DNA of 64,000 bases from Mesonia phycicola (GTDB lineage Bacteria; Bacteroidota; Bacteroidia; Flavobacteriales; Flavobacteriaceae). The position numbers were made by a program, and so were the translations under genes. This document shows positions 1-64,000 of this stretch, in pieces. Under the pieces are notes generated by a model. That model was not told the origin of the DNA. It was given only the letters and a program-made list of their open reading frames with translations, and ran no database searches. How positions within the stretch are numbered: position 1 is the stretch's first letter; each line of letters opens with the position of its first letter. The stretch spans positions 124,001-188,000 of the forward strand of contig NZ_FQYY01000003.1 of the NCBI RefSeq assembly GCF_900141885.1, in the 5' to 3' direction.

Positions 1-955
1 TACTCATAAAATCTCCATCTACATAATATAATACCTCATCACTATCTATATTACTATGACTATATGGAGCAGGAATAGCTTCTGGATGATAATCATACAA
101 TCTCGGACAGAAAGAACAAACTACAAAGGCATCTGTTTCAAAAGTTTGATGTACTGGTGGCGGTTGGTGTACTCTACCGGTAATTGGCTCAAAATCATGA
201 ATAGAAAAAGCATAAGGGTAGTTGTACCCATCATACCCTACCACATCAAAAGGGTGGGTTGCATAAATAGTATCAAAAATTGCTCCTTCTTTTTTTATTT
301 TAATTAAAAAGTCTCCTTTTTCATCGTTAGTCTCTAACTCATAAGGTTGGCGTATATCTCGCTCACAAAACGGTGAATGCTCTAACAACTGACCAAAATG
401 ATTTCTATATCTTTTTGGCGTATAAATAGGTCTATGAGACTCTACTATAAAAAGACGATTGTTTTCATCATCAAAATCTAACTTATAAATAGTACCACGA
501 GGAATCATTAAATAATCTCCGTACTTAAAATCTAAATTCCCTAAGTGAGTTCTTAATTTACCGCTTCCTTTATGTATAAAAATAAGCTCATCACAATCTG
601 CATTTTTATAAAAATAATCTTGAGTAGACTCTTGAGGAGATGCTAAAATTATGGTACAATCTTGATTGGTAAGTACCGCTTTTCTACTCTCTAAATAATC
701 TGGAGCTGGCACTACCTGAAAACCTTTAAATTTATAAGATTTTATATTTTTTTCAATAGCAATTTTTGGAGAAACATCATAACCTTCTTTTATATCTTTT
801 ATTTGCGTTGGTCTGTGCTCGTGATATAAGTTGGATGACATTCCATCAAAACCAATGGTTCCAAAAAGTTGTTCGTAATACAAGCTACCATCTGGTTTTT
901 TAAAAATTGTATGGCGCTTATGAGGGATCTTCCCTAATTTATGATAAAATGGCAT
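1..955 (-). CDS. hmgA: Homogentisate 1,2-dioxygenase, C-terminus cut by window edge
   Basis: The minus-strand frame from the ATG at 953-955 stays open to the window edge, giving about 318 residues of a family of about 385. The N-terminus reads MPFYHKLGKIPHKRH, and later segments HQTFETDAFVVCSFCPR and SNIDSDEVLYYVDGDFM match bacterial homogentisate dioxygenases. The enzyme opens the aromatic ring of homogentisate to maleylacetoacetate in phenylalanine/tyrosine breakdown and uses cupin-bound ferrous iron. The last iron-ligand segment should lie beyond base 1. A near-consensus -7 element (GATATTTG on the minus strand, 975-982) lies about 20 bases upstream. Identity is recognised from sequence; activity is inferred. 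Confidence 0.93.
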   Translation of the reverse strand, partial: MPFYHKLGKIPHKRHTIFKKPDGSLYYEQLFGTIGFDGMSSNLYHEHRPTQIKDIKEGYDVSPKIAIEKNIKSYKFKGFQVVPAPDYLESRKAVLTNQDCTIILASPQESTQDYFYKNADCDELIFIHKGSGKLRTHLGNLDFKYGDYLMIPRGTIYKLDFDDENNRLFIVESHRPIYTPKRYRNHFGQLLEHSPFCERDIRQPYELETNDEKGDFLIKIKKEGAIFDTIYATHPFDVVGYDGYNYPYAFSIHDFEPITGRVHQPPPVHQTFETDAFVVCSFCPRLYDYHPEAIPAPYSHSNIDSDEVLYYVDGDFMS

Positions 956-1132
956 AATTATTTAGTGCTTTTTACAAATATCGCAATTTTTTTTTGTTTT
1001 ACTGAAATGTTAAAACTACAATTCCTAAAAAATTCAACATAAATTAATAATGGCTGTTTTATAGAAAAATAAACACATTTACTGTAATGTTATTCATTAT
1101 TATTCGATTAATTAATTACTAAAAGAAAGACC

Positions 1133-2146
1133 ATGAAAAATATAAAAATAGGGATACTTGACCAGTCTATAATTAGATATGGTTCTAATGCCAGAGAAGC
1201 GCTTTTAGAAACTGCAGAAACGGTAAAACTAGCTGAAGATTTAGGTTATAATAGATTTTGGGTTTCTGAACATCACAACTCTCCAGCAATTGCAGGCTCT
1301 GCCCCAGAAATATTAATGGTTAAACTAGCAGATGCTACTAAGCACATAAAAATTGGTAGCGGCGGAATAATGCTACCTAACCATAGTGCTTTTAAAATGG
1401 CTGAAAATTTTAGAATGCTAGAAACACTTTTTCCTGGTAGAATCGAAATGGGAATGGGGCGTGCCCCTGGCGGAGATAGAATAAGCGCAATGCTATTAAA
1501 CCCCTCTAACACATTTAAAGAAGAAGATTACCTAAAACAAATAGACCATTTACAGCATTTTTTTAGAGATACCGCAGCTACAGAAAACGGAAGAATTTAT
1601 GCAATTCCGCAAGCAGAAAGTGTACCTAACCAATGGGTTTTGAGCTCTAGTGGCGGTAGTGCTAAAATTGCAGCTGAAAAAGGATTAGGGTTAGCAGTTG
1701 CTAAATTTATAAACGGAAACGTGCCTCCTGAAGTAGTAAAAATATATCGCGATAACTTTAAACCTTCTGAAAGTTTAAAAGAACCTAAAGTTTTGCTTTC
1801 TTCTTTTGTTATGTGTGGAGAGAATGAACAGATGGCTACTAACATGCGTAAGTATATGGATTATACCTTAGTGCAGTTTGAAAAAGGAAATTTTGGTAAA
1901 AGACCGAGTTTTAAAGAAGTAGAAGCATACAAGTTTGATACTTATGAAGAACAACGTATTGAAGCAAATAGCAACCGAATAATATCTGGAACTCCAGATA
2001 AGGTTAAGTGGGAGTTAGAAAAAATAGCAACAGATTATGATGTAGACCAATTAGTAATAACCACCATGAGTTATGATAAACAACTGCGTTTAAAATCTTT
2101 TAAATTAATTGCAGAGGTAATGAATTTACAACCTCAATTAGTGTAA
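1133..2146 (+). CDS. Luciferase-like (LLM class) flavin-dependent oxidoreductase
   Basis: 337 residues, usual for the family. The TIM-barrel start KIGILDQS, the WVSEHHN segment near residue 45, SGGIMLPNHSAFKMAENF near residue 85 and GRIEMGMGRAPGGD near residue 105 are typical of the group-1 luciferase-like monooxygenases (YwcH/YhbW type). These bind reduced FMN and oxidise small organic substrates; the substrate cannot be read from sequence. It is a single gene, divergent from hmgA with 177 bases between, and followed by a strong terminator. No clear -7 element is visible upstream. Confidence 0.88.
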   Translation: MKNIKIGILDQSIIRYGSNAREALLETAETVKLAEDLGYNRFWVSEHHNSPAIAGSAPEILMVKLADATKHIKIGSGGIMLPNHSAFKMAENFRMLETLFPGRIEMGMGRAPGGDRISAMLLNPSNTFKEEDYLKQIDHLQHFFRDTAATENGRIYAIPQAESVPNQWVLSSSGGSAKIAAEKGLGLAVAKFINGNVPPEVVKIYRDNFKPSESLKEPKVLLSSFVMCGENEQMATNMRKYMDYTLVQFEKGNFGKRPSFKEVEAYKFDTYEEQRIEANSNRIISGTPDKVKWELEKIATDYDVDQLVITTMSYDKQLRLKSFKLIAEVMNLQPQLV

Positions 2147-2156
2147 ACTTGAATCT

Positions 2157-2201
2157 ACTTCAGAAGAAAATTTATTACTTATTTTTTCTGAAGTATTTTT
2201 T
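2157..2201 (+). terminator. Rho-independent terminator of the LLM gene
   Basis: Stem ACTTCAGAA (2157-2165) pairs with TTCTGAAGT (2186-2194) and is followed by A and six T. It overlaps the last codons of the convergent DUF2809 gene, so it serves as coding DNA on the other strand. Confidence 0.7.
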
Positions 2202-2550
2202 CTACTACTAAAATAGTAATAAACGCTGCGGTATATGCTGCCATATCTTTCCAATCAAAAGAAGAACCTACCAAAATATCTGTAGACCTATTTCTAGAAA
2301 TATTTAATAGTTTTAAGACATCTACATACTGACATATTTCAACTAAATAAGAAATTAGCAATACCAAAATTGCTACATACAATGTTTTAAAAGAGAAAAA
2401 AGTTTTTACAAAACAATACATGACAAAAACAATAATATAATCTCCCAAAACATTACGTATAAAACCACCGTGAAAATAACGCTCTATGCCTACTTCTATT
2501 AAAAAGAAGAATATAGTAAGCAGAAGGTATTTGTAGTTAAACCTAAACAT
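2179..2550 (-). CDS. DUF2809 small integral membrane protein
   Basis: 123 residues with about four hydrophobic helices. The pattern FIRNVLGDYIIVFVMYCF in the first half and NRSTDILVGSSFDWKDMAAY in the second is that of DUF2809 proteins, which are inner-membrane proteins of unknown function distantly like VanZ. The start codon (2548-2550) directly abuts the stop codon of the patatin gene (2551-2553), so the two are cotranscribed and probably coupled. Its 3-prime end carries the terminator of the convergent gene. The family call is fairly sure; no function can be given. Confidence 0.75.
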   Translation of the reverse strand: MFRFNYKYLLLTIFFFLIEVGIERYFHGGFIRNVLGDYIIVFVMYCFVKTFFSFKTLYVAILVLLISYLVEICQYVDVLKLLNISRNRSTDILVGSSFDWKDMAAYTAAFITILVVEKILQKK

Positions 2551-4791
2551 TTAAAACCAAAAACCTAAACTAAAAAACCACTCACTTTGGTCTCTTTCTG
2601 GAGAATACGAATATTTAACTTCTACGGGGCCTATAAAAGTCTCTATACCGTAACCCAATGCTAAACCTGTATATTTAGGCAATGAGAAAAAGTCTATAGA
2701 GTTAAACAAATCGTCTTTTATATTTGCAATATTATAAGTTGCTACTAAATGGTGCTTTGGGTAAAGCTCATAATCTACTTCTGCTAATGCTTTTATGTAA
2801 CTATCTCCTCCCACATACAAAAAGTCATACCCTAATAAAGGTCTAACATTATTAACAAAGTAATTTCCGTAGCCTCCTAAAAAGAAGTCTAGACTATTCA
2901 TATCTGTTTCACCTAATCTAAATCCTAAATCTGACTGTAATCTAACCGAAAATTTATTTAGCGGAGAAAATGCATATCCTGCAGAACCTCTAAATATTGA
3001 AAATGGCTCAAACTCAAATGTTGATTTAGAATCTAATAAGTACCAATGAAAATCTCCTGTAAAATGAGCGCCTTTTGAAGGGAAATAAGCGTTATCATAT
3101 TTATCATATTCTAAATAACCAAATGTACTAAACAAGTTACTTTGCTCTAAAACAGTAACAGGATATTCTTCGTTATTTTCATTTTCTATAAAAGTTTCTG
3201 TATCAGAGTTTGTGTATTTATGCTCTACCCCTAAGCCTACTTTAAATTGCTTTATTAGAAAAGTTTCTGCATAAAATTGGTTGGTAAAATCAGAAAAAGA
3301 AACCTCTACTTTGTTTACATTATAATCACCTAAATCAAAATTATCTTCTATAAACAGAAAAGGTACACCTTGATTAAATTGATTGTATCTTGATTTTAAA
3401 CCTATACTCCAATAACTACCTTTATCTATATAATAGTTAAAATTATACCTAAAATTATCTCCTACTATAACATCTAATGATAAAATATCGTTTTTTAAGA
3501 ATAAGCTTTTTTGGGTTAAATTAACCAAAGCAGCAAACCTGTATAATTCATCATAATGCAAAGAGCCTTTAATTAAAGTTTTTACGTTACTTTCATGTAT
3601 ATTTAAGACTAGGTCTTTTTTTCCGTTTGATTTAGACACTAATTCATATTCAATTTTTTCAAAATTACCTGTAGCAGAAAGATTATTAATTCCTTTATTT
3701 AATGTTTGGTAAGAAATTTTAGAATTAGTTTCTAATTTAAGTTTCCCTCGTATATAGTTTCTTGGGTAAGCAGAATTACCTTTAATAGAAATTTCATTAA
3801 TATATATAGAATCTTCTAAAACTACTTTTTCTTTTAATACTGATTTACCTTTTTGTTGGCTTGTAATTTTTTTTAATTCTGGCAAAAATTTCTGAGCTTC
3901 AAGTTCTCCTTGCTTAATAATAGCTTCTCCCTCATCAAATGATAAAATGGTAAATTCTGTTATATCTGGTTTTATGTAAAGATCTGTTTTTTCATACTTT
4001 GTCTCCATATCCTTAATAGTTCTAAGGTTATTAATTTGAGTAAGTATTTCAAAGGCTGTTTTTAATTTTGTTCTATCTACTAAACTATCTTGTACATCTA
4101 CCCCTATAACATAATCTATCCCTCTTTTTTTAATTTCTTCTACGGGATAATTATTAGTCACCCCTCCATCTGTTATTAATTGCCCATCAATTTCAACAGG
4201 ACTAAAAATAGAAGGTATAGACCCGCTAGCTGCTACTGCTTTTGCTAATGAACCGTGATCTAAAATTACTTGTTTCCCCGATTCTATATTTGTACCTATA
4301 CAAAAAAACGGAATAGGCAGTTTACTAAAATCTTCTATTTGATCTACGTGAGCGGTTAATTGAACTAATAAATTGTATAAATTTTGACCTTTAGATAGTC
4401 CTGATGGGAAACTGATTTTAAAATTTTGAAAAGGCAAAGTCAACGCATAACGCTCTGATTCTTTTTTTTCATAAAATGTTTTTACCCCTCTTGGCAATTC
4501 ATCTTGAATTAACTTCTCAAAATCTGTTTCATGAAAAATAGAATCTAATTGATGAGCAGAATAGCCAGAAGCATACAAAGAACCAATAATTGCCCCCATA
4601 CTTGTTCCCCCAATATAATCTATTCTAACTCCAGACTCTTCTAACACTTGCAAAGCGCCTATGTGTGCTAAACCTTTTGCGCCACCTCCGCTTAAAATTA
4701 AGCCTACTTTTAAATCTTTAGGTTGTTCTTGCGCCCACCCTAATTGGGTAAAACCTAACATAAGTATTATATACCTAAAAATTAATTTCAT
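2551..4791 (-). CDS. Patatin-like phospholipase with POTRA and BamA-type outer-membrane barrel
   Basis: 746 residues. A signal peptide ends near AQ (20-21). The patatin domain follows with oxyanion loop GGGAKG (35-40), nucleophile GTSMG (Ser64) and DGG (Asp208), giving the expected Ser-Asp dyad. A POTRA-like segment lies at about 330-400 (SIKGNSAYPRNYIRGKL), then a beta-barrel to the C-terminal GFWF, where a final aromatic is usual. This architecture matches PlpD-type (type Vd) autotransporter lipases and the common Bacteroidetes patatin-BamA proteins. Expected role: outer-membrane phospholipase A with the lipase in the periplasm or passed outward. It sits three bases downstream of uvrC in the same operon, with no evident functional link. 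Confidence 0.9.
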   Translation of the reverse strand: MKLIFRYIILMLGFTQLGWAQEQPKDLKVGLILSGGGAKGLAHIGALQVLEESGVRIDYIGGTSMGAIIGSLYASGYSAHQLDSIFHETDFEKLIQDELPRGVKTFYEKKESERYALTLPFQNFKISFPSGLSKGQNLYNLLVQLTAHVDQIEDFSKLPIPFFCIGTNIESGKQVILDHGSLAKAVAASGSIPSIFSPVEIDGQLITDGGVTNNYPVEEIKKRGIDYVIGVDVQDSLVDRTKLKTAFEILTQINNLRTIKDMETKYEKTDLYIKPDITEFTILSFDEGEAIIKQGELEAQKFLPELKKITSQQKGKSVLKEKVVLEDSIYINEISIKGNSAYPRNYIRGKLKLETNSKISYQTLNKGINNLSATGNFEKIEYELVSKSNGKKDLVLNIHESNVKTLIKGSLHYDELYRFAALVNLTQKSLFLKNDILSLDVIVGDNFRYNFNYYIDKGSYWSIGLKSRYNQFNQGVPFLFIEDNFDLGDYNVNKVEVSFSDFTNQFYAETFLIKQFKVGLGVEHKYTNSDTETFIENENNEEYPVTVLEQSNLFSTFGYLEYDKYDNAYFPSKGAHFTGDFHWYLLDSKSTFEFEPFSIFRGSAGYAFSPLNKFSVRLQSDLGFRLGETDMNSLDFFLGGYGNYFVNNVRPLLGYDFLYVGGDSYIKALAEVDYELYPKHHLVATYNIANIKDDLFNSIDFFSLPKYTGLALGYGIETFIGPVEVKYSYSPERDQSEWFFSLGFWF

Positions 4792-4794
4792 CTG

Positions 4795-6588
4795 TTATTT
4801 TGAATGATAATGATTATAAATTAAACTTCCTTTAGAATTACCTATTATTTCTATTAACTCTTCTTTTTTGGCTGTACTAATTCTTTTTACAGATCTAAAA
4901 TGCTTCAACAATTCTACAGCTGTTTTTTCTCCAATGCCTGGTATACTTTCTAGCTCTGTACCTAACGCTGCATTACTTCTTTTATTACGGTGAAATGTAA
5001 TCCCGAATCTGTGCGCTTCATTACGTAATTGCTGAATAATTTTTAATGTCTCCGATCTTTTGTCTAAATATAATGGAATTGAGTCTCCTGGGTAAAAAAG
5101 TTCTTCTAGTCTTTTAGCTATACCAATAATGGCTATTTTTCCTCGTAAATTTAAATCTTCTAGTGCTTTTACTGCAGAAGAAAGTTGCCCTTTACCTCCA
5201 TCTATAATAATTAATTGCGGTAATGGTTCTTCTTCATTTAAAAGCCTTCTATATCTTCTAAAAACCACTTCTTCCATCGAAGCAAAATCGTCTGGCCCTT
5301 CAACAGTTTTAATATTAAATTTACGATAATCTTTTTTACTAGGTTTACCATTTTTAAAAACCACACAGGCCGCTACAGGGTTGGTTCCTTGTATATTAGA
5401 ATTATCAAAACACTCAATATGCCTTGGCTCTACTCCTAATCGTAAATCTTTTTTCATTTGCGCCATAAGGCGATTAACATGCCTATCTGGATCTACAATT
5501 TTCATTTGCTTAAAGCGGTCTTGCCTAAAGTACTTTGCATTTCTTAAAGATAAATCTACAATTGCTTTTTTGTCACCTAATTTAGGGACAGTAACTTTTA
5601 TATCTTCTCCTACATCTACAGAGAAAGGAACATAAATTTCTCTGGTTTTAGAGTTAAATCTTTGTCTAATTTCTGTTATTGCAAGTTCTAGTAATTCTCT
5701 ATCTGTTTCTTCTAACTTTTTCTTCATCTCTATTGTATGAGAGCGAATAATACTCCCGTGAGATAACTGCAAAAAATTAACATACCCGTAGCCTTCATCA
5801 CTTACAATACTAAATACATCTACATTGTTTATTTTAGGGTTAACTACCGTAGATTTACTTTGGTACTTTTCTAAAACTTCAATTTTCTCTTTTATTTGCT
5901 GGGCTTCTTCAAACTCCATTTGTTCGGCATGCCTATTCATTTGCTCCCTAAACTGCTGCAGAGAATCTTTAAAGTTACCTTTTACAATTTGCCGAATGTG
6001 TTCTATATTCTTACTGTATTCTATTTCTAATTGATTTCCTTCACACGGACCTTTACAGTTACCTAAATGATATTCTAAGCAAACTTTATATTTACCTTGC
6101 TGAATTTTTTCTTCAGACAAATCATAATTACAAGTTCTAAGTTTATATAGACCTTTAATTAAATCAAGTAGGGTATTTACAGTTTTAAAACTAGTGTAGG
6201 GACCAAAATACTCACTCCCGTCTTTTACAATTCTTCTAGTAGGAAATACTCGCGGAAAACGTTCATTTTTTATACAAATCCAAGGATAAGTTTTATCATC
6301 TTTCAGCATTACGTTAAAACGCGGCTGATATTTTTTAATTAAGTTATTTTCTAATAGCAACGCATCGGTCTCTGAGTTTACCACTATATGCTTAATGGTT
6401 TTTATCTTCTTAACCATGACCCCAATACGGTGACTGTCATGCTTTTTATTAAAATAAGAAGAAACCCGTTTTTTAAGATTTTTTGCTTTCCCTACGTATA
6501 AAATCTTATCATTTTTATCAAAATACTGGTATACGCCCGGGCTATTGGGCAATGTTTTTATTTGAATTTCTACAGAAGGTGTATCCAT
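4795..6588 (-). CDS. uvrC: Excinuclease ABC subunit C
   Basis: 597 residues, full length. The GIY-YIG nuclease domain starts at PGVYQYF (about 17) and continues with ILYVGKAKNLKKR. A Cys-containing segment lies at CKGPCEG (about 178), a UVR motif at about 205-240, the RNase H-like second nuclease in the middle (ECFDNSNIQG), and a helix-hairpin-helix at the end (LESIPGIGEKTAVELL). UvrC makes both incisions in nucleotide excision repair with UvrA and UvrB, neither of which is nearby. A TATATTTG element lies only four bases before the ATG, so the message may be leaderless. First gene of uvrC-patatin-DUF2809. Confidence 0.97.
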   Translation of the reverse strand: MDTPSVEIQIKTLPNSPGVYQYFDKNDKILYVGKAKNLKKRVSSYFNKKHDSHRIGVMVKKIKTIKHIVVNSETDALLLENNLIKKYQPRFNVMLKDDKTYPWICIKNERFPRVFPTRRIVKDGSEYFGPYTSFKTVNTLLDLIKGLYKLRTCNYDLSEEKIQQGKYKVCLEYHLGNCKGPCEGNQLEIEYSKNIEHIRQIVKGNFKDSLQQFREQMNRHAEQMEFEEAQQIKEKIEVLEKYQSKSTVVNPKINNVDVFSIVSDEGYGYVNFLQLSHGSIIRSHTIEMKKKLEETDRELLELAITEIRQRFNSKTREIYVPFSVDVGEDIKVTVPKLGDKKAIVDLSLRNAKYFRQDRFKQMKIVDPDRHVNRLMAQMKKDLRLGVEPRHIECFDNSNIQGTNPVAACVVFKNGKPSKKDYRKFNIKTVEGPDDFASMEEVVFRRYRRLLNEEEPLPQLIIIDGGKGQLSSAVKALEDLNLRGKIAIIGIAKRLEELFYPGDSIPLYLDKRSETLKIIQQLRNEAHRFGITFHRNKRSNAALGTELESIPGIGEKTAVELLKHFRSVKRISTAKKEELIEIIGNSKGSLIYNHYHSK

Positions 6589-6592
6589 AATT

Positions 6593-6600
6593 CAAATATA
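6593..6600 (-). promoter_or_regulatory. TAnnTTTG -7 element of uvrC
   Basis: TATATTTG on the minus strand, four bases from the uvrC ATG. It matches the Bacteroidetes -7 consensus TAnnTTTG. The spacing leaves almost no 5-prime leader. Confidence 0.6.
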
Positions 6601-6745
6601 ATTTATGTTTTTCACTAAGCACAAATCATAAAACTTTTTATTCTGAAATAATTTCACTTATAAAATATAACCTTATAATTAACTATAACGACTAAAAATT
6701 AGATGTTTTTACATAAAATTAAAAAACCTTCCGTCTAAAATTGTT

Positions 6746-6753
6746 TAGATTTG
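6746..6753 (+). promoter_or_regulatory. TAnnTTTG -7 element of the rimK operon
   Basis: TAGATTTG, five bases before the ATG at 6759. Because of its position the in-frame TTG at 6741 would precede the transcript start, which supports the ATG as the real start. Confidence 0.55.
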
Positions 6754-6758
6754 TTTAT

Positions 6759-7193
6759 ATGACAAGTAAATCAAAAAAAATAATTGGGAGAGTAGATAAG
6801 GCTGATTTCCCTGAGCTTAATTTAAAAGATATTGCTATAAAAATAGATACCGGTGCTTACACCTCTTCTATACATTGTGACGATATTCACGAAAAAGACG
6901 GAGCTTTATATTGCAGGTTTTTAGACAAAGAACACCCAGATTATAACCACAAACCTCTTATTTTTAAAAATTACAACACCATTAAAGTACGCAGTAGCAA
7001 CGGTATAGCTCAAAAAAGGTATGAAATTAAATCTACCATAAAAATTTTTGAAAAAGTTTATAAAATATCACTTTCTTTGAGCGACCGAAAAGAGATGAAA
7101 TTTCCCGTCCTTATTGGTAGAAAATTTTTAAACAATAAATTTATTGTAGATCCACAATTAAAAGATATATCCTTCAATTTACAAGAACACTAA
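6759..7193 (+). CDS. Retropepsin-like RimK-associated protease (Zn_protease/RimB family)
   Basis: 144 residues from the ATG at 6759; a TTG six codons earlier is rejected because it lies inside the promoter element. KIDTGAYTSSIH carries the DTGA signature of single-domain aspartyl (retropepsin-like) proteases, and FPVLIGRKFL is the conserved C-terminal motif. The family is often annotated as an ATP-dependent zinc protease and is found beside rimK; in other bacteria a RimB protein of this family acts with RimK. Three bases separate it from rimK. Inferred role: trimming of peptide tails added by RimK, or processing of a RimK-related substrate. Confidence 0.85.
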   Translation: MTSKSKKIIGRVDKADFPELNLKDIAIKIDTGAYTSSIHCDDIHEKDGALYCRFLDKEHPDYNHKPLIFKNYNTIKVRSSNGIAQKRYEIKSTIKIFEKVYKISLSLSDRKEMKFPVLIGRKFLNNKFIVDPQLKDISFNLQEH

Positions 7194-7196
7194 GTT

Positions 7197-8069
7197 ATGA
7201 ACATCAAAATTTTATCTAGAAATCAAAATTTATATTCTACTAAACGTCTTGTAGAAGCTGCAAAAAAACGCAAGCATGAGGTGGAGGTGATAGATCCTTT
7301 AAAGTGTGATATTGTTATAGAAAAGAGAAAGCCTAATATTTATTATAAAGGTGGTTACATAGAAAATGTAGATGCTATTATCCCTAGAATTGGTTCTTCT
7401 GTAACTTTTTACGGTACAGCAGTAGTACGCCAATTTGAAATGATGGGTGCATTTACCACCATAGACTCTGAAGCTTTAGTGAGAAGTAGAGACAAGTTAA
7501 GAAGCTTACAAGTACTTTCTAGAGCAAGAATAGGTTTACCAAAAACTGTTTTTACCAATTACTCTAGAGATGTAGAAGGAGTTATAAAACAAGTAGGCGG
7601 CACTCCTCTAGTAATAAAGTTACTAGAAGGTACACAAGGCCTTGGTGTTGTTTTAGCCGAAACCAATAATGCGGCACAATCTGTAATAGAGGCGTTTAAT
7701 GGTTTACAAGCAAGAGTAATTGTGCAAGAATTTATTAAAGAAGCTAAAGGGGCAGATGTTAGAGCTTTTGTGGTAGATGGTCACGTAGTTGGTGCAATGA
7801 AACGTCAAGGTAAAGAGGGTGAATTTAGATCTAACTTACACCGTGGTGGTTCTGCAGAAGTTATTCAACTTTCTGATGAAGAAGAAATTGCTGCTGTAAA
7901 AGCTGCAAAAGCAATGGGACTTGGGGTTGCTGGTGTAGATTTATTACAAAGTACTCGCGGACCATTAATTTTAGAGGTTAACTCTTCACCAGGTTTAGAA
8001 GGTATAGAAAAAGCTACAGGTAAAGATATTGCAAAAACAATTATAAGGTTTATTGAAAAAAACGTTTAA
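7197..8069 (+). CDS. rimK: RimK family ATP-grasp ligase (ribosomal protein S6 glutamate ligase type)
   Basis: 290 residues, standard length. The N-terminal pre-ATP-grasp domain contains [20 protein letters not shown]. The ATP-grasp core shows [19 protein letters not shown] (about 140-160), [18 protein letters not shown] and the metal-binding end [14 protein letters not shown]. RimK-type enzymes add glutamate residues to the C-terminus of ribosomal protein S6, or make poly-glutamate. Here it is embedded between a protease and a deacylase with three-base spacers on both sides, so the three probably act on one modification. The exact substrate in this organism is not known from sequence. Confidence 0.93.
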
Positions 8070-8072
8070 TTT

Positions 8073-9044
8073 ATGGGAATGATTGATGAAAATAACGTTC
8101 TTACTTTATTAAATAAAAAAATATATCCTGGAGAAAAAGCGAAAGTAAATTTTAACACAGCTAAACTTTACACTACTACCACTGTTGAAGTACCTATAAT
8201 TATAGAACGTGCTATAGAGCCCGGACCAACTGTATTAATCACCGCCGGCATTCACGGAGATGAGCTAAACGGGATAGAAATTGTTAGGCAATTAATTTCT
8301 AGAGGTATTAACAAACCAGAAAAAGGAACCATTATTTGCATACCTGTAGTTAATGTATTTGGTTTTTTAAGTATGACTCGTGAATTTCCAGATGGTAGAG
8401 ATTTAAACAGAGTTTTTCCTGGAGCTAAAAAAGGACCTTTAGCTAGTAAATTTGCTTATGTTTTTACAGAAGAAATTCTGCCTGTTGCAGATTATTGCTT
8501 AGACTTTCACACAGGAGGGTCTAGTAGATTTAATGCCGCACAAATTAGAGTAGAAAAAGGAGATGAAAAAATGCTAGAACTTGCTAAAATTTTTAACGCT
8601 CCCTTTACTGTTTACTCTAAAACTATTTCAAAAACTTATAGAAAAGCCTGCTCTAAATTAGAGAAACCTATTTTACTTTTTGAAGGCGGCAAATCACAAG
8701 ATAGTAATAAAGAAATTGCTAAATATGGAGTAGAAGGCACTCAACGCATTCTTGCCCACTTGGGTATGTTGAAAAAAGAATTTACAGTCCCTAAAACCAC
8801 CCAAGAATCTATTTTAATAGAACATAGTTTGTGGATGCGTGCTAAATACAGCGGGTTACTGCATATAAAAATTCCTATTGGCAAGAAAGTAGAAAAAGGA
8901 GAATACATAGCCACCATCACAGATCCGTATGGTAGTTTTAGACATAAAGTTACAGCTTCTAATACTGGTTATATAATTAACGTTAACCAATCTCCCATTG
9001 TTTATCAAGGAGATGCTATTTTCCATATTTCAAAAGACGCTTAA
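8073..9044 (+). CDS. Succinylglutamate desuccinylase/aspartoacylase family zinc hydrolase
   Basis: 323 residues. Zinc ligands fit the M14-like AstE/AspA pattern: GIHGDELNG gives His61 and Glu64, and LDFHTGG gives His146. A C-terminal lipoyl-like beta segment (VEKGEYIATITDPYGSF, about 273-289) is typical of the larger subgroup. These enzymes remove acyl groups from amino acids such as N-acylglutamate or N-acetylaspartate. Position directly after rimK suggests a role in removing or releasing a glutamyl group. The ORF begins MGMIDEN; the second Met two codons on is an equally possible start. Confidence 0.88.
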   Translation: MGMIDENNVLTLLNKKIYPGEKAKVNFNTAKLYTTTTVEVPIIIERAIEPGPTVLITAGIHGDELNGIEIVRQLISRGINKPEKGTIICIPVVNVFGFLSMTREFPDGRDLNRVFPGAKKGPLASKFAYVFTEEILPVADYCLDFHTGGSSRFNAAQIRVEKGDEKMLELAKIFNAPFTVYSKTISKTYRKACSKLEKPILLFEGGKSQDSNKEIAKYGVEGTQRILAHLGMLKKEFTVPKTTQESILIEHSLWMRAKYSGLLHIKIPIGKKVEKGEYIATITDPYGSFRHKVTASNTGYIINVNQSPIVYQGDAIFHISKDA

Positions 9045-9047
9045 TTT

Positions 9048-9614
9048 ATGCTTAAAAAAGAAATAAGGCTAGCCTCTAAAACTAAAAGAAACCAACTTAG
9101 TGCAAATAATATAGACGAAAAAAGCATTGCAATTGCCAATCAACTTTTAGCTCTAAATATCTGGCAATACTCTTTTTACCACCTATTTCTTTCTATTGAA
9201 CAATTAAAGGAAATAAACACAGAATACATTCTGCATATTTTAAGCGGAAAAGACAAAAATATAGTAGTCTCTAAAAGTGATTTTGAAGCATTAACGATGA
9301 AGCATTTTCTGCTTACAGATGCTACTCCTTTAAAAGTGAATAAATGGGGAATTCCTGAGCCTGTAAACGGTATTGAAATTTCACCGAAACAAATAGATGT
9401 AGTTTTTATCCCCTTACTTGCATTTGATCTAAAAGGAAATAGAATTGGCTACGGAAAAGGTTTTTATGATCGTTTTTTAAGCGAATGTAAAACAGATGTG
9501 ATAAAAATTGGCTTGTCTTTCTTTGAAGCTGTAGAATCTATAGAAGATACTAACGAAAATGACATACCGTTAGATTACTGTATTACTCCAGAAAAAGTAT
9601 ATAATTTTAATTAA
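9048..9614 (+). CDS. 5-formyltetrahydrofolate cyclo-ligase
   Basis: 188 residues, full length. The basic N-terminal helix KKEIRLASKTKR binds phosphate, and GYGKGFYDRF (134-143) is the family signature. The enzyme turns 5-formyl-THF into 5,10-methenyl-THF using ATP, in the cytoplasm. It is the fourth gene of the rimK operon with a three-base spacer and shares its last four bases with the end of convergent lspA. A metabolic link to RimK is not obvious; the cluster order may simply be inherited. Confidence 0.93.
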   Translation: MLKKEIRLASKTKRNQLSANNIDEKSIAIANQLLALNIWQYSFYHLFLSIEQLKEINTEYILHILSGKDKNIVVSKSDFEALTMKHFLLTDATPLKVNKWGIPEPVNGIEISPKQIDVVFIPLLAFDLKGNRIGYGKGFYDRFLSECKTDVIKIGLSFFEAVESIEDTNENDIPLDYCITPEKVYNFN

Positions 9615-10228
9615 GCCTCTGTTTTTTCTTCTTCTTTAGGAAAAGCTTTTTTATTAAAAAGAATTAAAAGACCAACTCCTACGGTAATAGCAGAATCTGC
9701 AATATTAAAAACAGGCTCAAAAAAGGTAAAATATTGACCACCCCAACCAGGTATCCATTCCGGCAAATAACCACTCCATAACGGGAAATATAGCATATCT
9801 ACCACCTTACCGTGAAAAATGGTACCATAACCACCCGCTTCTGGTAAAAATGATGCTAATTGGCCGTGACTATCGTTAAATAATACTCCGTATAATACAG
9901 AGTCTATAATATTACCCAAAGCTCCTGCAAAAATTAAAGCTACTGCACTTACCAAAATAACAGATCCCTTTTTTCTTACAGAATCCCATAACCAATAACC
10001 AATACCACATATAGCTACTAATCTAAAAAGAGTAAGAATTAATTTACCGTATTGACCTGGTATTTTTGCTCCCCAAGCCATTCCTTCATTTTCAACAAAT
10101 AAAATTCTAAACCAATCAAAAACTTTAATTTCTTCCCCTAAAACAAAATGGGTTTTAATGTAAACCTTAGAAATTTGATCTATTAAAAGGATTAATATGA
10201 TAAAAAGAGATGCTTTCTTTAACGACAT
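9611..10228 (-). CDS. lspA: Lipoprotein signal peptidase (signal peptidase II)
   Basis: 205 residues from the ATG at 10226-10228 (MSLKKASL); an in-frame ATG nine codons upstream is less likely because the first transmembrane helix normally starts right after the basic residues. Four membrane helices are visible, with LLIDQISK in helix 1. The catalytic aspartates lie in GNIIDS and NIADS. It is longer than the E. coli protein because of a periplasmic loop between these motifs, usual in flavobacteria. It removes signal peptides from prolipoproteins, of which this window encodes several. Last gene downstream of ileS and traR, probably with its own promoter or through the 208-residue gene. Confidence 0.93.
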   Translation of the reverse strand: MSLKKASLFIILILLIDQISKVYIKTHFVLGEEIKVFDWFRILFVENEGMAWGAKIPGQYGKLILTLFRLVAICGIGYWLWDSVRKKGSVILVSAVALIFAGALGNIIDSVLYGVLFNDSHGQLASFLPEAGGYGTIFHGKVVDMLYFPLWSGYLPEWIPGWGGQYFTFFEPVFNIADSAITVGVGLLILFNKKAFPKEEEKTEA

Positions 10229-10258
10229 TTCATTGCTTTTGGGGTAAAAATACATTTT

Positions 10259-10885
10259 TTATTGTATTTTTTTCACTTCCACATCTCCATTAATAGATTT
10301 TATCTCTATCAAATTGCCGAAATTTAATTTTTTGTCTATAAACAGGCTTCCGTTATTGGTTTCTGCGGTTACTTTAGCATTTTTAGTGCTTATAAAAACG
10401 TCTCCTTGAAGAGTATTAATTAACGCTTTTCCGTAGTAATTTTGCAACACACAATCTCCTGAATTTAATTCTGCTTCTAGAAAATTAAATTTTCCCTCGC
10501 CATATACAGAAGCAATATTAGAGACAATTATCACTTTTAAATTTTCTGGCACTATTAATTTTAAATTAACTGCATACACTTTATGAGCACTTAGCTTATC
10601 AAAACCACTGGTTAAAATTTCTTTATAAGCAGAGGCTATATAAAGTTTATTAGATGTTTGTTGAGCGGTTATTTGAATATCATTAAAATATTCACCTTCA
10701 GAAATGGTAAATAATTTAATTTCTTTTGTAGAAACAGTAGAAATTTCAACTTTAAAAATTTCATCTGCTTGAAGTATAATTTCTTTAACTCCACCTGCAC
10801 TAAATGTTTGTATACGTTCTCTTTGTGCCTTTACATGAAATTGCACTAATAACATAAATACAATACTAAAAACTTTAGAAACCAT
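10259..10885 (-). CDS. Secreted DUF4097/adhesin-like beta-strand protein
   Basis: 208 residues. A signal peptide ends in VKAQ (about 18-21). The rest is a run of short beta-strands (GEGKFNFLEAEL, NSGDCVLQNYYGKA, TLQGDVFISTKNAKV, NGDVEVKKIQ), the pattern of the DUF2807/DUF4097 beta-helix-like putative adhesins. Likely periplasmic or cell-surface; partner unknown. It lies between a terminator (10899-10929) and lspA, three bases upstream of the longest lspA frame, so it may drive lspA. Function unproven. Confidence 0.6.
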   Translation of the reverse strand: MVSKVFSIVFMLLVQFHVKAQRERIQTFSAGGVKEIILQADEIFKVEISTVSTKEIKLFTISEGEYFNDIQITAQQTSNKLYIASAYKEILTSGFDKLSAHKVYAVNLKLIVPENLKVIIVSNIASVYGEGKFNFLEAELNSGDCVLQNYYGKALINTLQGDVFISTKNAKVTAETNNGSLFIDKKLNFGNLIEIKSINGDVEVKKIQ

Positions 10886-10898
10886 ACGTTTATAAAAA

Positions 10899-10929
10899 CA
10901 AAAAACGCTCCAAATAAAGAAGCGTTTTA
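10899..10929 (-). terminator. Terminator after ileS-traR
   Basis: On the minus strand, AAAACGCT (10921-10928) pairs with AGCGTTTT (10902-10909), followed by TTGTTTT. It lies just after the traR stop codon and separates ileS-traR from the next gene. Confidence 0.7.
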
Positions 10930-10954
10930 TATAAATTTTAAAATATCAGAGATA

Positions 10955-11344
10955 TTACTTCTGCATATTTTTAGCCTCAATACTTAATGTTGCGTGAGGT
11001 ACTAACTTTAAGCGTTCTTTTTGAATTAACTTACCAGTTACACGGCAAATACCATAGGTTTTATTCTCTATACGAATAAGTGCATTTTTAAGATCTCTAA
11101 TAAACTTCTCTTGACGAATTGCCAATTGAGAGTTAGATTCTTTACTCATCGTTTCACTCCCTTCATCAAAAGCTTTAAAAGTTGGTGAAGTATCATCTGT
11201 ACCGTTGTTACTATCATTCATATAAGCACTTTTATACAAATCTAATTGAGCGGTAGCTTTTTCTATTTTATCTAAGATTAAGACTTTGAATTCTTCTAAT
11301 TCTTTATCTGAATACCTTTCTTTTTCAGTAGTATCTGTTGCCAT
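10955..11344 (-). CDS. TraR/DksA-family regulator with a degenerate zinc finger
   Basis: 129 residues. The N-terminal two-thirds is a coiled coil (ELEEFKVLILDKIEKATAQL), and the C-terminus has the DksA-type finger frame YGICRVTGKLIQKERL followed by PHATLSIEAK. Of the four usual finger cysteines only the first (in YGIC) remains; the others are Thr, Ser and Ala. DksA proteins bind in the secondary channel of RNA polymerase and modulate transcription with ppGpp. The fold probably persists without zinc, as in other flavobacterial homologs. It starts four bases after ileS ends and ends before a strong terminator. Confidence 0.88.
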   Translation of the reverse strand: MATDTTEKERYSDKELEEFKVLILDKIEKATAQLDLYKSAYMNDSNNGTDDTSPTFKAFDEGSETMSKESNSQLAIRQEKFIRDLKNALIRIENKTYGICRVTGKLIQKERLKLVPHATLSIEAKNMQK

Positions 11345-11348
11345 AGTT

Positions 11349-14300
11349 TTAGTTTTTATTAATTGATAATTGAGTGTTTACATCATCAAAACTAATCTCC
11401 ACTCCATTATCTAACTCTTCTACTAGTTCGAGATTTGCAGTAAGAGTTTCGGTTTTTATATACTCAACATTATCTAGAACAGCGTCCTCGACTACTCCGT
11501 CCTTTTTAATTTTAATACTGATTTTGTCTGTTACTTCAAATCCAGAGTCTTTACGAAGGTTTTGTATTCTATTTACCAATTCTCTAGCAATACCTTCTTT
11601 CTTTAACTCATCATTAATGGTAACGTCTAGTGCAACTGTAAGTCCGGCATTACTTGCAACTAACCAACCCTCAATATCTTCTGAAGTAATTTCTACATCA
11701 TCGAGACGCAAAGTAGTAATTTTTCCATTAATTTCAATGTTAATTTCTCCATCTTGCTCAATAGCAGCAATATCTGCAGATTCCATCTTATTAACAGCTA
11801 CTACAACGTGTCTCATATCTTTCCCAAATTTAGGTCCTAGCGTTCTAAAATTAGGTTTGATATTTTTCACTAAAATACCTGAAGCATCATCAATCATTTC
11901 AATTTCTTTGACGTTTACCTCAGATTTTATTAAGTCTGCCACTTCTAGTATTTGGTCTTTCACTGTTGCATCTAAAACAGGAATCATAATACGTTGCAAT
12001 GGCTGACGAACTTTAATCATTTCTTTTTTACGTAGTGATAATACTAACGAAGAAATAATTTGTGCCATTTCCATTTTTCTCTCTAAAGATTTATCGACAA
12101 AAGATTCTTCTTTAACTGGAAAATCGGCCAAATGTACACTTTCAAAACTTTCTTTCTGTGTAGCTTTCGTTAAATCTTTGTAAAGTCTATCCATATAAAA
12201 TGGAGCAATTGGAGCTGCTAATTTTGTTACCGTTTCTAAACACGTATAAAGTGTTTGATAAGCAGAAATTTTATCTTGCTCATAATCTCCTTTCCAGAAT
12301 CGTCTTCTGCTTAAACGTACAAACCAGTTACTTACATTTTCTTGTAAAAATTCTGAAATTGCTCTAGCTGCACGTGTAGGCTCATAACTATTATAAAAAT
12401 CATCTACCTTACCAATAAGTGTATGTAATTCTGAAAGAATCCATCTATCAATTTCTGGTCTGTCTTCTAATTTCACATCATCTTCTGCATAAGTAAACTC
12501 ATCTATATTTGCATATAGAGAGAAGAATGAGTAGGTGTTATAAAGTGTACCAAAGAATTTTCTACGAACCTCAGCAATCCCTTCTATATCAAATTTTAGG
12601 TTATCCCAAGGGTTTGCGTTAGCAATCATGTACCAACGAGTAGCATCTGGACCAAAAGCTGCTAAAGTTTCAAAAGGATCTACAGCATTACCTAAACGTT
12701 TAGACATTTTTTGCCCGTGTTTATCTAACACCAATCCGTTAGAAACTACATTTTTATAAGCAACATCATCAAAAATCATAGTTGCAATTGCGTGAAGCGT
12801 ATAAAACCAACCACGTGTTTGGTCTACCCCTTCTGCTATAAAATCTGCTTTTTTATCTCCATTTTCTACTTGTTCTTTATTTTCAAACGGGTAATGCCAT
12901 TGTGCGTAAGGCATAGAACCAGAATCGAACCAAACATCAATTAAGTCTGACTCACGTTTCATTGGTTTTCCTTCTGAAGAAACTAAGGTAATTTTATCTA
13001 CTACATTTTTATGAAGATCTACCAGATTATAGTTTTCTTCACTCATATTGCCAACTTCAAAATCTGCAAAAACATCGGCCTTCATTAATCCGGCTTCTAC
13101 AGCTTTTTGCATTTCTTCTTTCAGTTCTGCAATTGAACCAATAATTTTTTCTTCTTTACCGTCTTCTGTTCTCCAGATTGGTAACGGAATTCCCCAGAAA
13201 CGAGAACGAGAAAGGTTCCAATCGTTTGCATTAGCTAACCAGTTACCAAAACGCCCTTCTCCAGTAGATTTTGGTTTCCAGTTAATACCCATATTCAACT
13301 CGTGCATACGGTCTTTTACATCTGTAACTTTTATAAACCAAGAATCTAATGGGTAATACAAAATTGGCTTGTCTGTACGCCAGCAATTTGGATAACTGTG
13401 TACATATTTCTCTACATTAAAAGCTCTATTTTCTTCTTTTAATTTGATGGCAATTTCTACATCTACAGATTTTTCTGGTGTATCTTCTGCATCGTAATAT
13501 TCATTTTTCACATATTTACCGGCAAACTCTCCCATTTCTGGTCTAAACTTACCTTGAAGATCTACTAACGGTACTAAATTTCCGTTTTCGTCTTCTACCA
13601 ACATTGGTGGCACCTCTGGCTTTGCTTGTTTTGCTACCAAAGCATCGTCTGCCCCAAAAGTTGGAGCGGTATGTACAATACCTGTACCGTCTTCTGTGGT
13701 TACAAAGTCTCCAGAAATTACTCTAAAAGCATTTTCTGGATTATTATGTGGTTTTGCGTATGGCAATAATTGCTCGTAAGTAATATCTACTAAATCTTTT
13801 CCTTTAAAATCATTTAATATTAAATACGGTATTTTTTTATCACCCTGAGTGTAAGCTTTTAAAGCTTCTTCATTTTCTACTAAATGAAATTTCTTACCAA
13901 AGTTTTTAGCAACTAAATTTTTAGCCAGTACAATATTAATTGGCTCAAAAGTGTATTGGTTATAAGTTTTTACCAATACATAATCAATTTTTGGTCCAAC
14001 AGTTAATGCTGTGTTACTTGGTAACGTCCAAGGAGTAGTGGTCCAGGCTATAAAATAAACTGGCTCATCTTGAATTTCATCAATCTTACCTAAAACTGAA
14101 CTATTAAAAGTTTCATTTTTTACTGCTTTAAATTGTGCAGTTACAGTAGTATCTGTTACATCTTGATAAGTACCTGGTTGGTTAAGCTCGTGAGAACTTA
14201 AACCTGTACCTGCTTTTGGTGAGTATGGCTGAATGGTGTAACCTTTGTAGATTAAACCTTTTTTATAAATTTCTGAAAGTAGCCACCATACTGTTTCCAT

Positions 14301-14771
14301 GTATTTAGACTTGTAAGTGATATAAGGCTCTTCCATATTTACCCAATATCCCATCTGCTCAGTTAAATTAGACCAAACATCTGTATAACGCATTACAGCA
14401 TTTTTACAAGCTTCGTTATATTCTTCTACAGATATTTTTTTACCAATATCTTCTTTGGTAATCCCTAATTCTTTTTCTACACCTAACTCTACAGGAAGTC
14501 CGTGAGTATCCCAACCTGCTTTACGTTTTACTTGAAAACCTTTTTGAGTTTTGTAGCGGCAAAAAATATCTTTAATACTTCTAGCCATTACGTGATGAAT
14601 CCCAGGTAAACCGTTGGCAGAAGGTGGCCCTTCAAAAAACACATACGGTTCTTTACCTTCACGGGTAGTTATACTTTTATCAAAAATATCTTCATTCTTC
14701 CAAAACTCTAGAATTTCTTCTGCTACTTTAGGAAGGTCAAGTGCTTTATATTCAGTAAACTTCTTACTCAT
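11349..14771 (-). CDS. ileS: Isoleucyl-tRNA synthetase, long type
   Basis: 1140 residues. The class I signature appears as PSANGLPGIHHVMAR (HIGH equivalent near residues 57-60) and GQKMSKRLGN (KMSKS loop near residue 688). An editing domain (TTTPWTLPSNTALTV) lies between, and an anticodon-binding domain follows. The C-terminus lacks the cysteine zinc motif of the short bacterial type, so this looks like the long, eukaryote-like IleS type; that subtype is often less sensitive to mupirocin, which is only inference here. It charges tRNA-Ile with isoleucine. First gene of ileS-traR. Confidence 0.97.
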   Translation of the reverse strand: MSKKFTEYKALDLPKVAEEILEFWKNEDIFDKSITTREGKEPYVFFEGPPSANGLPGIHHVMARSIKDIFCRYKTQKGFQVKRKAGWDTHGLPVELGVEKELGITKEDIGKKISVEEYNEACKNAVMRYTDVWSNLTEQMGYWVNMEEPYITYKSKYMETVWWLLSEIYKKGLIYKGYTIQPYSPKAGTGLSSHELNQPGTYQDVTDTTVTAQFKAVKNETFNSSVLGKIDEIQDEPVYFIAWTTTPWTLPSNTALTVGPKIDYVLVKTYNQYTFEPINIVLAKNLVAKNFGKKFHLVENEEALKAYTQGDKKIPYLILNDFKGKDLVDITYEQLLPYAKPHNNPENAFRVISGDFVTTEDGTGIVHTAPTFGADDALVAKQAKPEVPPMLVEDENGNLVPLVDLQGKFRPEMGEFAGKYVKNEYYDAEDTPEKSVDVEIAIKLKEENRAFNVEKYVHSYPNCWRTDKPILYYPLDSWFIKVTDVKDRMHELNMGINWKPKSTGEGRFGNWLANANDWNLSRSRFWGIPLPIWRTEDGKEEKIIGSIAELKEEMQKAVEAGLMKADVFADFEVGNMSEENYNLVDLHKNVVDKITLVSSEGKPMKRESDLIDVWFDSGSMPYAQWHYPFENKEQVENGDKKADFIAEGVDQTRGWFYTLHAIATMIFDDVAYKNVVSNGLVLDKHGQKMSKRLGNAVDPFETLAAFGPDATRWYMIANANPWDNLKFDIEGIAEVRRKFFGTLYNTYSFFSLYANIDEFTYAEDDVKLEDRPEIDRWILSELHTLIGKVDDFYNSYEPTRAARAISEFLQENVSNWFVRLSRRRFWKGDYEQDKISAYQTLYTCLETVTKLAAPIAPFYMDRLYKDLTKATQKESFESVHLADFPVKEESFVDKSLERKMEMAQIISSLVLSLRKKEMIKVRQPLQRIMIPVLDATVKDQILEVADLIKSEVNVKEIEMIDDASGILVKNIKPNFRTLGPKFGKDMRHVVVAVNKMESADIAAIEQDGEINIEINGKITTLRLDDVEITSEDIEGWLVASNAGLTVALDVTINDELKKEGIARELVNRIQNLRKDSGFEVTDKISIKIKKDGVVEDAVLDNVEYIKTETLTANLELVEELDNGVEISFDDVNTQLSINKN

Positions 14772-15152
14772 CAGTGCTCATTTTATAATGACTCGCGAAA
14801 TTAAGTATTTTTAAGAAATTTGACCTCTAATTGTTTAAAAAACCCGAATACTTATTTATAAAAGTTTTTTTTACTATAAAAATTTAAAATTAATTCTTGT
14901 ATATACATTTCAGAAACACAACCTATACTTCTAATTTTTAATCGTTTACAAACAAATAACCACAACAGGAATTACAAGTAAAACCACTCAAAATAGCTTG
15001 ATAGGTAACCATAAAGCAGAGGATACATTTTCACTTAATAACATCTATTATTTAAAATTGACTCTAAATAGGTAAGATTATATTCCGCTAATAATTACAG
15101 AGTAATTTAAAACTACTTTATATATATTTGCAGCCAATTTAAGATATAAATT
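14772..15152. other. Intergenic stretch with no detectable gene
   Basis: 381 very AT-rich bases between divergent ileS and the terB-like gene. I see no ORF with coding character, no repeat of either family and no tRNA-like fold. The only recognisable signal is the -7 element at 15123-15130. Confidence 0.5.
15123..15130 (+). promoter_or_regulatory. TAnnTTTG -7 element of the terB-like gene
   Basis: TATATTTG, 22 bases before the ATG at 15153. Confidence 0.6.
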
Positions 15153-15578
15153 ATGTCATATTCAGATTTATTTGGTAGCGGAGAGCACACCAGAAACCTT
15201 GGGCATTTTGCTTCTATTGTTAATATTGCTGCCGTAGATGGAGAAATTAATAATGAAGAGAGAGAGGTTTTAGAGCGTTTAGCTAGAAAACTTGATATTC
15301 ACGATAGTGAATTTGATAAAGTGGTTGAAAACCCTTCTTTATTTCCTATTACACCTCCGCATACTACAGAGAAACGTTTAGAAAGATTATATGATTTACT
15401 AACTGTGATTTTTGCAGATCACGAAATGGATAACGAAGAAGAATTTTTACTTAAAAAGTACGCTATTGGTTTAGGTTTCTCTTCAGAAACTTCTAAACAA
15501 ATTATAGAAAAGTCTATTAAAATTTTAGGAGGTAAACTTAGTTTTGATGATTACCAATATCTATTAGACAGAAAGTAA
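15153..15578 (+). CDS. TerB-like domain protein
   Basis: 141 residues, all helical and acidic. Two EF-hand-like acidic repeats, NIAAVDGEINNEEREVLERL (near 25-44) and FADHEMDNEEEFLLKKYA (near 90-107), give the TerB (tellurite resistance B) fold. TerB-like proteins bind metal ions and associate with membranes or stress complexes. No other ter gene is present, so tellurite resistance should not be assumed. Single gene with its own promoter and a terminator shared with convergent fbp. Confidence 0.82.
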   Translation: MSYSDLFGSGEHTRNLGHFASIVNIAAVDGEINNEEREVLERLARKLDIHDSEFDKVVENPSLFPITPPHTTEKRLERLYDLLTVIFADHEMDNEEEFLLKKYAIGLGFSSETSKQIIEKSIKILGGKLSFDDYQYLLDRK

Positions 15579-15604
15579 GCTCCCGCTTACTTTCTGTTTT
15601 TTAT
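15568..15604. terminator. Bidirectional terminator between terB-like gene and fbp
   Basis: A 13-bp perfect stem, ACAGAAAGTAAGC (15568-15580) with GCTTACTTTCTGT (15585-15597), loop TCCC, then a T-run. The stem overlaps the terB-like stop codon. fbp ends at 15606 on the other strand. Confidence 0.85.
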
Positions 15605-15605
15605 T

Positions 15606-16619
15606 TTATTTGTTTTTTGCTTTTGCAATAAACTCTTCTGCTTTATCTACCATGTTTTTGCTTCCGCAGAAAAAAGGAACTCTTTCATGTAATTCTTGTG
15701 GTTTTATATCCATAATTCTTCTTTCTCCATCACTTGCTTTTCCTCCTGCTTGCTCTGCAATAAAAGCCATTGGGTTACCTTCATATAAAAGTCTTAATTT
15801 ACCATCTGGATATTTAGAACTACTAGGGTAAATATAAATACCGCCTTTAATCATGTTTCTATGAATATCTGAAACTAAAGAACCTATATACCTAGATGTA
15901 TATGGCCTATCACCTTCTTCTGCTTGACAGTATTTAATATAATCTTTTACTCCTTGCGGAAATTGTGCATAATTCCCTTCATTTACAGAGTAAATATTTC
16001 CATCATCAGAAAATTTCATATCTGGGTGAGAAAGATAGTACGTTCCAATTGCAGGGTTTAGTGTAAAACCATTTACCCCGTGACCTGTAGTATATACCAA
16101 CATAGTAGAAGTACCATAAATAATATATCCTGCTGCAACTTGTAAATTTCCTGGTTGTAAAAAATCTTCCATAGTTACCGGGGTTCCTACTGGAGTAACT
16201 CTTCTATAGATAGAAAAAATAGTTCCTACAGAAACATTCACATCAATATTAGAGCTTCCGTCTAACGGATCCATCAATACAACATATTTGTTTTTGTGGT
16301 CGTTGTTTTGACCTTGTATAGTGATATACTCGTCATTTTCTTCAGAAGCAATACCGCAAACGATTTCGCGATTAGTTAAAGTCTGAATAAATTTTTGGTT
16401 AGCATAAACATCTAATTTTTGTTGTTGCTCGCCTTGTATATTAGTATCACCAGCCGCTCCAGTAATATCTACTAGCCCCGCTTTACTTACCTCATGATTT
16501 ACCACTTTTGCAGCTAATCTAATAGAATTAATAAGACGAGAAAGCTCTCCTGATGAGTAAGGAAAGGCTTGCTGGTTCTCTATAATAAATTCACCCAGCG
16601 TTTGGAGTTTTTTTGACAT
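15606..16619 (-). CDS. fbp: Fructose-1,6-bisphosphatase class I
   Basis: 337 residues from the ATG at 16617-16619 ([11 protein letters not shown]); a TTG six codons upstream is less likely. [18 protein letters not shown] is the metal- and phosphate-binding signature, and GGKASDG lies near the C-terminus. It dephosphorylates fructose-1,6-bisphosphate in gluconeogenesis. A TATTTTTG element lies about 20 bases upstream, almost back to back with the promoter of the divergent GNAT-aspartate kinase genes. Confidence 0.97.
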
Positions 16620-16638
16620 GTTTCTTGTGTTTCTCAAA

Positions 16639-16646
16639 CAAAAATA
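16639..16646 (-). promoter_or_regulatory. TAnnTTTG -7 element of fbp
   Basis: TATTTTTG on the minus strand, 19 bases before the chosen fbp start. Confidence 0.55.
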
Positions 16647-16668
16647 GAAAAAAAGTGTTTCTATTAGT

Positions 16669-16676
16669 TATTTTTG
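16669..16676 (+). promoter_or_regulatory. TAnnTTTG -7 element of the GNAT-aspartate kinase genes
   Basis: TATTTTTG, 18 bases before the ATG at 16695. Only 22 bases separate it from the divergent fbp element, so the two promoters must overlap. Confidence 0.55.
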
Positions 16677-16694
16677 TTGGTAAACTATTAAAAA

Positions 16695-17171
16695 ATGAGC
16701 AACCGAGTAAGAAAAGCTTTAGAGACAGACATGCCTGCTGTGTTAGAATTAATTAACGAATTAGCAGTTTATGAACGTGAACCTAATGCCGTAGAAGTAA
16801 CAACAGAAGATTTAGTGAGAGATGGATTTGGAAAACAGCCGCTTTTTAATTGTTTTGTTGCTGAAGAAGACAATAAAATTGTAGGGATGGCTCTTCTCTA
16901 TTTTAGATATTCTACCTGGAAAGGCAAAACGGTACACTTAGAAGATTTAATTGTAAGTGAATCTTACCGTGGCAAAGGATTTGGAATGATGCTTTACAAA
17001 GAAGTGATGAAATTTGCCTTAGAAAATAAAGTTAAAAGAGTAGAATGGGTAGTATTAGATTGGAATGCTCCTGCTGTACAATTTTATAAAAATACTGGAG
17101 CTACCGTTTTTTCTGAATGGGATACCGTACAATTTGATCAAGATTCTATTAAAAAGTTTTTAAACCTTTAA
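16695..17171 (+). CDS. GNAT N-acetyltransferase (diamine/spermidine acetyltransferase-like)
   Basis: 158 residues. The acetyl-CoA pyrophosphate loop is SYRGKGFGMML (about 93-103), preceded by HLEDLIV and followed by VLDWNAPAVQFYKNTGA. This pattern is that of the SSAT-like GNAT subgroup (compare mammalian SAT1/SAT2). Substrates there are polyamines or thialysine; the substrate here is not determined. It is three bases from the aspartate kinase gene, so they form a two-gene unit, suggesting a lysine-like or diamino substrate (inference). Confidence 0.85.
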   Translation: MSNRVRKALETDMPAVLELINELAVYEREPNAVEVTTEDLVRDGFGKQPLFNCFVAEEDNKIVGMALLYFRYSTWKGKTVHLEDLIVSESYRGKGFGMMLYKEVMKFALENKVKRVEWVVLDWNAPAVQFYKNTGATVFSEWDTVQFDQDSIKKFLNL

Positions 17172-17174
17172 AGA

Positions 17175-18428
17175 ATGAATATTTTTAAGTTTGGTGGCGC
17201 ATCTGTAAAAGATGCTATGGGAGTGAAAAATGTGGCAGAAGTTTTACAACAAACAGGTGTAAAAAACAAAGTGGTTGTAGTTTCTGCAATGGGAAAAATG
17301 ACCAATGCTTTAGAAAAAGTTATAGATGCATATTTTGAAAAAGATGAAAATTTAAAAAATTATATTCTAGAAATTGAGGTATATCATCAAGAGATTTTAG
17401 AACATCTTTTCTCTAAACAAAACCATTCTATTTTTGGTAAAATAGCACACTATTTTGAAGATTTAAAAGCTTTTTTAAACAGAAATAAATCACCTAATTA
17501 TGATTATGTGTACGACCAAATAATTTGCTATGGTGAATTAATAAGTACTACTATTGTATGCGAGTATTTAGAACAAATAGGTATTCACAACCAGTGGTTA
17601 GATGCCAGAAATTTAATTAAAACGGATGCAACTTATAGAGACGCTAAAGTAGATTGGATTGCAACAGAGTTACAAATTAACTCCAACATTACTTCAGATA
17701 ATTTATATATAACACAAGGCTTTATAGCTTCAGATGCTAACAACTTCACCACAACACTTGGCCGTGAAGGAAGCGATTATACCGCAGGTATTTTTGCTTA
17801 TTGCTTAAAAGCAAAAGATGTTACTATATGGAAAGACGTAGATGGCGTTTTAAACGGAGACCCTAGAGTTTTTAAAAACACACAATTATTAGAAGAAATA
17901 AGTTACGAAGAAGCTATAGAGTTGGCTTTTTACGGAGCTTCTGTAATTCATCCAAAAACTATTCAGCCTTTACAGAAAAAAGAAATTCCGCTTTTAGTAA
18001 AATCATTTTACCATCCAAAAAACAAAGGAACCACAGTTGGTAAAGGAAAAATAATTAATCCGCACATACCTTGCTTTATAGTAAAAAAAGACTTGGTGCT
18101 TCTATCTCTTTCTGCCTTAGATTTCTCTTTTTTTGTAGAAGAAAATATTAGTGAAATTTTTGCATTATTTCATAAATATCAGGTAAAAGTAGATCTTATT
18201 CAAAACTCTGCAATAAGTTTCTCTGTGTGCGTAGATAATAAATTTAAAAACGTAGATAAATTAATTACACACCTAAAAGCTAAATTTAAAGTAAAGTATC
18301 ATAAAGATGTATCTTTATATACTGTGAGGCATTTTACCCAAGAAGCTATTAATCAAATAGAAAAAAATAAAACTATTTTATTAAAGCAAATTACACGTCA
18401 AACAGTACAGGTGGTTACCAAAGAGTAA
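17175..18428 (+). CDS. Aspartate kinase
   Basis: 417 residues. The N-terminal KFGGASV is the nucleotide-binding signature, and TTLGREGSDYTAGIFA and WKDVDGVLNGDPRV are the conserved aspartokinase motifs. A C-terminal ACT-type regulatory region follows (from about residue 300) but is short and divergent. The enzyme makes aspartyl phosphate, the first step towards lysine, methionine and threonine. It is monofunctional, with no homoserine dehydrogenase domain. Cotranscribed with the GNAT gene. Confidence 0.92.
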   Translation: MNIFKFGGASVKDAMGVKNVAEVLQQTGVKNKVVVVSAMGKMTNALEKVIDAYFEKDENLKNYILEIEVYHQEILEHLFSKQNHSIFGKIAHYFEDLKAFLNRNKSPNYDYVYDQIICYGELISTTIVCEYLEQIGIHNQWLDARNLIKTDATYRDAKVDWIATELQINSNITSDNLYITQGFIASDANNFTTTLGREGSDYTAGIFAYCLKAKDVTIWKDVDGVLNGDPRVFKNTQLLEEISYEEAIELAFYGASVIHPKTIQPLQKKEIPLLVKSFYHPKNKGTTVGKGKIINPHIPCFIVKKDLVLLSLSALDFSFFVEENISEIFALFHKYQVKVDLIQNSAISFSVCVDNKFKNVDKLITHLKAKFKVKYHKDVSLYTVRHFTQEAINQIEKNKTILLKQITRQTVQVVTKE

Positions 18429-18450
18429 AAAATCAATCGCTTAAATTTAG

Positions 18451-18458
18451 TATCTTTG
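18451..18458 (+). promoter_or_regulatory. TAnnTTTG -7 element of the acyltransferase fusion gene
   Basis: TATCTTTG, 21 bases before the ATG at 18480. Confidence 0.6.
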
Positions 18459-18479
18459 TCACAAAAATAAATATTTAAT

Positions 18480-20291
18480 ATGGGGTTTATTTCTGCTAAA
18501 GAAGTGGCTAAAGGTCTTAATTTAGATAAGTTTGGTATTTTAGGAACCGCTCTAGGTGCTTCTTTAATGAAGCTGACTAAACTTAGCCATTTTAATAAAG
18601 TATATGCAGATAGAAAACATCTAAATGCCCCAGAGTTTATAGATTCTATTTTAAAATATTTAGAAGTAGATTTTGAAATTCCTGAAAAAGATTTAAAAAG
18701 AATCCCTAAAACGGGACCTTTTATTGCTGTTTCTAATCATCCTCTAGGGGCGATTGACGGTATGATTTTAATGAAAATTTTAATTGAAAAACGTCCAGAT
18801 TTTAAAATAATAGCCAATTTTCTTTTACATAGATTAGACCCATTAACTCCTTATATTTTACCCGTTAATCCTTTTGAAGACAGAAAAGAAGTTCAGTCTA
18901 GCTCAAAAGGCTTAAAAGAATCTATTTTACATCTAAGAAACGGTAACCCAATTGGTATTTTTCCGGCAGGAGAAGTATCTACCCATAAAGAAGATAAAAT
19001 TATTGTAGACAGACCTTGGTTACCAGAAGCAATGAAGCTTATTCAAAATTCTGAAGTACCAGTAGTTCCTATATATTTTCACGCAAAAAATAGTGCCGCT
19101 TTTTACAAACTAGCAAAACTTAATGATTCTATTAGAACAGCTAAGCTACCTAGCGAAATGCTTTCTCAAAAAAACAGAAAAATTAAGATGAGAATAGGAA
19201 ACCCTATTTCTTTAGCAGACCAAAAAGAACACTTAGAATTAGACGATTATACTAATTTTATTAGAAGAAAAACCTATATGCTTTCAAGTGGCTTTAATAA
19301 AAAAAGTCTCTTAAAAAATATTCATATCCCTACTCAAATTAAAATTCCGAGGTCGCCTAAAGAAATTGCAGGAGAGACCGAAGAATATTTAATGGAGGCA
19401 GAAATAGAATTTTGCCGAGAAAACGATAAACGTTTACTGCAAAGCAAAAACTACGAAGTATTTCTTGCCAAGAGAGAAAATATACCCAACATTGTAAAAG
19501 AAATTGGACGTTTACGTGAAATTACTTTTAGAGCCATTGGTGAAGGGACTAATAATGCTACAGATTTAGATGAATTTGACGATTACTACCACCACCTTTT
19601 TCTTTATGATAATGAAGCTCATAAAATTGTAGGAGCATATAGAATGGGGTTTGGTAAAGAAATTTTTCCTGCTCACGGCATAGATGGTTTTTACCTACAA
19701 CAACTATTTAGATTTGAACCAGAACTTTATAAGTTAATGGGAGAATCTATAGAAATGGGCCGTGCCTTTATTGTAAAAGAATACCAGCAAAAACCAATGC
19801 CTTTATTTTTATTATGGAAAGGAATAGTACATTGTACCTTACGCTTCCCTGAACATAATTACCTAATTGGCGGAGTAAGTATTAGCAACAAATTTTCAGA
19901 TTTCTCTAAATCTATGATGATAGAGTTTATGAAATCTCACTACTACGATCCGTATGTGGCACAATACGTAAGACCTAAAAAAGAATACAAAGTAAAACTT
20001 AAAGACGCCGACAAAGACTTTGTGTTTGATGCTACCGAAGCAGACCTTAATAAGTTTGACAAGATAATAGATGAACTAGAACCAGACAGTCTAAGAATGC
20101 CTGTTCTATTAAAAAAATATATTAAACAAAATGCTAAAGTTGTAGCTTTTAATGTAGATCCGTTATTTAATAATTCTGTAGATGGTTTAATGTATATTAG
20201 AATTGCAGACTTGCCAGAATCTACCGTAAAACCTGTAATGGAAGAGTTACAAGAAGAGCTAGAAAAAAAACTTAATAATCGTAACGACTAA
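18480..20291 (+). CDS. OlsF-type fusion: PlsC-like acyltransferase plus GNAT-like N-acyltransferase
   Basis: 603 residues, two domains. The N-terminal half is a lysophospholipid-type acyltransferase: SNHPLGAIDG (His87, Asp93, five residues between instead of the usual four) and FPAGEVS further on. The C-terminal half (about 305-530) is a hemolysin/OlsB-like acyl-ACP N-acyltransferase (EITFRAIGEG, GAYRMGFG, SIEMGRAFI). This order equals OlsF, known from Serratia and Flavobacterium johnsoniae, which makes ornithine lipids from amino acid and acyl-ACP in two steps. Glycine- or other aminolipids are an alternative product. Own promoter; the next gene overlaps or closely follows. Confidence 0.82.
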   Translation: MGFISAKEVAKGLNLDKFGILGTALGASLMKLTKLSHFNKVYADRKHLNAPEFIDSILKYLEVDFEIPEKDLKRIPKTGPFIAVSNHPLGAIDGMILMKILIEKRPDFKIIANFLLHRLDPLTPYILPVNPFEDRKEVQSSSKGLKESILHLRNGNPIGIFPAGEVSTHKEDKIIVDRPWLPEAMKLIQNSEVPVVPIYFHAKNSAAFYKLAKLNDSIRTAKLPSEMLSQKNRKIKMRIGNPISLADQKEHLELDDYTNFIRRKTYMLSSGFNKKSLLKNIHIPTQIKIPRSPKEIAGETEEYLMEAEIEFCRENDKRLLQSKNYEVFLAKRENIPNIVKEIGRLREITFRAIGEGTNNATDLDEFDDYYHHLFLYDNEAHKIVGAYRMGFGKEIFPAHGIDGFYLQQLFRFEPELYKLMGESIEMGRAFIVKEYQQKPMPLFLLWKGIVHCTLRFPEHNYLIGGVSISNKFSDFSKSMMIEFMKSHYYDPYVAQYVRPKKEYKVKLKDADKDFVFDATEADLNKFDKIIDELEPDSLRMPVLLKKYIKQNAKVVAFNVDPLFNNSVDGLMYIRIADLPESTVKPVMEELQEELEKKLNNRND

Positions 20292-20331
20292 AAACTATAT
20301 AAGTTTATTTATTTTACTGTGGTATAGCACA

Positions 20332-21312
20332 ATGGCAATAGCACAGTATAACGTTACAGGAAAAATTATAGACGCCCAAACACAAAAACCAATTGATGGG
20401 GCTAGCATTTATTTTAACGGAACAACTATAGGTACTATTTCTAATAAAAACGGATACTTTACTCTTACTTATCTACAAAATACAAAAGCACCGTTAATAA
20501 TTAGCTCTTTAGGTTATGCAACTCAGCAATTTGAGATTAAGGCCAAAGAGAACAATCTAAATATTGTTGCATTACAGCCCAGTATAGAATCTTTAGAAGA
20601 AGTTTTTTTAGAAACCGACCCTTGGTCTAGAGAAAAGAAACTAAAATATTTTAGAGAATGGTTTTTAGGAAAAGATTATCAAGAAAAAAATTGTGAAATT
20701 TTAAATGAAGATGCACTTAAACTTCGGTTTTCACCTACAACAAAACAATTAACCGCAGAGGCTACAAAGGTTTTAATAATTAAAAATAAATACCTTAATT
20801 ATAAAATAAATTATCACCTCATCAATTTCACTTTACAGTTTGAAGAATTAAAAGGGTTGGATAAAAAGTATTACCAACCTTACTCTTTCTATTACTCAGG
20901 TACTAGTTTTTTTGAAGAGTTAAATGAGAAAACAAAAAAGAAATTCTTAAAAAGAAGAAACAATACTTTCTTAGGATCTATCACTCATTTTATGCGCTCT
21001 TTAGCTCATAAAGAATTAGAAGAAAACAGTTTTAGAATTTTTAACAGACATTTTGAAACCCAACCTTATCGATATTTGCAAATTGATAAAATAGAAGGTA
21101 TGACACGTGTTACCATAAGTCAACCTAAACTTACTATTCTATATAACAATGAAGAACAATCATTTATTCAATTAGTAGAAGAAAAAGATTCTACTAACTT
21201 TTACATTGATAATTTAGGAAACTTCTATCCATCTAATCTATTCTTTTTTGGAGGGCAAATGGGAATTAAAAGAGTAGCCAACCTTCTTCCGCTTAATTAT
21301 AAAGTAAATTGA
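20332..21312 (+). CDS. Carboxypeptidase-regulatory-like domain protein, N-terminus probably extends upstream
   Basis: 326 residues from the ATG used here. Residues 6-85 form a CarboxypepD_reg-like beta-sandwich (NVTGKIIDAQTQKPIDGASI), common at the start of TonB receptors and DUF5686-type outer-membrane proteins; the rest is unrecognised, mixed and rich in Lys/Tyr. Reading upstream in frame gives a good signal peptide (ISLFILLWYSTMAIAQ) that this ATG would cut through. The frame is open from the TAG at 20260 but offers no ATG, GTG or TTG; candidates are ATA 20275 or ATC 20278, overlapping the acyltransferase stop. Exported, likely periplasmic or surface; function unknown. Confidence 0.7.
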   Translation: MAIAQYNVTGKIIDAQTQKPIDGASIYFNGTTIGTISNKNGYFTLTYLQNTKAPLIISSLGYATQQFEIKAKENNLNIVALQPSIESLEEVFLETDPWSREKKLKYFREWFLGKDYQEKNCEILNEDALKLRFSPTTKQLTAEATKVLIIKNKYLNYKINYHLINFTLQFEELKGLDKKYYQPYSFYYSGTSFFEELNEKTKKKFLKRRNNTFLGSITHFMRSLAHKELEENSFRIFNRHFETQPYRYLQIDKIEGMTRVTISQPKLTILYNNEEQSFIQLVEEKDSTNFYIDNLGNFYPSNLFFFGGQMGIKRVANLLPLNYKVN

Positions 21313-21404
21313 GTTAGTTTACTATTGTTAATCCTTTGTTATTTATGCTTTTTTTGAGAGCTTTTACAAAACATACTTCCTAAATTGAAATAAAAAAATT
21401 AATT

Positions 21405-22043
21405 ATGGAAAAAGTATTGATAGCTGGAGCAAACGGAACAACAGGAAGAGAAATTGTAGATATTCTCATACAACATCAAAGTTATGAGCCTGTTGCAATG
21501 ATTAGAAAAGAAGAGCAATCTGCTTATTTTGAAAATAAAAATGTACAATACAAACTTGCAGATTTAGAAGGAGATCTTACAGAAGCCGTAAAAGGAATTG
21601 ATCGTGTAATTTTTGCTGCTGGTAGCGGCGGAAATACTGGAGATGAGAAAACAACAGCCATAGATCAAGACGGAGCAATTAACCTAATAGATAAAGCCAA
21701 AGCTGCAGGGGTTAAAAAGTTTGTTATGCTAAGTTCTATGGGTACAGAAAACCCTTCACAAAATCCAGACTTACAGCATTACCTAGAAGCTAAGAAAACA
21801 GCAGACAAGCATTTAAAAGCTAGCTTTTTAGACTATAGTATTGTAAGACCTGGTGCGTTAACTAATGGTGAAAAAACCAATAGAATTAAAGCAAAAGAAC
21901 ATTTAAATGAGTACGGAGAAATCTCAAGAAAAGATGTAGCGCAAGTAATTGTAGATTGTTTGCCACCAAACGTATTACAAAATAAAACTTTTGAAATTTT
22001 AGAAGGAACTTTAGCTACAGAGCTAGCTCTTCAAGAAGTATAA
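21405..22043 (+). CDS. NAD(P)-binding atypical short-chain dehydrogenase (NmrA/YwnB-like)
   Basis: 212 residues. The Rossmann motif GANGTTGREI (8-17) and the VMLSSMGTENP strand are typical of the atypical SDR5 group (YwnB, HSCARG/NmrA-like), which binds NAD(P)H and often acts as a redox sensor or reductase. The catalytic Tyr-Lys pair is not in the classical YxxxK arrangement. It is four bases upstream of a DoxX gene, which overlaps a flavin disulfide reductase gene, so the three form one redox-related operon. Confidence 0.83.
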   Translation: MEKVLIAGANGTTGREIVDILIQHQSYEPVAMIRKEEQSAYFENKNVQYKLADLEGDLTEAVKGIDRVIFAAGSGGNTGDEKTTAIDQDGAINLIDKAKAAGVKKFVMLSSMGTENPSQNPDLQHYLEAKKTADKHLKASFLDYSIVRPGALTNGEKTNRIKAKEHLNEYGEISRKDVAQVIVDCLPPNVLQNKTFEILEGTLATELALQEV

Positions 22044-22047
22044 AACT

Positions 22048-22461
22048 ATGAACAATAACCAACTTGCCTTTTTATTAGCTAGAATTACTTTAGGTATAAA
22101 TTTCTTTTTACACGGCTTAGTTAGAATTCCGAAACTAGTAAATTTTGCCAATGGTGTAACTAAAGGCTTTGAAGACACCTTATTACCATTAATTTTAGTG
22201 AAACCAATGGCGTACGGTATACCTATTGTAGAAATTATTTTAGGTATACTGCTAACCCTTGGTATAAGTAGTAGAAAAACACTTACCGCTACTGCAGTTT
22301 TTATTATTATACTTATTAGCGGTAGTGCTTTTAAAGAAGATTGGGGTGCCATTAATGTTCAAATGTTATATGCCTTATTCGTATTTTTTCTGATAAAAAA
22401 TTTATCACAAGAAGTTTGGACAATAGGTAGTAAAATTAACCAAACAAACAAACCCCAATGA
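22048..22461 (+). CDS. DoxX family membrane protein
   Basis: 137 residues with four hydrophobic helices. LLARITLGINFFLHGLVRI at the start and IPIVEIILGILLTLG in the middle are the DoxX pattern. DoxX-like proteins are inner-membrane components linked to quinone or thiol redox in several bacteria. The stop codon TGA overlaps the ATG of the following oxidoreductase (ATGA at 22458-22461), implying translational coupling and a shared job. Confidence 0.85.
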   Translation: MNNNQLAFLLARITLGINFFLHGLVRIPKLVNFANGVTKGFEDTLLPLILVKPMAYGIPIVEIILGILLTLGISSRKTLTATAVFIIILISGSAFKEDWGAINVQMLYALFVFFLIKNLSQEVWTIGSKINQTNKPQ

Positions 22462-23816
22462 TAGTAGATGAATTTGATATTTTTGTGATTGGTACAGGTA
22501 CTGCCGGAAAAAGAGTAGCAAAAGACTGTGCTAATGCAGGTTGGAAAGTAGCTATTGCAGATAATAGAGAATATGGAGGTACTTGCCCAAATAGAGGTTG
22601 TGATCCCAAAAAGGTACTTGTTGGTATAACAGAAATCTTACAGAGATCTCAAGATATGATAGGTCTGGGTATTACAAAAATGCCAGAATTTAGTTGGGAA
22701 GACTTGCAAAAATTTAAACTTAAATTCACAGAAGAAGTCCCTATAGCTACCGAGAGAGATTTAGATAATTTAGGGATTACTATGTATCACCAATCTCCTA
22801 AATTTCTTGACGAAAACACACTTTCTGTAGAAGGGAAAATGGTAAAAGCAAAAAAAATCGTAATTGCAACAGGCCATAAACCAATGCCTCTCTCTATACC
22901 TGGTGCAGAATTAATGCTGAAAAGTGATGATTTTTTAGAACTAGATAAACTCCCTAAATCTATGGTGTTTATTGGTGCAGGTTACATCGGGATGGAGTTT
23001 GCACATATTGCGGCTCGGTTAGGGGTAGAAGTTACTGTAATTGATTTTGAAGATAGACCATTATCTAATTTTGATGAAGACATGGTAAACTACTTAATAG
23101 ATGCTTCTAAAGAGTTAGGTATTAAATTTATTTTTAATGCGAAAGCAAAAAGTATTGAGCAACTTAAAAAATATATTAGAGTAACTGCAGAAAACAAAGA
23201 AGGTGAAGAAATTACCGCTAAAGCAGAAATGGTTTTTAATACTGCTGGTAGAGTACCCTCTATAGACGGTCTAGATTTAGAAACTGGTAAAGTGGCTTTT
23301 ACTAATAAAGGAATAAGTGTTGATAAGCACTTACAAAATACTACCAATAAAAATGTATATGCTTGCGGAGATGTTTCTGATAGTGAAGGTTTGCCATTAA
23401 CTCCACTCTCTTCTCAAGAAGCACGAGTAGTCTCTGGTAATTTATTGGGTAAGTATGAAAAAACAGAAGCCATTTATCCACCACAACCTTCCGTAGTTTT
23501 TACCATTCCTAATTTAGCTTCCGTAGGTATGACTGAAAAAGAAGCTAAAGAAAAAAATTTAGACATTGTAGTAAAACAAAAATCTGCCCGTAGTTGGTTT
23601 AATTCTAAAAGAATTGCTAATCAATATTATGCCTTTAAAGTGATAAAAGACAAAAAGACAGAACAGATATTAGGAGCTCACCTTGTAGGTCCAGAAGCTG
23701 GAGAAATGATTAATATATTTTCTATGGCAATGTCTAGTAATCTTACTTGTGAAGATTTGAAAGCAATGATTTTTGCCTACCCCACGTGGACTAGTGATAT
23801 AAAAAGTATGATTTAG
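22458..23816 (+). CDS. Pyridine nucleotide-disulfide oxidoreductase, class I (glutathione/mercuric reductase-like)
   Basis: 452 residues. The FAD motif is IGTGTAGKRVAKD (11-23), and the redox-active disulfide is in GGTCPNRGCDPKK (Cys43, Cys48). The NAD(P) motif is FIGAGYIGMEFAHIAARLG, the second FAD motif NVYACGDVSDSEGLPLTPLSSQ, and the dimer domain is at the C-terminus. The usual C-terminal HPT active-site motif is replaced by AYPTWTSD, so it has Tyr-Pro-Thr rather than His-Pro-Thr; this points away from a standard glutathione reductase. Substrate unknown. Last gene of the SDR-DoxX operon, ended by a strong hairpin. Confidence 0.88.
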   Translation: MIVDEFDIFVIGTGTAGKRVAKDCANAGWKVAIADNREYGGTCPNRGCDPKKVLVGITEILQRSQDMIGLGITKMPEFSWEDLQKFKLKFTEEVPIATERDLDNLGITMYHQSPKFLDENTLSVEGKMVKAKKIVIATGHKPMPLSIPGAELMLKSDDFLELDKLPKSMVFIGAGYIGMEFAHIAARLGVEVTVIDFEDRPLSNFDEDMVNYLIDASKELGIKFIFNAKAKSIEQLKKYIRVTAENKEGEEITAKAEMVFNTAGRVPSIDGLDLETGKVAFTNKGISVDKHLQNTTNKNVYACGDVSDSEGLPLTPLSSQEARVVSGNLLGKYEKTEAIYPPQPSVVFTIPNLASVGMTEKEAKEKNLDIVVKQKSARSWFNSKRIANQYYAFKVIKDKKTEQILGAHLVGPEAGEMINIFSMAMSSNLTCEDLKAMIFAYPTWTSDIKSMI

Positions 23817-23839
23817 TTTTTATATTAAATCTAATAACC

Positions 23840-23879
23840 AAACACTGAAACCTCTATTAAAAAGAAGGTTTCAGTGTTT
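23840..23879. terminator. Bidirectional terminator between convergent genes
   Basis: A 14-bp perfect stem, AAACACTGAAACCT (23840-23853) with AGGTTTCAGTGTTT (23866-23879), lies between the disulfide reductase gene and the 596-residue gene. Confidence 0.8.
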
Positions 23880-23902
23880 AATTTATATATCCATTTCTAA
23901 AT

Positions 23903-25693
23903 TTAGGCTACTTCGTTTTTTTGATTATTCATATTTAATTCTTTTTCACACAATCGTAAATCTGAAATAAATTCTGAATTATTAATGGTTTTTTGAGCAA
24001 ACAATTGTTTATAATAAGTAATACCTTTATTTAAATTCTGAAGAAAACGTTCGTACTTTTTAACTTCTCTTTTATTAGAAAAATCTGTATTCTCTCTCAG
24101 TTCTTTTAAATAATCTATATAAAGTTGAAGCTCTTTAATAAACATATGTGGTCTATAACCTGACAACACAGTTTTACGACCGTAGATATGATCTACTAAT
24201 TCTTTTAATGAATAATTACCTGAAAAATAGGCTAAATTTGGCCCAGGGCAAACCGTTACAAAATCCATATTTTTCACAAACTGAAAATTATAATTGATAG
24301 CCGCTGTATTACATAAACCAGTACACAAACACTCTTTTTGATATACTAATTTACTCTCTTTTTCTTTTTCTTCCACAGACATATCTGACTGTTGTATATG
24401 GGCAACTTTTAATTTTTGATATTTATGAGAAGCAGTACAAATTGGCTTTTCTGTAAATTCTGTATTAGCTTGTAACAGTTTTTCTGGACAAGCACTACCA
24501 GGTTTATTTTTTAATAAATTTAATCTTCGGTAATCTTCTCCACTTGCTCCTTTTAGGTAATTAAACCGAACTCCCAAGGGAGAACTATGGCTCAATACAA
24601 TATCTCTTGCTTTAGCATTTTGTAACTTTTTTAAAGTTTCTTCATCTACATTTGTAGCCTCTTTACAAAGTAAAAATGGAGACCCCCAGCCTGTAGCATC
24701 TACCTTATAATAATCTTTTAATAGTTTGTCTTCCTCAAACGTACCAATGCCTCCCTGCACCGTTATTTTTATATCTGGTAATTGGTTAAATACCTTTTCT
24801 TCTGAAAAATAATTTTGATATAAATTTTTTAACTCTAAGGTTAATTCTTCTTTCTTTTCTTTAAATTCTTCTAAAATAGGCCCTAATAAAAATCCATCTG
24901 TAGCAAAAGCGTGACCACCACAATTTAAACCAGATTCAATTCTAAATTCACTTACCCAAATACCACGTTTTGCTAAATATTTTCCTTGAATTAAAGCAGA
25001 TCGGTAATCGCTCACCTTTATAGCAATAGCTTTATTAAAAACACCGTTACTATCTGGTTGAAAAGATTTAAAAGACGATAAATAATTAAATAACCTAGGA
25101 TTCATTCCTGCGGAAAACACGAGAGTAGAATTCTCTAAATCACTTTCTGCATAACCTTTTAAAGCCTGTAATGCATCAGATCCATTTTCTACAGGTTCAC
25201 TGTTTTTCCCTATTTGTTCTCTGTCAACTTTTGTCATTATATTTACTTCTATAGCTCCTGGCTTTACTTGACCTCTAAGTTCTTTTTCTAGATCATTTTT
25301 AGCAGAAACATCTTCTAACTGCGTAAAACGTAAATATTTCTGTTTTAACTCAGTCACTTCTGGAAGCATTTCAAAGTATTTTGTAATATCTGAAGTTGCA
25401 GTGAAAGCTGCATTTTTTACTTCTTCTACTTTCTTTTTTACCTCTGTGTTTATAAGGTTTAGGTAATCTGTAATTCTCTTAGCTCTAAAGTTGATTTCAT
25501 TTTTAGAAATAGGAATGTATTTTTGGCGATTAAGCTTATAATAATAAGCTCTCATTTTTTCAATTAAATGATCTTCAATAATTGAAATAGAAGAATTAAT
25601 ACCAAAATGAGCAACTTTTACAGGGCTATCAATTGTATATGCTATTCCCATAACAGGAATATGAAATTGATGCGGAGATATAGCGTTTTTCAT
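23903..25693 (-). CDS. Conserved cysteine-rich putative FMN/TIM-barrel enzyme of unknown function
   Basis: 596 residues, not recognised as a characterised family. The start HIPVMGIAYTIDSPVKVAHF resembles the opening of nitronate monooxygenase/FMN barrels, and ITVQGGIGTFEEDKLLKDYY (about 310-329) resembles a phosphate-binding loop there. RIESGLNCGGHAFATDGFLL (251-270) is probably at the active site. The last third has a cysteine set: CPEK (402), PIC (419), CLCTGLC (455, 457, 461) and CPGPN (482), suggesting iron-sulfur or zinc sites. The C-terminal 100 residues are helical. The start at 25693 is followed by IPVMG at the expected distance. A perfect palindrome lies 46-67 bases upstream. Function is open; a redox enzyme is inferred. 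Confidence 0.65.
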   Translation of the reverse strand: MKNAISPHQFHIPVMGIAYTIDSPVKVAHFGINSSISIIEDHLIEKMRAYYYKLNRQKYIPISKNEINFRAKRITDYLNLINTEVKKKVEEVKNAAFTATSDITKYFEMLPEVTELKQKYLRFTQLEDVSAKNDLEKELRGQVKPGAIEVNIMTKVDREQIGKNSEPVENGSDALQALKGYAESDLENSTLVFSAGMNPRLFNYLSSFKSFQPDSNGVFNKAIAIKVSDYRSALIQGKYLAKRGIWVSEFRIESGLNCGGHAFATDGFLLGPILEEFKEKKEELTLELKNLYQNYFSEEKVFNQLPDIKITVQGGIGTFEEDKLLKDYYKVDATGWGSPFLLCKEATNVDEETLKKLQNAKARDIVLSHSSPLGVRFNYLKGASGEDYRRLNLLKNKPGSACPEKLLQANTEFTEKPICTASHKYQKLKVAHIQQSDMSVEEKEKESKLVYQKECLCTGLCNTAAINYNFQFVKNMDFVTVCPGPNLAYFSGNYSLKELVDHIYGRKTVLSGYRPHMFIKELQLYIDYLKELRENTDFSNKREVKKYERFLQNLNKGITYYKQLFAQKTINNSEFISDLRLCEKELNMNNQKNEVA

Positions 25694-25738
25694 TTATTTT
25701 GAGTTTAATTCTCAAAGATGAAAAGCTAACACCTCTTA

Positions 25739-25760
25739 TAATATGATATTTATCATATTA
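25739..25760. promoter_or_regulatory. Perfect 10+10 bp palindrome, probable operator
   Basis: TAATATGATA, two bases, then TATCATATTA. It lies 46-67 bases upstream of the 596-residue gene, where a regulator of its promoter would bind. The size and symmetry suit a dimeric Crp/Fnr or Rrf2-type protein; no regulator gene is adjacent. No T-run follows, so it is not a terminator. Confidence 0.65.
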
Positions 25761-25789
25761 CACTATTCATTTTAAACAGAATTAATCTT

Positions 25790-26581
25790 CTAGTTATTTA
25801 ATTTTTGATGGATTGGGTTTTGTTTTCTATTCACAAAACCATGATAAACAACATTTAAACCAATTAAAATTGCGGCTCCTAAAGCAACGTAAGCAACCAC
25901 GTTTTCTACTCCGTGGTGTCTTGTATAAATTGTAAATAAAGCCCAAATACCAACCGCTGCAAACTCTCGCATATTACGTGTATATATGATTATAATATTT
26001 AAAATTGCAGCAATCACTATCATTATAATTGTCCATTGTACTTCAGAAAAAATGCCTCCGTCCCATTCTATTTTGGCCAAATAAGCGGCAATATTAGCGA
26101 TAGTAGCTACGGCAATCCAACCAGAATATAAACAAATTGGCCACCAACTAAACGCAATAACTTTAAATGGCGCGTCCCAACGTTCCATATTGGTATTGAG
26201 AATAATTTTTATAAGAGATATAAGAATTAAAACCATAAAAATAATTGACAAGCCTGTATATTCATACAACCAAACTAACACCCAAGTTGCATTAGCTATA
26301 TTGGCAATAAAAAACCAGTAGTTGGTTTGTTGCAGAAATTTTAAATCGGTTTTAGGTCCAAAGGCTTGGTACATTTGGTAAATTGTGAATGCCAAAAGGC
26401 TCAAATAAATAACACCCCAAATTGCAAAAGCATAATCTGCTGGTGTAAATAAGTTATCGTACTCATGGCTCAAAGTTCCCATGGTGTTTCCATTAGGTTT
26501 GAGAATTTGTGTAGAATAACTCATAGTTAAAGTTATTAATACAGATATAAAATTAAGTAAAGAAAGTAATTTTGGTTTCAT
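25790..26581 (-). CDS. TspO/MBR-like integral membrane protein
   Basis: 263 residues with seven or eight hydrophobic helices, longer than classical five-helix TspO (about 160). The segment FTPADYAFAIWGVIYLSLLA and the later tryptophan-rich helices (FSWWPICLYSGWIAVA) are the TspO-like pattern shared by a larger bacterial membrane family. A role in tetrapyrrole or lipid handling would be an extrapolation. It precedes the palindrome-controlled gene on the same strand, but the palindrome and 96 bases separate them, so they are likely separate transcripts. Confidence 0.65.
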   Translation of the reverse strand: MKPKLLSLLNFISVLITLTMSYSTQILKPNGNTMGTLSHEYDNLFTPADYAFAIWGVIYLSLLAFTIYQMYQAFGPKTDLKFLQQTNYWFFIANIANATWVLVWLYEYTGLSIIFMVLILISLIKIILNTNMERWDAPFKVIAFSWWPICLYSGWIAVATIANIAAYLAKIEWDGGIFSEVQWTIIMIVIAAILNIIIIYTRNMREFAAVGIWALFTIYTRHHGVENVVAYVALGAAILIGLNVVYHGFVNRKQNPIHQKLNN

Positions 26582-26729
26582 AATTTCTTGTAATTTTTAT
26601 CATTAGATTTTATCTAAGTATAGTTTCTCTTACTTCTTGTTAAGAATCTTAAACTAGCTTAGAGTACCATAACTTTATTGAAATTTACCAAACACCACGA
26701 TAAACCAACGTTAGTACGAAGTTAAAGTT

Positions 26730-27359
26730 TTACATTACCTGTATTACTTTTGAGCTAGCACACACAAAAATTTGATCTTCAGCTTCTGGTTTCATTAAAA
26801 ACACACCTGTAAATTCACCAAAAGCAGGCAGAATGAGCTGATATTTACTTTTAAAAAAACATTTTAACTTTAAGTGTTGTTTAGCCATACCTGCAAGTCG
26901 ATAACCTGGATGTATGTGCCCGCAGATATTAAACGTATTTTCTTGTTCTTCTGGGTGGTGCGTTAACTTAAATTTACCTAATTGTAGCTCTTGATAAATT
27001 TTTACTTTTAATGCCTCATAATGCAAGGGAGAAATAATGTCATGGTTTCCGGCAATTAAAACAACCTCAGCGGTTTGTATTGCAAGCCAATTTTCAAATA
27101 AATTCCACTCTAGGTTTTTTGCACTATGAAAAAGATCGCCCAAAAAAATTATTTTTTTGGGCGAATATATTTTAATAGACTCTGTTAATTTATTGAAGTT
27201 AGAAAGAATAGCATCTTTAGGTACGGCGCTACCATATTTTCTGAAATGAGAAATTTTACCTAAATGTACATCTGCAATTAGTAACGTTTTTTGCTCTTCC
27301 CAATAGGCTACTCCACTACTTGATAGTTGAAAATGATTATTTTCTATTTCTATTTTCAA
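26730..27359 (-). CDS. pdeM: Ligase-associated DNA damage response endonuclease PdeM
   Basis: 209 residues. Calcineurin-like metallophosphoesterase motifs in order: ADVHLGK (about 29), FLGDLFHS (about 71), AGNHD (about 102) and GHIHPG (about 147). Size and order are those of PdeM, a member of the conserved set with an Lhr-like helicase, an ATP-dependent ligase and an MBL exonuclease, all of which lie upstream on this strand. Base composition is low-GC like the host, unlike the helicase and ligase. Four bases downstream of a PrcB-like lipoprotein gene. Confidence 0.9.
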   Translation of the reverse strand: MKIEIENNHFQLSSSGVAYWEEQKTLLIADVHLGKISHFRKYGSAVPKDAILSNFNKLTESIKIYSPKKIIFLGDLFHSAKNLEWNLFENWLAIQTAEVVLIAGNHDIISPLHYEALKVKIYQELQLGKFKLTHHPEEQENTFNICGHIHPGYRLAGMAKQHLKLKCFFKSKYQLILPAFGEFTGVFLMKPEAEDQIFVCASSKVIQVM

Positions 27360-27363
27360 GCTA

Positions 27364-27816
27364 TTATTTTACTTCTTCAAACACAATTTCTTTTTCTGTT
27401 TTTGCTATGGTTGCTAAATAAAAAGGCTGTGTCATTACCATTGTAGCTAAACCATCTGGATGAGTAATTTTATACTTAAAAGTAACTTTATTTTTTGCTT
27501 CTACGCTTTCTACAATACTTATAGCGTGACCGCCAGTGGTTCTTTGTTTATCAAAAATTGCTAATAACATTTGCTTGTTAAAATCAATAGATATAAACGA
27601 GGTTGCTGCACTTTTTTCATTAATATTAATTTTCTCGAAAAGCGCATTCCAATCTTGTTGATTGTCTATAACCGTTTGTTGTTCTTCTATTCCTTCTGCT
27701 CCATCTCCGTATAAATCTCCTTTAGAAATAAGATTAATGGTGATATTTTCATTGTTTTTTGCTGAATTACAACTAAACATTACAATAGCAAGACAGATAT
27801 AAACTAGATTTTTCAT
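27364..27816 (-). CDS. PrcB-like C-terminal domain lipoprotein
   Basis: 150 residues. The signal ends in a lipobox, VMFSC (Cys16), so a lipid-anchored protein is expected. The core NKQMLLAIFDKQRTTGGHAI (about 85-104) is the PrcB C-terminal domain signature, first noted with the PrtP protease of Treponema. No protease gene is adjacent. It is cotranscribed with pdeM, four bases away, but a shared function is not evident. Confidence 0.72.
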   Translation of the reverse strand: MKNLVYICLAIVMFSCNSAKNNENITINLISKGDLYGDGAEGIEEQQTVIDNQQDWNALFEKININEKSAATSFISIDFNKQMLLAIFDKQRTTGGHAISIVESVEAKNKVTFKYKITHPDGLATMVMTQPFYLATIAKTEKEIVFEEVK

Positions 27817-27889
27817 TTTTTAAATTTTGATTAGAAAGGCTAAGATAATTCATAGATGCTAAATACTGGTTATTCTTAACAAGCTTTTT

Positions 27890-27988
27890 GCGTTAGGGAT
27901 AGCAGTGAAAATCCCACAATAAGTTGTAGCGACAGCGAAAACTTATGAGGAATTGCAACGGATAGCCTGACCCGGTAGGGAAACGCCC
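27890..27988 (+). repeat. Element B, copy 1 (divergent)
   Basis: Closing arms GCGTT (27890-27894) and AACGC (27982-27986) pair. The 5-prime conserved box is TAGGGATAGCAG and the 3-prime box GGATAGCCTGACCC followed by GGTAGGG. The central arms ATAAGTT and AACTTAT pair. Same layout as the copies at 35514 and 45570 although the paired bases differ. Together with element A it fills the 406-base gap 27817-28222, which holds no gene. Confidence 0.65.
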
Positions 27989-28006
27989 AAGTAAATTTAT
28001 TTTTAT

Positions 28007-28130
28007 CCTTCCGAGTTCTTTTTCTAACACTTCAGAACCCACCTTCCCTAAATTAGGGAAGGAACATTTTATAAAGCTCCTCTCCTTAGAAAAGGAGAGG
28101 TGGCAAAACTTGTTTTGGCGGAGAGGTTTG
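28007..28130 (+). repeat. Element A, copy 1
   Basis: Contains CCTTCCCTAA-A-TTAGGGAAGG (28042-28062), CCTCTCCTT with AAGGAGAGG (28079-28100), a GGTGG that pairs back to CCACC before the first hairpin, and AAAACTTGTTTTGGCGGAGAGG at its end. Ends about 90 bases from the helicase stop codon. Confidence 0.8.
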
Positions 28131-28222
28131 AATCCCTATAAATTAGAAGGTAAAACTGTAGGGTTATCTATAAAAGATTGAGGTCGTTTAGAGCTTTTTT
28201 AAGGTTCCTGCCTGTGCAGGAA

Positions 28223-30727
28223 TTATTTTTCGAGTTGTTTAAGCATACGCTGAATGCGATCTTCTAATTTTTCTGAAGAGAGCTTTTCTCGTAATCGATC
28301 GGTGATGATGGGAAATGAAAATGGAGTTGGTTTTTGACAGGATTTCCAAACGATTTTTTGCTGATGAATTCGCTCTAATGCCAACCGTAATCTGCCTTCT
28401 TCTAATTGATGCTCAAAGGTTTCTCGGAAAGCTTGTTGAAATAATAAATTATCATCTTCATAATCTCGAAATACATCAAACAACAATTGAGAGCTTGACT
28501 GTAAGTGTTTACTTTTAATCAATTTATTGGGATAACCGGTAAAAACCAAGCCAGCAACCACGGCAATATCTCTAAATTTTCGGCGAGCCATTTCGGTCGC
28601 GTTTAGGCTTTTATACAAATCGTCCATTAAAAATTCTGCGGAAAACAAATTGTTGTCTAAAACTTGTTGCATATCAATCTCTTGGTCTGAAAGCAGCTCG
28701 AAACCATAATCGTTAAACGCAATGCTGAAAGAAATTGGCGACAACAAACTAATGCGATACGCCAATAAACTTCCCAAAGCTTCGTGCACAAAACGCCCTT
28801 CAAACGGATAAAAAATAGCGTGATAACCTTCACGAGTTTTAAAAGTTTCGATAAGAAATTCATCTTGTTTTGGGATGATCGACTCTAATTGTTGTCGTTC
28901 TAAAATAGGTTGAAGTGCTGTTAATTCGGGAGACTTCTCGACAGAGCTTGTCTTGAGCGAAGACGAAAGGCTCGAAGTGACAGAAAGACTTTCTGCGGCT
29001 TCGTATAATTCTTCCCGAAGTAATTCACTCATTTGTGCAGAAAAGGTCATTCGGCCGCCCATCCAACTTGGCACTTTAGCGGTTTTCTTTTTAGACTTGC
29101 GTACCAATACCTGCATTCCTTTAATTCTCGAAAGTTCTAGGTTTCTGCCAGCAAACATGAACACGTCTCCTGGTTTTAATTTAGAAATAAACCACTCTTC
29201 TACCGTACCAATATAACCGCCTTTTATATATTTTACAGTAAGCATAGCGTCACTAACAATTGTCCCGATCTGCAAACGATGACGCATCGCAACACCACGA
29301 TGGTTGACTTTAAATTTACCGTCGTCTTCAATTTCTACCTTTTTATATTCGTCGTAGGTTTGCAAACTTTGGCTTCCTTTCGTGATAAAATTTAAACACC
29401 AACGCCACTCGTCTTCGGTTAAACCTTGAAAGCAGAATGTCGATTTAATTTCAGGGTAAATTTCATTGGGGTAAAATCCGTCGGAAACCGCTAAAGTCGT
29501 TAAATACTGTACCAAAACGTCGAAACTTTGCAGGTACGGAATACGATCTTCTACCGCTTTTTTCTCAACCGCTTTTTGTAGTGCGGCCGCTTCAATAAGT
29601 TCCATAGCGTGCGTGGGCAAGAAGTAAATTCGGCTTGCTTTTCCCGGTTGGTGACCACTTCTCCCGGCGCGTTGTAAAAAACGAGCGACGCCTTTTGGTC
29701 CTCCAATTTGAATAATGGTTTCTACCGGAGCAAAATCTACTCCTAAATCTAAACTTGAGGTGCAAATAACTGCTTTTAGACTTTCGTTTCTAATCGCTTG
29801 CTCTACCCAAAGTCGCGTTTCTTTGTTGATGCTCCCGTGATGCATTGCCACTTCTCCGGCAAATTCGGGATACTTATTCATTAATTTTTGAAACCACAAT
29901 TCACATTGCGAACGCGTATTGGTAAAAATTAATGTAGTTTTTGAATTGTTTAAAATCGGAATTATTTCATCTAACAAATGCAAACCCAAATGTCCACGCC
30001 AAGGAAATTTTTCCATTGACTCCGGAATAATCGACTTGACTTCTATTTGCTTTTGAATATTCGCTTTGATTAATGTTGAATTTTGAAGTGCTTCACCTTC
30101 GGCTCCCAACAAAACTTCTTGCGCCTGCGGAAGATTACCGATAGTGGCCGAAATACCCCAAATTTTTAAATTTTTTGAAACGGTTTTTAAGCGAGAAAGT
30201 GCTAATTCTGTTTGAACGCCACGTTTACTCCCTAGCAACTCGTGCCACTCATCGACGACAATCGCATTTAGATTTTTAAAAAGTTTCGGGTAGTTTTTTG
30301 AAGAAAGCAATAAATGTAAACTCTCTGGCGTAGTAATTAACAAATCGGGCATCGACTTTTTTTGCGCCGCGCGTTCTTTTTGAGAAGTATCGCCGGTGCG
30401 AATCCCAACAGTTAATCCCGAGTTGGTTTCTTCTGCAAAACGAGTAGCCGCTTGCGCAATTTCAACAGAAAGTGCTCGAAGCGGCGTGATCCAAATGGCT
30501 TTTAGGCCTTTTTGAGGTTTGGTTTTATAATTGGGATTTTGCTTTAGGTATTCTAAAACAATCGGCACCCAAAGCGCGTAAGTTTTTCCGCTTCCAGTAG
30601 GTGCGTTTAAGAGTCCGTTTTTCCCTTTGAGATAAGCATCCCAAGTTTTTTTCTGAAAAGGAAAGGGCTTCCAACCTTGCTGGGTAAACCAATTTTCTGC
30701 AATGGTTAAAAGCTCTTTTTTGTTCAT
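28223..30727 (-). CDS. Ligase-associated Lhr-like DEXH-box DNA helicase
   Basis: 834 residues, usual for this group. Motif I is NAPTGSGKT (about 39-47), motif II VDEWHELLGSKRG, motif III SATIG, and motif VI QRAGRSGH. The C-terminal DEAD-associated winged-helix region and SWMGGRMTF follow. These enzymes are 3-prime to 5-prime single-strand translocases of the Lhr-core type. Residues about 581-600 (SVTSSLSSSLKTSSVEKSPE) are low-complexity and are encoded by an inserted repeat (28929-28984). GC content looks well above that of neighbouring core genes. Forms the repair cluster with pdeM, the ligase and the exonuclease. Confidence 0.93.
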   Translation of the reverse strand: MNKKELLTIAENWFTQQGWKPFPFQKKTWDAYLKGKNGLLNAPTGSGKTYALWVPIVLEYLKQNPNYKTKPQKGLKAIWITPLRALSVEIAQAATRFAEETNSGLTVGIRTGDTSQKERAAQKKSMPDLLITTPESLHLLLSSKNYPKLFKNLNAIVVDEWHELLGSKRGVQTELALSRLKTVSKNLKIWGISATIGNLPQAQEVLLGAEGEALQNSTLIKANIQKQIEVKSIIPESMEKFPWRGHLGLHLLDEIIPILNNSKTTLIFTNTRSQCELWFQKLMNKYPEFAGEVAMHHGSINKETRLWVEQAIRNESLKAVICTSSLDLGVDFAPVETIIQIGGPKGVARFLQRAGRSGHQPGKASRIYFLPTHAMELIEAAALQKAVEKKAVEDRIPYLQSFDVLVQYLTTLAVSDGFYPNEIYPEIKSTFCFQGLTEDEWRWCLNFITKGSQSLQTYDEYKKVEIEDDGKFKVNHRGVAMRHRLQIGTIVSDAMLTVKYIKGGYIGTVEEWFISKLKPGDVFMFAGRNLELSRIKGMQVLVRKSKKKTAKVPSWMGGRMTFSAQMSELLREELYEAAESLSVTSSLSSSLKTSSVEKSPELTALQPILERQQLESIIPKQDEFLIETFKTREGYHAIFYPFEGRFVHEALGSLLAYRISLLSPISFSIAFNDYGFELLSDQEIDMQQVLDNNLFSAEFLMDDLYKSLNATEMARRKFRDIAVVAGLVFTGYPNKLIKSKHLQSSSQLLFDVFRDYEDDNLLFQQAFRETFEHQLEEGRLRLALERIHQQKIVWKSCQKPTPFSFPIITDRLREKLSSEKLEDRIQRMLKQLEK
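28929..28984. repeat. Palindromic repeat inserted in frame within the helicase gene
   Basis: Reads ACTTCTCGACAGAGCTTG, then a GTCTTGAGCGAAGAC hairpin, then GGCTCGAAGTGACAG. The ends ACTTC and GAAGT are inverted. The arrangement resembles the common flavobacterial intergenic repeat with TTCGA...TCGAA ends. It keeps the reading frame and adds about 18-20 Ser/Thr-rich residues. Confidence 0.55.
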
Positions 30728-30761
30728 CTTGTTTATTACTTTACTTCAGAATCTGTGTTTA

Positions 30762-30872
30762 CCCTTCCGTCATTCCTACGGAATGCCACCTTCCCTAAAT
30801 TAGGGAAGGAACTTTAGAAGTTCCTCTCCTTTTAAAGGAGAGGTGGCAAAACTTGTTTTGACGGAGAGGTTT
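30762..30872 (+). repeat. Element A, copy 2 (most complete)
   Basis: Outer arms CCGTC and GACGG pair. Inside lie CATTCC-TAC-GGAATG (30771-30785), a GCCACC/GGTGGC stem enclosing CCTTCCCTAAATTAGGGAAGG-type and CCTCTCCTTTTAAAGGAGAGG-type hairpins, and AAAACTTGTTTT. Its last base touches the DUF559 gene stop codon (30873-30875). Confidence 0.85.
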
Positions 30873-31235
30873 CTATTCAAAATTATCTTCTATTTCTTTT
30901 AATACAGACGGTAAAAAATCAAAAACCATTTTATTTTCAAAACGTAAAACTTTAAATCCTAGCTCCTCTAATCTTTTATCCCTTTTCCTATCTTTCTCTT
31001 CAGCAGTTGCATTTTTATGAACTTCACCATCTAATTCAATAATCAATTTTTCTTGAGCGCAATAAAAGTCTACAATGAAATTTTCAATGCTATGTTGTCT
31101 TCTGAATTTTCTTCCTTTCAATTGTTTTCTCTGCAAATGCTTCCAAAGAAAAGCTTCCGCAGGAGTTAAGTTTTCCCTCAATTCTTTTCGGAAAGATTCT
31201 AAATATTTTCTGTTATGAATTGGTTTATTTTTCAT
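30873..31235 (-). CDS. DUF559 endonuclease-domain protein (VSR/PD-(D/E)XK-like)
   Basis: 120 residues, full length for DUF559. The pattern NLTPAEAFLWKHLQRKQLKG, then KFRRQHSIENFIVDFYC and LIIELDGEVH, is the family core; the latter two segments hold the predicted catalytic Asp and Glu-x-Asp of a PD-(D/E)XK/Vsr-like nuclease. No methylase gene is nearby. Element A copies flank it tightly: one ends at its stop codon and another begins 14 bases before its start. Low GC, unlike the helicase and ligase genes on either side. A single-strand or repeat-directed nuclease role is inference only. Confidence 0.85.
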   Translation of the reverse strand: MKNKPIHNRKYLESFRKELRENLTPAEAFLWKHLQRKQLKGRKFRRQHSIENFIVDFYCAQEKLIIELDGEVHKNATAEEKDRKRDKRLEELGFKVLRFENKMVFDFLPSVLKEIEDNFE

Positions 31236-31248
31236 TTTAGCTATTTGA

Positions 31249-31411
31249 ACCTTTCCGTCATTCCAACGGAATGTTACCTTTCCTTAATATTTACCCTTCC
31301 GAATTTTTCTTATCAGAAAAATCCACCTTCCTTAAATTAGGGAAGGATCATTTTTTTTGCTCCCCTCCTTTTCAAGGAGGGGAAAACTTCACTTGTGAAG
31401 TTGGGGTGGTT
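31249..31411 (+). repeat. Element A, copy 3 (compound)
   Basis: Begins with one truncated 5-prime unit (CATTCC-AAC-GGAATG) and restarts at about 31293 with a second, whose first hairpin is ATTTTTCTTATCAGAAAAAT. Then come CCTTCCTTAAATTAGGGAAGG, CCCCTCCTTTTCAAGGAGGGG and a variant end, AACTTCACTTGTGAAGTT, GGGGTGG. The end reaches the stop codon of the CBM9-like lipoprotein gene. Confidence 0.75.
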
Positions 31412-32230
31412 TTACTCTTCTAAATGTAAAGTACCAAAAATATTAGCATCTTTCCACCCTTGGTTTTTATCTACTCCAGGAACATAGACAGAGCCAAAAA
31501 AGTTCTCACGTTCTTTACTGCTATCGTTGTCGCAATATGCCAATGCAAAACCTACATTTTTACCCGCGGAAAGTTTTACAGGTTCTACACTATTATTTTC
31601 ATCTTGATAGGTGTCTGGATAAATTTTTACTTTTAACTCCCAAACTGTTGTATTTCCTTCTGTTTTATGAGCAGATTTCACATGGTCATTATATAAATGT
31701 GGTTCTTTATCTGGACCAAAATCTACCACATTACCATCTAGTGCTACGTGATAAGCAAATGCGTTATGACCGTATTGGTGCTCTCCTCCAGAGTTATCTT
31801 CATCTATAAATACTTCTACGCAATCATCATCCCACCAAGTTTTAAAAGGATCTTTATACTGATCTATTAAAATATCATCTTGAATTTCTACTAATAAATA
31901 AATAGCTTCTTCATTCCAAGTAAGTTTATATTTACCTTGAAAATCTTCTTTGGTATAATCGTCACCTACCCAATTTTGGTCAAGTTGGTACCATTCTAAA
32001 TTTTGCCAAACAGTATCGTTTGCAACTCCATCAATTGCTGGCGCACTCTGAGCTTTTGAGACACTTCTTAGTTGGTGATTTTCTTTTTCTTGTTTAGTCT
32101 CTGAAGTAACTTCTTTTACCTCATACACTTCTTCCTGTTTTGGTTTTTCTGAAGTAGTTTCTTGTTTTTCTTCTTGTTTACAAGCAAAAAGCAAACTCAC
32201 CAAAACTGCCGAATACAATATTTTTTTCAT
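31412..32230 (-). CDS. CBM9-like (DOMON-type) carbohydrate-binding lipoprotein
   Basis: 272 residues. The lipobox is LLFAC (Cys17), followed by KQEEKQE, a charged tail typical of surface-exported Bacteroidetes lipoproteins. After a Glu/Lys-rich linker, the CBM9-like domain spans about 62-270: APAIDGVANDTVWQN, LTWNEEAIYLLVEIQDD, WWDDDCVEVFIDEDN and FGTLHLEE. Such domains bind sugars or ligands at the cell surface. It interrupts the repair cluster and has low GC like the host genome. A link to DNA repair is not expected. Confidence 0.85.
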   Translation of the reverse strand: MKKILYSAVLVSLLFACKQEEKQETTSEKPKQEEVYEVKEVTSETKQEKENHQLRSVSKAQSAPAIDGVANDTVWQNLEWYQLDQNWVGDDYTKEDFQGKYKLTWNEEAIYLLVEIQDDILIDQYKDPFKTWWDDDCVEVFIDEDNSGGEHQYGHNAFAYHVALDGNVVDFGPDKEPHLYNDHVKSAHKTEGNTTVWELKVKIYPDTYQDENNSVEPVKLSAGKNVGFALAYCDNDSSKERENFFGSVYVPGVDKNQGWKDANIFGTLHLEE

Positions 32231-32304
32231 TTATATATTTATTTTATTAAAGTCTTAAAAGTAAGTATTTTCAAGGGTTTAGTTAGAATTTAGGTGAATG
32301 ATTT

Positions 32305-32427
32305 TACCCTCCCGTCTTCTTTCGCTATCGCTTCAGAAGCCACCTTCCCCAAATTAGGGAAGGAACTTTTTAAGTTCCCCTCCTTAAAAAGGAGAGGTGG
32401 CAAAACCTGTTTTGGCGGTGAGGTTTC
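32305..32427 (+). repeat. Element A, copy 4
   Basis: The first hairpin is CTTCT...AGAAG, with different bases but the same place as CATTCC/GGAATG in copy 2. Then GCCACC, a CCTTCCCCAAATTAGGGAAGG-like hairpin, CCTCCTT/AAGGAG, GGTGGC and AAAACCTGTTTT. Its end overlaps the ligase stop codon (32426-32428). Confidence 0.8.
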
Positions 32428-34021
32428 ATTTCGGAATTAATGCTTTTAAATCTTCTAATGTATTGGCTTCTTCAATTTTTTTGTCTTTTCGCCAACGTAA
32501 AATTCGAGGAAAACGGGTAGCGACTCCACTTTTATGTCGGCTCGATTCAGCAATTCCTTCAAAAGCAATTTCAAACACGTGATGTGGCGTTACACTTCGT
32601 ACCGGACCAAAACGTTCTAGCGTATTTTTCTTGATCCACGCGTCTACTTTTCGAAATTCTGCATCTGTAAGTCCGGAATAGGCTTTTGCAAAGGTTACCA
32701 ATTCTTCTTTCTCATTGTCCCAAAGCCCGAAGGTGTAATCGGTAAATAAATTACTTCGCCTTCCGTGGCCACGCATCGCGTAGGTTAACACCGCATCGAT
32801 GGTAAGCGGGTCGACTTTCCATTTCCACCAATCACCTTTTTTTCTTCCTACGAGGTAAGGAGAATCCCAACGCTTCAGCATTAATCCTTCCGATTTTACT
32901 TCACGTGATCGCTCCCGTTCTTTAGCGGCTTCCTCCCAAGTTTGAAAAGAAATGGTTGATGATAAATGTAGCGGAATCTCTTCCGAAGCCACTTCCGTAA
33001 AAAGTTGTTCTAAAATTTCTCGTCTTTTTTGATAAGCTTTTTCTCGAATATCTTCGCCTTTCCATTCTAAAATATCGTAAGCTTTTAAAATGACCGGCGT
33101 TTTTACTAAAAGTTTTTTGGTAATGTTCTTTCGGCCGATTCGGGTTTGTAGATCTTTAAACGTACCGATTTCATTCTTCGGAAAAGGTAAAATCTCTCCG
33201 TCTATCACCGTCCCGTCGGGAATAAGATTGATAAATTTTTCAAATTCTGGGTATTTATCGGTCACCAATTCTTCCCCTCTACTCCACACAAACAATTCTC
33301 CGTTTCTAATAATTACTTGCGAACGAATACCATCCCATTTATGCTCGGCTGCCCATTCTTTTACATCTCCCAAGCTTTGCGGTTCGCCTTTGACCGCATA
33401 AGCCAAATAAAATGGATAAGGTTTAGAGAGGTAATCTTCTGGATTTTCTTCAAGTACCAAATCGGTAAACGTGGTGGTTGCAGGGTCCCAATTTCCCATC
33501 AATTTATAGGCGAGAATATCTTCATCTATTTCAGTGGCTTTTGATAAAGCACGCGTCATTAATTTCTGACTTACACCAATTCTAAAACTACCGGTAATGA
33601 GTTTAGTGAATACAAAACGTTCGTAATAATTTAAACTGAACCAATTTTCGTACAAATACTCTTTCTTTTCTTCTTCTGAACGAGCTTTTAACTCTATAAT
33701 TTCTTGAAGAAACTGATGTAAACTTTTCTCTGAAGATTCTTCTGAAGGCGGAATTACTAAAGCAATCGTTTCTGCCAAATCGCCCACAATGTGATACGAC
33801 TCTTCAAACAACCACATCGGAATTTTAGAAAACTCTGAAGCCCATTCTCTCATTAATGTGGTATTTACAGGTCTTGGTGGGCGACGATGAGAAAGAATAG
33901 CAATGGTCCACACTTTATCTTTATCGGTTGCAATTTTAAAGTAATATACAAGCGCCTCAACTTTTAGCGTGGTTTTGTTGGTGCTATCTAAAGTACGTAT
34001 AAGTTCTGCAAATTGCTTCAT
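32426..34021 (-). CDS. ATP-dependent DNA ligase of the ligase-associated repair cluster
   Basis: 531 residues. An N-terminal helical domain (1-200) is followed by the nucleotidyltransferase domain with EHKWDGIRSQ, where Lys228 is the adenylated residue, then DGEILPF, SEGLMLKRWDSPY and GDWWKWK as motifs III, IV and V, and an OB domain at the end. It seals DNA nicks with ATP, separate from the NAD-dependent replicative ligase. GC content looks high. The stop codon lies in the end of an element A copy. Clustered with the exonuclease upstream. Confidence 0.94.
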   Translation of the reverse strand: MKQFAELIRTLDSTNKTTLKVEALVYYFKIATDKDKVWTIAILSHRRPPRPVNTTLMREWASEFSKIPMWLFEESYHIVGDLAETIALVIPPSEESSEKSLHQFLQEIIELKARSEEEKKEYLYENWFSLNYYERFVFTKLITGSFRIGVSQKLMTRALSKATEIDEDILAYKLMGNWDPATTTFTDLVLEENPEDYLSKPYPFYLAYAVKGEPQSLGDVKEWAAEHKWDGIRSQVIIRNGELFVWSRGEELVTDKYPEFEKFINLIPDGTVIDGEILPFPKNEIGTFKDLQTRIGRKNITKKLLVKTPVILKAYDILEWKGEDIREKAYQKRREILEQLFTEVASEEIPLHLSSTISFQTWEEAAKERERSREVKSEGLMLKRWDSPYLVGRKKGDWWKWKVDPLTIDAVLTYAMRGHGRRSNLFTDYTFGLWDNEKEELVTFAKAYSGLTDAEFRKVDAWIKKNTLERFGPVRSVTPHHVFEIAFEGIAESSRHKSGVATRFPRILRWRKDKKIEEANTLEDLKALIPK

Positions 34022-34033
34022 TTTGTTTATTTT

Positions 34034-34147
34034 ACCCTTCCGTCATTCCTTCGGAATGCCACCTTCCCTATTTTAGAGAAGGAACTCTTTTAAACACCTC
34101 TCCTTACTAAGAAGAGATATTAAAACAAGTTTTAACGGAGTGATTTT
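34034..34147 (+). repeat. Element A, copy 5 (degraded)
   Basis: Has the intact CCGTCATTCC-TTC-GGAATGCCACC start, but its later hairpins have decayed (CCTTCCCTATTTTAGAGAAGG, CTCCTTACTAAGAAGAG) and it lacks GGTGGC. The AAAACAAGTTTT arm and CGGAG end remain. It fills the space between ligase and exonuclease genes. Confidence 0.7.
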
Positions 34148-34160
34148 ATTTAAAAATTTT

Positions 34161-35174
34161 TTAGTCCTTTTCTTTGCTCGTTTGCTCGGCATTTTCTTCT
34201 TCATATTGCGTTTGCTCGGTTCTGGCATCGTAACCCTGTTCTGCTAAAAAGCGAGAAAAAATATCGGTATAACCGTGCGTACAAATTACTTTTTCTGCTC
34301 CTGTTGCTTTAATAGAAGTAAGCAAACCTTGCCAATCACAATGATCAGACAAGACAAAACCCTTATCTATAGCTCGGCGACGGCGCGCACCACGAAACGT
34401 CATCCAGCCACTGGCAGATGCTGTTACATAAGGTACCATTTTTTTAATCCACGGTGATCCGTGTGTGCTTGGTGGTGCAATCACAATATTACCTTTGATG
34501 TCTTCTTTTTTAGTATCTCTTGTAATTTTTTGGGTTGGTGGCAAGTCTGCAATTTCTCTAATCACCTCTGTCATATTCTCAACCGCGCCGTGCGTATAAA
34601 TTTTACCAATAGAAGTGTCTAAATGTTTTAAAAGACGTTGCGCTTTCCCTAAAGAGTATCCAAACAAAATGGAAGTTCTACCATCTTCTTTATTTTGTTG
34701 CCACCACGTATTGATATCATGAAAAACCTGTTGCTGCGGCACCCATTTAAAGGCCGGTAAGCCAAAAGTACACTCGGTAATAAAAGTATGGCATTTCACC
34801 ACCTCATACGGAACGGCCAAGCCATCTTCTTCAGTTTTATAATCGCCAGTGAACACCCAAACCTCTCCTTTATGTTCTACTCTAATTTGTGACGAACCAA
34901 TTATATGACCAGCAGGATGAAGTGAAAATTTGACTCCGTTAATGGTGAAAGTTTCGTTCCACGCTTTACCAGCTACCACAATATCACCTAACCGATGTTT
35001 GATAATTGGCACGTTGGTGTGATGCGTAATGTATTGTTGATGTCCCCACCGAGAATGATCTGCATGACCGTGCGAGATAATGGCTTTTTTAACCGGTTTC
35101 CATGGGTCTAGATACACATCGGCGGCTTCACAATATATTCCATTTTGGTTAAATGCGAGTAATGGTGTTTTCAT
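34161..35174 (-). CDS. Ligase-associated DNA exonuclease, metallo-beta-lactamase/beta-CASP fold
   Basis: 337 residues from the ATG at 35172-35174 (MKTPLLAF); a TTG eight codons earlier is less likely. The metal motif is ISHGHADHSRWG, with FTGDYKTEEDG and GYSLGKAQRL (beta-CASP) after it, and LSDHCDWQGLL and CTHG near the end. It matches the SNM1-like exonuclease of the ligase-associated damage response set. First gene of the cluster on this strand, with the other members downstream. The tail (YEEENAEQTSKEKD) is acidic and likely disordered. Confidence 0.92.
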   Translation of the reverse strand: MKTPLLAFNQNGIYCEAADVYLDPWKPVKKAIISHGHADHSRWGHQQYITHHTNVPIIKHRLGDIVVAGKAWNETFTINGVKFSLHPAGHIIGSSQIRVEHKGEVWVFTGDYKTEEDGLAVPYEVVKCHTFITECTFGLPAFKWVPQQQVFHDINTWWQQNKEDGRTSILFGYSLGKAQRLLKHLDTSIGKIYTHGAVENMTEVIREIADLPPTQKITRDTKKEDIKGNIVIAPPSTHGSPWIKKMVPYVTASASGWMTFRGARRRRAIDKGFVLSDHCDWQGLLTSIKATGAEKVICTHGYTDIFSRFLAEQGYDARTEQTQYEEENAEQTSKEKD

Positions 35175-35324
35175 GTAACTCAAGTTAGTAAAAAGCAATT
35201 TTGAAATTTGGTATTTGCCGAAATCTTAGCGGAAATTTAAGAGGTGTTGGGTTGAATTTAACTAATTGATTTGGTTTGGGGAGTTTACAGAAGTAATTGT
35301 TTTTGTTGAAGTAAGCATGATGAG

Positions 35325-35345
35325 ATGCTGAATCGAGTTCAGCAT
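35325..35345. repeat. Short perfect inverted repeat (element C)
   Basis: ATGCTGAA-TCGAG-TTCAGCAT, within GAGATGCTGAATCGAG. A decayed second copy (GAGATGCTGAATCAAG) lies at about 35453. This unit resembles a common flavobacterial intergenic hairpin. It is one of two repeat families filling the gene-free stretch 35199-35665. Confidence 0.5.
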
Positions 35346-35513
35346 GACGAAGTAGAAGTGAAACTAAAAATGAAGTTGGCTAGAAATATTAATAATTGAT
35401 TGGAGGTGTTGAATTAGAGAAAAACAAGTATTGTACAGAATGAAGCTCGAGGTGAGATGCTGAATCAAGTTAAGTATTACATTGGGGTTGGAAGGTGGTG
35501 ACAACTTTTATTT

Positions 35514-35628
35514 GCGTGAGGGATAGTAGCGGCATCCTTTTTTGCTTTATATAAGTGACTTTTCGGCTTTGATAAAAATGACAAGCAAAAAAGATATAGC
35601 GAATAGCCCGACCCAACGGGACACGCCC
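35514..35628 (+). repeat. Element B, copy 2 (reference)
   Basis: Closing arms GCGTG (35514-35518) and CACGC (35622-35626) pair. The first conserved box is AGGGATAGTAGCGGCATCC. The long central stem pairs CTTTTTTGCTT with AAGCAAAAAAG, the second box is GAATAGCCCGACCC, and a CCC-AAC-GGG miniature hairpin precedes the closing arm. It ends ten bases before the GyrI-like gene promoter. Confidence 0.75.
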
Positions 35629-35637
35629 TTAAAATTG

Positions 35638-35645
35638 TATCTTTG
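35638..35645 (+). promoter_or_regulatory. TAnnTTTG -7 element of the GyrI-like gene
   Basis: TATCTTTG, 20 bases before the ATG at 35666 and just downstream of an element B copy. Confidence 0.55.
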
Positions 35646-35665
35646 ATGGAAAGATTAGAATTGAA

Positions 35666-36148
35666 ATGCAAGTAGAAATAGTAAATATAGAGTCGAAATT
35701 ACTAGCTGGGTTAAAAACTAAAATGAGTTTTAGTAATAATAAAACTGAGGAATTATGGTCTGCATTAATGCCAAAAAAACATTTAGTAAAGGCTAAAAAT
35801 AATGACTTATTTTCTGTAGAAATTTATCGTGACGTAAGCTTTTTTAAAGCTTTTGATCCTACAAAAATATTTGAGAAATGGGCGGCAGTTGAAATTGATT
35901 CTGCTGAAAATATACCAAATGATTTTGAGGCTTTACAAATTTCTAAAGGATTGTATGCAAAATTTAATTATAAAGGAAAAGCTAGTGAAGCAGCTGCTTT
36001 TTACGGAAAAATTTTTGGTGGATGGCTACCAAATTCTGATTTTGTATTAGCTAACCGGCCACATTTTGCGGTGATGGGTGAAAAATACAAAGGAGATAGT
36101 GAAGATTCTGAAGAGGTAATTTATATTCCTATAGAGAAAAAATCTTAA
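35666..36148 (+). CDS. GyrI-like/AraC effector-binding domain protein
   Basis: 160 residues with no helix-turn-helix. The single domain (VEIVNIESKLLAGLKTKMSF at the start, GLYAKFNYKG and FYGKIFGGWLPNSDFVLANR in the second half) fits the GyrI-like small-molecule binding fold. Such stand-alone domains bind drugs or cyclopropanated compounds; the ligand here is unknown. Its last four bases overlap the convergent recO gene end. Confidence 0.8.
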   Translation: MQVEIVNIESKLLAGLKTKMSFSNNKTEELWSALMPKKHLVKAKNNDLFSVEIYRDVSFFKAFDPTKIFEKWAAVEIDSAENIPNDFEALQISKGLYAKFNYKGKASEAAAFYGKIFGGWLPNSDFVLANRPHFAVMGEKYKGDSEDSEEVIYIPIEKKS

Positions 36149-36861
36149 AATAGTTGATGCAGAATATCTAGAGAACGTGGTTTTTTAAAACCGTGCAAAT
36201 GCAACTCAAAATAAAGAACAAGCATTTCTATAAAGTTTTTTCGTTTTACCTGATTGAGTTTTATGGTAGAGGCTGTATTATAATTGACCAACAAAAATTG
36301 CTTTAGCAATTCTGAATTTTCATTTTGGATGCAATATTTATTGGTATCATCTAATTGATATTCACCATCGAGTAGGTTAAAATATGGCAAATCTGGATGG
36401 TATTGGTGCGGATAAAAACCTAAAAATGAGCTAAGCTTTACCATAAATAATAAATGAAAATTGGCATATTTTTCATTTGCATCTAACCATAAAAACGACT
36501 CTTCTAAAAACTGAAAAAGTGATGTATTTTGTTCTTCTTCTTGTATGGCTTGGTGTAATACTTCTGCCAAAAACATAGCTATAGAAGATTTATATATGTT
36601 TGTTGTTAGCGTTTGGTAAGCCGGGTTTACTTTTGCTTCTTTAAAACTTTCTAACGTGCCTTTGTCTTTATGATTGGCTTCTATATCTAATAGGGTTAGC
36701 GGCTGAAACATCGAAGCTCGAAGTTTTCCTTTTTTAGATTTTAAAACTCCACGTACGAGGTAAGATTTGAGTCCGCTACTTTGGGTATATGCTTTTACAA
36801 TTAAATCTGCTTCGCGATAACGAATGGAATGAATGATAATGGCTCTTGTTTTTACCAACAT
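36145..36861 (-). CDS. recO: DNA repair protein RecO
   Basis: 238 residues. The N-terminal OB fold starts VKTRAIIIHSIRYREADLIV; the rest is helical, without the four-cysteine zinc motif seen in some homologs. RecO loads RecA with RecF and RecR at gaps. Its start codon shares a base with the stop codon of the upstream porZ gene (TAATG), so the two are translated in a coupled way. Confidence 0.92.
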   Translation of the reverse strand: MLVKTRAIIIHSIRYREADLIVKAYTQSSGLKSYLVRGVLKSKKGKLRASMFQPLTLLDIEANHKDKGTLESFKEAKVNPAYQTLTTNIYKSSIAMFLAEVLHQAIQEEEQNTSLFQFLEESFLWLDANEKYANFHLLFMVKLSSFLGFYPHQYHPDLPYFNLLDGEYQLDDTNKYCIQNENSELLKQFLLVNYNTASTIKLNQVKRKNFIEMLVLYFELHLHGFKKPRSLDILHQLF

Positions 36862-39158
36862 TAGCGAATAACCATAATTTTTGTGACCTTGGTTTCTATT
36901 TGGTCTGCAGAAGTTATTAATACCAAGTAAACTCCAGAGGCTACTTTATATTTTCCGAAAGCGCGAGTATCCCATTGTATACTACCACCTTGTGAATACT
37001 CTTCATACACCAAATTACCTTCTATGTCTGTGATTTTCACATTAGCACCTTCTATTAACCCATCTATAGTAACCATACCAGAATAGTTAGGTCTTACAGG
37101 ATTAGGATATGCTCTTACATTTTCTAAAGTTTCTTGAGAAGATGTTGCAGAACCTTGAAAAACAACGATCCCTTTATCTGTACCAATATATACTTCTCCA
37201 GAACTATTATCTACTTCTACATCTACTACAGAATTAGACGGAAGAGGAGAGTTTGCTGTAGTGAAATTATAAATAGTTTCTTGACCATTAGATGAGATGT
37301 AAAATACACCACTTTCTGTAGCAATCCATTTATTATTATTACCATCTACTTCAATGTCTGCAATACTAATACCTGCTAATAACTCTTGTGCCACCCCATC
37401 ATCATCTAATATGATAATTTCTTGAGCTTCTGCGGTAGTAGAACTAAACATAGTAGATGGACTATAAAGCACACGTAAACCACGTGCGGTTCCTATCCAT
37501 AATTGATTATTATTATCTAATGCAACTGTGGTAACATAATCTTCTGGTAAGTTACCACTCTCTCCTGCTAATCTTGAAAAAGTACCGGTTGAACTTTGAT
37601 ATCCTACCAAACCGTACTCATAACTTCCGAAGTAAATATTATTAGAATTATCGATAATTAAGTCACTAAATCCTAAATTTTGTGAGTAAAAATCTGGACT
37701 TGGTATGGCTGAAGTGATATCTACCGTAGTAAAACTATTATCATCTGGAGTAAAGCTAAATAATCCGTGTAAAACTCTAGTTACATTACCCCACAACCTA
37801 CCACTGTTGTCAAAATAAATTCCATTTACCCGAGTATCATTAGCTACAGCAGTTCCATTATTTATTAATTCTTCTATAGGAGAATTGTTTTGATTGTAAA
37901 CTTCTATTATTTCGTTATCTTCTATTTGTACTAATCCATCGTAAAAAGAACTAATAAAAACTTGGTCTACATTATCTGGATTGATGGCAATATTCACTAA
38001 GGTTTTAGCTCCAATATCTTCATAAGGTATATTAATCCATTCATCATTATCTAAATGACTTGCTCCATAACTTTCTAAAGGGTATGGGTTATAAAATACA
38101 TCGTAATCACCATAAACCACCCATAACTCATTAGGGATGACTTCCATATTAAAAACATTATTTCTTAAAGGTCCACTTGGACTTAAATACTCATATACTG
38201 CGTTGTTAGAAAGTGTATGTATAAGGCCTTGGTTAGCATCACCTATAAAAATATCATCTCCTACAGATGTAACGGAAGAAAAACTAGGAGTAAACTCTAA
38301 ATTATTTATACCAAACTCATAAGTTTTATTTAGCTGACTATTATAAACTTCTAATTTAGTAACATATAGAATATAAAATGTATCTTCATCTGCATAAATA
38401 TCTCTTACATTCCCATTTAAATTCATTAATAGACTAGCACTATTTTGCTCTATTTCATATAAAATATTAGCATCACTAACACATATAACTTTATCGTTAA
38501 ATACAGTAATACGTGTAACTGTAGTTAAATTTGGAACTTGTAACCACTGTGAAAAATCTATTAGATTAGGGTTGTTTAAAGAAACATACTTTACACCTTC
38601 TCCATTTGTAGCTGCATATATAGTGTTATTTTGTACAGTTACTTGACTTACCTCTAATTGACTCCCTGCACTACCAATAAAATACGTATCACCAAACTCT
38701 AGCTTTTCTATATCATAAACAGAAATACCGTAATTGGTAGAAATTAATATCTTATTATCTACTTCATAAAAATCATTAATTTTTCTATTTTCTGGTGAAA
38801 CAGTTTCTTTCTCTGTAATATCTATAATTTGAAGGTCTTTTTGAGTATCAAAATCATACACATTAATTAAACCTGTTTCGTACCCTATTAAAACAAGGTT
38901 ATAAGTACTAGAATAGTATATTGCAGAAATATCTTCTCCTGAAATCCCATTAATGGTTGATATTTTTTCTATTTCTCCAGAATTATTATTGTAATAAAAA
39001 ATAGAGTTTTGAGCCGCTGCAAAAACTCTATTGTTAGATGAATAGGTATCTATAATATTATAATATGAATACAAACCCTCCCAGCTAGAAGAATAATCTT
39101 GTGCTGAAATTGAAAAAGAGAATAAAAAACCTAATAAAAAAGTGTAAATCAACTTCAT
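36861..39158 (-). CDS. porZ: PorZ-like type IX secretion system propeller protein
   Basis: 765 residues. A signal peptide ends ISAQ (about 19). Two beta-propeller regions built of repeats such as WIGTARGLRVL and YIGTDKGIVVF fill about 25-670. The C-terminal sorting domain begins ENVRAYPNPVRPNYSG and ends KVTKIMVIR, as in secreted type IX cargo and in PorZ. PorZ is a surface-exposed member of the attachment complex of this system. Position just ahead of recO is the usual flavobacterial arrangement. Its presence implies gliding or type IX secretion in the organism. Confidence 0.85.
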   Translation of the reverse strand: MKLIYTFLLGFLFSFSISAQDYSSSWEGLYSYYNIIDTYSSNNRVFAAAQNSIFYYNNNSGEIEKISTINGISGEDISAIYYSSTYNLVLIGYETGLINVYDFDTQKDLQIIDITEKETVSPENRKINDFYEVDNKILISTNYGISVYDIEKLEFGDTYFIGSAGSQLEVSQVTVQNNTIYAATNGEGVKYVSLNNPNLIDFSQWLQVPNLTTVTRITVFNDKVICVSDANILYEIEQNSASLLMNLNGNVRDIYADEDTFYILYVTKLEVYNSQLNKTYEFGINNLEFTPSFSSVTSVGDDIFIGDANQGLIHTLSNNAVYEYLSPSGPLRNNVFNMEVIPNELWVVYGDYDVFYNPYPLESYGASHLDNDEWINIPYEDIGAKTLVNIAINPDNVDQVFISSFYDGLVQIEDNEIIEVYNQNNSPIEELINNGTAVANDTRVNGIYFDNSGRLWGNVTRVLHGLFSFTPDDNSFTTVDITSAIPSPDFYSQNLGFSDLIIDNSNNIYFGSYEYGLVGYQSSTGTFSRLAGESGNLPEDYVTTVALDNNNQLWIGTARGLRVLYSPSTMFSSTTAEAQEIIILDDDGVAQELLAGISIADIEVDGNNNKWIATESGVFYISSNGQETIYNFTTANSPLPSNSVVDVEVDNSSGEVYIGTDKGIVVFQGSATSSQETLENVRAYPNPVRPNYSGMVTIDGLIEGANVKITDIEGNLVYEEYSQGGSIQWDTRAFGKYKVASGVYLVLITSADQIETKVTKIMVIR

Positions 39159-39215
39159 AAAACAATATCTAATGCAATAACCTTACTTTTTACTGAATAT
39201 TGCGTTTATTGGTTA

Positions 39216-39223
39216 CAAATATA
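39216..39223 (-). promoter_or_regulatory. TAnnTTTG -7 element of porZ-recO
   Basis: TATATTTG on the minus strand, 57 bases before the porZ ATG, between the gdhA terminator and the gene. Confidence 0.55.
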
Positions 39224-39240
39224 TCTGAATAAAGCTCATA

Positions 39241-39276
39241 AAAAAAAGGCTGCAGATTTCTCTACAGCCTTTTTTG
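39241..39276 (-). terminator. Terminator of gdhA
   Basis: On the minus strand, AAAAAAGGCTG (39265-39275) pairs with CAGCCTTTTTT (39241-39252), ending in a T-run. It separates gdhA from the porZ promoter. Confidence 0.85.
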
Positions 39277-39296
39277 TTATATAAGGTTAGTTGTAT

Positions 39297-40700
<1,404 letters not shown>

Positions 40701-40818
40701 TTAATTAAGTAGAGCAAATCATTTTTTTTCATATTCTTAGAAATTTTAAGATTTTTTAAAGATTTAAAAATAAGAGTATTATCTGTGTGGTTTTATTTCG
40801 TTCTAACTAATGTTTTTA

Positions 40819-40826
40819 TATATTTG
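40819..40826 (+). promoter_or_regulatory. TAnnTTTG -7 element of the 263-residue outer-membrane-like gene
   Basis: TATATTTG, 20 bases before the ATG at 40847. Confidence 0.6.
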
Positions 40827-40846
40827 CCTGTAAAAGACCTACTTCT

Positions 40847-41638
40847 ATGAAAACCAACTACCTAATATTGGCTTTGATTGCTATTGTTTCTGTTAATAGC
40901 TTTTCATATTCTCAAGGATTCTCACAAGAGATAGGAGTGACATTAGGACCTGTAGCATTTAAATCTGATTATGGTTTAAGAGGAAGCTCTGAGACTAATT
41001 TTGGAAATATTGGGTTTGGTATTGGATTATTACACTATATCAACTTTTCTTATAGAGCAGATTGTAATTGCTACTCTAGAGACACTTATTTTAATGATCA
41101 CTTTAAAGTAAGAACAGAATTAGATTACCACACTACTACTTTAGATCATTTTGGCGAGTTTGCAGATCAAGATACAGAAAACGGACTTAAATTAAGATCT
41201 ATGCACGGTAAAGCAAAAGTTCTTGAAATAGGGCCTTCTCTAGAATGGTACCCTAGAAGTATTACAGATTTTGATAGTAATCGTTATAGTTTTGCCCCTT
41301 ATGCTAGCCTTGGTATACATTTTGTCTCTTTTAGTCCAGAGGCAACTACAGATTTACCAGGAAGTTTAGGTGCTGCTTCTAACACTTATCCAGCATTTTT
41401 AGCTCCAGCAGGAGAAGACCCATATATAGATACTTCTTCTGGAGGTACATATGCGGTAACGTGGAGTGTTGGTACTAGATATAGATTAAATGACCAAAGT
41501 GATTTAATTTTAGATGCAAGATGGCATTTTTATGGGTCAGATTTTGTAGATGGATTAAACCACAATAACCCTCAGAACGAAGCAAATGATTGGATGTTCT
41601 GGTTAAACATTGGTTATGTTTTCTACCTTAACAACTAA
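40847..41638 (+). CDS. Predicted outer-membrane beta-barrel protein, conserved next to gdhA
   Basis: 263 residues. A signal peptide ends FSYSQ (about 22). The rest is alternating beta-strands (EIGVTLGPVAFKSDYGL, GNIGFGIGLLHYINFSYRA, AVTWSVGTRYRLN) ending MFWLNIGYVFYLNN, as in small outer-membrane barrels. A loop with CNCYSRD carries two cysteines. It belongs to a flavobacterial protein family sometimes annotated by its gdhA neighbour; I know no function. Single gene with its own promoter and a strong terminator. Confidence 0.7.
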   Translation: MKTNYLILALIAIVSVNSFSYSQGFSQEIGVTLGPVAFKSDYGLRGSSETNFGNIGFGIGLLHYINFSYRADCNCYSRDTYFNDHFKVRTELDYHTTTLDHFGEFADQDTENGLKLRSMHGKAKVLEIGPSLEWYPRSITDFDSNRYSFAPYASLGIHFVSFSPEATTDLPGSLGAASNTYPAFLAPAGEDPYIDTSSGGTYAVTWSVGTRYRLNDQSDLILDARWHFYGSDFVDGLNHNNPQNEANDWMFWLNIGYVFYLNN

Positions 41639-41660
41639 TTAAAAAGATAATACAACTATA

Positions 41661-41700
41661 AAAAAAGAGCTGTTAGATTAATTTCTAACAGCTCTTTTTT
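41661..41700. terminator. Bidirectional terminator
   Basis: A 17-bp perfect stem, AAAAAAGAGCTGTTAGA (41661-41677) with TCTAACAGCTCTTTTTT (41684-41700), loop TTAATT. It serves the barrel gene on the plus strand and the convergent PLP enzyme gene. Confidence 0.9.
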
Positions 41701-41719
41701 ATTACTTCATATTTAAATT

Positions 41720-42862
41720 TTAAGCCAAAGCTTGTTTTAAATCATTAAGCAAATCTTCTTCGTCTTCTACTCCTACACTTAATCTAATTAAAGAGTCTAC
41801 AACACCTGTTTTTTCTCTTTCTTCTTTTGGTATAGATGCGTGCGTCATACTTGCCGGGTGACCAGCTAAAGATTCTACCCCACCAAGAGATTCTGCCAAT
41901 GTAAATACCTTTAATTTCTCTACAAAACTTACAGCGTCTTCTAAAGAATCATTTTTAGTAGTAAAAGAAACCATTCCTCCAAAATCATTCATTTGCCTTT
42001 TAGCAATTTCATGATTAGGATGACTTTCTAAACCAGGCCAGTATACTTTATCTACTTTTGGGTGGTTATTTAAAAACTCTGCTACTGCTTTACCATTTTC
42101 ACAGTGACGTTGCATTCTAAGGTGTAATGTTTTTATACCTCTTAAAACTAAAAAGCTATCTTGAGGTCCTGCTACAGCTCCACTTGCATTTTGAATAAAG
42201 TATAATTTATCTGCCAGTTCTTTATCTTTTACCACTAGAGCTCCCATTACCACATCACTATGCCCGCCTAAATATTTAGTGGCACTATGCATTACTAAGT
42301 CTGCTCCCAAATCTAAAGGTTGTTGTAAATATGGTGTTGCAAAAGTGTTATCTACACCTAATAAAACATTATGTTTCTTAGCCACTTTTGCTGCAGCTTC
42401 AATATCTATAATGTTCATCATTGGGTTAGTTGGTGTTTCTACCCATATCAATTTTGTATTTTCAGAAATATGTTTTTCAATATCTTCTGCATTTTGCATA
42501 CCAATAAAGTTAAACTTAATACCAAAATCTTTAAAAATACTAGTAAACAATCTATAAGTACCACCATACAAATCGTTAGTAGAAACTACCTCATCACCTG
42601 GTTTTAATAGTTTTAAAACAGCATCTATGGCAGCTAAACCAGAGCCAAAGGCTAATCCGTATTTACCATTTTCTATACTCGCAAAAGAGTTCTCTAAAGC
42701 AGTACGAGTTGGGTTAGCACTTCTAGAGTACTCAAAACCTTTATGACCGCCTGGAGTACTTTGAGAATAAGTAGAAGTTTGGTATATAGGTGGCATTACA
42801 GAACCGTAAGCTGGATCTGTATTTTCTTGTCCGCCGTGAATTGTTTTTGTGTTAAATTTCAT
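41720..42862 (-). CDS. Cystathionine gamma-synthase/lyase family PLP enzyme
   Basis: 380 residues, usual for the Cys/Met metabolism family. The PLP lysine is in HSATKYLGGHSDVVMG (near 195-210), with YSRSANPTR near the start and VESLAGHPASMTHA near the end. These enzymes make or split cystathionine (trans-sulfuration). Sequence alone does not separate gamma-synthase from gamma-lyase here. It has its own promoter (TACATTTG, with TTTG 20 bases further up) and no operon partner. Confidence 0.9.
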   Translation of the reverse strand: MKFNTKTIHGGQENTDPAYGSVMPPIYQTSTYSQSTPGGHKGFEYSRSANPTRTALENSFASIENGKYGLAFGSGLAAIDAVLKLLKPGDEVVSTNDLYGGTYRLFTSIFKDFGIKFNFIGMQNAEDIEKHISENTKLIWVETPTNPMMNIIDIEAAAKVAKKHNVLLGVDNTFATPYLQQPLDLGADLVMHSATKYLGGHSDVVMGALVVKDKELADKLYFIQNASGAVAGPQDSFLVLRGIKTLHLRMQRHCENGKAVAEFLNNHPKVDKVYWPGLESHPNHEIAKRQMNDFGGMVSFTTKNDSLEDAVSFVEKLKVFTLAESLGGVESLAGHPASMTHASIPKEEREKTGVVDSLIRLSVGVEDEEDLLNDLKQALA

Positions 42863-42892
42863 AATTTTCTTTTTCTTTTTTTATCTTTTAAG

Positions 42893-42900
42893 CAAATGTA
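42893..42900 (-). promoter_or_regulatory. TAnnTTTG -7 element of the PLP enzyme gene
   Basis: TACATTTG on the minus strand, with a TTTG -33 box at 42921-42924. Confidence 0.65.
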
Positions 42901-42965
42901 CTATTCCGTTTGTGTTTAAACAAAAACACAGTATCTTTAATTTTAATGATGAATTTATTTAAACT

Positions 42966-43757
42966 ATGAAAAAAATTTTGAGCTTAAGTTTTTTAGTCGT
43001 TTTTCTTTTCAATGCTTGCAAAAGTGACTCAAAAAAAGAAGATACTTCTGTTACAGAAGAGTCTTTAACAGAAGAGAGCTCTGTAGAGTTAACTTCTATT
43101 TCTATAGATTCTAATGCTTTTGAAATTTGTAAAGAAAATGAATGTCCTACTATAGATTTAAATTATTTAGTAGCGAAAGGAAAAAATGCAGATAAAATCA
43201 ACCAACAAAACCAAGCCTATCTTGTAGAAATTTTTAACAGTACTCCAGATTCTTCTTCCTCTAAAAATTTAGAAGAAGCTGCTGAAAGTTTTATAAAAGA
43301 GTATTTTGAATTTAAAAACGAATTTCCTGAATCTCCTGCAAGTTATGAAGCAGAACTTTATCAAGAAGAATTAGTAAAAAATGATAGCTTATTAACTTAC
43401 AAAACTAAATTTTACCTTTTTACAGGTGGAGCGCACGGCTATGGTGCTATTAGGTTTTTAAATTTTAATACAAAAACTGGAGAAAAATTAAGTATCTCAG
43501 ATTTATTTTCTAACGAAGAGGCTTTCACTTCTTATGCAGAGAAACAATTCAGAAAAAAATTCAATATTATTTCACAGAGTATTAACTCTAACGGATTCTT
43601 TTTTGAAGATGATACTTACTCTCTACCAGAAAATATAGCTATTACAGAAAACGAAGTGATTTTAATTTACAATCCTTATGAAGCAGCTAGCTATGCGCAA
43701 GGGCAATTAGAACTAATCTTCAAAAAAGAAGATGTACAAGAATATTTAAATTTTTAA
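42966..43757 (+). CDS. DUF4163/DUF3298 lipoprotein (RsiV-like)
   Basis: 263 residues. The lipobox is LFNAC (Cys18), followed by KSDSKKED, a charged surface-lipoprotein tail. DUF4163 lies at about 45-150 and DUF3298 at about 150-260 (FTGGAHGYGAIRFLNFNTKTG; KKFNIISQSINSNGFFF). The same pair of domains is in the anti-sigma factor RsiV and in PdaC, where it binds lysozyme or acts on peptidoglycan; this protein lacks an extra catalytic domain. The start is shared with the MKKIL signal. The ArsC-like gene follows by 11 bases. Confidence 0.8.
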   Translation: MKKILSLSFLVVFLFNACKSDSKKEDTSVTEESLTEESSVELTSISIDSNAFEICKENECPTIDLNYLVAKGKNADKINQQNQAYLVEIFNSTPDSSSSKNLEEAAESFIKEYFEFKNEFPESPASYEAELYQEELVKNDSLLTYKTKFYLFTGGAHGYGAIRFLNFNTKTGEKLSISDLFSNEEAFTSYAEKQFRKKFNIISQSINSNGFFFEDDTYSLPENIAITENEVILIYNPYEAASYAQGQLELIFKKEDVQEYLNF

Positions 43758-43768
43758 AAACAAAAACA

Positions 43769-44122
43769 TTGAACAAAGTATATTACCTCTCTACTTGTGA
43801 TACTTGCAAGAGAATATTTAAAGAAATAAATCTTCCTGAAAATTTTGAGAAACAAGACATTAAAACTAATCTTATTACAGAAAATCAGTTAGAAGAGATG
43901 CACAGACTCTCTAACAGTTACGAAAGTTTATTTAGCAAAAGAGCAAGATTATATAAAGAGAGAGATTTAAAAAACAAAGAGCTAACCGAGCAAGATTTAA
44001 AAAACTTATTATTAGAACATTATACTTTTCTTAAACGACCTGTATTTATTATAGATCAAGAAATTTTTATAGGAAATAGCAAAAAAACAGTAGAAGCCGT
44101 GAAGCAAAAACTGCATGGATAA
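43769..44122 (+). CDS. ArsC/Spx-family thioredoxin-fold protein, TTG start
   Basis: 117 residues from a TTG start (MNKVYYLSTCDTCKRIF), the only suitable start in frame. CDTCKRI (Cys10, Cys13) lies at the redox position of ArsC-like proteins, and LKRPVFI near residue 90 is the second family motif. It may be an arsenate reductase or a redox/regulatory relative; no arsenic genes are adjacent. It overlaps the EamA gene by eight bases. Confidence 0.78.
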   Translation: MNKVYYLSTCDTCKRIFKEINLPENFEKQDIKTNLITENQLEEMHRLSNSYESLFSKRARLYKERDLKNKELTEQDLKNLLLEHYTFLKRPVFIIDQEIFIGNSKKTVEAVKQKLHG

Positions 44123-45020
44123 AAGAATTCTCGCCATATTTGCTGCCATAGGTGCAAGTACAATTTATGGCATTAACCATACTTTAGCAAAGGGGGTAAT
44201 GCCTACATTTATTATGCCTTTTGGCTTTATATTTTTACGAGTACTGGGAGCAGCGGTTCTTTTTTGGCTAGTGAGTATATTTTACCCTTGGGAGAAGATT
44301 GCAAGAAAAGATTACCCTCGATTAATTGCCTGTGCTGTTTTTGGTATGGTAATAAATATGCTGTTCTTTTTTAAAGGTTTAAACCTATCTACACCAATTA
44401 ACAGCTCTGTAATTACTACACTCTCTCCTATTATGGTATTTGCATTATCTACACTCTTATTAAAAGAGCGCATTACCTTACTAAAAATTACAGGAATTAT
44501 AGTGGGCTTAAGTGGCGCATTATTACTAATATTTTTTAGTAAACCAAGCATAGGGGAAGCTTCCGACACTATGCTTGGTAATATGTATTTTGTAATTAAT
44601 GCACTTTCTTTTGGTGCATATTTAATAATTGTAAGACCATTAGTGAAAAAATACAGCACTATTACCCTAATGAAATGGATTTTCACTATTGCCGTAGTAA
44701 TCAACTTTCCAATAACTATTTCAGAATTTCAAGAAGTAGAGTGGCTATCACTTCCCTTTCATGCCATTTGGAAAATGGGGTTTGTAGTATTAGGCACAAC
44801 CTTTTTCACTTACCTATTAAATGTTTATGCACTAAAATACCTATCTGCCTCTACATTAAGTGTTTTTATATATTTACAACCACTCATTGCAATAACTTAT
44901 TCAATTTTTGTTGGAGCAGATACACTAAGCGTTATTAAAATAACAGCTGCATTACTAGTTTTTATAGGTGTATTTATGGTCTCTAAAAACCCATCTACTA
45001 CTAAAGCTCATCAAGATTAA
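44115..45020 (+). CDS. EamA-family (drug/metabolite) transporter
   Basis: 301 residues, ten hydrophobic helices arranged as two repeats of five, usual for EamA/RhaT-type exporters. STPINSSVITTLSPIMVFAL and ALKYLSASTLSVFIYLQPL are the equivalent repeat-end segments. The exported compound is unknown. Overlaps the ArsC-like gene at its start and the convergent thioesterase gene by 20 bases at its end. Confidence 0.85.
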   Translation: MDKRILAIFAAIGASTIYGINHTLAKGVMPTFIMPFGFIFLRVLGAAVLFWLVSIFYPWEKIARKDYPRLIACAVFGMVINMLFFFKGLNLSTPINSSVITTLSPIMVFALSTLLLKERITLLKITGIIVGLSGALLLIFFSKPSIGEASDTMLGNMYFVINALSFGAYLIIVRPLVKKYSTITLMKWIFTIAVVINFPITISEFQEVEWLSLPFHAIWKMGFVVLGTTFFTYLLNVYALKYLSASTLSVFIYLQPLIAITYSIFVGADTLSVIKITAALLVFIGVFMVSKNPSTTKAHQD

Positions 45021-45489
45021 TATTTTTTGGTAACCTTCCTGCTTTACGCGTATCTTCTTTGGTTAACATTTTAAAATCATCTGTTCTAGATAAGTTATCT
45101 AAGCCTTTTACCAAGTACTCTGGTAAAGAAGTTAACTTTCTACTTTTTAAATCTATCCAAGAACCTAACATTTCACAACTTGCACAATGTTGCCCTTTAT
45201 GGTTATAAATATTATGTACAAACTCAAAAAACATTCCGTCTTCAGATAAACCTTTTAACTCTAAAGTAACGGTTACAGGCTCACCAGAAAATATCTCTTT
45301 AAAGTAGTAAATATGTTCATAAAAAACCACCGGACCAATATTAAGCTCGGCCAATTGTTGTTGCCCAAAACCATTTTGCATTAAGTAAGCCATTCTGGTA
45401 TGGCTCATAAAATTCATATACGCTGAGTTAGCTAAATGACGGTTTGCATCTATATCACTCCATCTAATTTCAAATTTCTTAGAAAACAT
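45001..45489 (-). CDS. Acyl-CoA thioesterase, hotdog fold (4HBT)
   Basis: 162 residues. WSDIDANRHLANSAYMNFM (about 10-28) is the 4HBT active-site segment with the catalytic Asp. The rest is the beta-sheet of the hotdog fold, followed by a short basic tail. It hydrolyses acyl-CoA or acyl-ACP thioesters; the chain length is unknown. Its end overlaps the EamA gene. Confidence 0.86.
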   Translation of the reverse strand: MFSKKFEIRWSDIDANRHLANSAYMNFMSHTRMAYLMQNGFGQQQLAELNIGPVVFYEHIYYFKEIFSGEPVTVTLELKGLSEDGMFFEFVHNIYNHKGQHCASCEMLGSWIDLKSRKLTSLPEYLVKGLDNLSRTDDFKMLTKEDTRKAGRLPKNINLDEL

Positions 45490-45569
45490 AACTTGTATTT
45501 AATTTTAAAAAGTAAACATAACAAAAACTACTATGCAAGCATAACTATTCGTCTATTTTTTGTAGTAGA

Positions 45570-45654
45570 GCAAACCCTACGGGCCGGGCTATTCGTTATA
45601 TCTTTTTTAAGTTTTACCCAACTAAAAAAAGGATGCCACTACTATCCCTTTTGC
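45570..45654 (-). repeat. Element B, copy 3 (reverse orientation)
   Basis: On the minus strand the closing arms are GCAAA and TTTGC, changed on both sides relative to copies 1 and 2. Conserved boxes are AGGGATAGTAGTGGCATCC and GAATAGCCCGGCCC, and the miniature hairpin is CCC-GTA-GGG. The central arms CTTTTTTTAGTT and AACTTAAAAAAG pair with one mismatch. It lies between the divergent thioesterase gene and yicC promoter. Confidence 0.75.
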
Positions 45655-45700
45655 AAAAGCAAACAATCTGCATAAAGTCTATTAACATTATTGTTTTTAT

Positions 45701-45708
45701 TACCTTTG
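45701..45708 (+). promoter_or_regulatory. TAnnTTTG -7 element of yicC-gmk-nadD
   Basis: TACCTTTG, 21 bases before the yicC start used here. Confidence 0.55.
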
Positions 45709-45729
45709 CACAACATTTAAATGCAGCAA

Positions 45730-46596
45730 ATGATTCAATCTATGACCGGCTTTGGGAAGAGCATTATAGAACTTCCTAATAAAAAAATCACTATAGAGTT
45801 AAAATCTTTAAATAGTAAAAACTTAGATCTTAACGCAAGAATGCCTTCTCAATACAGAGAAAAAGAACTTGAATTAAGAGGCACAATCTCTAAATCTCTA
45901 TCTAGAGGAAAAGTAGATTTCTCTTTATATGTAGAAGCTACTGGAGAGGTTACCTCTGCTTCTGTAAACAAAGAAGTGGTAAAAAAATACATGCAGCAAT
46001 TAAAAGAAATACCTTCTACAGAAAATGCAGATGATATTTCTTTATTAGAAATTGCAATGCGTTTACCAGATACTTTAAAAACAGAACGTGAAGAAATAGA
46101 TGAGTCTGAATTTAAAGCAATAGAAAACGGTCTAGAAGAGGCTTTGAGAGAAATTAATAGCTTTAGAGAAGATGAAGGTAGAGCATTAGAAAAAGATTTT
46201 AATTTACGTATTGGTATTTTAGAAGAATTGCTAGCTAAAGTAATAGAAATTGACCCAGATCGTATTGCATCTGTAAAAGATAGATTGCAAAAAGGCATTG
46301 CAGAGCTAAAAGAGAATGTAGATGAAAATCGTTTTGAACAAGAACTTGTATACTACATTGAAAAATACGACATCACAGAAGAAAAAATTAGATTAGAAAA
46401 TCACCTAAGCTATTTTAAAGAAACACTTAACTCACCTGGCTATAACGGAAAAAAATTAGGCTTTATAGGTCAAGAAATTGGTAGAGAAATAAACACCATT
46501 GGGAGTAAATCTAACTTTGCACCAATGCAAAAATTAGTGGTGCAAATGAAAGATGAGTTAGAAAAAATTAAAGAACAACTGTTAAACGTATTGTAA
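45730..46596 (+). CDS. YicC family endoribonuclease-like protein
   Basis: 288 residues from the ATG at 45730 (MIQSMTGFGK), the position at which the family normally begins; an ATG three codons earlier is possible. A long Glu/Lys-rich helical body separates the two conserved ends, and SKSNFAPMQKLVVQMKDELE is the C-terminal signature. YicC proteins are reported as RNases acting on small RNAs and are linked to stationary-phase survival. TAATG overlap couples it to gmk. Confidence 0.9.
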   Translation: MIQSMTGFGKSIIELPNKKITIELKSLNSKNLDLNARMPSQYREKELELRGTISKSLSRGKVDFSLYVEATGEVTSASVNKEVVKKYMQQLKEIPSTENADDISLLEIAMRLPDTLKTEREEIDESEFKAIENGLEEALREINSFREDEGRALEKDFNLRIGILEELLAKVIEIDPDRIASVKDRLQKGIAELKENVDENRFEQELVYYIEKYDITEEKIRLENHLSYFKETLNSPGYNGKKLGFIGQEIGREINTIGSKSNFAPMQKLVVQMKDELEKIKEQLLNVL

Positions 46597-47168
46597 TGAT
46601 TGAAGGAAAGTTAATTGTATTTTCAGCTCCATCTGGTTCTGGCAAAACTACTATAGTTCAGCATTTATTAAAACAAAAAGACCTTAACCTAGACTTTTCA
46701 ATTTCTGCTACTTCAAGAGAAGCAAGAGAAAATGAAACCCATGGTAAAGATTACTACTTTATGTCTTTAGATGAGTTTAAAGAGCATATTAAAAATGAAG
46801 ACTTTTTAGAATGGGAAGAAGTTTACCGTGATAACTTTTACGGTACTCTAAAAAAAGAAGTAGAACGTATTTGGGAGCAAGGCAAACACGTTGTGTTTGA
46901 TATTGATGTGGTTGGCGGTTTAGACATAAAACATATTTACCCAGAGCGTACATTAGCTGTTTTTGTAGAACCACCAAGTATAGAAGAGTTAAAAATTAGA
47001 CTTAAAAAGCGTAAAACAGAAACAGAAGACCGTATAAATATGCGTGTAGCAAAGGCTTCTATAGAAATGGCTACAGCCCCTCAGTTTGATTTTATTATTA
47101 TAAATAACGACTTACAAAAAGCCTTAGATGAGTCTTACCAATTGGTAAAAAACTTTATAAATAACTAA
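46596..47168 (+). CDS. gmk: Guanylate kinase
   Basis: 190 residues, full length. The P-loop is APSGSGKTTI (11-20), with SATSREAREN and HGKDYYFMS as the GMP-binding part. It makes GDP from GMP and ATP. Start codon overlaps the yicC stop; nadD begins five bases later. Confidence 0.96.
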   Translation: MIEGKLIVFSAPSGSGKTTIVQHLLKQKDLNLDFSISATSREARENETHGKDYYFMSLDEFKEHIKNEDFLEWEEVYRDNFYGTLKKEVERIWEQGKHVVFDIDVVGGLDIKHIYPERTLAVFVEPPSIEELKIRLKKRKTETEDRINMRVAKASIEMATAPQFDFIIINNDLQKALDESYQLVKNFINN

Positions 47169-47172
47169 ACAA

Positions 47173-47757
47173 GTGCAAAAAAAAGTAGGTTTATATTTTG
47201 GCAGTTTTAACCCAATACATATTGGGCATGTGGTTATTGCAAACCATATGGTAGAATTTTCAGATTTAGACGAGGTATGGATGGTGGTTACTCCACACAA
47301 CCCTTTAAAAAAGAAAAGCACACTTTTAGCAGACCGAGATAGGCTAGATATGGTATATAGAGCTACTAAAGAATATGAAAACATTATAGCTAGCGATATC
47401 GAGTTTAATTTACCACAACCTAGTTATACTGTAAACACACTTGCTCATTTAGAAGAAAAACACCCTCGCCATCAATTTGCTTTAATTATGGGAGAAGATA
47501 ATTTAAACACTCTTCATAAATGGAAAAATAGCGATATAATTTTAGAGCGTTATGAGGTTTTTGTATACCCTAGAGTTACCAATTCTGAAGTAAAGGAAGA
47601 GTTTAAAAATCACCCTAAGATTACTCAAGTCAAAGCTCCTATTATGCAAATTTCTAGCACTTTTGTTAGAAATGCAATTAGAGACCATAAACGTATTACT
47701 CCTCTTTTACATCCTGAGGTTTGGAAATATATAGATGAAATGAATTTTTACAGGTAA
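47173..47757 (+). CDS. nadD: Nicotinate-nucleotide adenylyltransferase, GTG start
   Basis: 194 residues from a GTG start (47173), which places the N-terminus at the usual position. FGSFNPIHIGHVVIA holds the HxGH nucleotidyltransferase motif, and ISSTFVRNAIRD is the ISSTxxR motif. It adenylates nicotinate mononucleotide in NAD synthesis. Last gene of yicC-gmk-nadD, followed by a hairpin. Confidence 0.95.
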   Translation: MQKKVGLYFGSFNPIHIGHVVIANHMVEFSDLDEVWMVVTPHNPLKKKSTLLADRDRLDMVYRATKEYENIIASDIEFNLPQPSYTVNTLAHLEEKHPRHQFALIMGEDNLNTLHKWKNSDIILERYEVFVYPRVTNSEVKEEFKNHPKITQVKAPIMQISSTFVRNAIRDHKRITPLLHPEVWKYIDEMNFYR

Positions 47758-47787
47758 CCCTGTTAAAATTACACACATACATAAACA

Positions 47788-47824
47788 CAAAGCCGCCTTG
47801 CATATTATTTGCAAGACGGCTTTG
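47788..47824 (+). terminator. Hairpin terminator after nadD
   Basis: CAAAGCCG (47788-47795) pairs with CGGCTTTG (47817-47824), with CTTGCA/TGCAAG extending the stem past one mismatch. The T-run is short, so efficiency is uncertain. Confidence 0.6.
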
Positions 47825-47941
47825 AAATAACCAACCAAAAAATCTATTTTAATAACGGAAGCTTTTCTATATAATTGTATAGATGATAGCTAATGAATGT
47901 TAAAAAAAATAAATCATTACCTCTTAAATCTACAGAGAGTT

Positions 47942-47949
47942 TAACTTTG
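47942..47949 (+). promoter_or_regulatory. TAnnTTTG -7 element of gpsA
   Basis: TAACTTTG, 20 bases before the ATG at 47970. Confidence 0.55.
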
Positions 47950-47969
47950 AAATAAATTCTAATAAAACT

Positions 47970-48974
47970 ATGAATAGAGATGCTAAATTTGCAGTATTAG
48001 GCGGAGGTAGCTGGGCAACTGCTATCGCTAAAATGTTATGTGAAAATGTAGACCAAATTTATTGGTATATGCGTAACGAAGCAGCCATAGAGCATATTCG
48101 TAAAGAAGACCATAACCCTAATTACTTAAGCTCTGTAGAGTTTAATAATAATCAGCTTCAACTTACTAGTAATATTAATGAAGCCGTACAAAACGCAGAC
48201 TATCTTGTTTTTGTAATCCCTTCTGCTTTTTTAAAAACAGAACTAGATAGACTAACAGTACCCTTAGAAGGAAAAGTAATTTTTAGTGCTATAAAAGGCA
48301 TTGTACCAGAAACAAGTTTAATTGTAGGAGAACACTTTCACAAAATTTATAATATTCCGTTTGAAAATATAGGAGTAATCACAGGACCTTGCCATGCAGA
48401 AGAAGTAGCGCTAGAGAGATTATCTTACCTTACTATTGCTTGTGCAAATGAAAACCACGCCAACTTTTTAGCTAATCACTTAAGTAGCCACTATATTAAA
48501 TGTAAAACTAGTGAAGACGTAATAGGTACAGAATATGCCGCTATGCTAAAAAACATATATGCTATTGCGGCTGGTATAGCGCACGGGTTGGGTTACGGAG
48601 ACAACTTTCAGAGCGTACTTATGAGTAATGCAATAAGAGAAATGAAGCGTTTTATTAAAAAAACCCATAAAATGAAACGTAACATTAATGATTCTGCTTA
48701 TTTAGGCGATTTATTAGTAACCGGATACTCCGTTTTTAGCCGAAATAGAATGTTTGGTAATATGATTGGCAAAGGTTATACCGTACGTAGTGCTCAAATG
48801 GAAATGAATATGGTAGCAGAAGGCTATTATGCTGCTAAAAGTGCTTATAAAATTAATGAAGCCAAAGAAAACCACAAAGCTAAAACCCCTATCATTGATG
48901 CTGTATACCAAATGCTTTATAAACAAAAAGACCCTAAATCTATTTTTACAAAGCTTACAGATAAGTTAGATTAA
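47970..48974 (+). CDS. gpsA: Glycerol-3-phosphate dehydrogenase [NAD(P)+]
   Basis: 334 residues. The Rossmann start is VLGGGSWATAIAKML (9-23), with TGPCHAEE and the catalytic segment EYAAMLKNIYAIAAGI as family motifs. It reduces dihydroxyacetone phosphate to glycerol-3-phosphate for phospholipid synthesis. The EamA gene follows 13 bases later, so the two probably share a transcript. Confidence 0.95.
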   Translation: MNRDAKFAVLGGGSWATAIAKMLCENVDQIYWYMRNEAAIEHIRKEDHNPNYLSSVEFNNNQLQLTSNINEAVQNADYLVFVIPSAFLKTELDRLTVPLEGKVIFSAIKGIVPETSLIVGEHFHKIYNIPFENIGVITGPCHAEEVALERLSYLTIACANENHANFLANHLSSHYIKCKTSEDVIGTEYAAMLKNIYAIAAGIAHGLGYGDNFQSVLMSNAIREMKRFIKKTHKMKRNINDSAYLGDLLVTGYSVFSRNRMFGNMIGKGYTVRSAQMEMNMVAEGYYAAKSAYKINEAKENHKAKTPIIDAVYQMLYKQKDPKSIFTKLTDKLD

Positions 48975-48987
48975 ATAAGTACAAAAC

Positions 48988-49887
48988 TTGAAAAACAACG
49001 CACTTAAAGGAGGTTTACTAGTAGCATTAGGTGCTGCTAGTTACGGAGTACTTACAACATTTGTAAAATTAGCTTACGAAGAAGGCTATACTGTACAAGA
49101 GGTTACATTCTCACAAATGGCACTCGGGTTTTTGTGTTTACTTCTTATAAATTTCTTTTATAAAGGAAAAAAAAGCTCTTCAACTGTAAAAGTCACCTCT
49201 ACACATATTTTACAATTAGTTACTGCTGGCACTACACTAGGGCTTACTAGCATTTTTTATTATTTGGCAGTAAAATATGTATCTGTCTCTATTGGTATTG
49301 TGTTATTAATGCAAAGTGTCTGGATGGGTGTTGTTTTAGATGTTATCCGCTCTAAAGAAAAACCTAGCTTTTTAAAAATTCTGGCTGTTATTATTATACT
49401 GTCTGGTACTGTATTAGCTACCAATATTTTATTTAGCGACATTAAAGTTAGCTCTCTAGGTATTTTATACGGCCTTTTGGCTGCTTTATCTTATACTATA
49501 ACAATTTACACCTCTAACACTGTTGCTAAAGAGTTGCCTTCTATTACCCGAAGCAAATGGATGATGCTAGGAGGGTTAATTATAGTTAGTTGCATTACAG
49601 CTCCTGCATTAACAGAAAACTTTAACGTAGCTATATTTTTAAAATGGGGACCAATACTAGCTTTATTTGGCACTGTATTACCACCATTACTTATGACAAC
49701 AGGAATGCCTAAAATAAATATAGGCTTAGGGGTAATTATCACTTCTATAGAATTACCTACAGCGGTATTTAGCGCTTATTTATTACTAAACGAAACAGTA
49801 AGTATTTATCAGTGGTTAGGTATAGCTCTTATTTTAACTTCTATTGTAGTTATGAATTTAAAAAAAGCAGCTCCTAAGAAATTTTAA
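48988..49887 (+). CDS. EamA-family transporter, TTG start
   Basis: 299 residues from a TTG start (MKNNALKGGLLVALGAASYG). Ten hydrophobic helices in two repeats. It is not closely similar to the EamA gene at 44.1 kb beyond the fold. Substrate unknown. Its last four bases overlap the convergent 131-residue gene. Confidence 0.85.
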   Translation: MKNNALKGGLLVALGAASYGVLTTFVKLAYEEGYTVQEVTFSQMALGFLCLLLINFFYKGKKSSSTVKVTSTHILQLVTAGTTLGLTSIFYYLAVKYVSVSIGIVLLMQSVWMGVVLDVIRSKEKPSFLKILAVIIILSGTVLATNILFSDIKVSSLGILYGLLAALSYTITIYTSNTVAKELPSITRSKWMMLGGLIIVSCITAPALTENFNVAIFLKWGPILALFGTVLPPLLMTTGMPKINIGLGVIITSIELPTAVFSAYLLLNETVSIYQWLGIALILTSIVVMNLKKAAPKKF

Positions 49888-50279
49888 TCTGCTAAAATAC
49901 CTTTCTCTTGCATTAAAGGAAGTTCTTTTGCTGTGCTATTACTCACCGTATTTTTCTTGAAAATAAAGTTTTTATGAAGCATTTTTCCTTCTGCAAAAAA
50001 ACTTACAGAAAACTCATTATTTAACTTTAAAAGATCTGGTTGTAGCAATTCTACTTTAGCAAAAGACTTTGCCGCTAAAACCTTTAAACTGTGCCTCATC
50101 ACAGAAGTCTTATCTTTTTTATCATACCCTTTAGAAACTACTAAAACAGTTTCTAAAGGATAGTTATTTTCATTTATTAAATATGCATACCAGTCATAAA
50201 CTCTATAATCTTCATTATAAGCATTTACGGCTGCTAAATAAACTCCTTCTACAACAGGTATTTTAATATCTTCTTTCAA
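49884..50279 (-). CDS. Conserved hypothetical protein in the pheS operon, TTG start
   Basis: 131 residues from TTG at 50277-50279. Compact beta-rich sequence (VEGVYLAAVNAYNEDYRVYD, WYAYLINENNYPLETVLVVS) without signal peptide or membrane helix. No recognised domain. It starts two bases after the stop codon of the 56-residue membrane protein, so it is third in the pheS unit. Its function is unknown. Confidence 0.7.
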   Translation of the reverse strand: MKEDIKIPVVEGVYLAAVNAYNEDYRVYDWYAYLINENNYPLETVLVVSKGYDKKDKTSVMRHSLKVLAAKSFAKVELLQPDLLKLNNEFSVSFFAEGKMLHKNFIFKKNTVSNSTAKELPLMQEKGILAD

Positions 50280-50281
50280 GA

Positions 50282-50452
50282 TTAATCGTTTAATAAGTGT
50301 TTAATTTTTTGATAGGCGATAGCAAATAAAATTACTGCTATTGCCAAAAGAATTAAGCCAATAGTAATTTTTATTAAAGCAATTACAAAAGTTAGGTAAA
50401 GAATTACCCCTACAACCACAATTGCTACTATGAAAAAGCCTATTTTTTTCAA
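50282..50452 (-). CDS. Small two-helix membrane protein (56 residues), TTG start
   Basis: 56 residues, shorter than typical ORF filters. The sequence starts KKIGFFIVAIVVVGVILYL and continues with a second hydrophobic helix (IGLILLAIAVILFAI) before a basic tail, YQKIKHLLND. The TTG begins one base after the pheS stop codon, and the stop lies two bases before the next gene, so tight coupling supports it as a real gene. It resembles small inner-membrane proteins of unknown function. Confidence 0.7.
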   Translation of the reverse strand: MKKIGFFIVAIVVVGVILYLTFVIALIKITIGLILLAIAVILFAIAYQKIKHLLND

Positions 50453-50453
50453 A

Positions 50454-51476
50454 TTATAAAACTGATTTAAATTGATTTAAAAAGCGAACGTCATTTTCGT
50501 AAAACATTCTTATATCACTTATTTGGTAAAGTAGCATTGCAATACGCTCTATCCCCATACCAAATGCAAAGCCAGAATATTCATTAGGATCTATATTACA
50601 ATTTTTAAGTACATTAGGGTCTACCATACCGCAACCCATAATCTCTAACCAACCTGTACCTTTAGTAATTCTATAATCTGTTTCTGTTTCTAATCCCCAA
50701 TAAATATCTACTTCTGCACTAGGCTCTGTAAATGGGAAATAAGAAGGTCTTAATCTAATTTTAGACTTACCAAACAATTGTTTTGTAAAGTATAATAGAG
50801 TCTGCTTTAAATCTGCAAACGAAACTCCCTTATCAATATACAAACCTTCTACTTGATGAAATATACAATGTGATCTAGCAGATATTGCTTCGTTTCTAAA
50901 CACACGACCTGGAGAAATAGTTCTTATAGGAGGTTGATTATCTTCCATATAACGAACTTGCACACTTGAGGTATGCGTTCTTAATAAAATCTCTTCTGGA
51001 TCTGTTTGAATAAAGAAGGTGTCTTGCATATCACGTGCTGGGTGATATTCTGGTAAATTTAAGGCAGTAAAGTTATGCCAATCATCTTCCATCTCTGGAC
51101 CTTCAGAAACATTAAAACCAATATTAGAAAAAATTTCTATAATTTGATTTTTCACAATAGATATAGGGTGACGAGAACCAATTTCTACTGGTTCACCTGG
51201 GCGAGTTAAATCTCCATAAACGCCGTTCTCTTCAAGTTTACTTTCTAAAGCTTCACGTAACTCGTTTACTTTATCTTGTGCTGCTGTTTTTAACTCGTTG
51301 ATTGTTTGCCCAAATTCTTTTTTAGATTCATTGGGTACGTTTTTAAATTCAGCAAAAAACTCTTTTAAGATCCCTTTTTGTCCTAAAAATTTAATTCTGA
51401 AGTTCTCTACTTCTTCTTGTGTAGATGCAGTGAATTTTTCTACTTCAGCAATATAATTTTTAATCTTATCTACCAT
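50454..51476 (-). CDS. pheS: Phenylalanyl-tRNA synthetase alpha subunit
   Basis: 340 residues. An N-terminal coiled coil (1-85) is followed by the class II catalytic core: [42 protein letters not shown] and a [14 protein letters not shown] motif 3. It works with PheT, which is not in the window. Promoter TAACTTTG lies 22 bases upstream. First gene of a unit with two small unknown genes. Confidence 0.95.
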
Positions 51477-51497
51477 TTTCTTGAACTATTAAGGAGG

Positions 51498-51505
51498 CAA
51501 AGTTA
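51498..51505 (-). promoter_or_regulatory. TAnnTTTG -7 element of pheS
   Basis: TAACTTTG on the minus strand, 21 bases before the pheS ATG. Confidence 0.55.
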
Positions 51506-51522
51506 AGAAAATTGAAAACTAT

Positions 51523-52227
51523 TTAAGCGTTTTCATCTTCTATATTTTCAGAAGATAATCTTAAACAGTCTTTATAAATATACCTCATTAAAAAGAATAC
51601 CGAAATTGCACCAAAGCTATGCCATAACCAATGTGTACCTATTTCTAAAAAATCTGTTCTTTGGTCTAAAATTCTAAAGGTAATTGCTCCGCTAAAAGAT
51701 AAGAAAGCAAACAAAATATTTTCACCAAATTTGAAGTTTGTTTTTACTAAGTAAATACCCATTGGTAATAATAACCCCAAGGCTGTGCCTATGTACTCTA
51801 TAGATGCATCTAATTTAAGTGGCCAGTTTATAAACCTAGCTCCAAAAAGCAGTAAAAATACAATAACGAGAAGCCCGTATTTTTGCAGGTTATTTTTTCC
51901 ATCTTTAAATGTAAAGTATACAGATGCAGAAAGACATAATATAACAATAGGCACCCAATCCATTAACAACCAAATTTCGTGACTTCTAGTGGCATGATAG
52001 ACAGTACCGCCAAAAAAGCCAATAAATAAAATTGGTAATGCAAATGCTAAAAACAGTTGTTGTTTTACATTTTTATATACTCTTACAGCAAAATAAATAA
52101 CTATAGCTAAAAATAATAAGTTACTAAACGTATTAAAAGGCTCTACAGGTAATCTTCCTTCTAGAGTTTCTCTATAAATGGGGCCTGTATCGTTAGGAAA
52201 ACGGATAGCATTTAATAACAAATTCAT
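51523..52227 (-). CDS. Alkaline ceramidase-like (CREST superfamily) membrane protein
   Basis: 234 residues with about seven hydrophobic helices. RLPVEPFNTFSNLLFLAIVI near the start is the E..NT.SN ceramidase pattern. Candidate metal ligands are in FFGGTVYHATRSH (near 80), MDWVPIVI and GTHWLWHSFGAISVF (near 200). Alkaline ceramidases release fatty acids from ceramides in membranes. Flavobacteria make sulfonolipids and related lipids with amide-linked acyl chains, so these are plausible substrates (inference). Its start abuts the stop codon of the 118-residue gene upstream. Confidence 0.78.
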   Translation of the reverse strand: MNLLLNAIRFPNDTGPIYRETLEGRLPVEPFNTFSNLLFLAIVIYFAVRVYKNVKQQLFLAFALPILFIGFFGGTVYHATRSHEIWLLMDWVPIVILCLSASVYFTFKDGKNNLQKYGLLVIVFLLLFGARFINWPLKLDASIEYIGTALGLLLPMGIYLVKTNFKFGENILFAFLSFSGAITFRILDQRTDFLEIGTHWLWHSFGAISVFFLMRYIYKDCLRLSSENIEDENA

Positions 52228-52584
52228 TTACCCAATATATTTTTTTTCTAAAAAATATTGAACAATAGCTTCTTTCATCATAATAGATTGTTCTCCTGCT
52301 TTTAAATTAGGTAATTGCTCTATTACTTTGTAATGAGGCCAACCGTCTTCATCTATATAATCAAACTCATAATAACCATAAGGCTCTAGTAACCTACAAA
52401 TGGCTATGTGCATTAAATCTAATTTATGATCTTTTTTAAAACGCCTATGTATTTGCCCTAGTTCTTGTACTCCTATTAGGTAAATAATTGCATCTAATTC
52501 TAGCGTTTCTCCGTCTGCAAATTGGTTAGAAAGTTTTGTTTGAACTTGCTCCCAATTTCTTTTTAATTCTTCATCTCTTGCCAT
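52228..52584 (-). CDS. Conserved hypothetical protein
   Basis: 118 residues from the ATG at 52582-52584 (MARDEELKRNWEQ); a TTG six codons earlier is less likely. Mixed alpha/beta, cytoplasmic. Recognisable segments are YLIGVQELGQIHRRFKKDHK and LMHIAICRLLEPYGYYEFDY, common to a small flavobacterial family of unknown function. It directly precedes the ceramidase-like gene with no gap. Confidence 0.65.
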   Translation of the reverse strand: MARDEELKRNWEQVQTKLSNQFADGETLELDAIIYLIGVQELGQIHRRFKKDHKLDLMHIAICRLLEPYGYYEFDYIDEDGWPHYKVIEQLPNLKAGEQSIMMKEAIVQYFLEKKYIG

Positions 52585-52621
52585 AACCGCAAAGATAAAC
52601 AACTTCTAATTGCAAAATAAT

Positions 52622-52629
52622 TATATTTG
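52622..52629 (+). promoter_or_regulatory. TAnnTTTG -7 element of cvpA
   Basis: TATATTTG, only five bases before the ATG at 52635. The GTG at 52629 overlaps the element, which argues against that GTG as start. Confidence 0.6.
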
Positions 52630-52634
52630 TGTTT

Positions 52635-53138
52635 ATGAGCACAATTGATATCGTTATTGGAGTTATTTTAATTCTTGGTTTTATAAGAGGTTTTATGCGA
52701 GGGCTTATTATAGAAATAGCTTCACTTATAGCACTTGTAGCAGGCATTTATGGTGCTATTCATTTTTCTCATTTTACATTAGAATTTTTAAAAGATTATG
52801 TCTCTTGGGAAGATAAATACATAGAGCTTTGTGCTTACGCTGTAACTTTTATTATTATTGTGGTTTCTATTTTACTAATAGGTAAATTATTAACTAAACT
52901 AGCTGGCGCTATAGCCTTAGGTATAGTTAATAGAATATGTGGTGGCTTATTTGGTATTTTAAAATTAGCTTTTGTGATAAGCGTTGTAATGATGTTTTTA
53001 GGTAATATGAATAATGATTACCAGCTAATAGATGAAGAACATATAGATAAATCTATTTTATACCAACCTGTAAGTCAAATTGCTCCATTAATATTACCAC
53101 CTTTAATGCAAGAAATAGACAAACAAAAAGAGAGCTAA
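52635..53138 (+). CDS. CvpA family membrane protein
   Basis: 167 residues from the ATG at 52635 (MSTIDIVIGVILILGFIRG). Four hydrophobic helices, with GFIRGFMRGLIIEIASLIAL as the conserved first pair. CvpA is an inner-membrane protein tied to colicin V export in E. coli and to envelope stress elsewhere. Stands alone with a terminator hairpin over its stop codon. Confidence 0.87.
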   Translation: MSTIDIVIGVILILGFIRGFMRGLIIEIASLIALVAGIYGAIHFSHFTLEFLKDYVSWEDKYIELCAYAVTFIIIVVSILLIGKLLTKLAGAIALGIVNRICGGLFGILKLAFVISVVMMFLGNMNNDYQLIDEEHIDKSILYQPVSQIAPLILPPLMQEIDKQKES

Positions 53139-53152
53139 AATAAGCTCTCTTT
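53127..53152. terminator. Hairpin between cvpA and carbonic anhydrase
   Basis: AAAGAGAGCT (53127-53136) pairs with AGCTCTCTTT (53143-53152), overlapping the cvpA stop. There is no long T-run on either side. Confidence 0.55.
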
Positions 53153-53174
53153 GTAAATTGAATATAAAAATATA

Positions 53175-53813
53175 TTAGAAGTTTAGTTTATAAACCTCAT
53201 CTAGCTCTTCATTGCTTCTAAGATTTACATTTAAGTCGTTCACAATACCTGTACCTACACCGTAAGCCCAACCGTGAACTGTTAATTTTTGGTTGTTTTT
53301 CCAAGCATTTTGTACGATAGAAGTTTCTGCCAAATCAAACACTTGCTCTATTACATTTAATTCTACAAATCTATCCCAACGTTCTTTCTCGTCGTTAATT
53401 TTTTCTAATTCTACTTGGTGTATTCTGTATACATCTTTAATATGTCTTATCCAGTTATCTATAAGACCAATAGACTGATTTTCCATAGCTGCTTTTACAC
53501 CACCACAACCGTAATGACCACATACTATAATATGCTCTATTTTTAAAGCATTTACTGCATAATCTAACACGCTAAGCATATTCATATCTGTATGAATTAC
53601 CATGTTAGCTATATTACGATGTACAAAAACTTCTCCTGGTTCTGCTCCTATAATTTCATTTGCAGGCACTCTACTATCTGCACAACCAATCCATAATAAT
53701 GGTGGTTTTTGCCCGTTTTCTAACCTTTTAAAGTACTCTGGATCACTGTCTAATTTATTGGTAACCCAACTTTTATTGTTATCTAAAATCTTTTTGTAAA
53801 ATACGTGTCCCAT
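53175..53813 (-). CDS. can: Beta-class carbonic anhydrase
   Basis: 212 residues. Zinc ligands fit WIGCADSRVPANEI (Cys and Asp) and CGHYGCGGV (His and Cys). It interconverts CO2 and bicarbonate in the cytoplasm. Single gene between cvpA and batE. Confidence 0.95.
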   Translation of the reverse strand: MGHVFYKKILDNNKSWVTNKLDSDPEYFKRLENGQKPPLLWIGCADSRVPANEIIGAEPGEVFVHRNIANMVIHTDMNMLSVLDYAVNALKIEHIIVCGHYGCGGVKAAMENQSIGLIDNWIRHIKDVYRIHQVELEKINDEKERWDRFVELNVIEQVFDLAETSIVQNAWKNNQKLTVHGWAYGVGTGIVNDLNVNLRSNEELDEVYKLNF

Positions 53814-53920
53814 TTTATAAAATTTTTCAGCAAGATAGTGAATATTCTATCAGGGTGTGCTAAAGCTATCTTAAATCACTATGATAGAAAAAATAATTAA
53901 CTGAAAATCTTTTAGTTGAA

Positions 53921-54673
53921 TTAAAGTTCTTTTAAATCATTTTCTTTCATCCAACCTTGTCTTCCATCTGTTAGCTCTATTTTGGCAAAACCATTAAAAT
54001 CGTCTAAGATTTTAATTTTAGTTCCCTCATGTAAAGTAAAAGCATTAGATGAGCTAGAGTTAGGCTCTGCCAATACATCTGTTTCTTCTGCAAAAACAAT
54101 AGCAAATTGTTTTTTCTCTTGTATATCAAATTGCAAGTAAGCAAATATTACTGAAGATATCATTACCAATAAACCTACTACAAAGCCTGAAAAGAACACT
54201 CTTTTTTTTGTTGCTCTATTAGCAAAGTGATAAAGTAAAAAGAAAGCAACTAATATAAATGAAGCTACAACAGCTATCCAAGCCCAGCCATTAAAACTAA
54301 GCTTAGAAATAATACCATTTACTATTTTAGACAAGCTACTTTTAGGCAGATTATCTATAGCATCTAACGTCATATTTTGAGCAAATACTAAGTTGTTTTT
54401 TGCGTCTTGATGGTTTGGCTCTAATAATAAAGCTTTCTCATAACTATAAATACTTGGTGCTATATGGTTTAGCTTATAGTGTGCATTTGCTAAATTATAA
54501 TACAAATTAGCAGACACCTCTCCGTTTGCTAAAATTTGTTCATATTTATTAATAGCATCACTGTAATTACCGTTTGCGTAATCTTGAGAGGCTTGGTTAA
54601 AAAGACTGTCGTTATCTTGCGCCAGAATTGAAACGCTTAAAGCTAAAAATAAAATTAATATCCAATTTTTCAT
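53921..54673 (-). CDS. batE: BatE: TPR and SH3-like membrane protein
   Basis: 250 residues. Signal peptide to LAQ (about 19), two or three TPRs (about 22-110, YKLNHIAPSIYSYEKALLLE), two membrane helices (about 128-180), and a bacterial SH3-like C-terminus (DVLAEPNSSSSNAFTLHEGT; GRQGWMKENDL). This is the layout of BatE, the last gene of the Bacteroides aerotolerance operon. One base separates it from batD. Confidence 0.88.
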   Translation of the reverse strand: MKNWILILFLALSVSILAQDNDSLFNQASQDYANGNYSDAINKYEQILANGEVSANLYYNLANAHYKLNHIAPSIYSYEKALLLEPNHQDAKNNLVFAQNMTLDAIDNLPKSSLSKIVNGIISKLSFNGWAWIAVVASFILVAFFLLYHFANRATKKRVFFSGFVVGLLVMISSVIFAYLQFDIQEKKQFAIVFAEETDVLAEPNSSSSNAFTLHEGTKIKILDDFNGFAKIELTDGRQGWMKENDLKEL

Positions 54674-54674
54674 T

Positions 54675-56450
54675 TTACAATTGCTTATCTAATTCTGAAA
54701 TTATTTTAACTGACTTATCATAATCTTGCTGCATTTCTACTTTAGAACTTGGCGTATAACGTGCCAGCTCACAACTTTCTAAAAGTTTTATAAAACCTGC
54801 AGTAGCTTGTGCATCAATACCCTTTTGCTCTAGCAAATCTTTAATTTTATCTTTACTCATCTCTCCCGTTTGGATAGATAGCTTTGCCTTTAAGTAATTA
54901 TGTAATGCTCGTTCTAAAGCGATATAAAAACTTTTTTGTTCTCCTAAATTCTTTTTTGCTTCAGATAAATATTTTTTAGCAAGTTTATTTGCTTTTTTAG
55001 ATTTATTACCTTCTACATTACCTGCTAAAGCTTTTCTTTTTTTCCCTGTAAAAATACCAATAGGTATTAACAATAACGGAGAAATTAAAGCTGTCCAGAA
55101 ACCAATGCTTTTAAAAAACATCTGTTGGTTGGCAGGTTGTAAATTTGCATCTAATTGAATATACCTAAACTGGCTTGGTGCAGATGCTACTGCTTGTTTG
55201 TTTACCTCTCCTGAAGCTGAAGTAGTTACAGGATTAGTATTATTTACCGGTCCGTTTTCTACATTAAGTAAAATTTCTTCAGAAGTAAGCATTTTATATG
55301 TTTCTGATCTTGGATCGAAATAAGAAAAATTCAACTCATTTATTGGGTATTTACCTTTTAACTGAGGCACTACCGTGTATGTATCTGAAATATTACCATA
55401 CATACCACTTAAATTAGTATTTACATTTTCTTGATGTTCTGGCTCATAAACTTCTAAAGAAGCTGGAACTTTTAACTTAGGTAATTGAAATAATTTTAAA
55501 TTTCCTTTACCAGAAACCTGCAGCTTTATTTGTAAAGACTCTGTAGCATCTAGCACATCTTTACTGCTAGTTGCCTTAAAATTAAAGCTACCTACCGCCC
55601 CTGTAAAATTAGCAGGCCTTCCTGCTGTTGGTAATGCTTTTACATCTATAGTTTGCGTATTAGAGGCTACTGTTCTCTCTACAGTTTCATACAGTCTTCT
55701 ACCAAAAATATCTCTACGGTCTGAAGGTACATTTACAGGTATTGTTAATGTTAACGGTTCTATTTTTAATTCTCCTGTTTTTTGCGGATATAATACCGTT
55801 TCTCTTATTACTACATATTGGTAGGGGTCTCCTTTATAAAGATCTTCTTTTACACTTAATTGTGGTATATCTATATTTTGACTCCAAAAATCTGCATACT
55901 TAGGATTATCTTTTGGGTACCATTGCCTTACGTTTACCTTAGGACTAAAATAAAGCTTGTACCTCACCGAAATCCCTTCATTTAAATAAGGGTTTCTATT
56001 AGATATTTCTGCAACTAAATGAATATTATCTGCCGCTATAATTTCTGGATTAGTTCCTTCTGTTGGTGTATTTACTGCCGCAGTAACCTCTATATCTACA
56101 TAAGGTGTTTTATAAGTTTGCCCTTCAATTTCTATAGTTGCCTGTCCTATTTTAAATTTACCTCTTCCGTTAGGTTGAAGAAAATAGCTGTATTTTTTCT
56201 GAAAAGACATTTTACCATTTACATAACTCTGGCTAATAGATTGATTAGGACCACCTATTACTTTAAAGCCTTTAAAATCTGGAGGATTAAAATTATCTCC
56301 ATCTTGGTTTACGCTAAAGTCTACTCTTAGACGCTCATTAACGCCCATTTTTTCTTTACTCGCTTCGGCTTCAAATTTTACTTGAGCTAAGCCTGTAAAA
56401 GACACAAATAATACGATATATAAAATAACCTGTTTCAATTTCATTACCAA
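54675..56450 (-). CDS. batD: BatD: BatD-domain oxygen tolerance protein
   Basis: 591 residues. Signal peptide to GLAQ (about 23), a long series of beta-sandwich domains (KFEAEASKEKMGVNERLRV; GNLKLFQLPKLKVPASLEVY), a membrane helix near 440-460 and a helical cytoplasmic tail (KKYLSEAKKNLGEQ). It is the BatD domain protein of the bat operon, thought to sit in the inner membrane with BatA and BatB. Start overlaps batC end. Confidence 0.9.
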   Translation of the reverse strand: MVMKLKQVILYIVLFVSFTGLAQVKFEAEASKEKMGVNERLRVDFSVNQDGDNFNPPDFKGFKVIGGPNQSISQSYVNGKMSFQKKYSYFLQPNGRGKFKIGQATIEIEGQTYKTPYVDIEVTAAVNTPTEGTNPEIIAADNIHLVAEISNRNPYLNEGISVRYKLYFSPKVNVRQWYPKDNPKYADFWSQNIDIPQLSVKEDLYKGDPYQYVVIRETVLYPQKTGELKIEPLTLTIPVNVPSDRRDIFGRRLYETVERTVASNTQTIDVKALPTAGRPANFTGAVGSFNFKATSSKDVLDATESLQIKLQVSGKGNLKLFQLPKLKVPASLEVYEPEHQENVNTNLSGMYGNISDTYTVVPQLKGKYPINELNFSYFDPRSETYKMLTSEEILLNVENGPVNNTNPVTTSASGEVNKQAVASAPSQFRYIQLDANLQPANQQMFFKSIGFWTALISPLLLIPIGIFTGKKRKALAGNVEGNKSKKANKLAKKYLSEAKKNLGEQKSFYIALERALHNYLKAKLSIQTGEMSKDKIKDLLEQKGIDAQATAGFIKLLESCELARYTPSSKVEMQQDYDKSVKIISELDKQL

Positions 56451-57313
56451 TCTTTATCTGTCGTTTTTTGTTGACCTTTTGCTCTACGAGCATTAATTTT
56501 ATCTTGTATTTCTTTCTCTTGATTCTCCATAGCCTCTAACAAATTTTTCATTTGTTGTGGTGACATTTGTCCTTTTACTGGCTGTTGGCTTTGTTCTTTT
56601 CCTTTATCTCCCTCGTCTTTTTGTTGCTGCTGATCTGGCTGCTCCTTTTCTTGATCTCCTTCTCCTTCTTTCTTTTCTTGTTTTTGCTGATCGTCCCCTT
56701 TTTCTTGATCTTTACCTTGGTCTCCCTCTTGGTCTTTATTTTTTTCTTCGTTCTTTTCTTTATCTTCTTTATTATCTCCTTTTTCGTCTTTATTCTCTTG
56801 GTCTTCTTTTTCTTCTTGGTCTTTGTCTTTTTCTTTCTCTTGGTCTTGTTGCTGTTGTTTAGCTTTTTCTTTAGCTACCGCCAAATTGTACCTGGTTTCA
56901 TCATCTGTAGGATCATTTCTTAAGGCATTTTTATAAGCCTCTACAGCCTCTCCATACTTTTCTTCTTTCATAAAAGCATTCCCTTGGTTATGAAAAGATT
57001 TGTGTTTGGTAGATTTACTTTCTGCTATTTTGGCAGATTGATTTAATCTACTAACAGACTCTTGGTTTTTTTCTTTATTGAAATAAACTGTACCTAAATT
57101 ATACTTTAGTTCTGCATTGTCTGGATCTTTAGAGATAGCTTCTCTATACTTCGCCTCTGCTTTTTCAAACTCATTATTAGCCATTGCATTTTGCGCTTCT
57201 ACTGCAAATGCTTTTGCTTCTGTTCTTCTTAACTGAGCTTCTTTGTCTTCTTGTGCTTGTAACTTTAGTGTACTTACAAAAACTAGTAATAATATAAATA
57301 TCTTAAGCTTCAT
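56444..57313 (-). CDS. batC: BatC: TPR protein with very long charged low-complexity tail
   Basis: 289 residues from MKLKIFILL (57311-57313); a Met five codons earlier would overlap batB more. Signal peptide to LQAQ, then TPRs (about 25-145; ALRNDPTDDETRYNLAVAKE). Residues about 150-245 are almost only Lys, Glu, Asp and Gln in short repeats, so likely an unfolded, strongly charged periplasmic stretch. A short C-terminus (MSPQQMKNLLEAMENQEKEI) is predicted helical. Overlaps batB by 11 bases and batD by seven. Confidence 0.88.
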   Translation of the reverse strand: MKLKIFILLLVFVSTLKLQAQEDKEAQLRRTEAKAFAVEAQNAMANNEFEKAEAKYREAISKDPDNAELKYNLGTVYFNKEKNQESVSRLNQSAKIAESKSTKHKSFHNQGNAFMKEEKYGEAVEAYKNALRNDPTDDETRYNLAVAKEKAKQQQQDQEKEKDKDQEEKEDQENKDEKGDNKEDKEKNEEKNKDQEGDQGKDQEKGDDQQKQEKKEGEGDQEKEQPDQQQQKDEGDKGKEQSQQPVKGQMSPQQMKNLLEAMENQEKEIQDKINARRAKGQQKTTDKDW

Positions 57314-58352
57314 CTTCTTTCTTTTCATTAAATAAATTAAGACTTCTAATCCAAGCTGTTTTTCTCTCTAAAACCAATACATCTAATAATATAAAAAGTA
57401 TGCCAAACCCTAAAAACCATTGAAATTGATCTTTGTAATCTGCAAATTGAGTGCTTTCAAATTCTGTTTTTTCGATATTTGCTAAAATATCTTTTACTTT
57501 ATCTACCACCGCTTTTGTATTGCTTCCTGTAATAAACTCTCCATTGGTGGCACTAGATATTTCTTCTAAGGTAGATTGATCTAAACGGGTAATTACGGTT
57601 TCTCCTGCTCTATCTTTTTTATAAGATTGAATTACATTGTTTCTTTTAATAGGTATAGGTCCTCCTTTTGGGGTACCCACACCAATTGTATAGATTCTAA
57701 TTCCTTTTTCTGCAGCTTGTGCTGCAATGTCATTAATATTACCTCCGTGATCTTCTCCGTCACTAATTAAAAACAGAATTCTACTCGTTTCTGTTTCATC
57801 ATTGTAATAAGTTTGTGCTAACTCTATAGCCTCATTAATTGCAGTACCTTGACTAGATACCATATCTGTATTCATGGCTTGCAAAAAAAGTTTTGCAGAA
57901 CCATAATCTGTAGTAATAGGTAGCTGTGGAAAAGCAGAACCTGCGTAAGCTACAATACCTACACGATCACTGGTTAGGTTATTAATAATTTGAGTTACTA
58001 GTTGCTTTGATTTTTCTAAACGATTAGGTGCAATATCTTCTGCCAACATACTTTTACTAACATCTATAGCAAAAACAATATCTACCCCTTCTCGTTTTAT
58101 GGTTTCCATTTTTGAACCTATTTTAGGGTTCACTAATGCCATTACCAAACAAGCAATACCTAAACTCCAGAATAAAACTTTTAAAGCAGGTTTGTATTTA
58201 GATTTATTAGGGCTTAGTTTTTCTAATGCTTCTATTGAAGCAAATTTTCTTTGCGCTTTTTTCTTCCAATATAGCTGAAGAAAGAACACTAAAACTACTA
58301 CTAGAATAGCTAGTAAAAACCAAAAATATATTTTCTCTTCTAAAACTACCAT
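57303..58352 (-). CDS. batB: BatB: von Willebrand factor A membrane protein
   Basis: 349 residues. Two N-terminal hydrophobic helices (8-25, 57-73), then a VWA domain with the metal-ion-dependent adhesion site AIDVSKSM (Asp97) and YAGSAFPQLPITTDYG, and a C-terminal membrane helix. It is one of the paired VWA proteins of the bat operon. Start abuts batA stop (58353). Confidence 0.92.
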   Translation of the reverse strand: MVVLEEKIYFWFLLAILVVVLVFFLQLYWKKKAQRKFASIEALEKLSPNKSKYKPALKVLFWSLGIACLVMALVNPKIGSKMETIKREGVDIVFAIDVSKSMLAEDIAPNRLEKSKQLVTQIINNLTSDRVGIVAYAGSAFPQLPITTDYGSAKLFLQAMNTDMVSSQGTAINEAIELAQTYYNDETETSRILFLISDGEDHGGNINDIAAQAAEKGIRIYTIGVGTPKGGPIPIKRNNVIQSYKKDRAGETVITRLDQSTLEEISSATNGEFITGSNTKAVVDKVKDILANIEKTEFESTQFADYKDQFQWFLGFGILFILLDVLVLERKTAWIRSLNLFNEKKEDEA

Positions 58353-59363
58353 TTATACAAAACTTCTAAAGACTGTGTTTCTTAAAATAATTTCTACTAA
58401 AAATAATAAGCCAGCTAATATTACTAGCGGTCTGTATTTTTCTTCGTAATTATAATACTTAGATTCTTCTACCTCTGTTTTTTCTAACTTATTAATTTCT
58501 TCATAAATAGCTTCTAGCTTTTCATTATTTGTAGCTCTAAAGTATTGACCTTTGGTTTGCTCTGCTATTTGCGTCATTAACTCTTCGTCTATTTCTACTT
58601 TAGTTGGCCCGTATCTTAACTGCCCACTAGCATCTATACCTATTGGCCCCATTGCAGTACCATTAGAACCTAAGCCAATAGTGTACACCTTTATATCATA
58701 CTCTACCGCTAACTCTGTTGCTATTTTAGGATCTATAAATCCTGAGTTGTTAACTCCATCAGAAAGCAAAATAATTACTTTACTTTTGGCTTTACTATCT
58801 TTTAATCTATTTACAGAGGTTGCTAACCCCATACCTATGGCGGTACCGTTGTCTAATAAATCACTATAATTAATATCTCTTAAGGCACTTTGCACAATTG
58901 CTTTATCACTGGTAATAGGCGTTTTGGTAAAACTTTCTCCTGCGTAAACTACTAGCCCTATTCTATCATTTGGTCTACCATCTATAAATTCTGACGCTAC
59001 AGATTTTAAGGCCTCTAATCTATTAGGTTTTAAATCTCTTGCGAGCATACTTGGCGAGACATCTATTGCCATAATAATATCTATCCCTTGTGTTTTTTTA
59101 GTTTTAGAAGTTACATCTACCGTTCTAGGTCTAGCCATCCCTGTAATTAATAAGGCTAAACAAATAAGACGTAATACAAATAATAAAGGTCTTAGTCTAG
59201 GTAGTAAACTTTGTTTTACTTTAAAACCTTTAATACTTGATATTTTAACCTCTGGTGTTTGTAAGTTTCTTTTCCAGATGTACCAAGCAATTAGAATTGG
59301 AAAAAATAGAAACAACCAAAACCATTGCGGATTTTCAAAAGTGATGTTATTAAAATCAAACAT
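58353..59363 (-). CDS. batA: BatA: von Willebrand factor A membrane protein
   Basis: 336 residues. Same layout as BatB: membrane helices (13-30, 60-75), the VWA site AIDVSPSM (Asp101), YAGESFTKTPITSDKA and ILLSDGVNN, and a C-terminal membrane helix. Overlaps the upstream 540-residue gene by one base. Confidence 0.93.
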   Translation of the reverse strand: MFDFNNITFENPQWFWLFLFFPILIAWYIWKRNLQTPEVKISSIKGFKVKQSLLPRLRPLLFVLRLICLALLITGMARPRTVDVTSKTKKTQGIDIIMAIDVSPSMLARDLKPNRLEALKSVASEFIDGRPNDRIGLVVYAGESFTKTPITSDKAIVQSALRDINYSDLLDNGTAIGMGLATSVNRLKDSKAKSKVIILLSDGVNNSGFIDPKIATELAVEYDIKVYTIGLGSNGTAMGPIGIDASGQLRYGPTKVEIDEELMTQIAEQTKGQYFRATNNEKLEAIYEEINKLEKTEVEESKYYNYEEKYRPLVILAGLLFLVEIILRNTVFRSFV

Positions 59364-60985
59364 TAGTTTTCTCTGTTAAATTCTATAGAATTAATAATTC
59401 TATTTGTTATTTCTTCAAACCCTTCATCTCCATCTTCTACAGATACTAAAATTTCAATTTTACTACCTTGTTCTGATGCAAAATAAAGATGAACATAGCT
59501 TTTCTTTTCTTTTTGTTTTGTTACCTCATTTTCTATCACAAAACTTCCGTAAACTTTGACCCCTGTGCTACCATCTGCAGTGGTGAATTCATCTGTTTTA
59601 ACAAGAATATTTTTTGCCCCTCTCGTAGCAAGTTCATTTGCTTCTTGTTCTCCTACGTTTTCTTTAGGCTCTTCTCCACTATTGGTTTTTTGAGTGTTTT
59701 CTGTAAGAATATTTACATAAAGTTCTCCGTCAATTTTACCGTAAGTAAAACTTTCTGTACTAGGTGTTACACTTGCAACATCACGGATTAGTACTTCTGG
59801 AGTAATAATATAAACTGGTGGGTTACCGTACTCACTTGCTACCCAATCTTGTTCTAACAACTCATCTGCAGAGTTATAGATAATTAAATCTTTAAGATAG
59901 ATAAGTCCTTTATTTTCAAAAAGAGCAAAATTTGCAATAGTAATTATGGTAAGTACACCAACTACAATTGCTATAATTTTTGTGCGTTTTTCTTTTTTCT
60001 TTTTAGCTTCTCGGTAAGCTTCATCTTTTAGTAATTCTTCTTCTGTAGGTTCTGGTATAGTATCTTTTATACTGTTAATATCTTCTTCTACTAACTTACG
60101 GTCTGATCTAGCTGTAAGCTTGTCCATACCGCCACCTGCAAATTTTACTAAATCTGCACGTTTCAGAATCTCTTGTAGATCTGTAATGACTTTATTGTCT
60201 AAATCAAACCCTTTGTTTTCTTTAAGCTCGTTTAGTCTTACAATCAACTCTTCTGTAGTACTTTCTAAAGCACGCTCGTCTACCTTCTCGTCTATATATC
60301 TTTTTATAGCAAGGGTTAAAACGGAGTAATATTCTTTTATTTGTCCTTTTTCTAAAGTTTGACTTTCATCTAGCTTTTTAAGTGTATCTATTGCTTTCTC
60401 ATAAGGAGGTATATTCTGTTCTCTTTCTAATTTTTTCTTTCTCAACATTAAAAAAAGAAAAACTAGACCCGCCACACCAATTATTACTAATAGTAACCAC
60501 AAAATCCACATAGGAAAAACAGAAGGCTTCTTTATTTCTATGGTTGGCTTAATGGGAAAAATATCTTGATTTACCGTGTCTACCACTACATTAGCCACTT
60601 CCACCCTTAAAGAATCTGTTAAAAAATTACGGTCTTTAATTAAAACTTTTTGTTGCGGTATGGTATAACTACCAGAATCAAACTGTGTTAAAGCATAGGT
60701 TCTAGATAATTTGTAATTATTTTCACTAGAAAGTTTTGTAGTATCTATAGCATAGGCTTCTACCATTTCTAAAGGTAAAAATGTTTGGCCCTCAGGAAAA
60801 ACAACTTGAGTTCCATTATCTGCTTTAACTTCTATACGGTATTTAATCTGCTCTCCTATTTTTATTTGAGTAGTATCTATAGAAGTGGTTACTTCTTGCG
60901 CAAATAAAATATTTACACTACATAAAAACAGAGTGCATACCAAGAAAGATTTTATAAAAGATATATGGTTTTTAATTTGTTTCAT
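59363..60985 (-). CDS. BatD-like membrane protein of the bat operon (540 residues)
   Basis: 540 residues. Signal peptide to LFAQ (about 30). Then a periplasmic beta-sandwich resembling a BatD repeat (TTSIDTTQIKIGEQIKYRI, 33-51), a membrane helix at about 158-182, a helical cytoplasmic region, a second membrane helix near 340-360, and a novel C-terminal domain. The Ser-rich FTTADGSTGVKVYGSF suggests a stable folded end. It lies between DUF58 and batA, where many bat operons carry a protein of this kind. No enzyme motif is seen. Confidence 0.72.
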   Translation of the reverse strand: MKQIKNHISFIKSFLVCTLFLCSVNILFAQEVTTSIDTTQIKIGEQIKYRIEVKADNGTQVVFPEGQTFLPLEMVEAYAIDTTKLSSENNYKLSRTYALTQFDSGSYTIPQQKVLIKDRNFLTDSLRVEVANVVVDTVNQDIFPIKPTIEIKKPSVFPMWILWLLLVIIGVAGLVFLFLMLRKKKLEREQNIPPYEKAIDTLKKLDESQTLEKGQIKEYYSVLTLAIKRYIDEKVDERALESTTEELIVRLNELKENKGFDLDNKVITDLQEILKRADLVKFAGGGMDKLTARSDRKLVEEDINSIKDTIPEPTEEELLKDEAYREAKKKKEKRTKIIAIVVGVLTIITIANFALFENKGLIYLKDLIIYNSADELLEQDWVASEYGNPPVYIITPEVLIRDVASVTPSTESFTYGKIDGELYVNILTENTQKTNSGEEPKENVGEQEANELATRGAKNILVKTDEFTTADGSTGVKVYGSFVIENEVTKQKEKKSYVHLYFASEQGSKIEILVSVEDGDEGFEEITNRIINSIEFNREN

Positions 60986-60988
60986 TTT

Positions 60989-61855
60989 TTAACCTCTTCT
61001 TTTAAAATAACCTAATAATTTTTTTACATAGCTCTCATCTGTTCTTGCACTTAAATGCCCCGCTCCACTAACATTGAAGCTATTTTGAAAGTAAGCTGCC
61101 CTTTCATTAAAAAATTTGGCATAACTCGTTCTTACAGATTTAGAGCTAGTATTTACCCAAATAAGTTCTCCCGTCTCTTCATCTTGCATTTGTACCATAC
61201 CAACAGCTGGCATATTTTCTTCTAATTTATCATAAACTCTAATACCGGTAACGTCGTGTTTATTACCCATAATTTTTAGAGAATGTTGGTAATCGTCTGT
61301 CAAGAAATCTGAAAGGATAAAAACAATGGCTTTTTTCTTCATCATATTTTGAAGATACTTTAAAGCCATAGTAATATCTGTCTTTTTACTTGTAGGTTGA
61401 AATTCTAATAATTCACGAATAATTCTTAATACATGGGAGCGTCCTTTTTTTGGCGGAATGTATAGCTCTACTTGATCTGAAAAAAGTAACAACCCAATCT
61501 TATCATTGTTTTGTGTAGCAGAAAAAGCTAAAGTGGCAGATATCTCTGTAATTATATCTTTTTTAAAGGTAGAAGTAGAACCAAAAAATTCTGATCCAGA
61601 AACATCTACTACCAACATCATGGTAAGTTCTCGCTCTTCTTCAAAAACCTTTATGTAAGGTTCATTATAACGGGCAGTAACATTCCAATCTATACTTCTT
61701 ACATCATCTCCAAATTGATATTGACGTACTTCACTAAAAGTCATTCCGCGACCTTTAAAAGTAGAATGGTATTCTCCCCCAAACACGTGGTTACTTAACC
61801 TTCGTGTTTTAATTTCTATTTTTCTTACTTTTTTTAGTAACTCCTTCGTATTCAT
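60989..61855 (-). CDS. DUF58 (VWA-like) protein of the bat operon
   Basis: 288 residues. FKGRGMTFSEVRQYQFGDDV, then the DUF58 signature SIDWNVTARYNEPYIKVFEE and a degenerate MIDAS-like VDVSGSEF. DUF58 proteins partner with MoxR-type ATPases to assemble or activate complexes. Three bases before the 540-residue gene. Confidence 0.92.
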   Translation of the reverse strand: MNTKELLKKVRKIEIKTRRLSNHVFGGEYHSTFKGRGMTFSEVRQYQFGDDVRSIDWNVTARYNEPYIKVFEEERELTMMLVVDVSGSEFFGSTSTFKKDIITEISATLAFSATQNNDKIGLLLFSDQVELYIPPKKGRSHVLRIIRELLEFQPTSKKTDITMALKYLQNMMKKKAIVFILSDFLTDDYQHSLKIMGNKHDVTGIRVYDKLEENMPAVGMVQMQDEETGELIWVNTSSKSVRTSYAKFFNERAAYFQNSFNVSGAGHLSARTDESYVKKLLGYFKRRG

Positions 61856-61929
61856 TTATCCATTTTAAGATTTACATTTCAAGAAAAAGAAAATTCACTC
61901 CTTATTTCTATGTATTGAAATTAAAAATC

Positions 61930-62931
61930 CTATGGCACTTCAATTTCATTCACGATTTTACCTACAATATCTTCAGAAGTAACATTTTCTGCTTCTGCTT
62001 CATAAGTAATACCTACTCTATGTCTTAATACATCTAACACTACTGCTCTAACATCTTCTGGTATTACGTAGCCTCTTCTTTTAATAAATGCGTGGCATTT
62101 TGCAGCGGTAGCTAGGTTAATACTACCCCTTGGTGATGCCCCAAAAGAAATTAATGGTTTTAAAGATTCTAATTTATATCTCTCTGGGTAACGTGTTGCA
62201 AAAATAATGTCTAAGATATATTTTTCAATTTTCTCATCCATATAAACTTCTCTTACCGCTTTTTGTGCAGTTAAAATTTGTTGCACAGAAATTACTGGAT
62301 TTACTTTTTCAAAAGTTCCTCTTAAATTAGCTCTAACCACTAATTGCTCATCTTCTAGTTTAGGATAATCAATTACTGTTTTTAGCATAAAACGGTCTAC
62401 TTGTGCTTCTGGAAGTGGGTAAGTACCTTCTTGCTCCACTGGGTTTTGTGTAGCCATTACCAAGAAAGGTTTGTCTAACACAAAGGTTTCTTCTCCAATA
62501 GTTACTTGCTTTTCTTGCATTGCTTCTAATAATGCAGACTGTACTTTTGCAGGAGCACGGTTAATTTCATCTGCTAATACAAAATTTGCAAAGATGGGTC
62601 CCTTTTTAATACTAAAGTCATTGTCTTTCATATTATAAATCATTGTCCCCACGACATCTGCCGGCAATAAATCTGGCGTAAACTGTATTCTACTAAAGCT
62701 TCCTTGCACAGCTTTAGAGAGTGTATTAATAGCTAAGGTTTTTGCCAAACCTGGCACCCCTTCTAATAAAATATGACCTTGACCAAGCAAGCCAATCAAC
62801 AACCTTTCAATCATATGCTTTTGACCCACAATTACTTTGTTCATTTCGTTGGTCAACAAATCTACAAAGGCGCTTTCTCTTTGTATTTTTTCATTTAAGC
62901 TCGCAATATCTACTGAAATGTTTTCTTCCAT
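61930..62931 (-). CDS. MoxR-family AAA+ ATPase
   Basis: 333 residues. Walker A is EGVPGLAKT (about 58-66), Walker B VLADEINRA, sensor 1 VMATQNPVEQEG and an arginine-finger region EAQVDRFMLK. MoxR ATPases act with VWA partners (here DUF58, BatA and BatB) as chaperone-like motors. First gene of the eight-gene operon; 75 bases lie between it and DUF58. Confidence 0.95.
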   Translation of the reverse strand: MEENISVDIASLNEKIQRESAFVDLLTNEMNKVIVGQKHMIERLLIGLLGQGHILLEGVPGLAKTLAINTLSKAVQGSFSRIQFTPDLLPADVVGTMIYNMKDNDFSIKKGPIFANFVLADEINRAPAKVQSALLEAMQEKQVTIGEETFVLDKPFLVMATQNPVEQEGTYPLPEAQVDRFMLKTVIDYPKLEDEQLVVRANLRGTFEKVNPVISVQQILTAQKAVREVYMDEKIEKYILDIIFATRYPERYKLESLKPLISFGASPRGSINLATAAKCHAFIKRRGYVIPEDVRAVVLDVLRHRVGITYEAEAENVTSEDIVGKIVNEIEVP

Positions 62932-63222
62932 CTTAAATTTAAATTTTAAACTTCTATTCTCCTTAACTAAGACTGAGCAAATTCAAAAAATATTCATGCA
63001 ATTTTGTTAATATTTGGTTAAAATAACAAAGGGAAGCTTATATTTTTTAATTCTGCTTTTCAACAAGTCTTAATTTATCTCATCAATAGACGAAGAGCGC
63101 GAGTAATTGTTGCAAAAAAATTCAATAAAAAAACGTTCATTTAAAATTTTAAAACACAAATAACTTCAACTCTTCACCATAATATTTATAATTAGATTAT
63201 TTTTAAGCAAAAGAAAATTTTA

Positions 63223-63975
63223 ATGAATAAAACTGCCCTTATTACTGGAGCAACAAGTGGTATAGGAAAAGCCACTGCAATAGAGCTTGCTAAAGAAAAC
63301 TTTAACTTAATTCTCTGCGGAAGAAGAAAAAGCCGACTAGAAGATTTAAAAACACAACTTTCTAAATTTACCTCTGTACATATTTTAAGTTTTGATGTGA
63401 GAAACAAAAATGAAGTACAAGATGCTATTACCTCTTTACCAGAAAAATTTCAGCAAATAGATATTCTAATTAATAATGCGGGGAACGCTCACGGTTTAGA
63501 TGCCATACAGAATGGAAATATAGACGATTGGGACGCGATGATTGACATTAATGTAAAAGGATTATTGTATGTGAGTAAGCAAATTATACCACAAATGGTA
63601 AAACGTGGTAACGGACATATTATTAACATTGGTTCTACCGCAGGAAAAGAAGTTTACCCAAATGGCAATGTATATTGTGCTAGTAAACACGCTGTAGATG
63701 CTATAAATCAAGGTATGCGAATTGACCTTAACGGAACCGGCGTAAAAGTTGGCGGCATTAATCCTGGATTGGTAGAAACAGAGTTTAGCGAAGTGAGATT
63801 TAAAGGAGATAGCCAAAAAGCAGCCAAAGTATATCAAGGATTTGAACCTCTAAAACCAGAAGATATTGCAGACATTATACGTTTTGTAATTACAAGACCT
63901 TACCATGTAAATATTGCCGATTTAATGGTAATGTGTACTGCGCAAGCATCATCCACCATTGTAGATAAAAAATGA
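63223..63975 (+). CDS. Short-chain dehydrogenase/reductase (YdfG-like)
   Basis: 250 residues, classical SDR. The cofactor motif is GATSGIGKATAIEL (8-21), with ILINNAGNAHG (about 84) and the catalytic Ser and YCASK (Tyr and Lys). It fits the group with YdfG/serine dehydrogenases (NADP-preferring). Divergent from the moxR operon. The substrate cannot be told. Confidence 0.9.
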   Translation: MNKTALITGATSGIGKATAIELAKENFNLILCGRRKSRLEDLKTQLSKFTSVHILSFDVRNKNEVQDAITSLPEKFQQIDILINNAGNAHGLDAIQNGNIDDWDAMIDINVKGLLYVSKQIIPQMVKRGNGHIINIGSTAGKEVYPNGNVYCASKHAVDAINQGMRIDLNGTGVKVGGINPGLVETEFSEVRFKGDSQKAAKVYQGFEPLKPEDIADIIRFVITRPYHVNIADLMVMCTAQASSTIVDKK

Positions 63976-63976
63976 T

Positions 63977-64000
63977 ATGATTAACAAGCGCCTACTCATA
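63977..64000 (+). CDS. First eight codons of a further gene, cut by window edge
   Basis: ATG at 63977 begins MINKRLLI and stays open to the edge, one base after the SDR stop. Too short to identify; an ATP-binding protein of the AlbA/schlafen-like type is a guess from the N-terminus only. Confidence 0.4.

Follow-up and report, generated by a model that had tools for sequence, protein, structure and literature searches.

A small nuclease gene of the DUF559 family and the hairpin repeats that surround it in Mesonia phycicola probably belong together as the components of a single family of mobile elements, with DUF559 as its dedicated nuclease. Direct support comes from the co-occurrence of gene and repeats, from their layout, from the existence of empty and filled alleles, from the boundaries of the unit in Pontibacter, and from the lack of any match to an HUH transposase in the genome itself; we infer that DUF559 moves the hairpin elements. 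The locus lies in a window of 64,000 nucleotides, the whole stretch of DNA analysed, to which all window coordinates refer. Its features are the following.

28003-28128, minus strand: complete hairpin element downstream of Lhr, absent from the original prediction
28223-30727, minus strand: Lhr helicase, host gene beside the insertion (Pfam, synteny)
30759-30871, minus strand: complete hairpin element, 1 base off the DUF559 stop codon
30873-31235, minus strand: DUF559 (PF04480) nuclease gene, 120 aa (Pfam, E 5.8e-34)
31248-31283, minus strand: half element made up of the right-end hairpin and the outer arm, upstream of DUF559 at 12 bases from the ATG
31291-31411, minus strand: complete hairpin element upstream of DUF559
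31412-32230, minus strand: CBM9-like gene with an element copy on each side (Pfam)
32304-32425, minus strand: complete hairpin element between the ligase and CBM9 genes
32426-34021, minus strand: ATP-dependent DNA ligase, host gene on the other side of the ancestral junction (Pfam, synteny)
34032-34145, minus strand: complete hairpin element between the gene of a 345-aa exonuclease-like protein and the ligase gene

At this locus a multi-hairpin element, 113-126 nt long, is present in five complete copies and as one half copy. All of them are on the minus strand in the same orientation as the genes, and the DUF559 gene is located between complete elements, not inside one. The original prediction had seen this element, termed element A, touching the stop codon of a DUF559 gene, beginning again 14 bases before its start codon, and recurring in three further copies of one orientation. 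The gene is genuine, the stop-codon copy and the three others are in place, together with the extra one downstream of Lhr, and the sequence before the start codon is the half copy (12 bases from the ATG, 14 to its first C). Folded as single-stranded DNA, the stop-codon copy reaches -29.5 kcal/mol, with a z of -7.1 against shuffles, the other four complete copies having z values of -3.65 to -4.16. By BLAST (E<=0.01) one copy finds nine places in its own genome, six of them inside a 6.1-kb stretch of the window. A covariance model (R1), made only from copies of the window locus in the own and sister genomes, gives 15 matches at about ten distinct places, five of which belong to the window locus; the DNA pattern CCYYYCCYTNNNNARGGRRRGG was too narrow for use in this genome. 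We take the hairpin arm CCTCCTT to resemble an anti-Shine-Dalgarno sequence.

Element A was also considered as an RNA family and rejected: Rfam (E<=1, window 27500-35700) matches Flavo-1 only, not element A. The Flavo-1 matches stand at both ends of the element cluster, at 35506-35617 (61.5 bits) and 27885-27976 (35.7 bits, where the gathering score is 42), and Flavo-1-like sequence is also found downstream of Lhr in several sister genomes. A second palindromic repeat, of the GATGCTGAATCGAGTTCAGCATGAC type, occurs at 35321-35348 and 35453-35480, just upstream of the exonuclease-like gene. The operon that the elements have entered (28223-35198) encodes the Lhr helicase, the ATP-dependent ligase and the 345-aa protein; the latter has no Pfam match, and we take it to be an exonuclease of the metallo-beta-lactamase type. 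At two contig ends of the same genome, L009 (C25:1-1546) and L008 (end of C27), there are larger elements with similar hairpin ends and another interior, possibly further non-autonomous forms.

Comparison of empty and filled sites in related strains, which had been proposed as a check, finds both states at the ligase-Lhr junction, in the leucyl-tRNA synthetase (LeuRS) and in the isoleucyl-tRNA synthetase (IleRS). Among the 16 genomes of the genus searched, that of the window (G000) included, 14 gave a full-length Lhr match and had their junctions compared. Six carry DUF559 with elements between ligase and Lhr (G000, G002, G008, G010, G012 and G014), and eight have no DUF559 there: the junction measures only 2-24 nt in G001, G003, G004, G005 and G013, it is 109 nt long and free of any element in G006, it holds a gene-less element in G015, and a remnant in G011. 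At the exonuclease-ligase junction an element is present in G000, G012 and G014 and, in part, in G010; in the other ten genomes this junction has 12-62 nt and no element (12-14 nt in G003, G004 and G008). A DUF559 element may be pictured as having entered the ligase-Lhr junction, with gene-less copies then spreading along the same operon. In G012 the CBM9 gene is missing at the equivalent place, and a single chimeric element is left, composed of the left half of one neighbour copy and the right half of the other, as would be expected from recombination between direct repeats.

The association extends well beyond this genus. Of 70 DUF559 loci, 42 have a repeat that the two 200-nt flanks of the gene share, as do 10 of the 311 other genes tested there (odds ratio 45, p 1.1e-27); this p value, like the others given here, is only a guide because related sequences are not independent. 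The threshold, a local score of at least 20, was one of four tried; at 18, 25 and 30 the counts become 43, 34 and 29 of the 70, against 16, 8 and 6 of the 311. By flank-repeat score, DUF559 comes first among the genes at its locus in 49 of 69 cases (14.9 expected), and 42 of the 70 loci beat all 60 null pairs of random positions drawn from their own locus. The repeats of the 42 positive loci mostly come with hairpins. Their hosts are Bacteroidota and, singly or in pairs, Acidobacteriota, Planctomycetota, Chloroflexota, Thermodesulfobacteriota, Nitrospirota and LCP-89. The 28 loci without a shared flank repeat at this threshold include all those testable stand-alone loci that belong to Cyanobacteriota (L104, L117), to Verrucomicrobiota (L101) or to Calditrichota (L080).

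These loci come from a named set of 80, listed out of 561 confirmed relatives, ten having been left out of the test (six embedded in long open reading frames, four with short flanks); five loci with broken frames (L074, L081, L085, L097, L103) were retained, and all five are negative. The scan used five DUF559 rows, an alignment of 14 being too diverse for it, so that the named sample leans towards the subfamily of the window. A second, order-wide set, drawn with the profile of another DUF559 subfamily and sharing no 80-nt stretch with the 80 named loci, has shared repeats at 18 of 24 loci against 6 of 480 null window pairs; it comprised 30 loci, of which five embedded ones and the window (L256) were left out, and one member (L232) is identical with locus L027, the protein of which went into that profile. 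The claim that nuclease and hairpin repeats belong together is thus upheld far above chance, in two sets of loci and, as we shall see, across genomes. Some genomes do hold many hairpins (123 in G070), which would favour mere adjacency by chance in repeat-rich DNA; this explanation is ruled out by two within-locus controls, by the second set of loci and by a control within the same reading frames, described below, and we give it practically no credence.

In layout, the hairpins have arms that are mostly pyrimidine on their 5' side. At 20 of the 70 loci the exact CCCCTCCTT hairpin is found on either side of the gene, and seven loci have it on both; the group formed by Nitrospira, Desulfobacterales, Chloroflexota and LCP has hairpins of the CCCCCTTT and AAAGGGGG types. 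Pontibacter shows the gene inside one unit, which at L061 reads AACCACCCCTAA[hairpin]AGCT ... gene ... AGCT[hairpin]TTAGGGGTGGTT. Four Pontibacter loci (L060, L061, L062 and L065) have in common a block of about 490-540 bp (489-536 nt in pairwise comparison), running from hairpin end to hairpin end, and their flanks, taken up to 5 kb, have no mutual match at E<=1e-10 except for hairpin matches of about 50 nt. Between two other loci, L051 and L056, it is the flanks that match, and the unit is reversed.

At the level of whole genomes, model R1 finds element A in 12 of 60 (own and relatives). It is not equally common with and without the nuclease, since strong DUF559 matches, here those above 40 bits, are present in 11 of these 12 genomes and in 10 of the 48 others. 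The narrower idea that DUF559 is tied to element A itself needs correction: 10 of the 21 genomes with strong DUF559 lack element A in the strict sense, because this element does not occur outside the genus and a small number of relatives. Across the phylum, the exact hairpin CCCCTCCTT-N2..5-AAGGAGGGG occurs in 42 of 296 genomes, 37 of which have strong DUF559, against 89 of the 254 others (odds ratio 13.7, p 6.6e-11; the cut-off for strong, E<=1e-10, was chosen after inspection of the table, and the two-by-two counts were tallied by hand). Genomes with strong DUF559 hold 444 of the 456 copies; 89 of these 126 genomes do without the exact hairpin. The reversed control pattern is found once per strand in G322 and is absent from the rest of the 296 genomes.

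A mover of a known kind might be sought elsewhere in these genomes: a RAYT (TnpA-REP) transposase of the HUH type would displace the repeats, with DUF559 as a passenger. The layout is similar to that of REPINs with their RAYT, and the corresponding family, PF01797, has a match in 24 of the 60 genomes, among them the element-bearing G002, G011, G012, G014, G015, G022, G028 and G042, several of these matches being weak. No PF01797 match is found, however, in G000, in the element-bearing G008 and G010, or in G004 (which has weak element matches only), at completeness values of 90-99.95%. In G000, G008 and G010 (the last 90% complete), none of which matches PF01797, it is therefore unlikely that the elements are moved by a resident HUH transposase. 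Moreover, the association was measured with DUF559 itself, and we hold the passenger reading to be very improbable.

The long open frames met in the search for DUF559 are host proteins with DUF559 inside. In LeuRS, 9 of 16 genomes have an empty allele (spacing 51 aa), five carry DUF559 and two a different palindromic insert. This other insert, in frame and in the same loop, is seen in the LeuRS of the own genome (L140, G000:C27), where it is read as the peptide ...HSELDSESHP... at what is the DUF559 site in sister genomes, and in that of G008 (L143). The DUF559 inserts of LeuRS form two well-supported tree groups (G002, G014 and G015; G005 and G011) with different ends, so that insertion into this loop probably happened more than once. 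In G014 a class I tRNA synthetase, which we read as IleRS, has its DUF559 insert in a frame of 1294 aa, and IleRS lacks the insert in G000 (window 11349-14771), G002, G004, G008 and G012 (1142-1156 aa), and in a partial sequence of G010. Empty alleles of both synthetases thus occur in sister genomes. About 11 target codons are missing at the IleRS insertion of G014, which means that this was not a clean transposition; no target-site duplication was seen at the few sites closely examined, and IleRS shows target loss instead.

A scan of the phylum gave 40 further loci with DUF559 in longer frames. Pfam identifies 15 embedding proteins as MetH, HsdR, LeuRS (two sites), RecG, HsdM, methylmalonyl-CoA mutase, an Eco57I-type methylase, IleRS and HisD. 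In 13 of the 15 (7 of 8 in the phylum-scan set, 6 of 7 in the earlier set), host domains are recognized both before and after DUF559; HsdM has a host domain only on the N side, and HisD carries DUF559 as an addition at its C terminus. None of the 15 has an intein domain (Pfam, E<=1e-5), and the inserts stay open in frame with their host. Hairpins lie on both sides of the embedded DUF559 in 23 of 33 cases, against 7 of 495 window pairs from the same reading frames (seven of the 40 loci were left out: L192 and L230, which are partial matches, and five with hosts under 600 aa). The 5' arms are at least 85% pyrimidine in 91% of 55 hairpins of embedded DUF559, and in 16% of 73 controls. In a tree of 91 DUF559 rows the embedded copies need about seven changes, at least four of them forced by well-supported branches; many forks of this tree are not resolved because it rests on 118 columns (seven rows were left out, and stops inside the matched stretch would be X). 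HsdR insertions of a cyanobacterium and of Bacteroidota (L108, L111, L198, L200 and L203) are at the same place, just before Walker A, which tolerance of the loop or choice of the site could explain.

These embedded copies bear on a more prosaic view of the locus, in which the hairpins would be no more than transcription terminators or insulators of the operon, and DUF559 a repair enzyme like Vsr that belongs with the Lhr-ligase operon. DUF559 does sit in that operon in Salegentibacter (L040), Luteirhabdus (L041), Salinimicrobium (L050) and G022 (L017). Further, the Caulobacter DUF559 protein VsrA is reported to cause an SOS response when a methyltransferase is missing, a context of methylation and DNA damage (PMC12907096); this fits with damage to DNA by the DUF559 family. 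Yet the Lhr operon is nearby in only 5 of 88 loci checked, control genes of the same loci have no paired repeats in 301 of 311 cases, and the same hairpins are also found on either side of DUF559 within unrelated coding genes, a setting in which a terminator would serve no purpose. We regard this view as largely refuted, and as a shade less credible even than the HUH passenger reading.

The fold of the protein agrees with the original prediction that DUF559 is no RAYT: the match is to DUF559, the fold is of Vsr type, and the own genome is without PF01797. The AlphaFold model of the window protein has a pLDDT of 91.9, and its best solved matches in Foldseek are 3hrl (a putative endonuclease-like protein), 3r3p, which is the homing endonuclease I-Bth0305I (E 1.6e-4, probability 1.00), and 1vsr, Vsr itself (E 0.036, probability 1.00). 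In Pfam the protein matches DUF559, with MTES_1575 below the cut-off, and a profile of YcjD is reported to detect Vsr (PMC1189080). Sixteen columns are invariant in 40 DUF559 sequences, and they include E27, D56, E67 and D69, the putative catalytic residues. In the available parts of the literature on DUF559, COG2852, PF04480 and ycjD, where coverage stops short of preprints and most subscription journals, we found no tie to such repeats; one DUF559 paper mentions CRISPR repeats (PMC8861277).

Since the nearest fold of known function is that of a homing endonuclease, one may ask whether DUF559 is a homing-type invader of palindromic repeats that spread by other means, cutting at the hairpins and being copied into or beside them by recombination. 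The genus locus, where the gene stands between complete elements, is in keeping with this idea, as are hairpins of E. coli in strains without detectable ycjD. Against it, the empty alleles, nine of LeuRS and six of IleRS, are free of any insert and hairpins are met there only with the DUF559 insert, the Pontibacter copies have hairpins and gene as one common unit, and the exact hairpin is found in only 5 of 170 genomes without strong DUF559 (G065, G296, G316, G326 and G340). We therefore consider such an invader rather unlikely, while keeping it as the main rival, with the LeuRS, IleRS and Pontibacter data against it and the E. coli data partly in its favour.

E. coli K-12 MG1655 has a DUF559 gene, ycjD (b1289), which is followed by a G-rich hairpin. 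The 44-nt ycjD repeat occurs at 17-21 places in MG1655 records, among the matches listed, and in 5375 of 5426 E. coli genomes (E<=1e-3), at 1 to 29 places with a median of 16; ycjD itself is found in 3365 of the 5426 at megablast sensitivity. About 2000 genomes thus keep the hairpin without detectable ycjD, so that in this species the repeat either outlives the gene or never depended on it. Sixty evenly drawn E. coli records have the repeat at 1 to 28 places. One E. coli genome stood among 14 control genomes; it has no DUF559 match, and we take it to be a strain without ycjD. In two strains, chosen because the region search matched one side only, efflux genes adjoin fabI or sapF at the place that ycjD has in K-12. 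In the strains read, ycjD and the efflux operon are mutually exclusive in the sapF-fabI region (L190, L262/L263), as is also described, for the efflux operon eefRABCD, in PMC12817139.

Returning to the reading that we prefer, that of a mobile element with its own nuclease, we picture it in the following way. The autonomous form would be about 0.5 kb long; bounded at each end by an outer inverted repeat, it would hold the DUF559 gene between a first, pyrimidine-armed hairpin and a second one. Non-autonomous copies, of which element A would be one, would retain both ends without the gene. DUF559 may recognize the structured ends, extruded as cruciforms or as single-stranded hairpins, and break the DNA, whereupon host repair would excise the element or copy it to a new place; the nuclease would serve its own element in cis and the gene-less copies in trans. 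Certain lineages appear to have adapted to in-frame insertion, their ends staying open and the nuclease presumably being made as a domain of the host protein. Several findings weigh against this picture: the lack of a target-site duplication and the loss of target codons in IleRS, the position of the window gene between complete elements, the 28 loci with no shared flank repeat, the 89 strong-DUF559 genomes lacking the exact hairpin and, as regards strict dependence, the E. coli hairpins in genomes where ycjD is not detected. The interpretation given in the original prediction is, overall, partly supported. A wider proposition would make of all this a new class of bacterial mobile elements: a hairpin-ended unit of about 0.5 kb with a Vsr-like DUF559 as its sole gene, present in several phyla, moving from gene to gene, leaving gene-less offspring, in some lineages inserting in frame into essential enzymes whose host would then produce the nuclease as part of its own protein, and the source of many orphan G-rich palindromes, that of ycjD included. 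We would give this proposition an even chance.

Pfam still lists the widespread DUF559 as a domain of unknown function, and the role proposed here can be tested. If it is true, the REP/RAYT way of life has been adopted with a second, unrelated type of nuclease, and the origin of palindromic repeats in genomes without an HUH transposase is explained. In-frame inserts in the single-copy LeuRS and IleRS, in which no splicing domain was found, offer a way of studying how a selfish element persists within an essential protein, and the presence of ycjD beside a hairpin repeat in E. coli K-12 brings the question within reach of experiment.

How do these elements compare with known systems? They resemble REPs and REPINs with their RAYT in that a small nuclease gene lies between palindromic repeats, with paired inverted hairpins and gene-less copies in the genome. 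A RAYT, however, is an HUH-Y1 enzyme (PF01797), whereas the DUF559 nuclease is like Vsr and the EDxHD enzymes, EDxHD being the name of the nuclease group that includes I-Bth0305I. The DUF559 hairpins also differ from REPs and REPINs by their pyrimidine arms, their other ends and their insertion in frame into essential genes; a guide tetranucleotide at the foot of the hairpin is described for RAYT and REP (PMC6006769). With I-Bth0305I and other EDxHD homing endonucleases they share the fold and the presence/absence alleles inside conserved genes. By contrast with homing endonucleases of inteins or introns, the 15 embedding proteins have no intein domain, and, unlike I-Bth0305I, the element has hairpin ends of its own and gene-less copies. 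Palindromic DNA in frame inside protein genes is also the mark of the Rickettsia palindromic elements (RPE) and of PARCEL repeats, neither of which, to our knowledge, has a nuclease gene. Here the autonomous form encodes one; in the PARCEL paper the word nuclease is absent (PMC2996958). The E. coli ycjD locus is like that of the window in joining a DUF559 gene to a G-rich hairpin, and unlike it in that the hairpins also occur without detectable ycjD. Finally, MITEs and the DDE families have terminal inverted repeats and autonomous as well as non-autonomous copies. The DUF559 elements have these too, but they differ in that DUF559 is the only gene of the unit, that no target-site duplication was found at the few sites closely examined and that hairpins stand at both ends.
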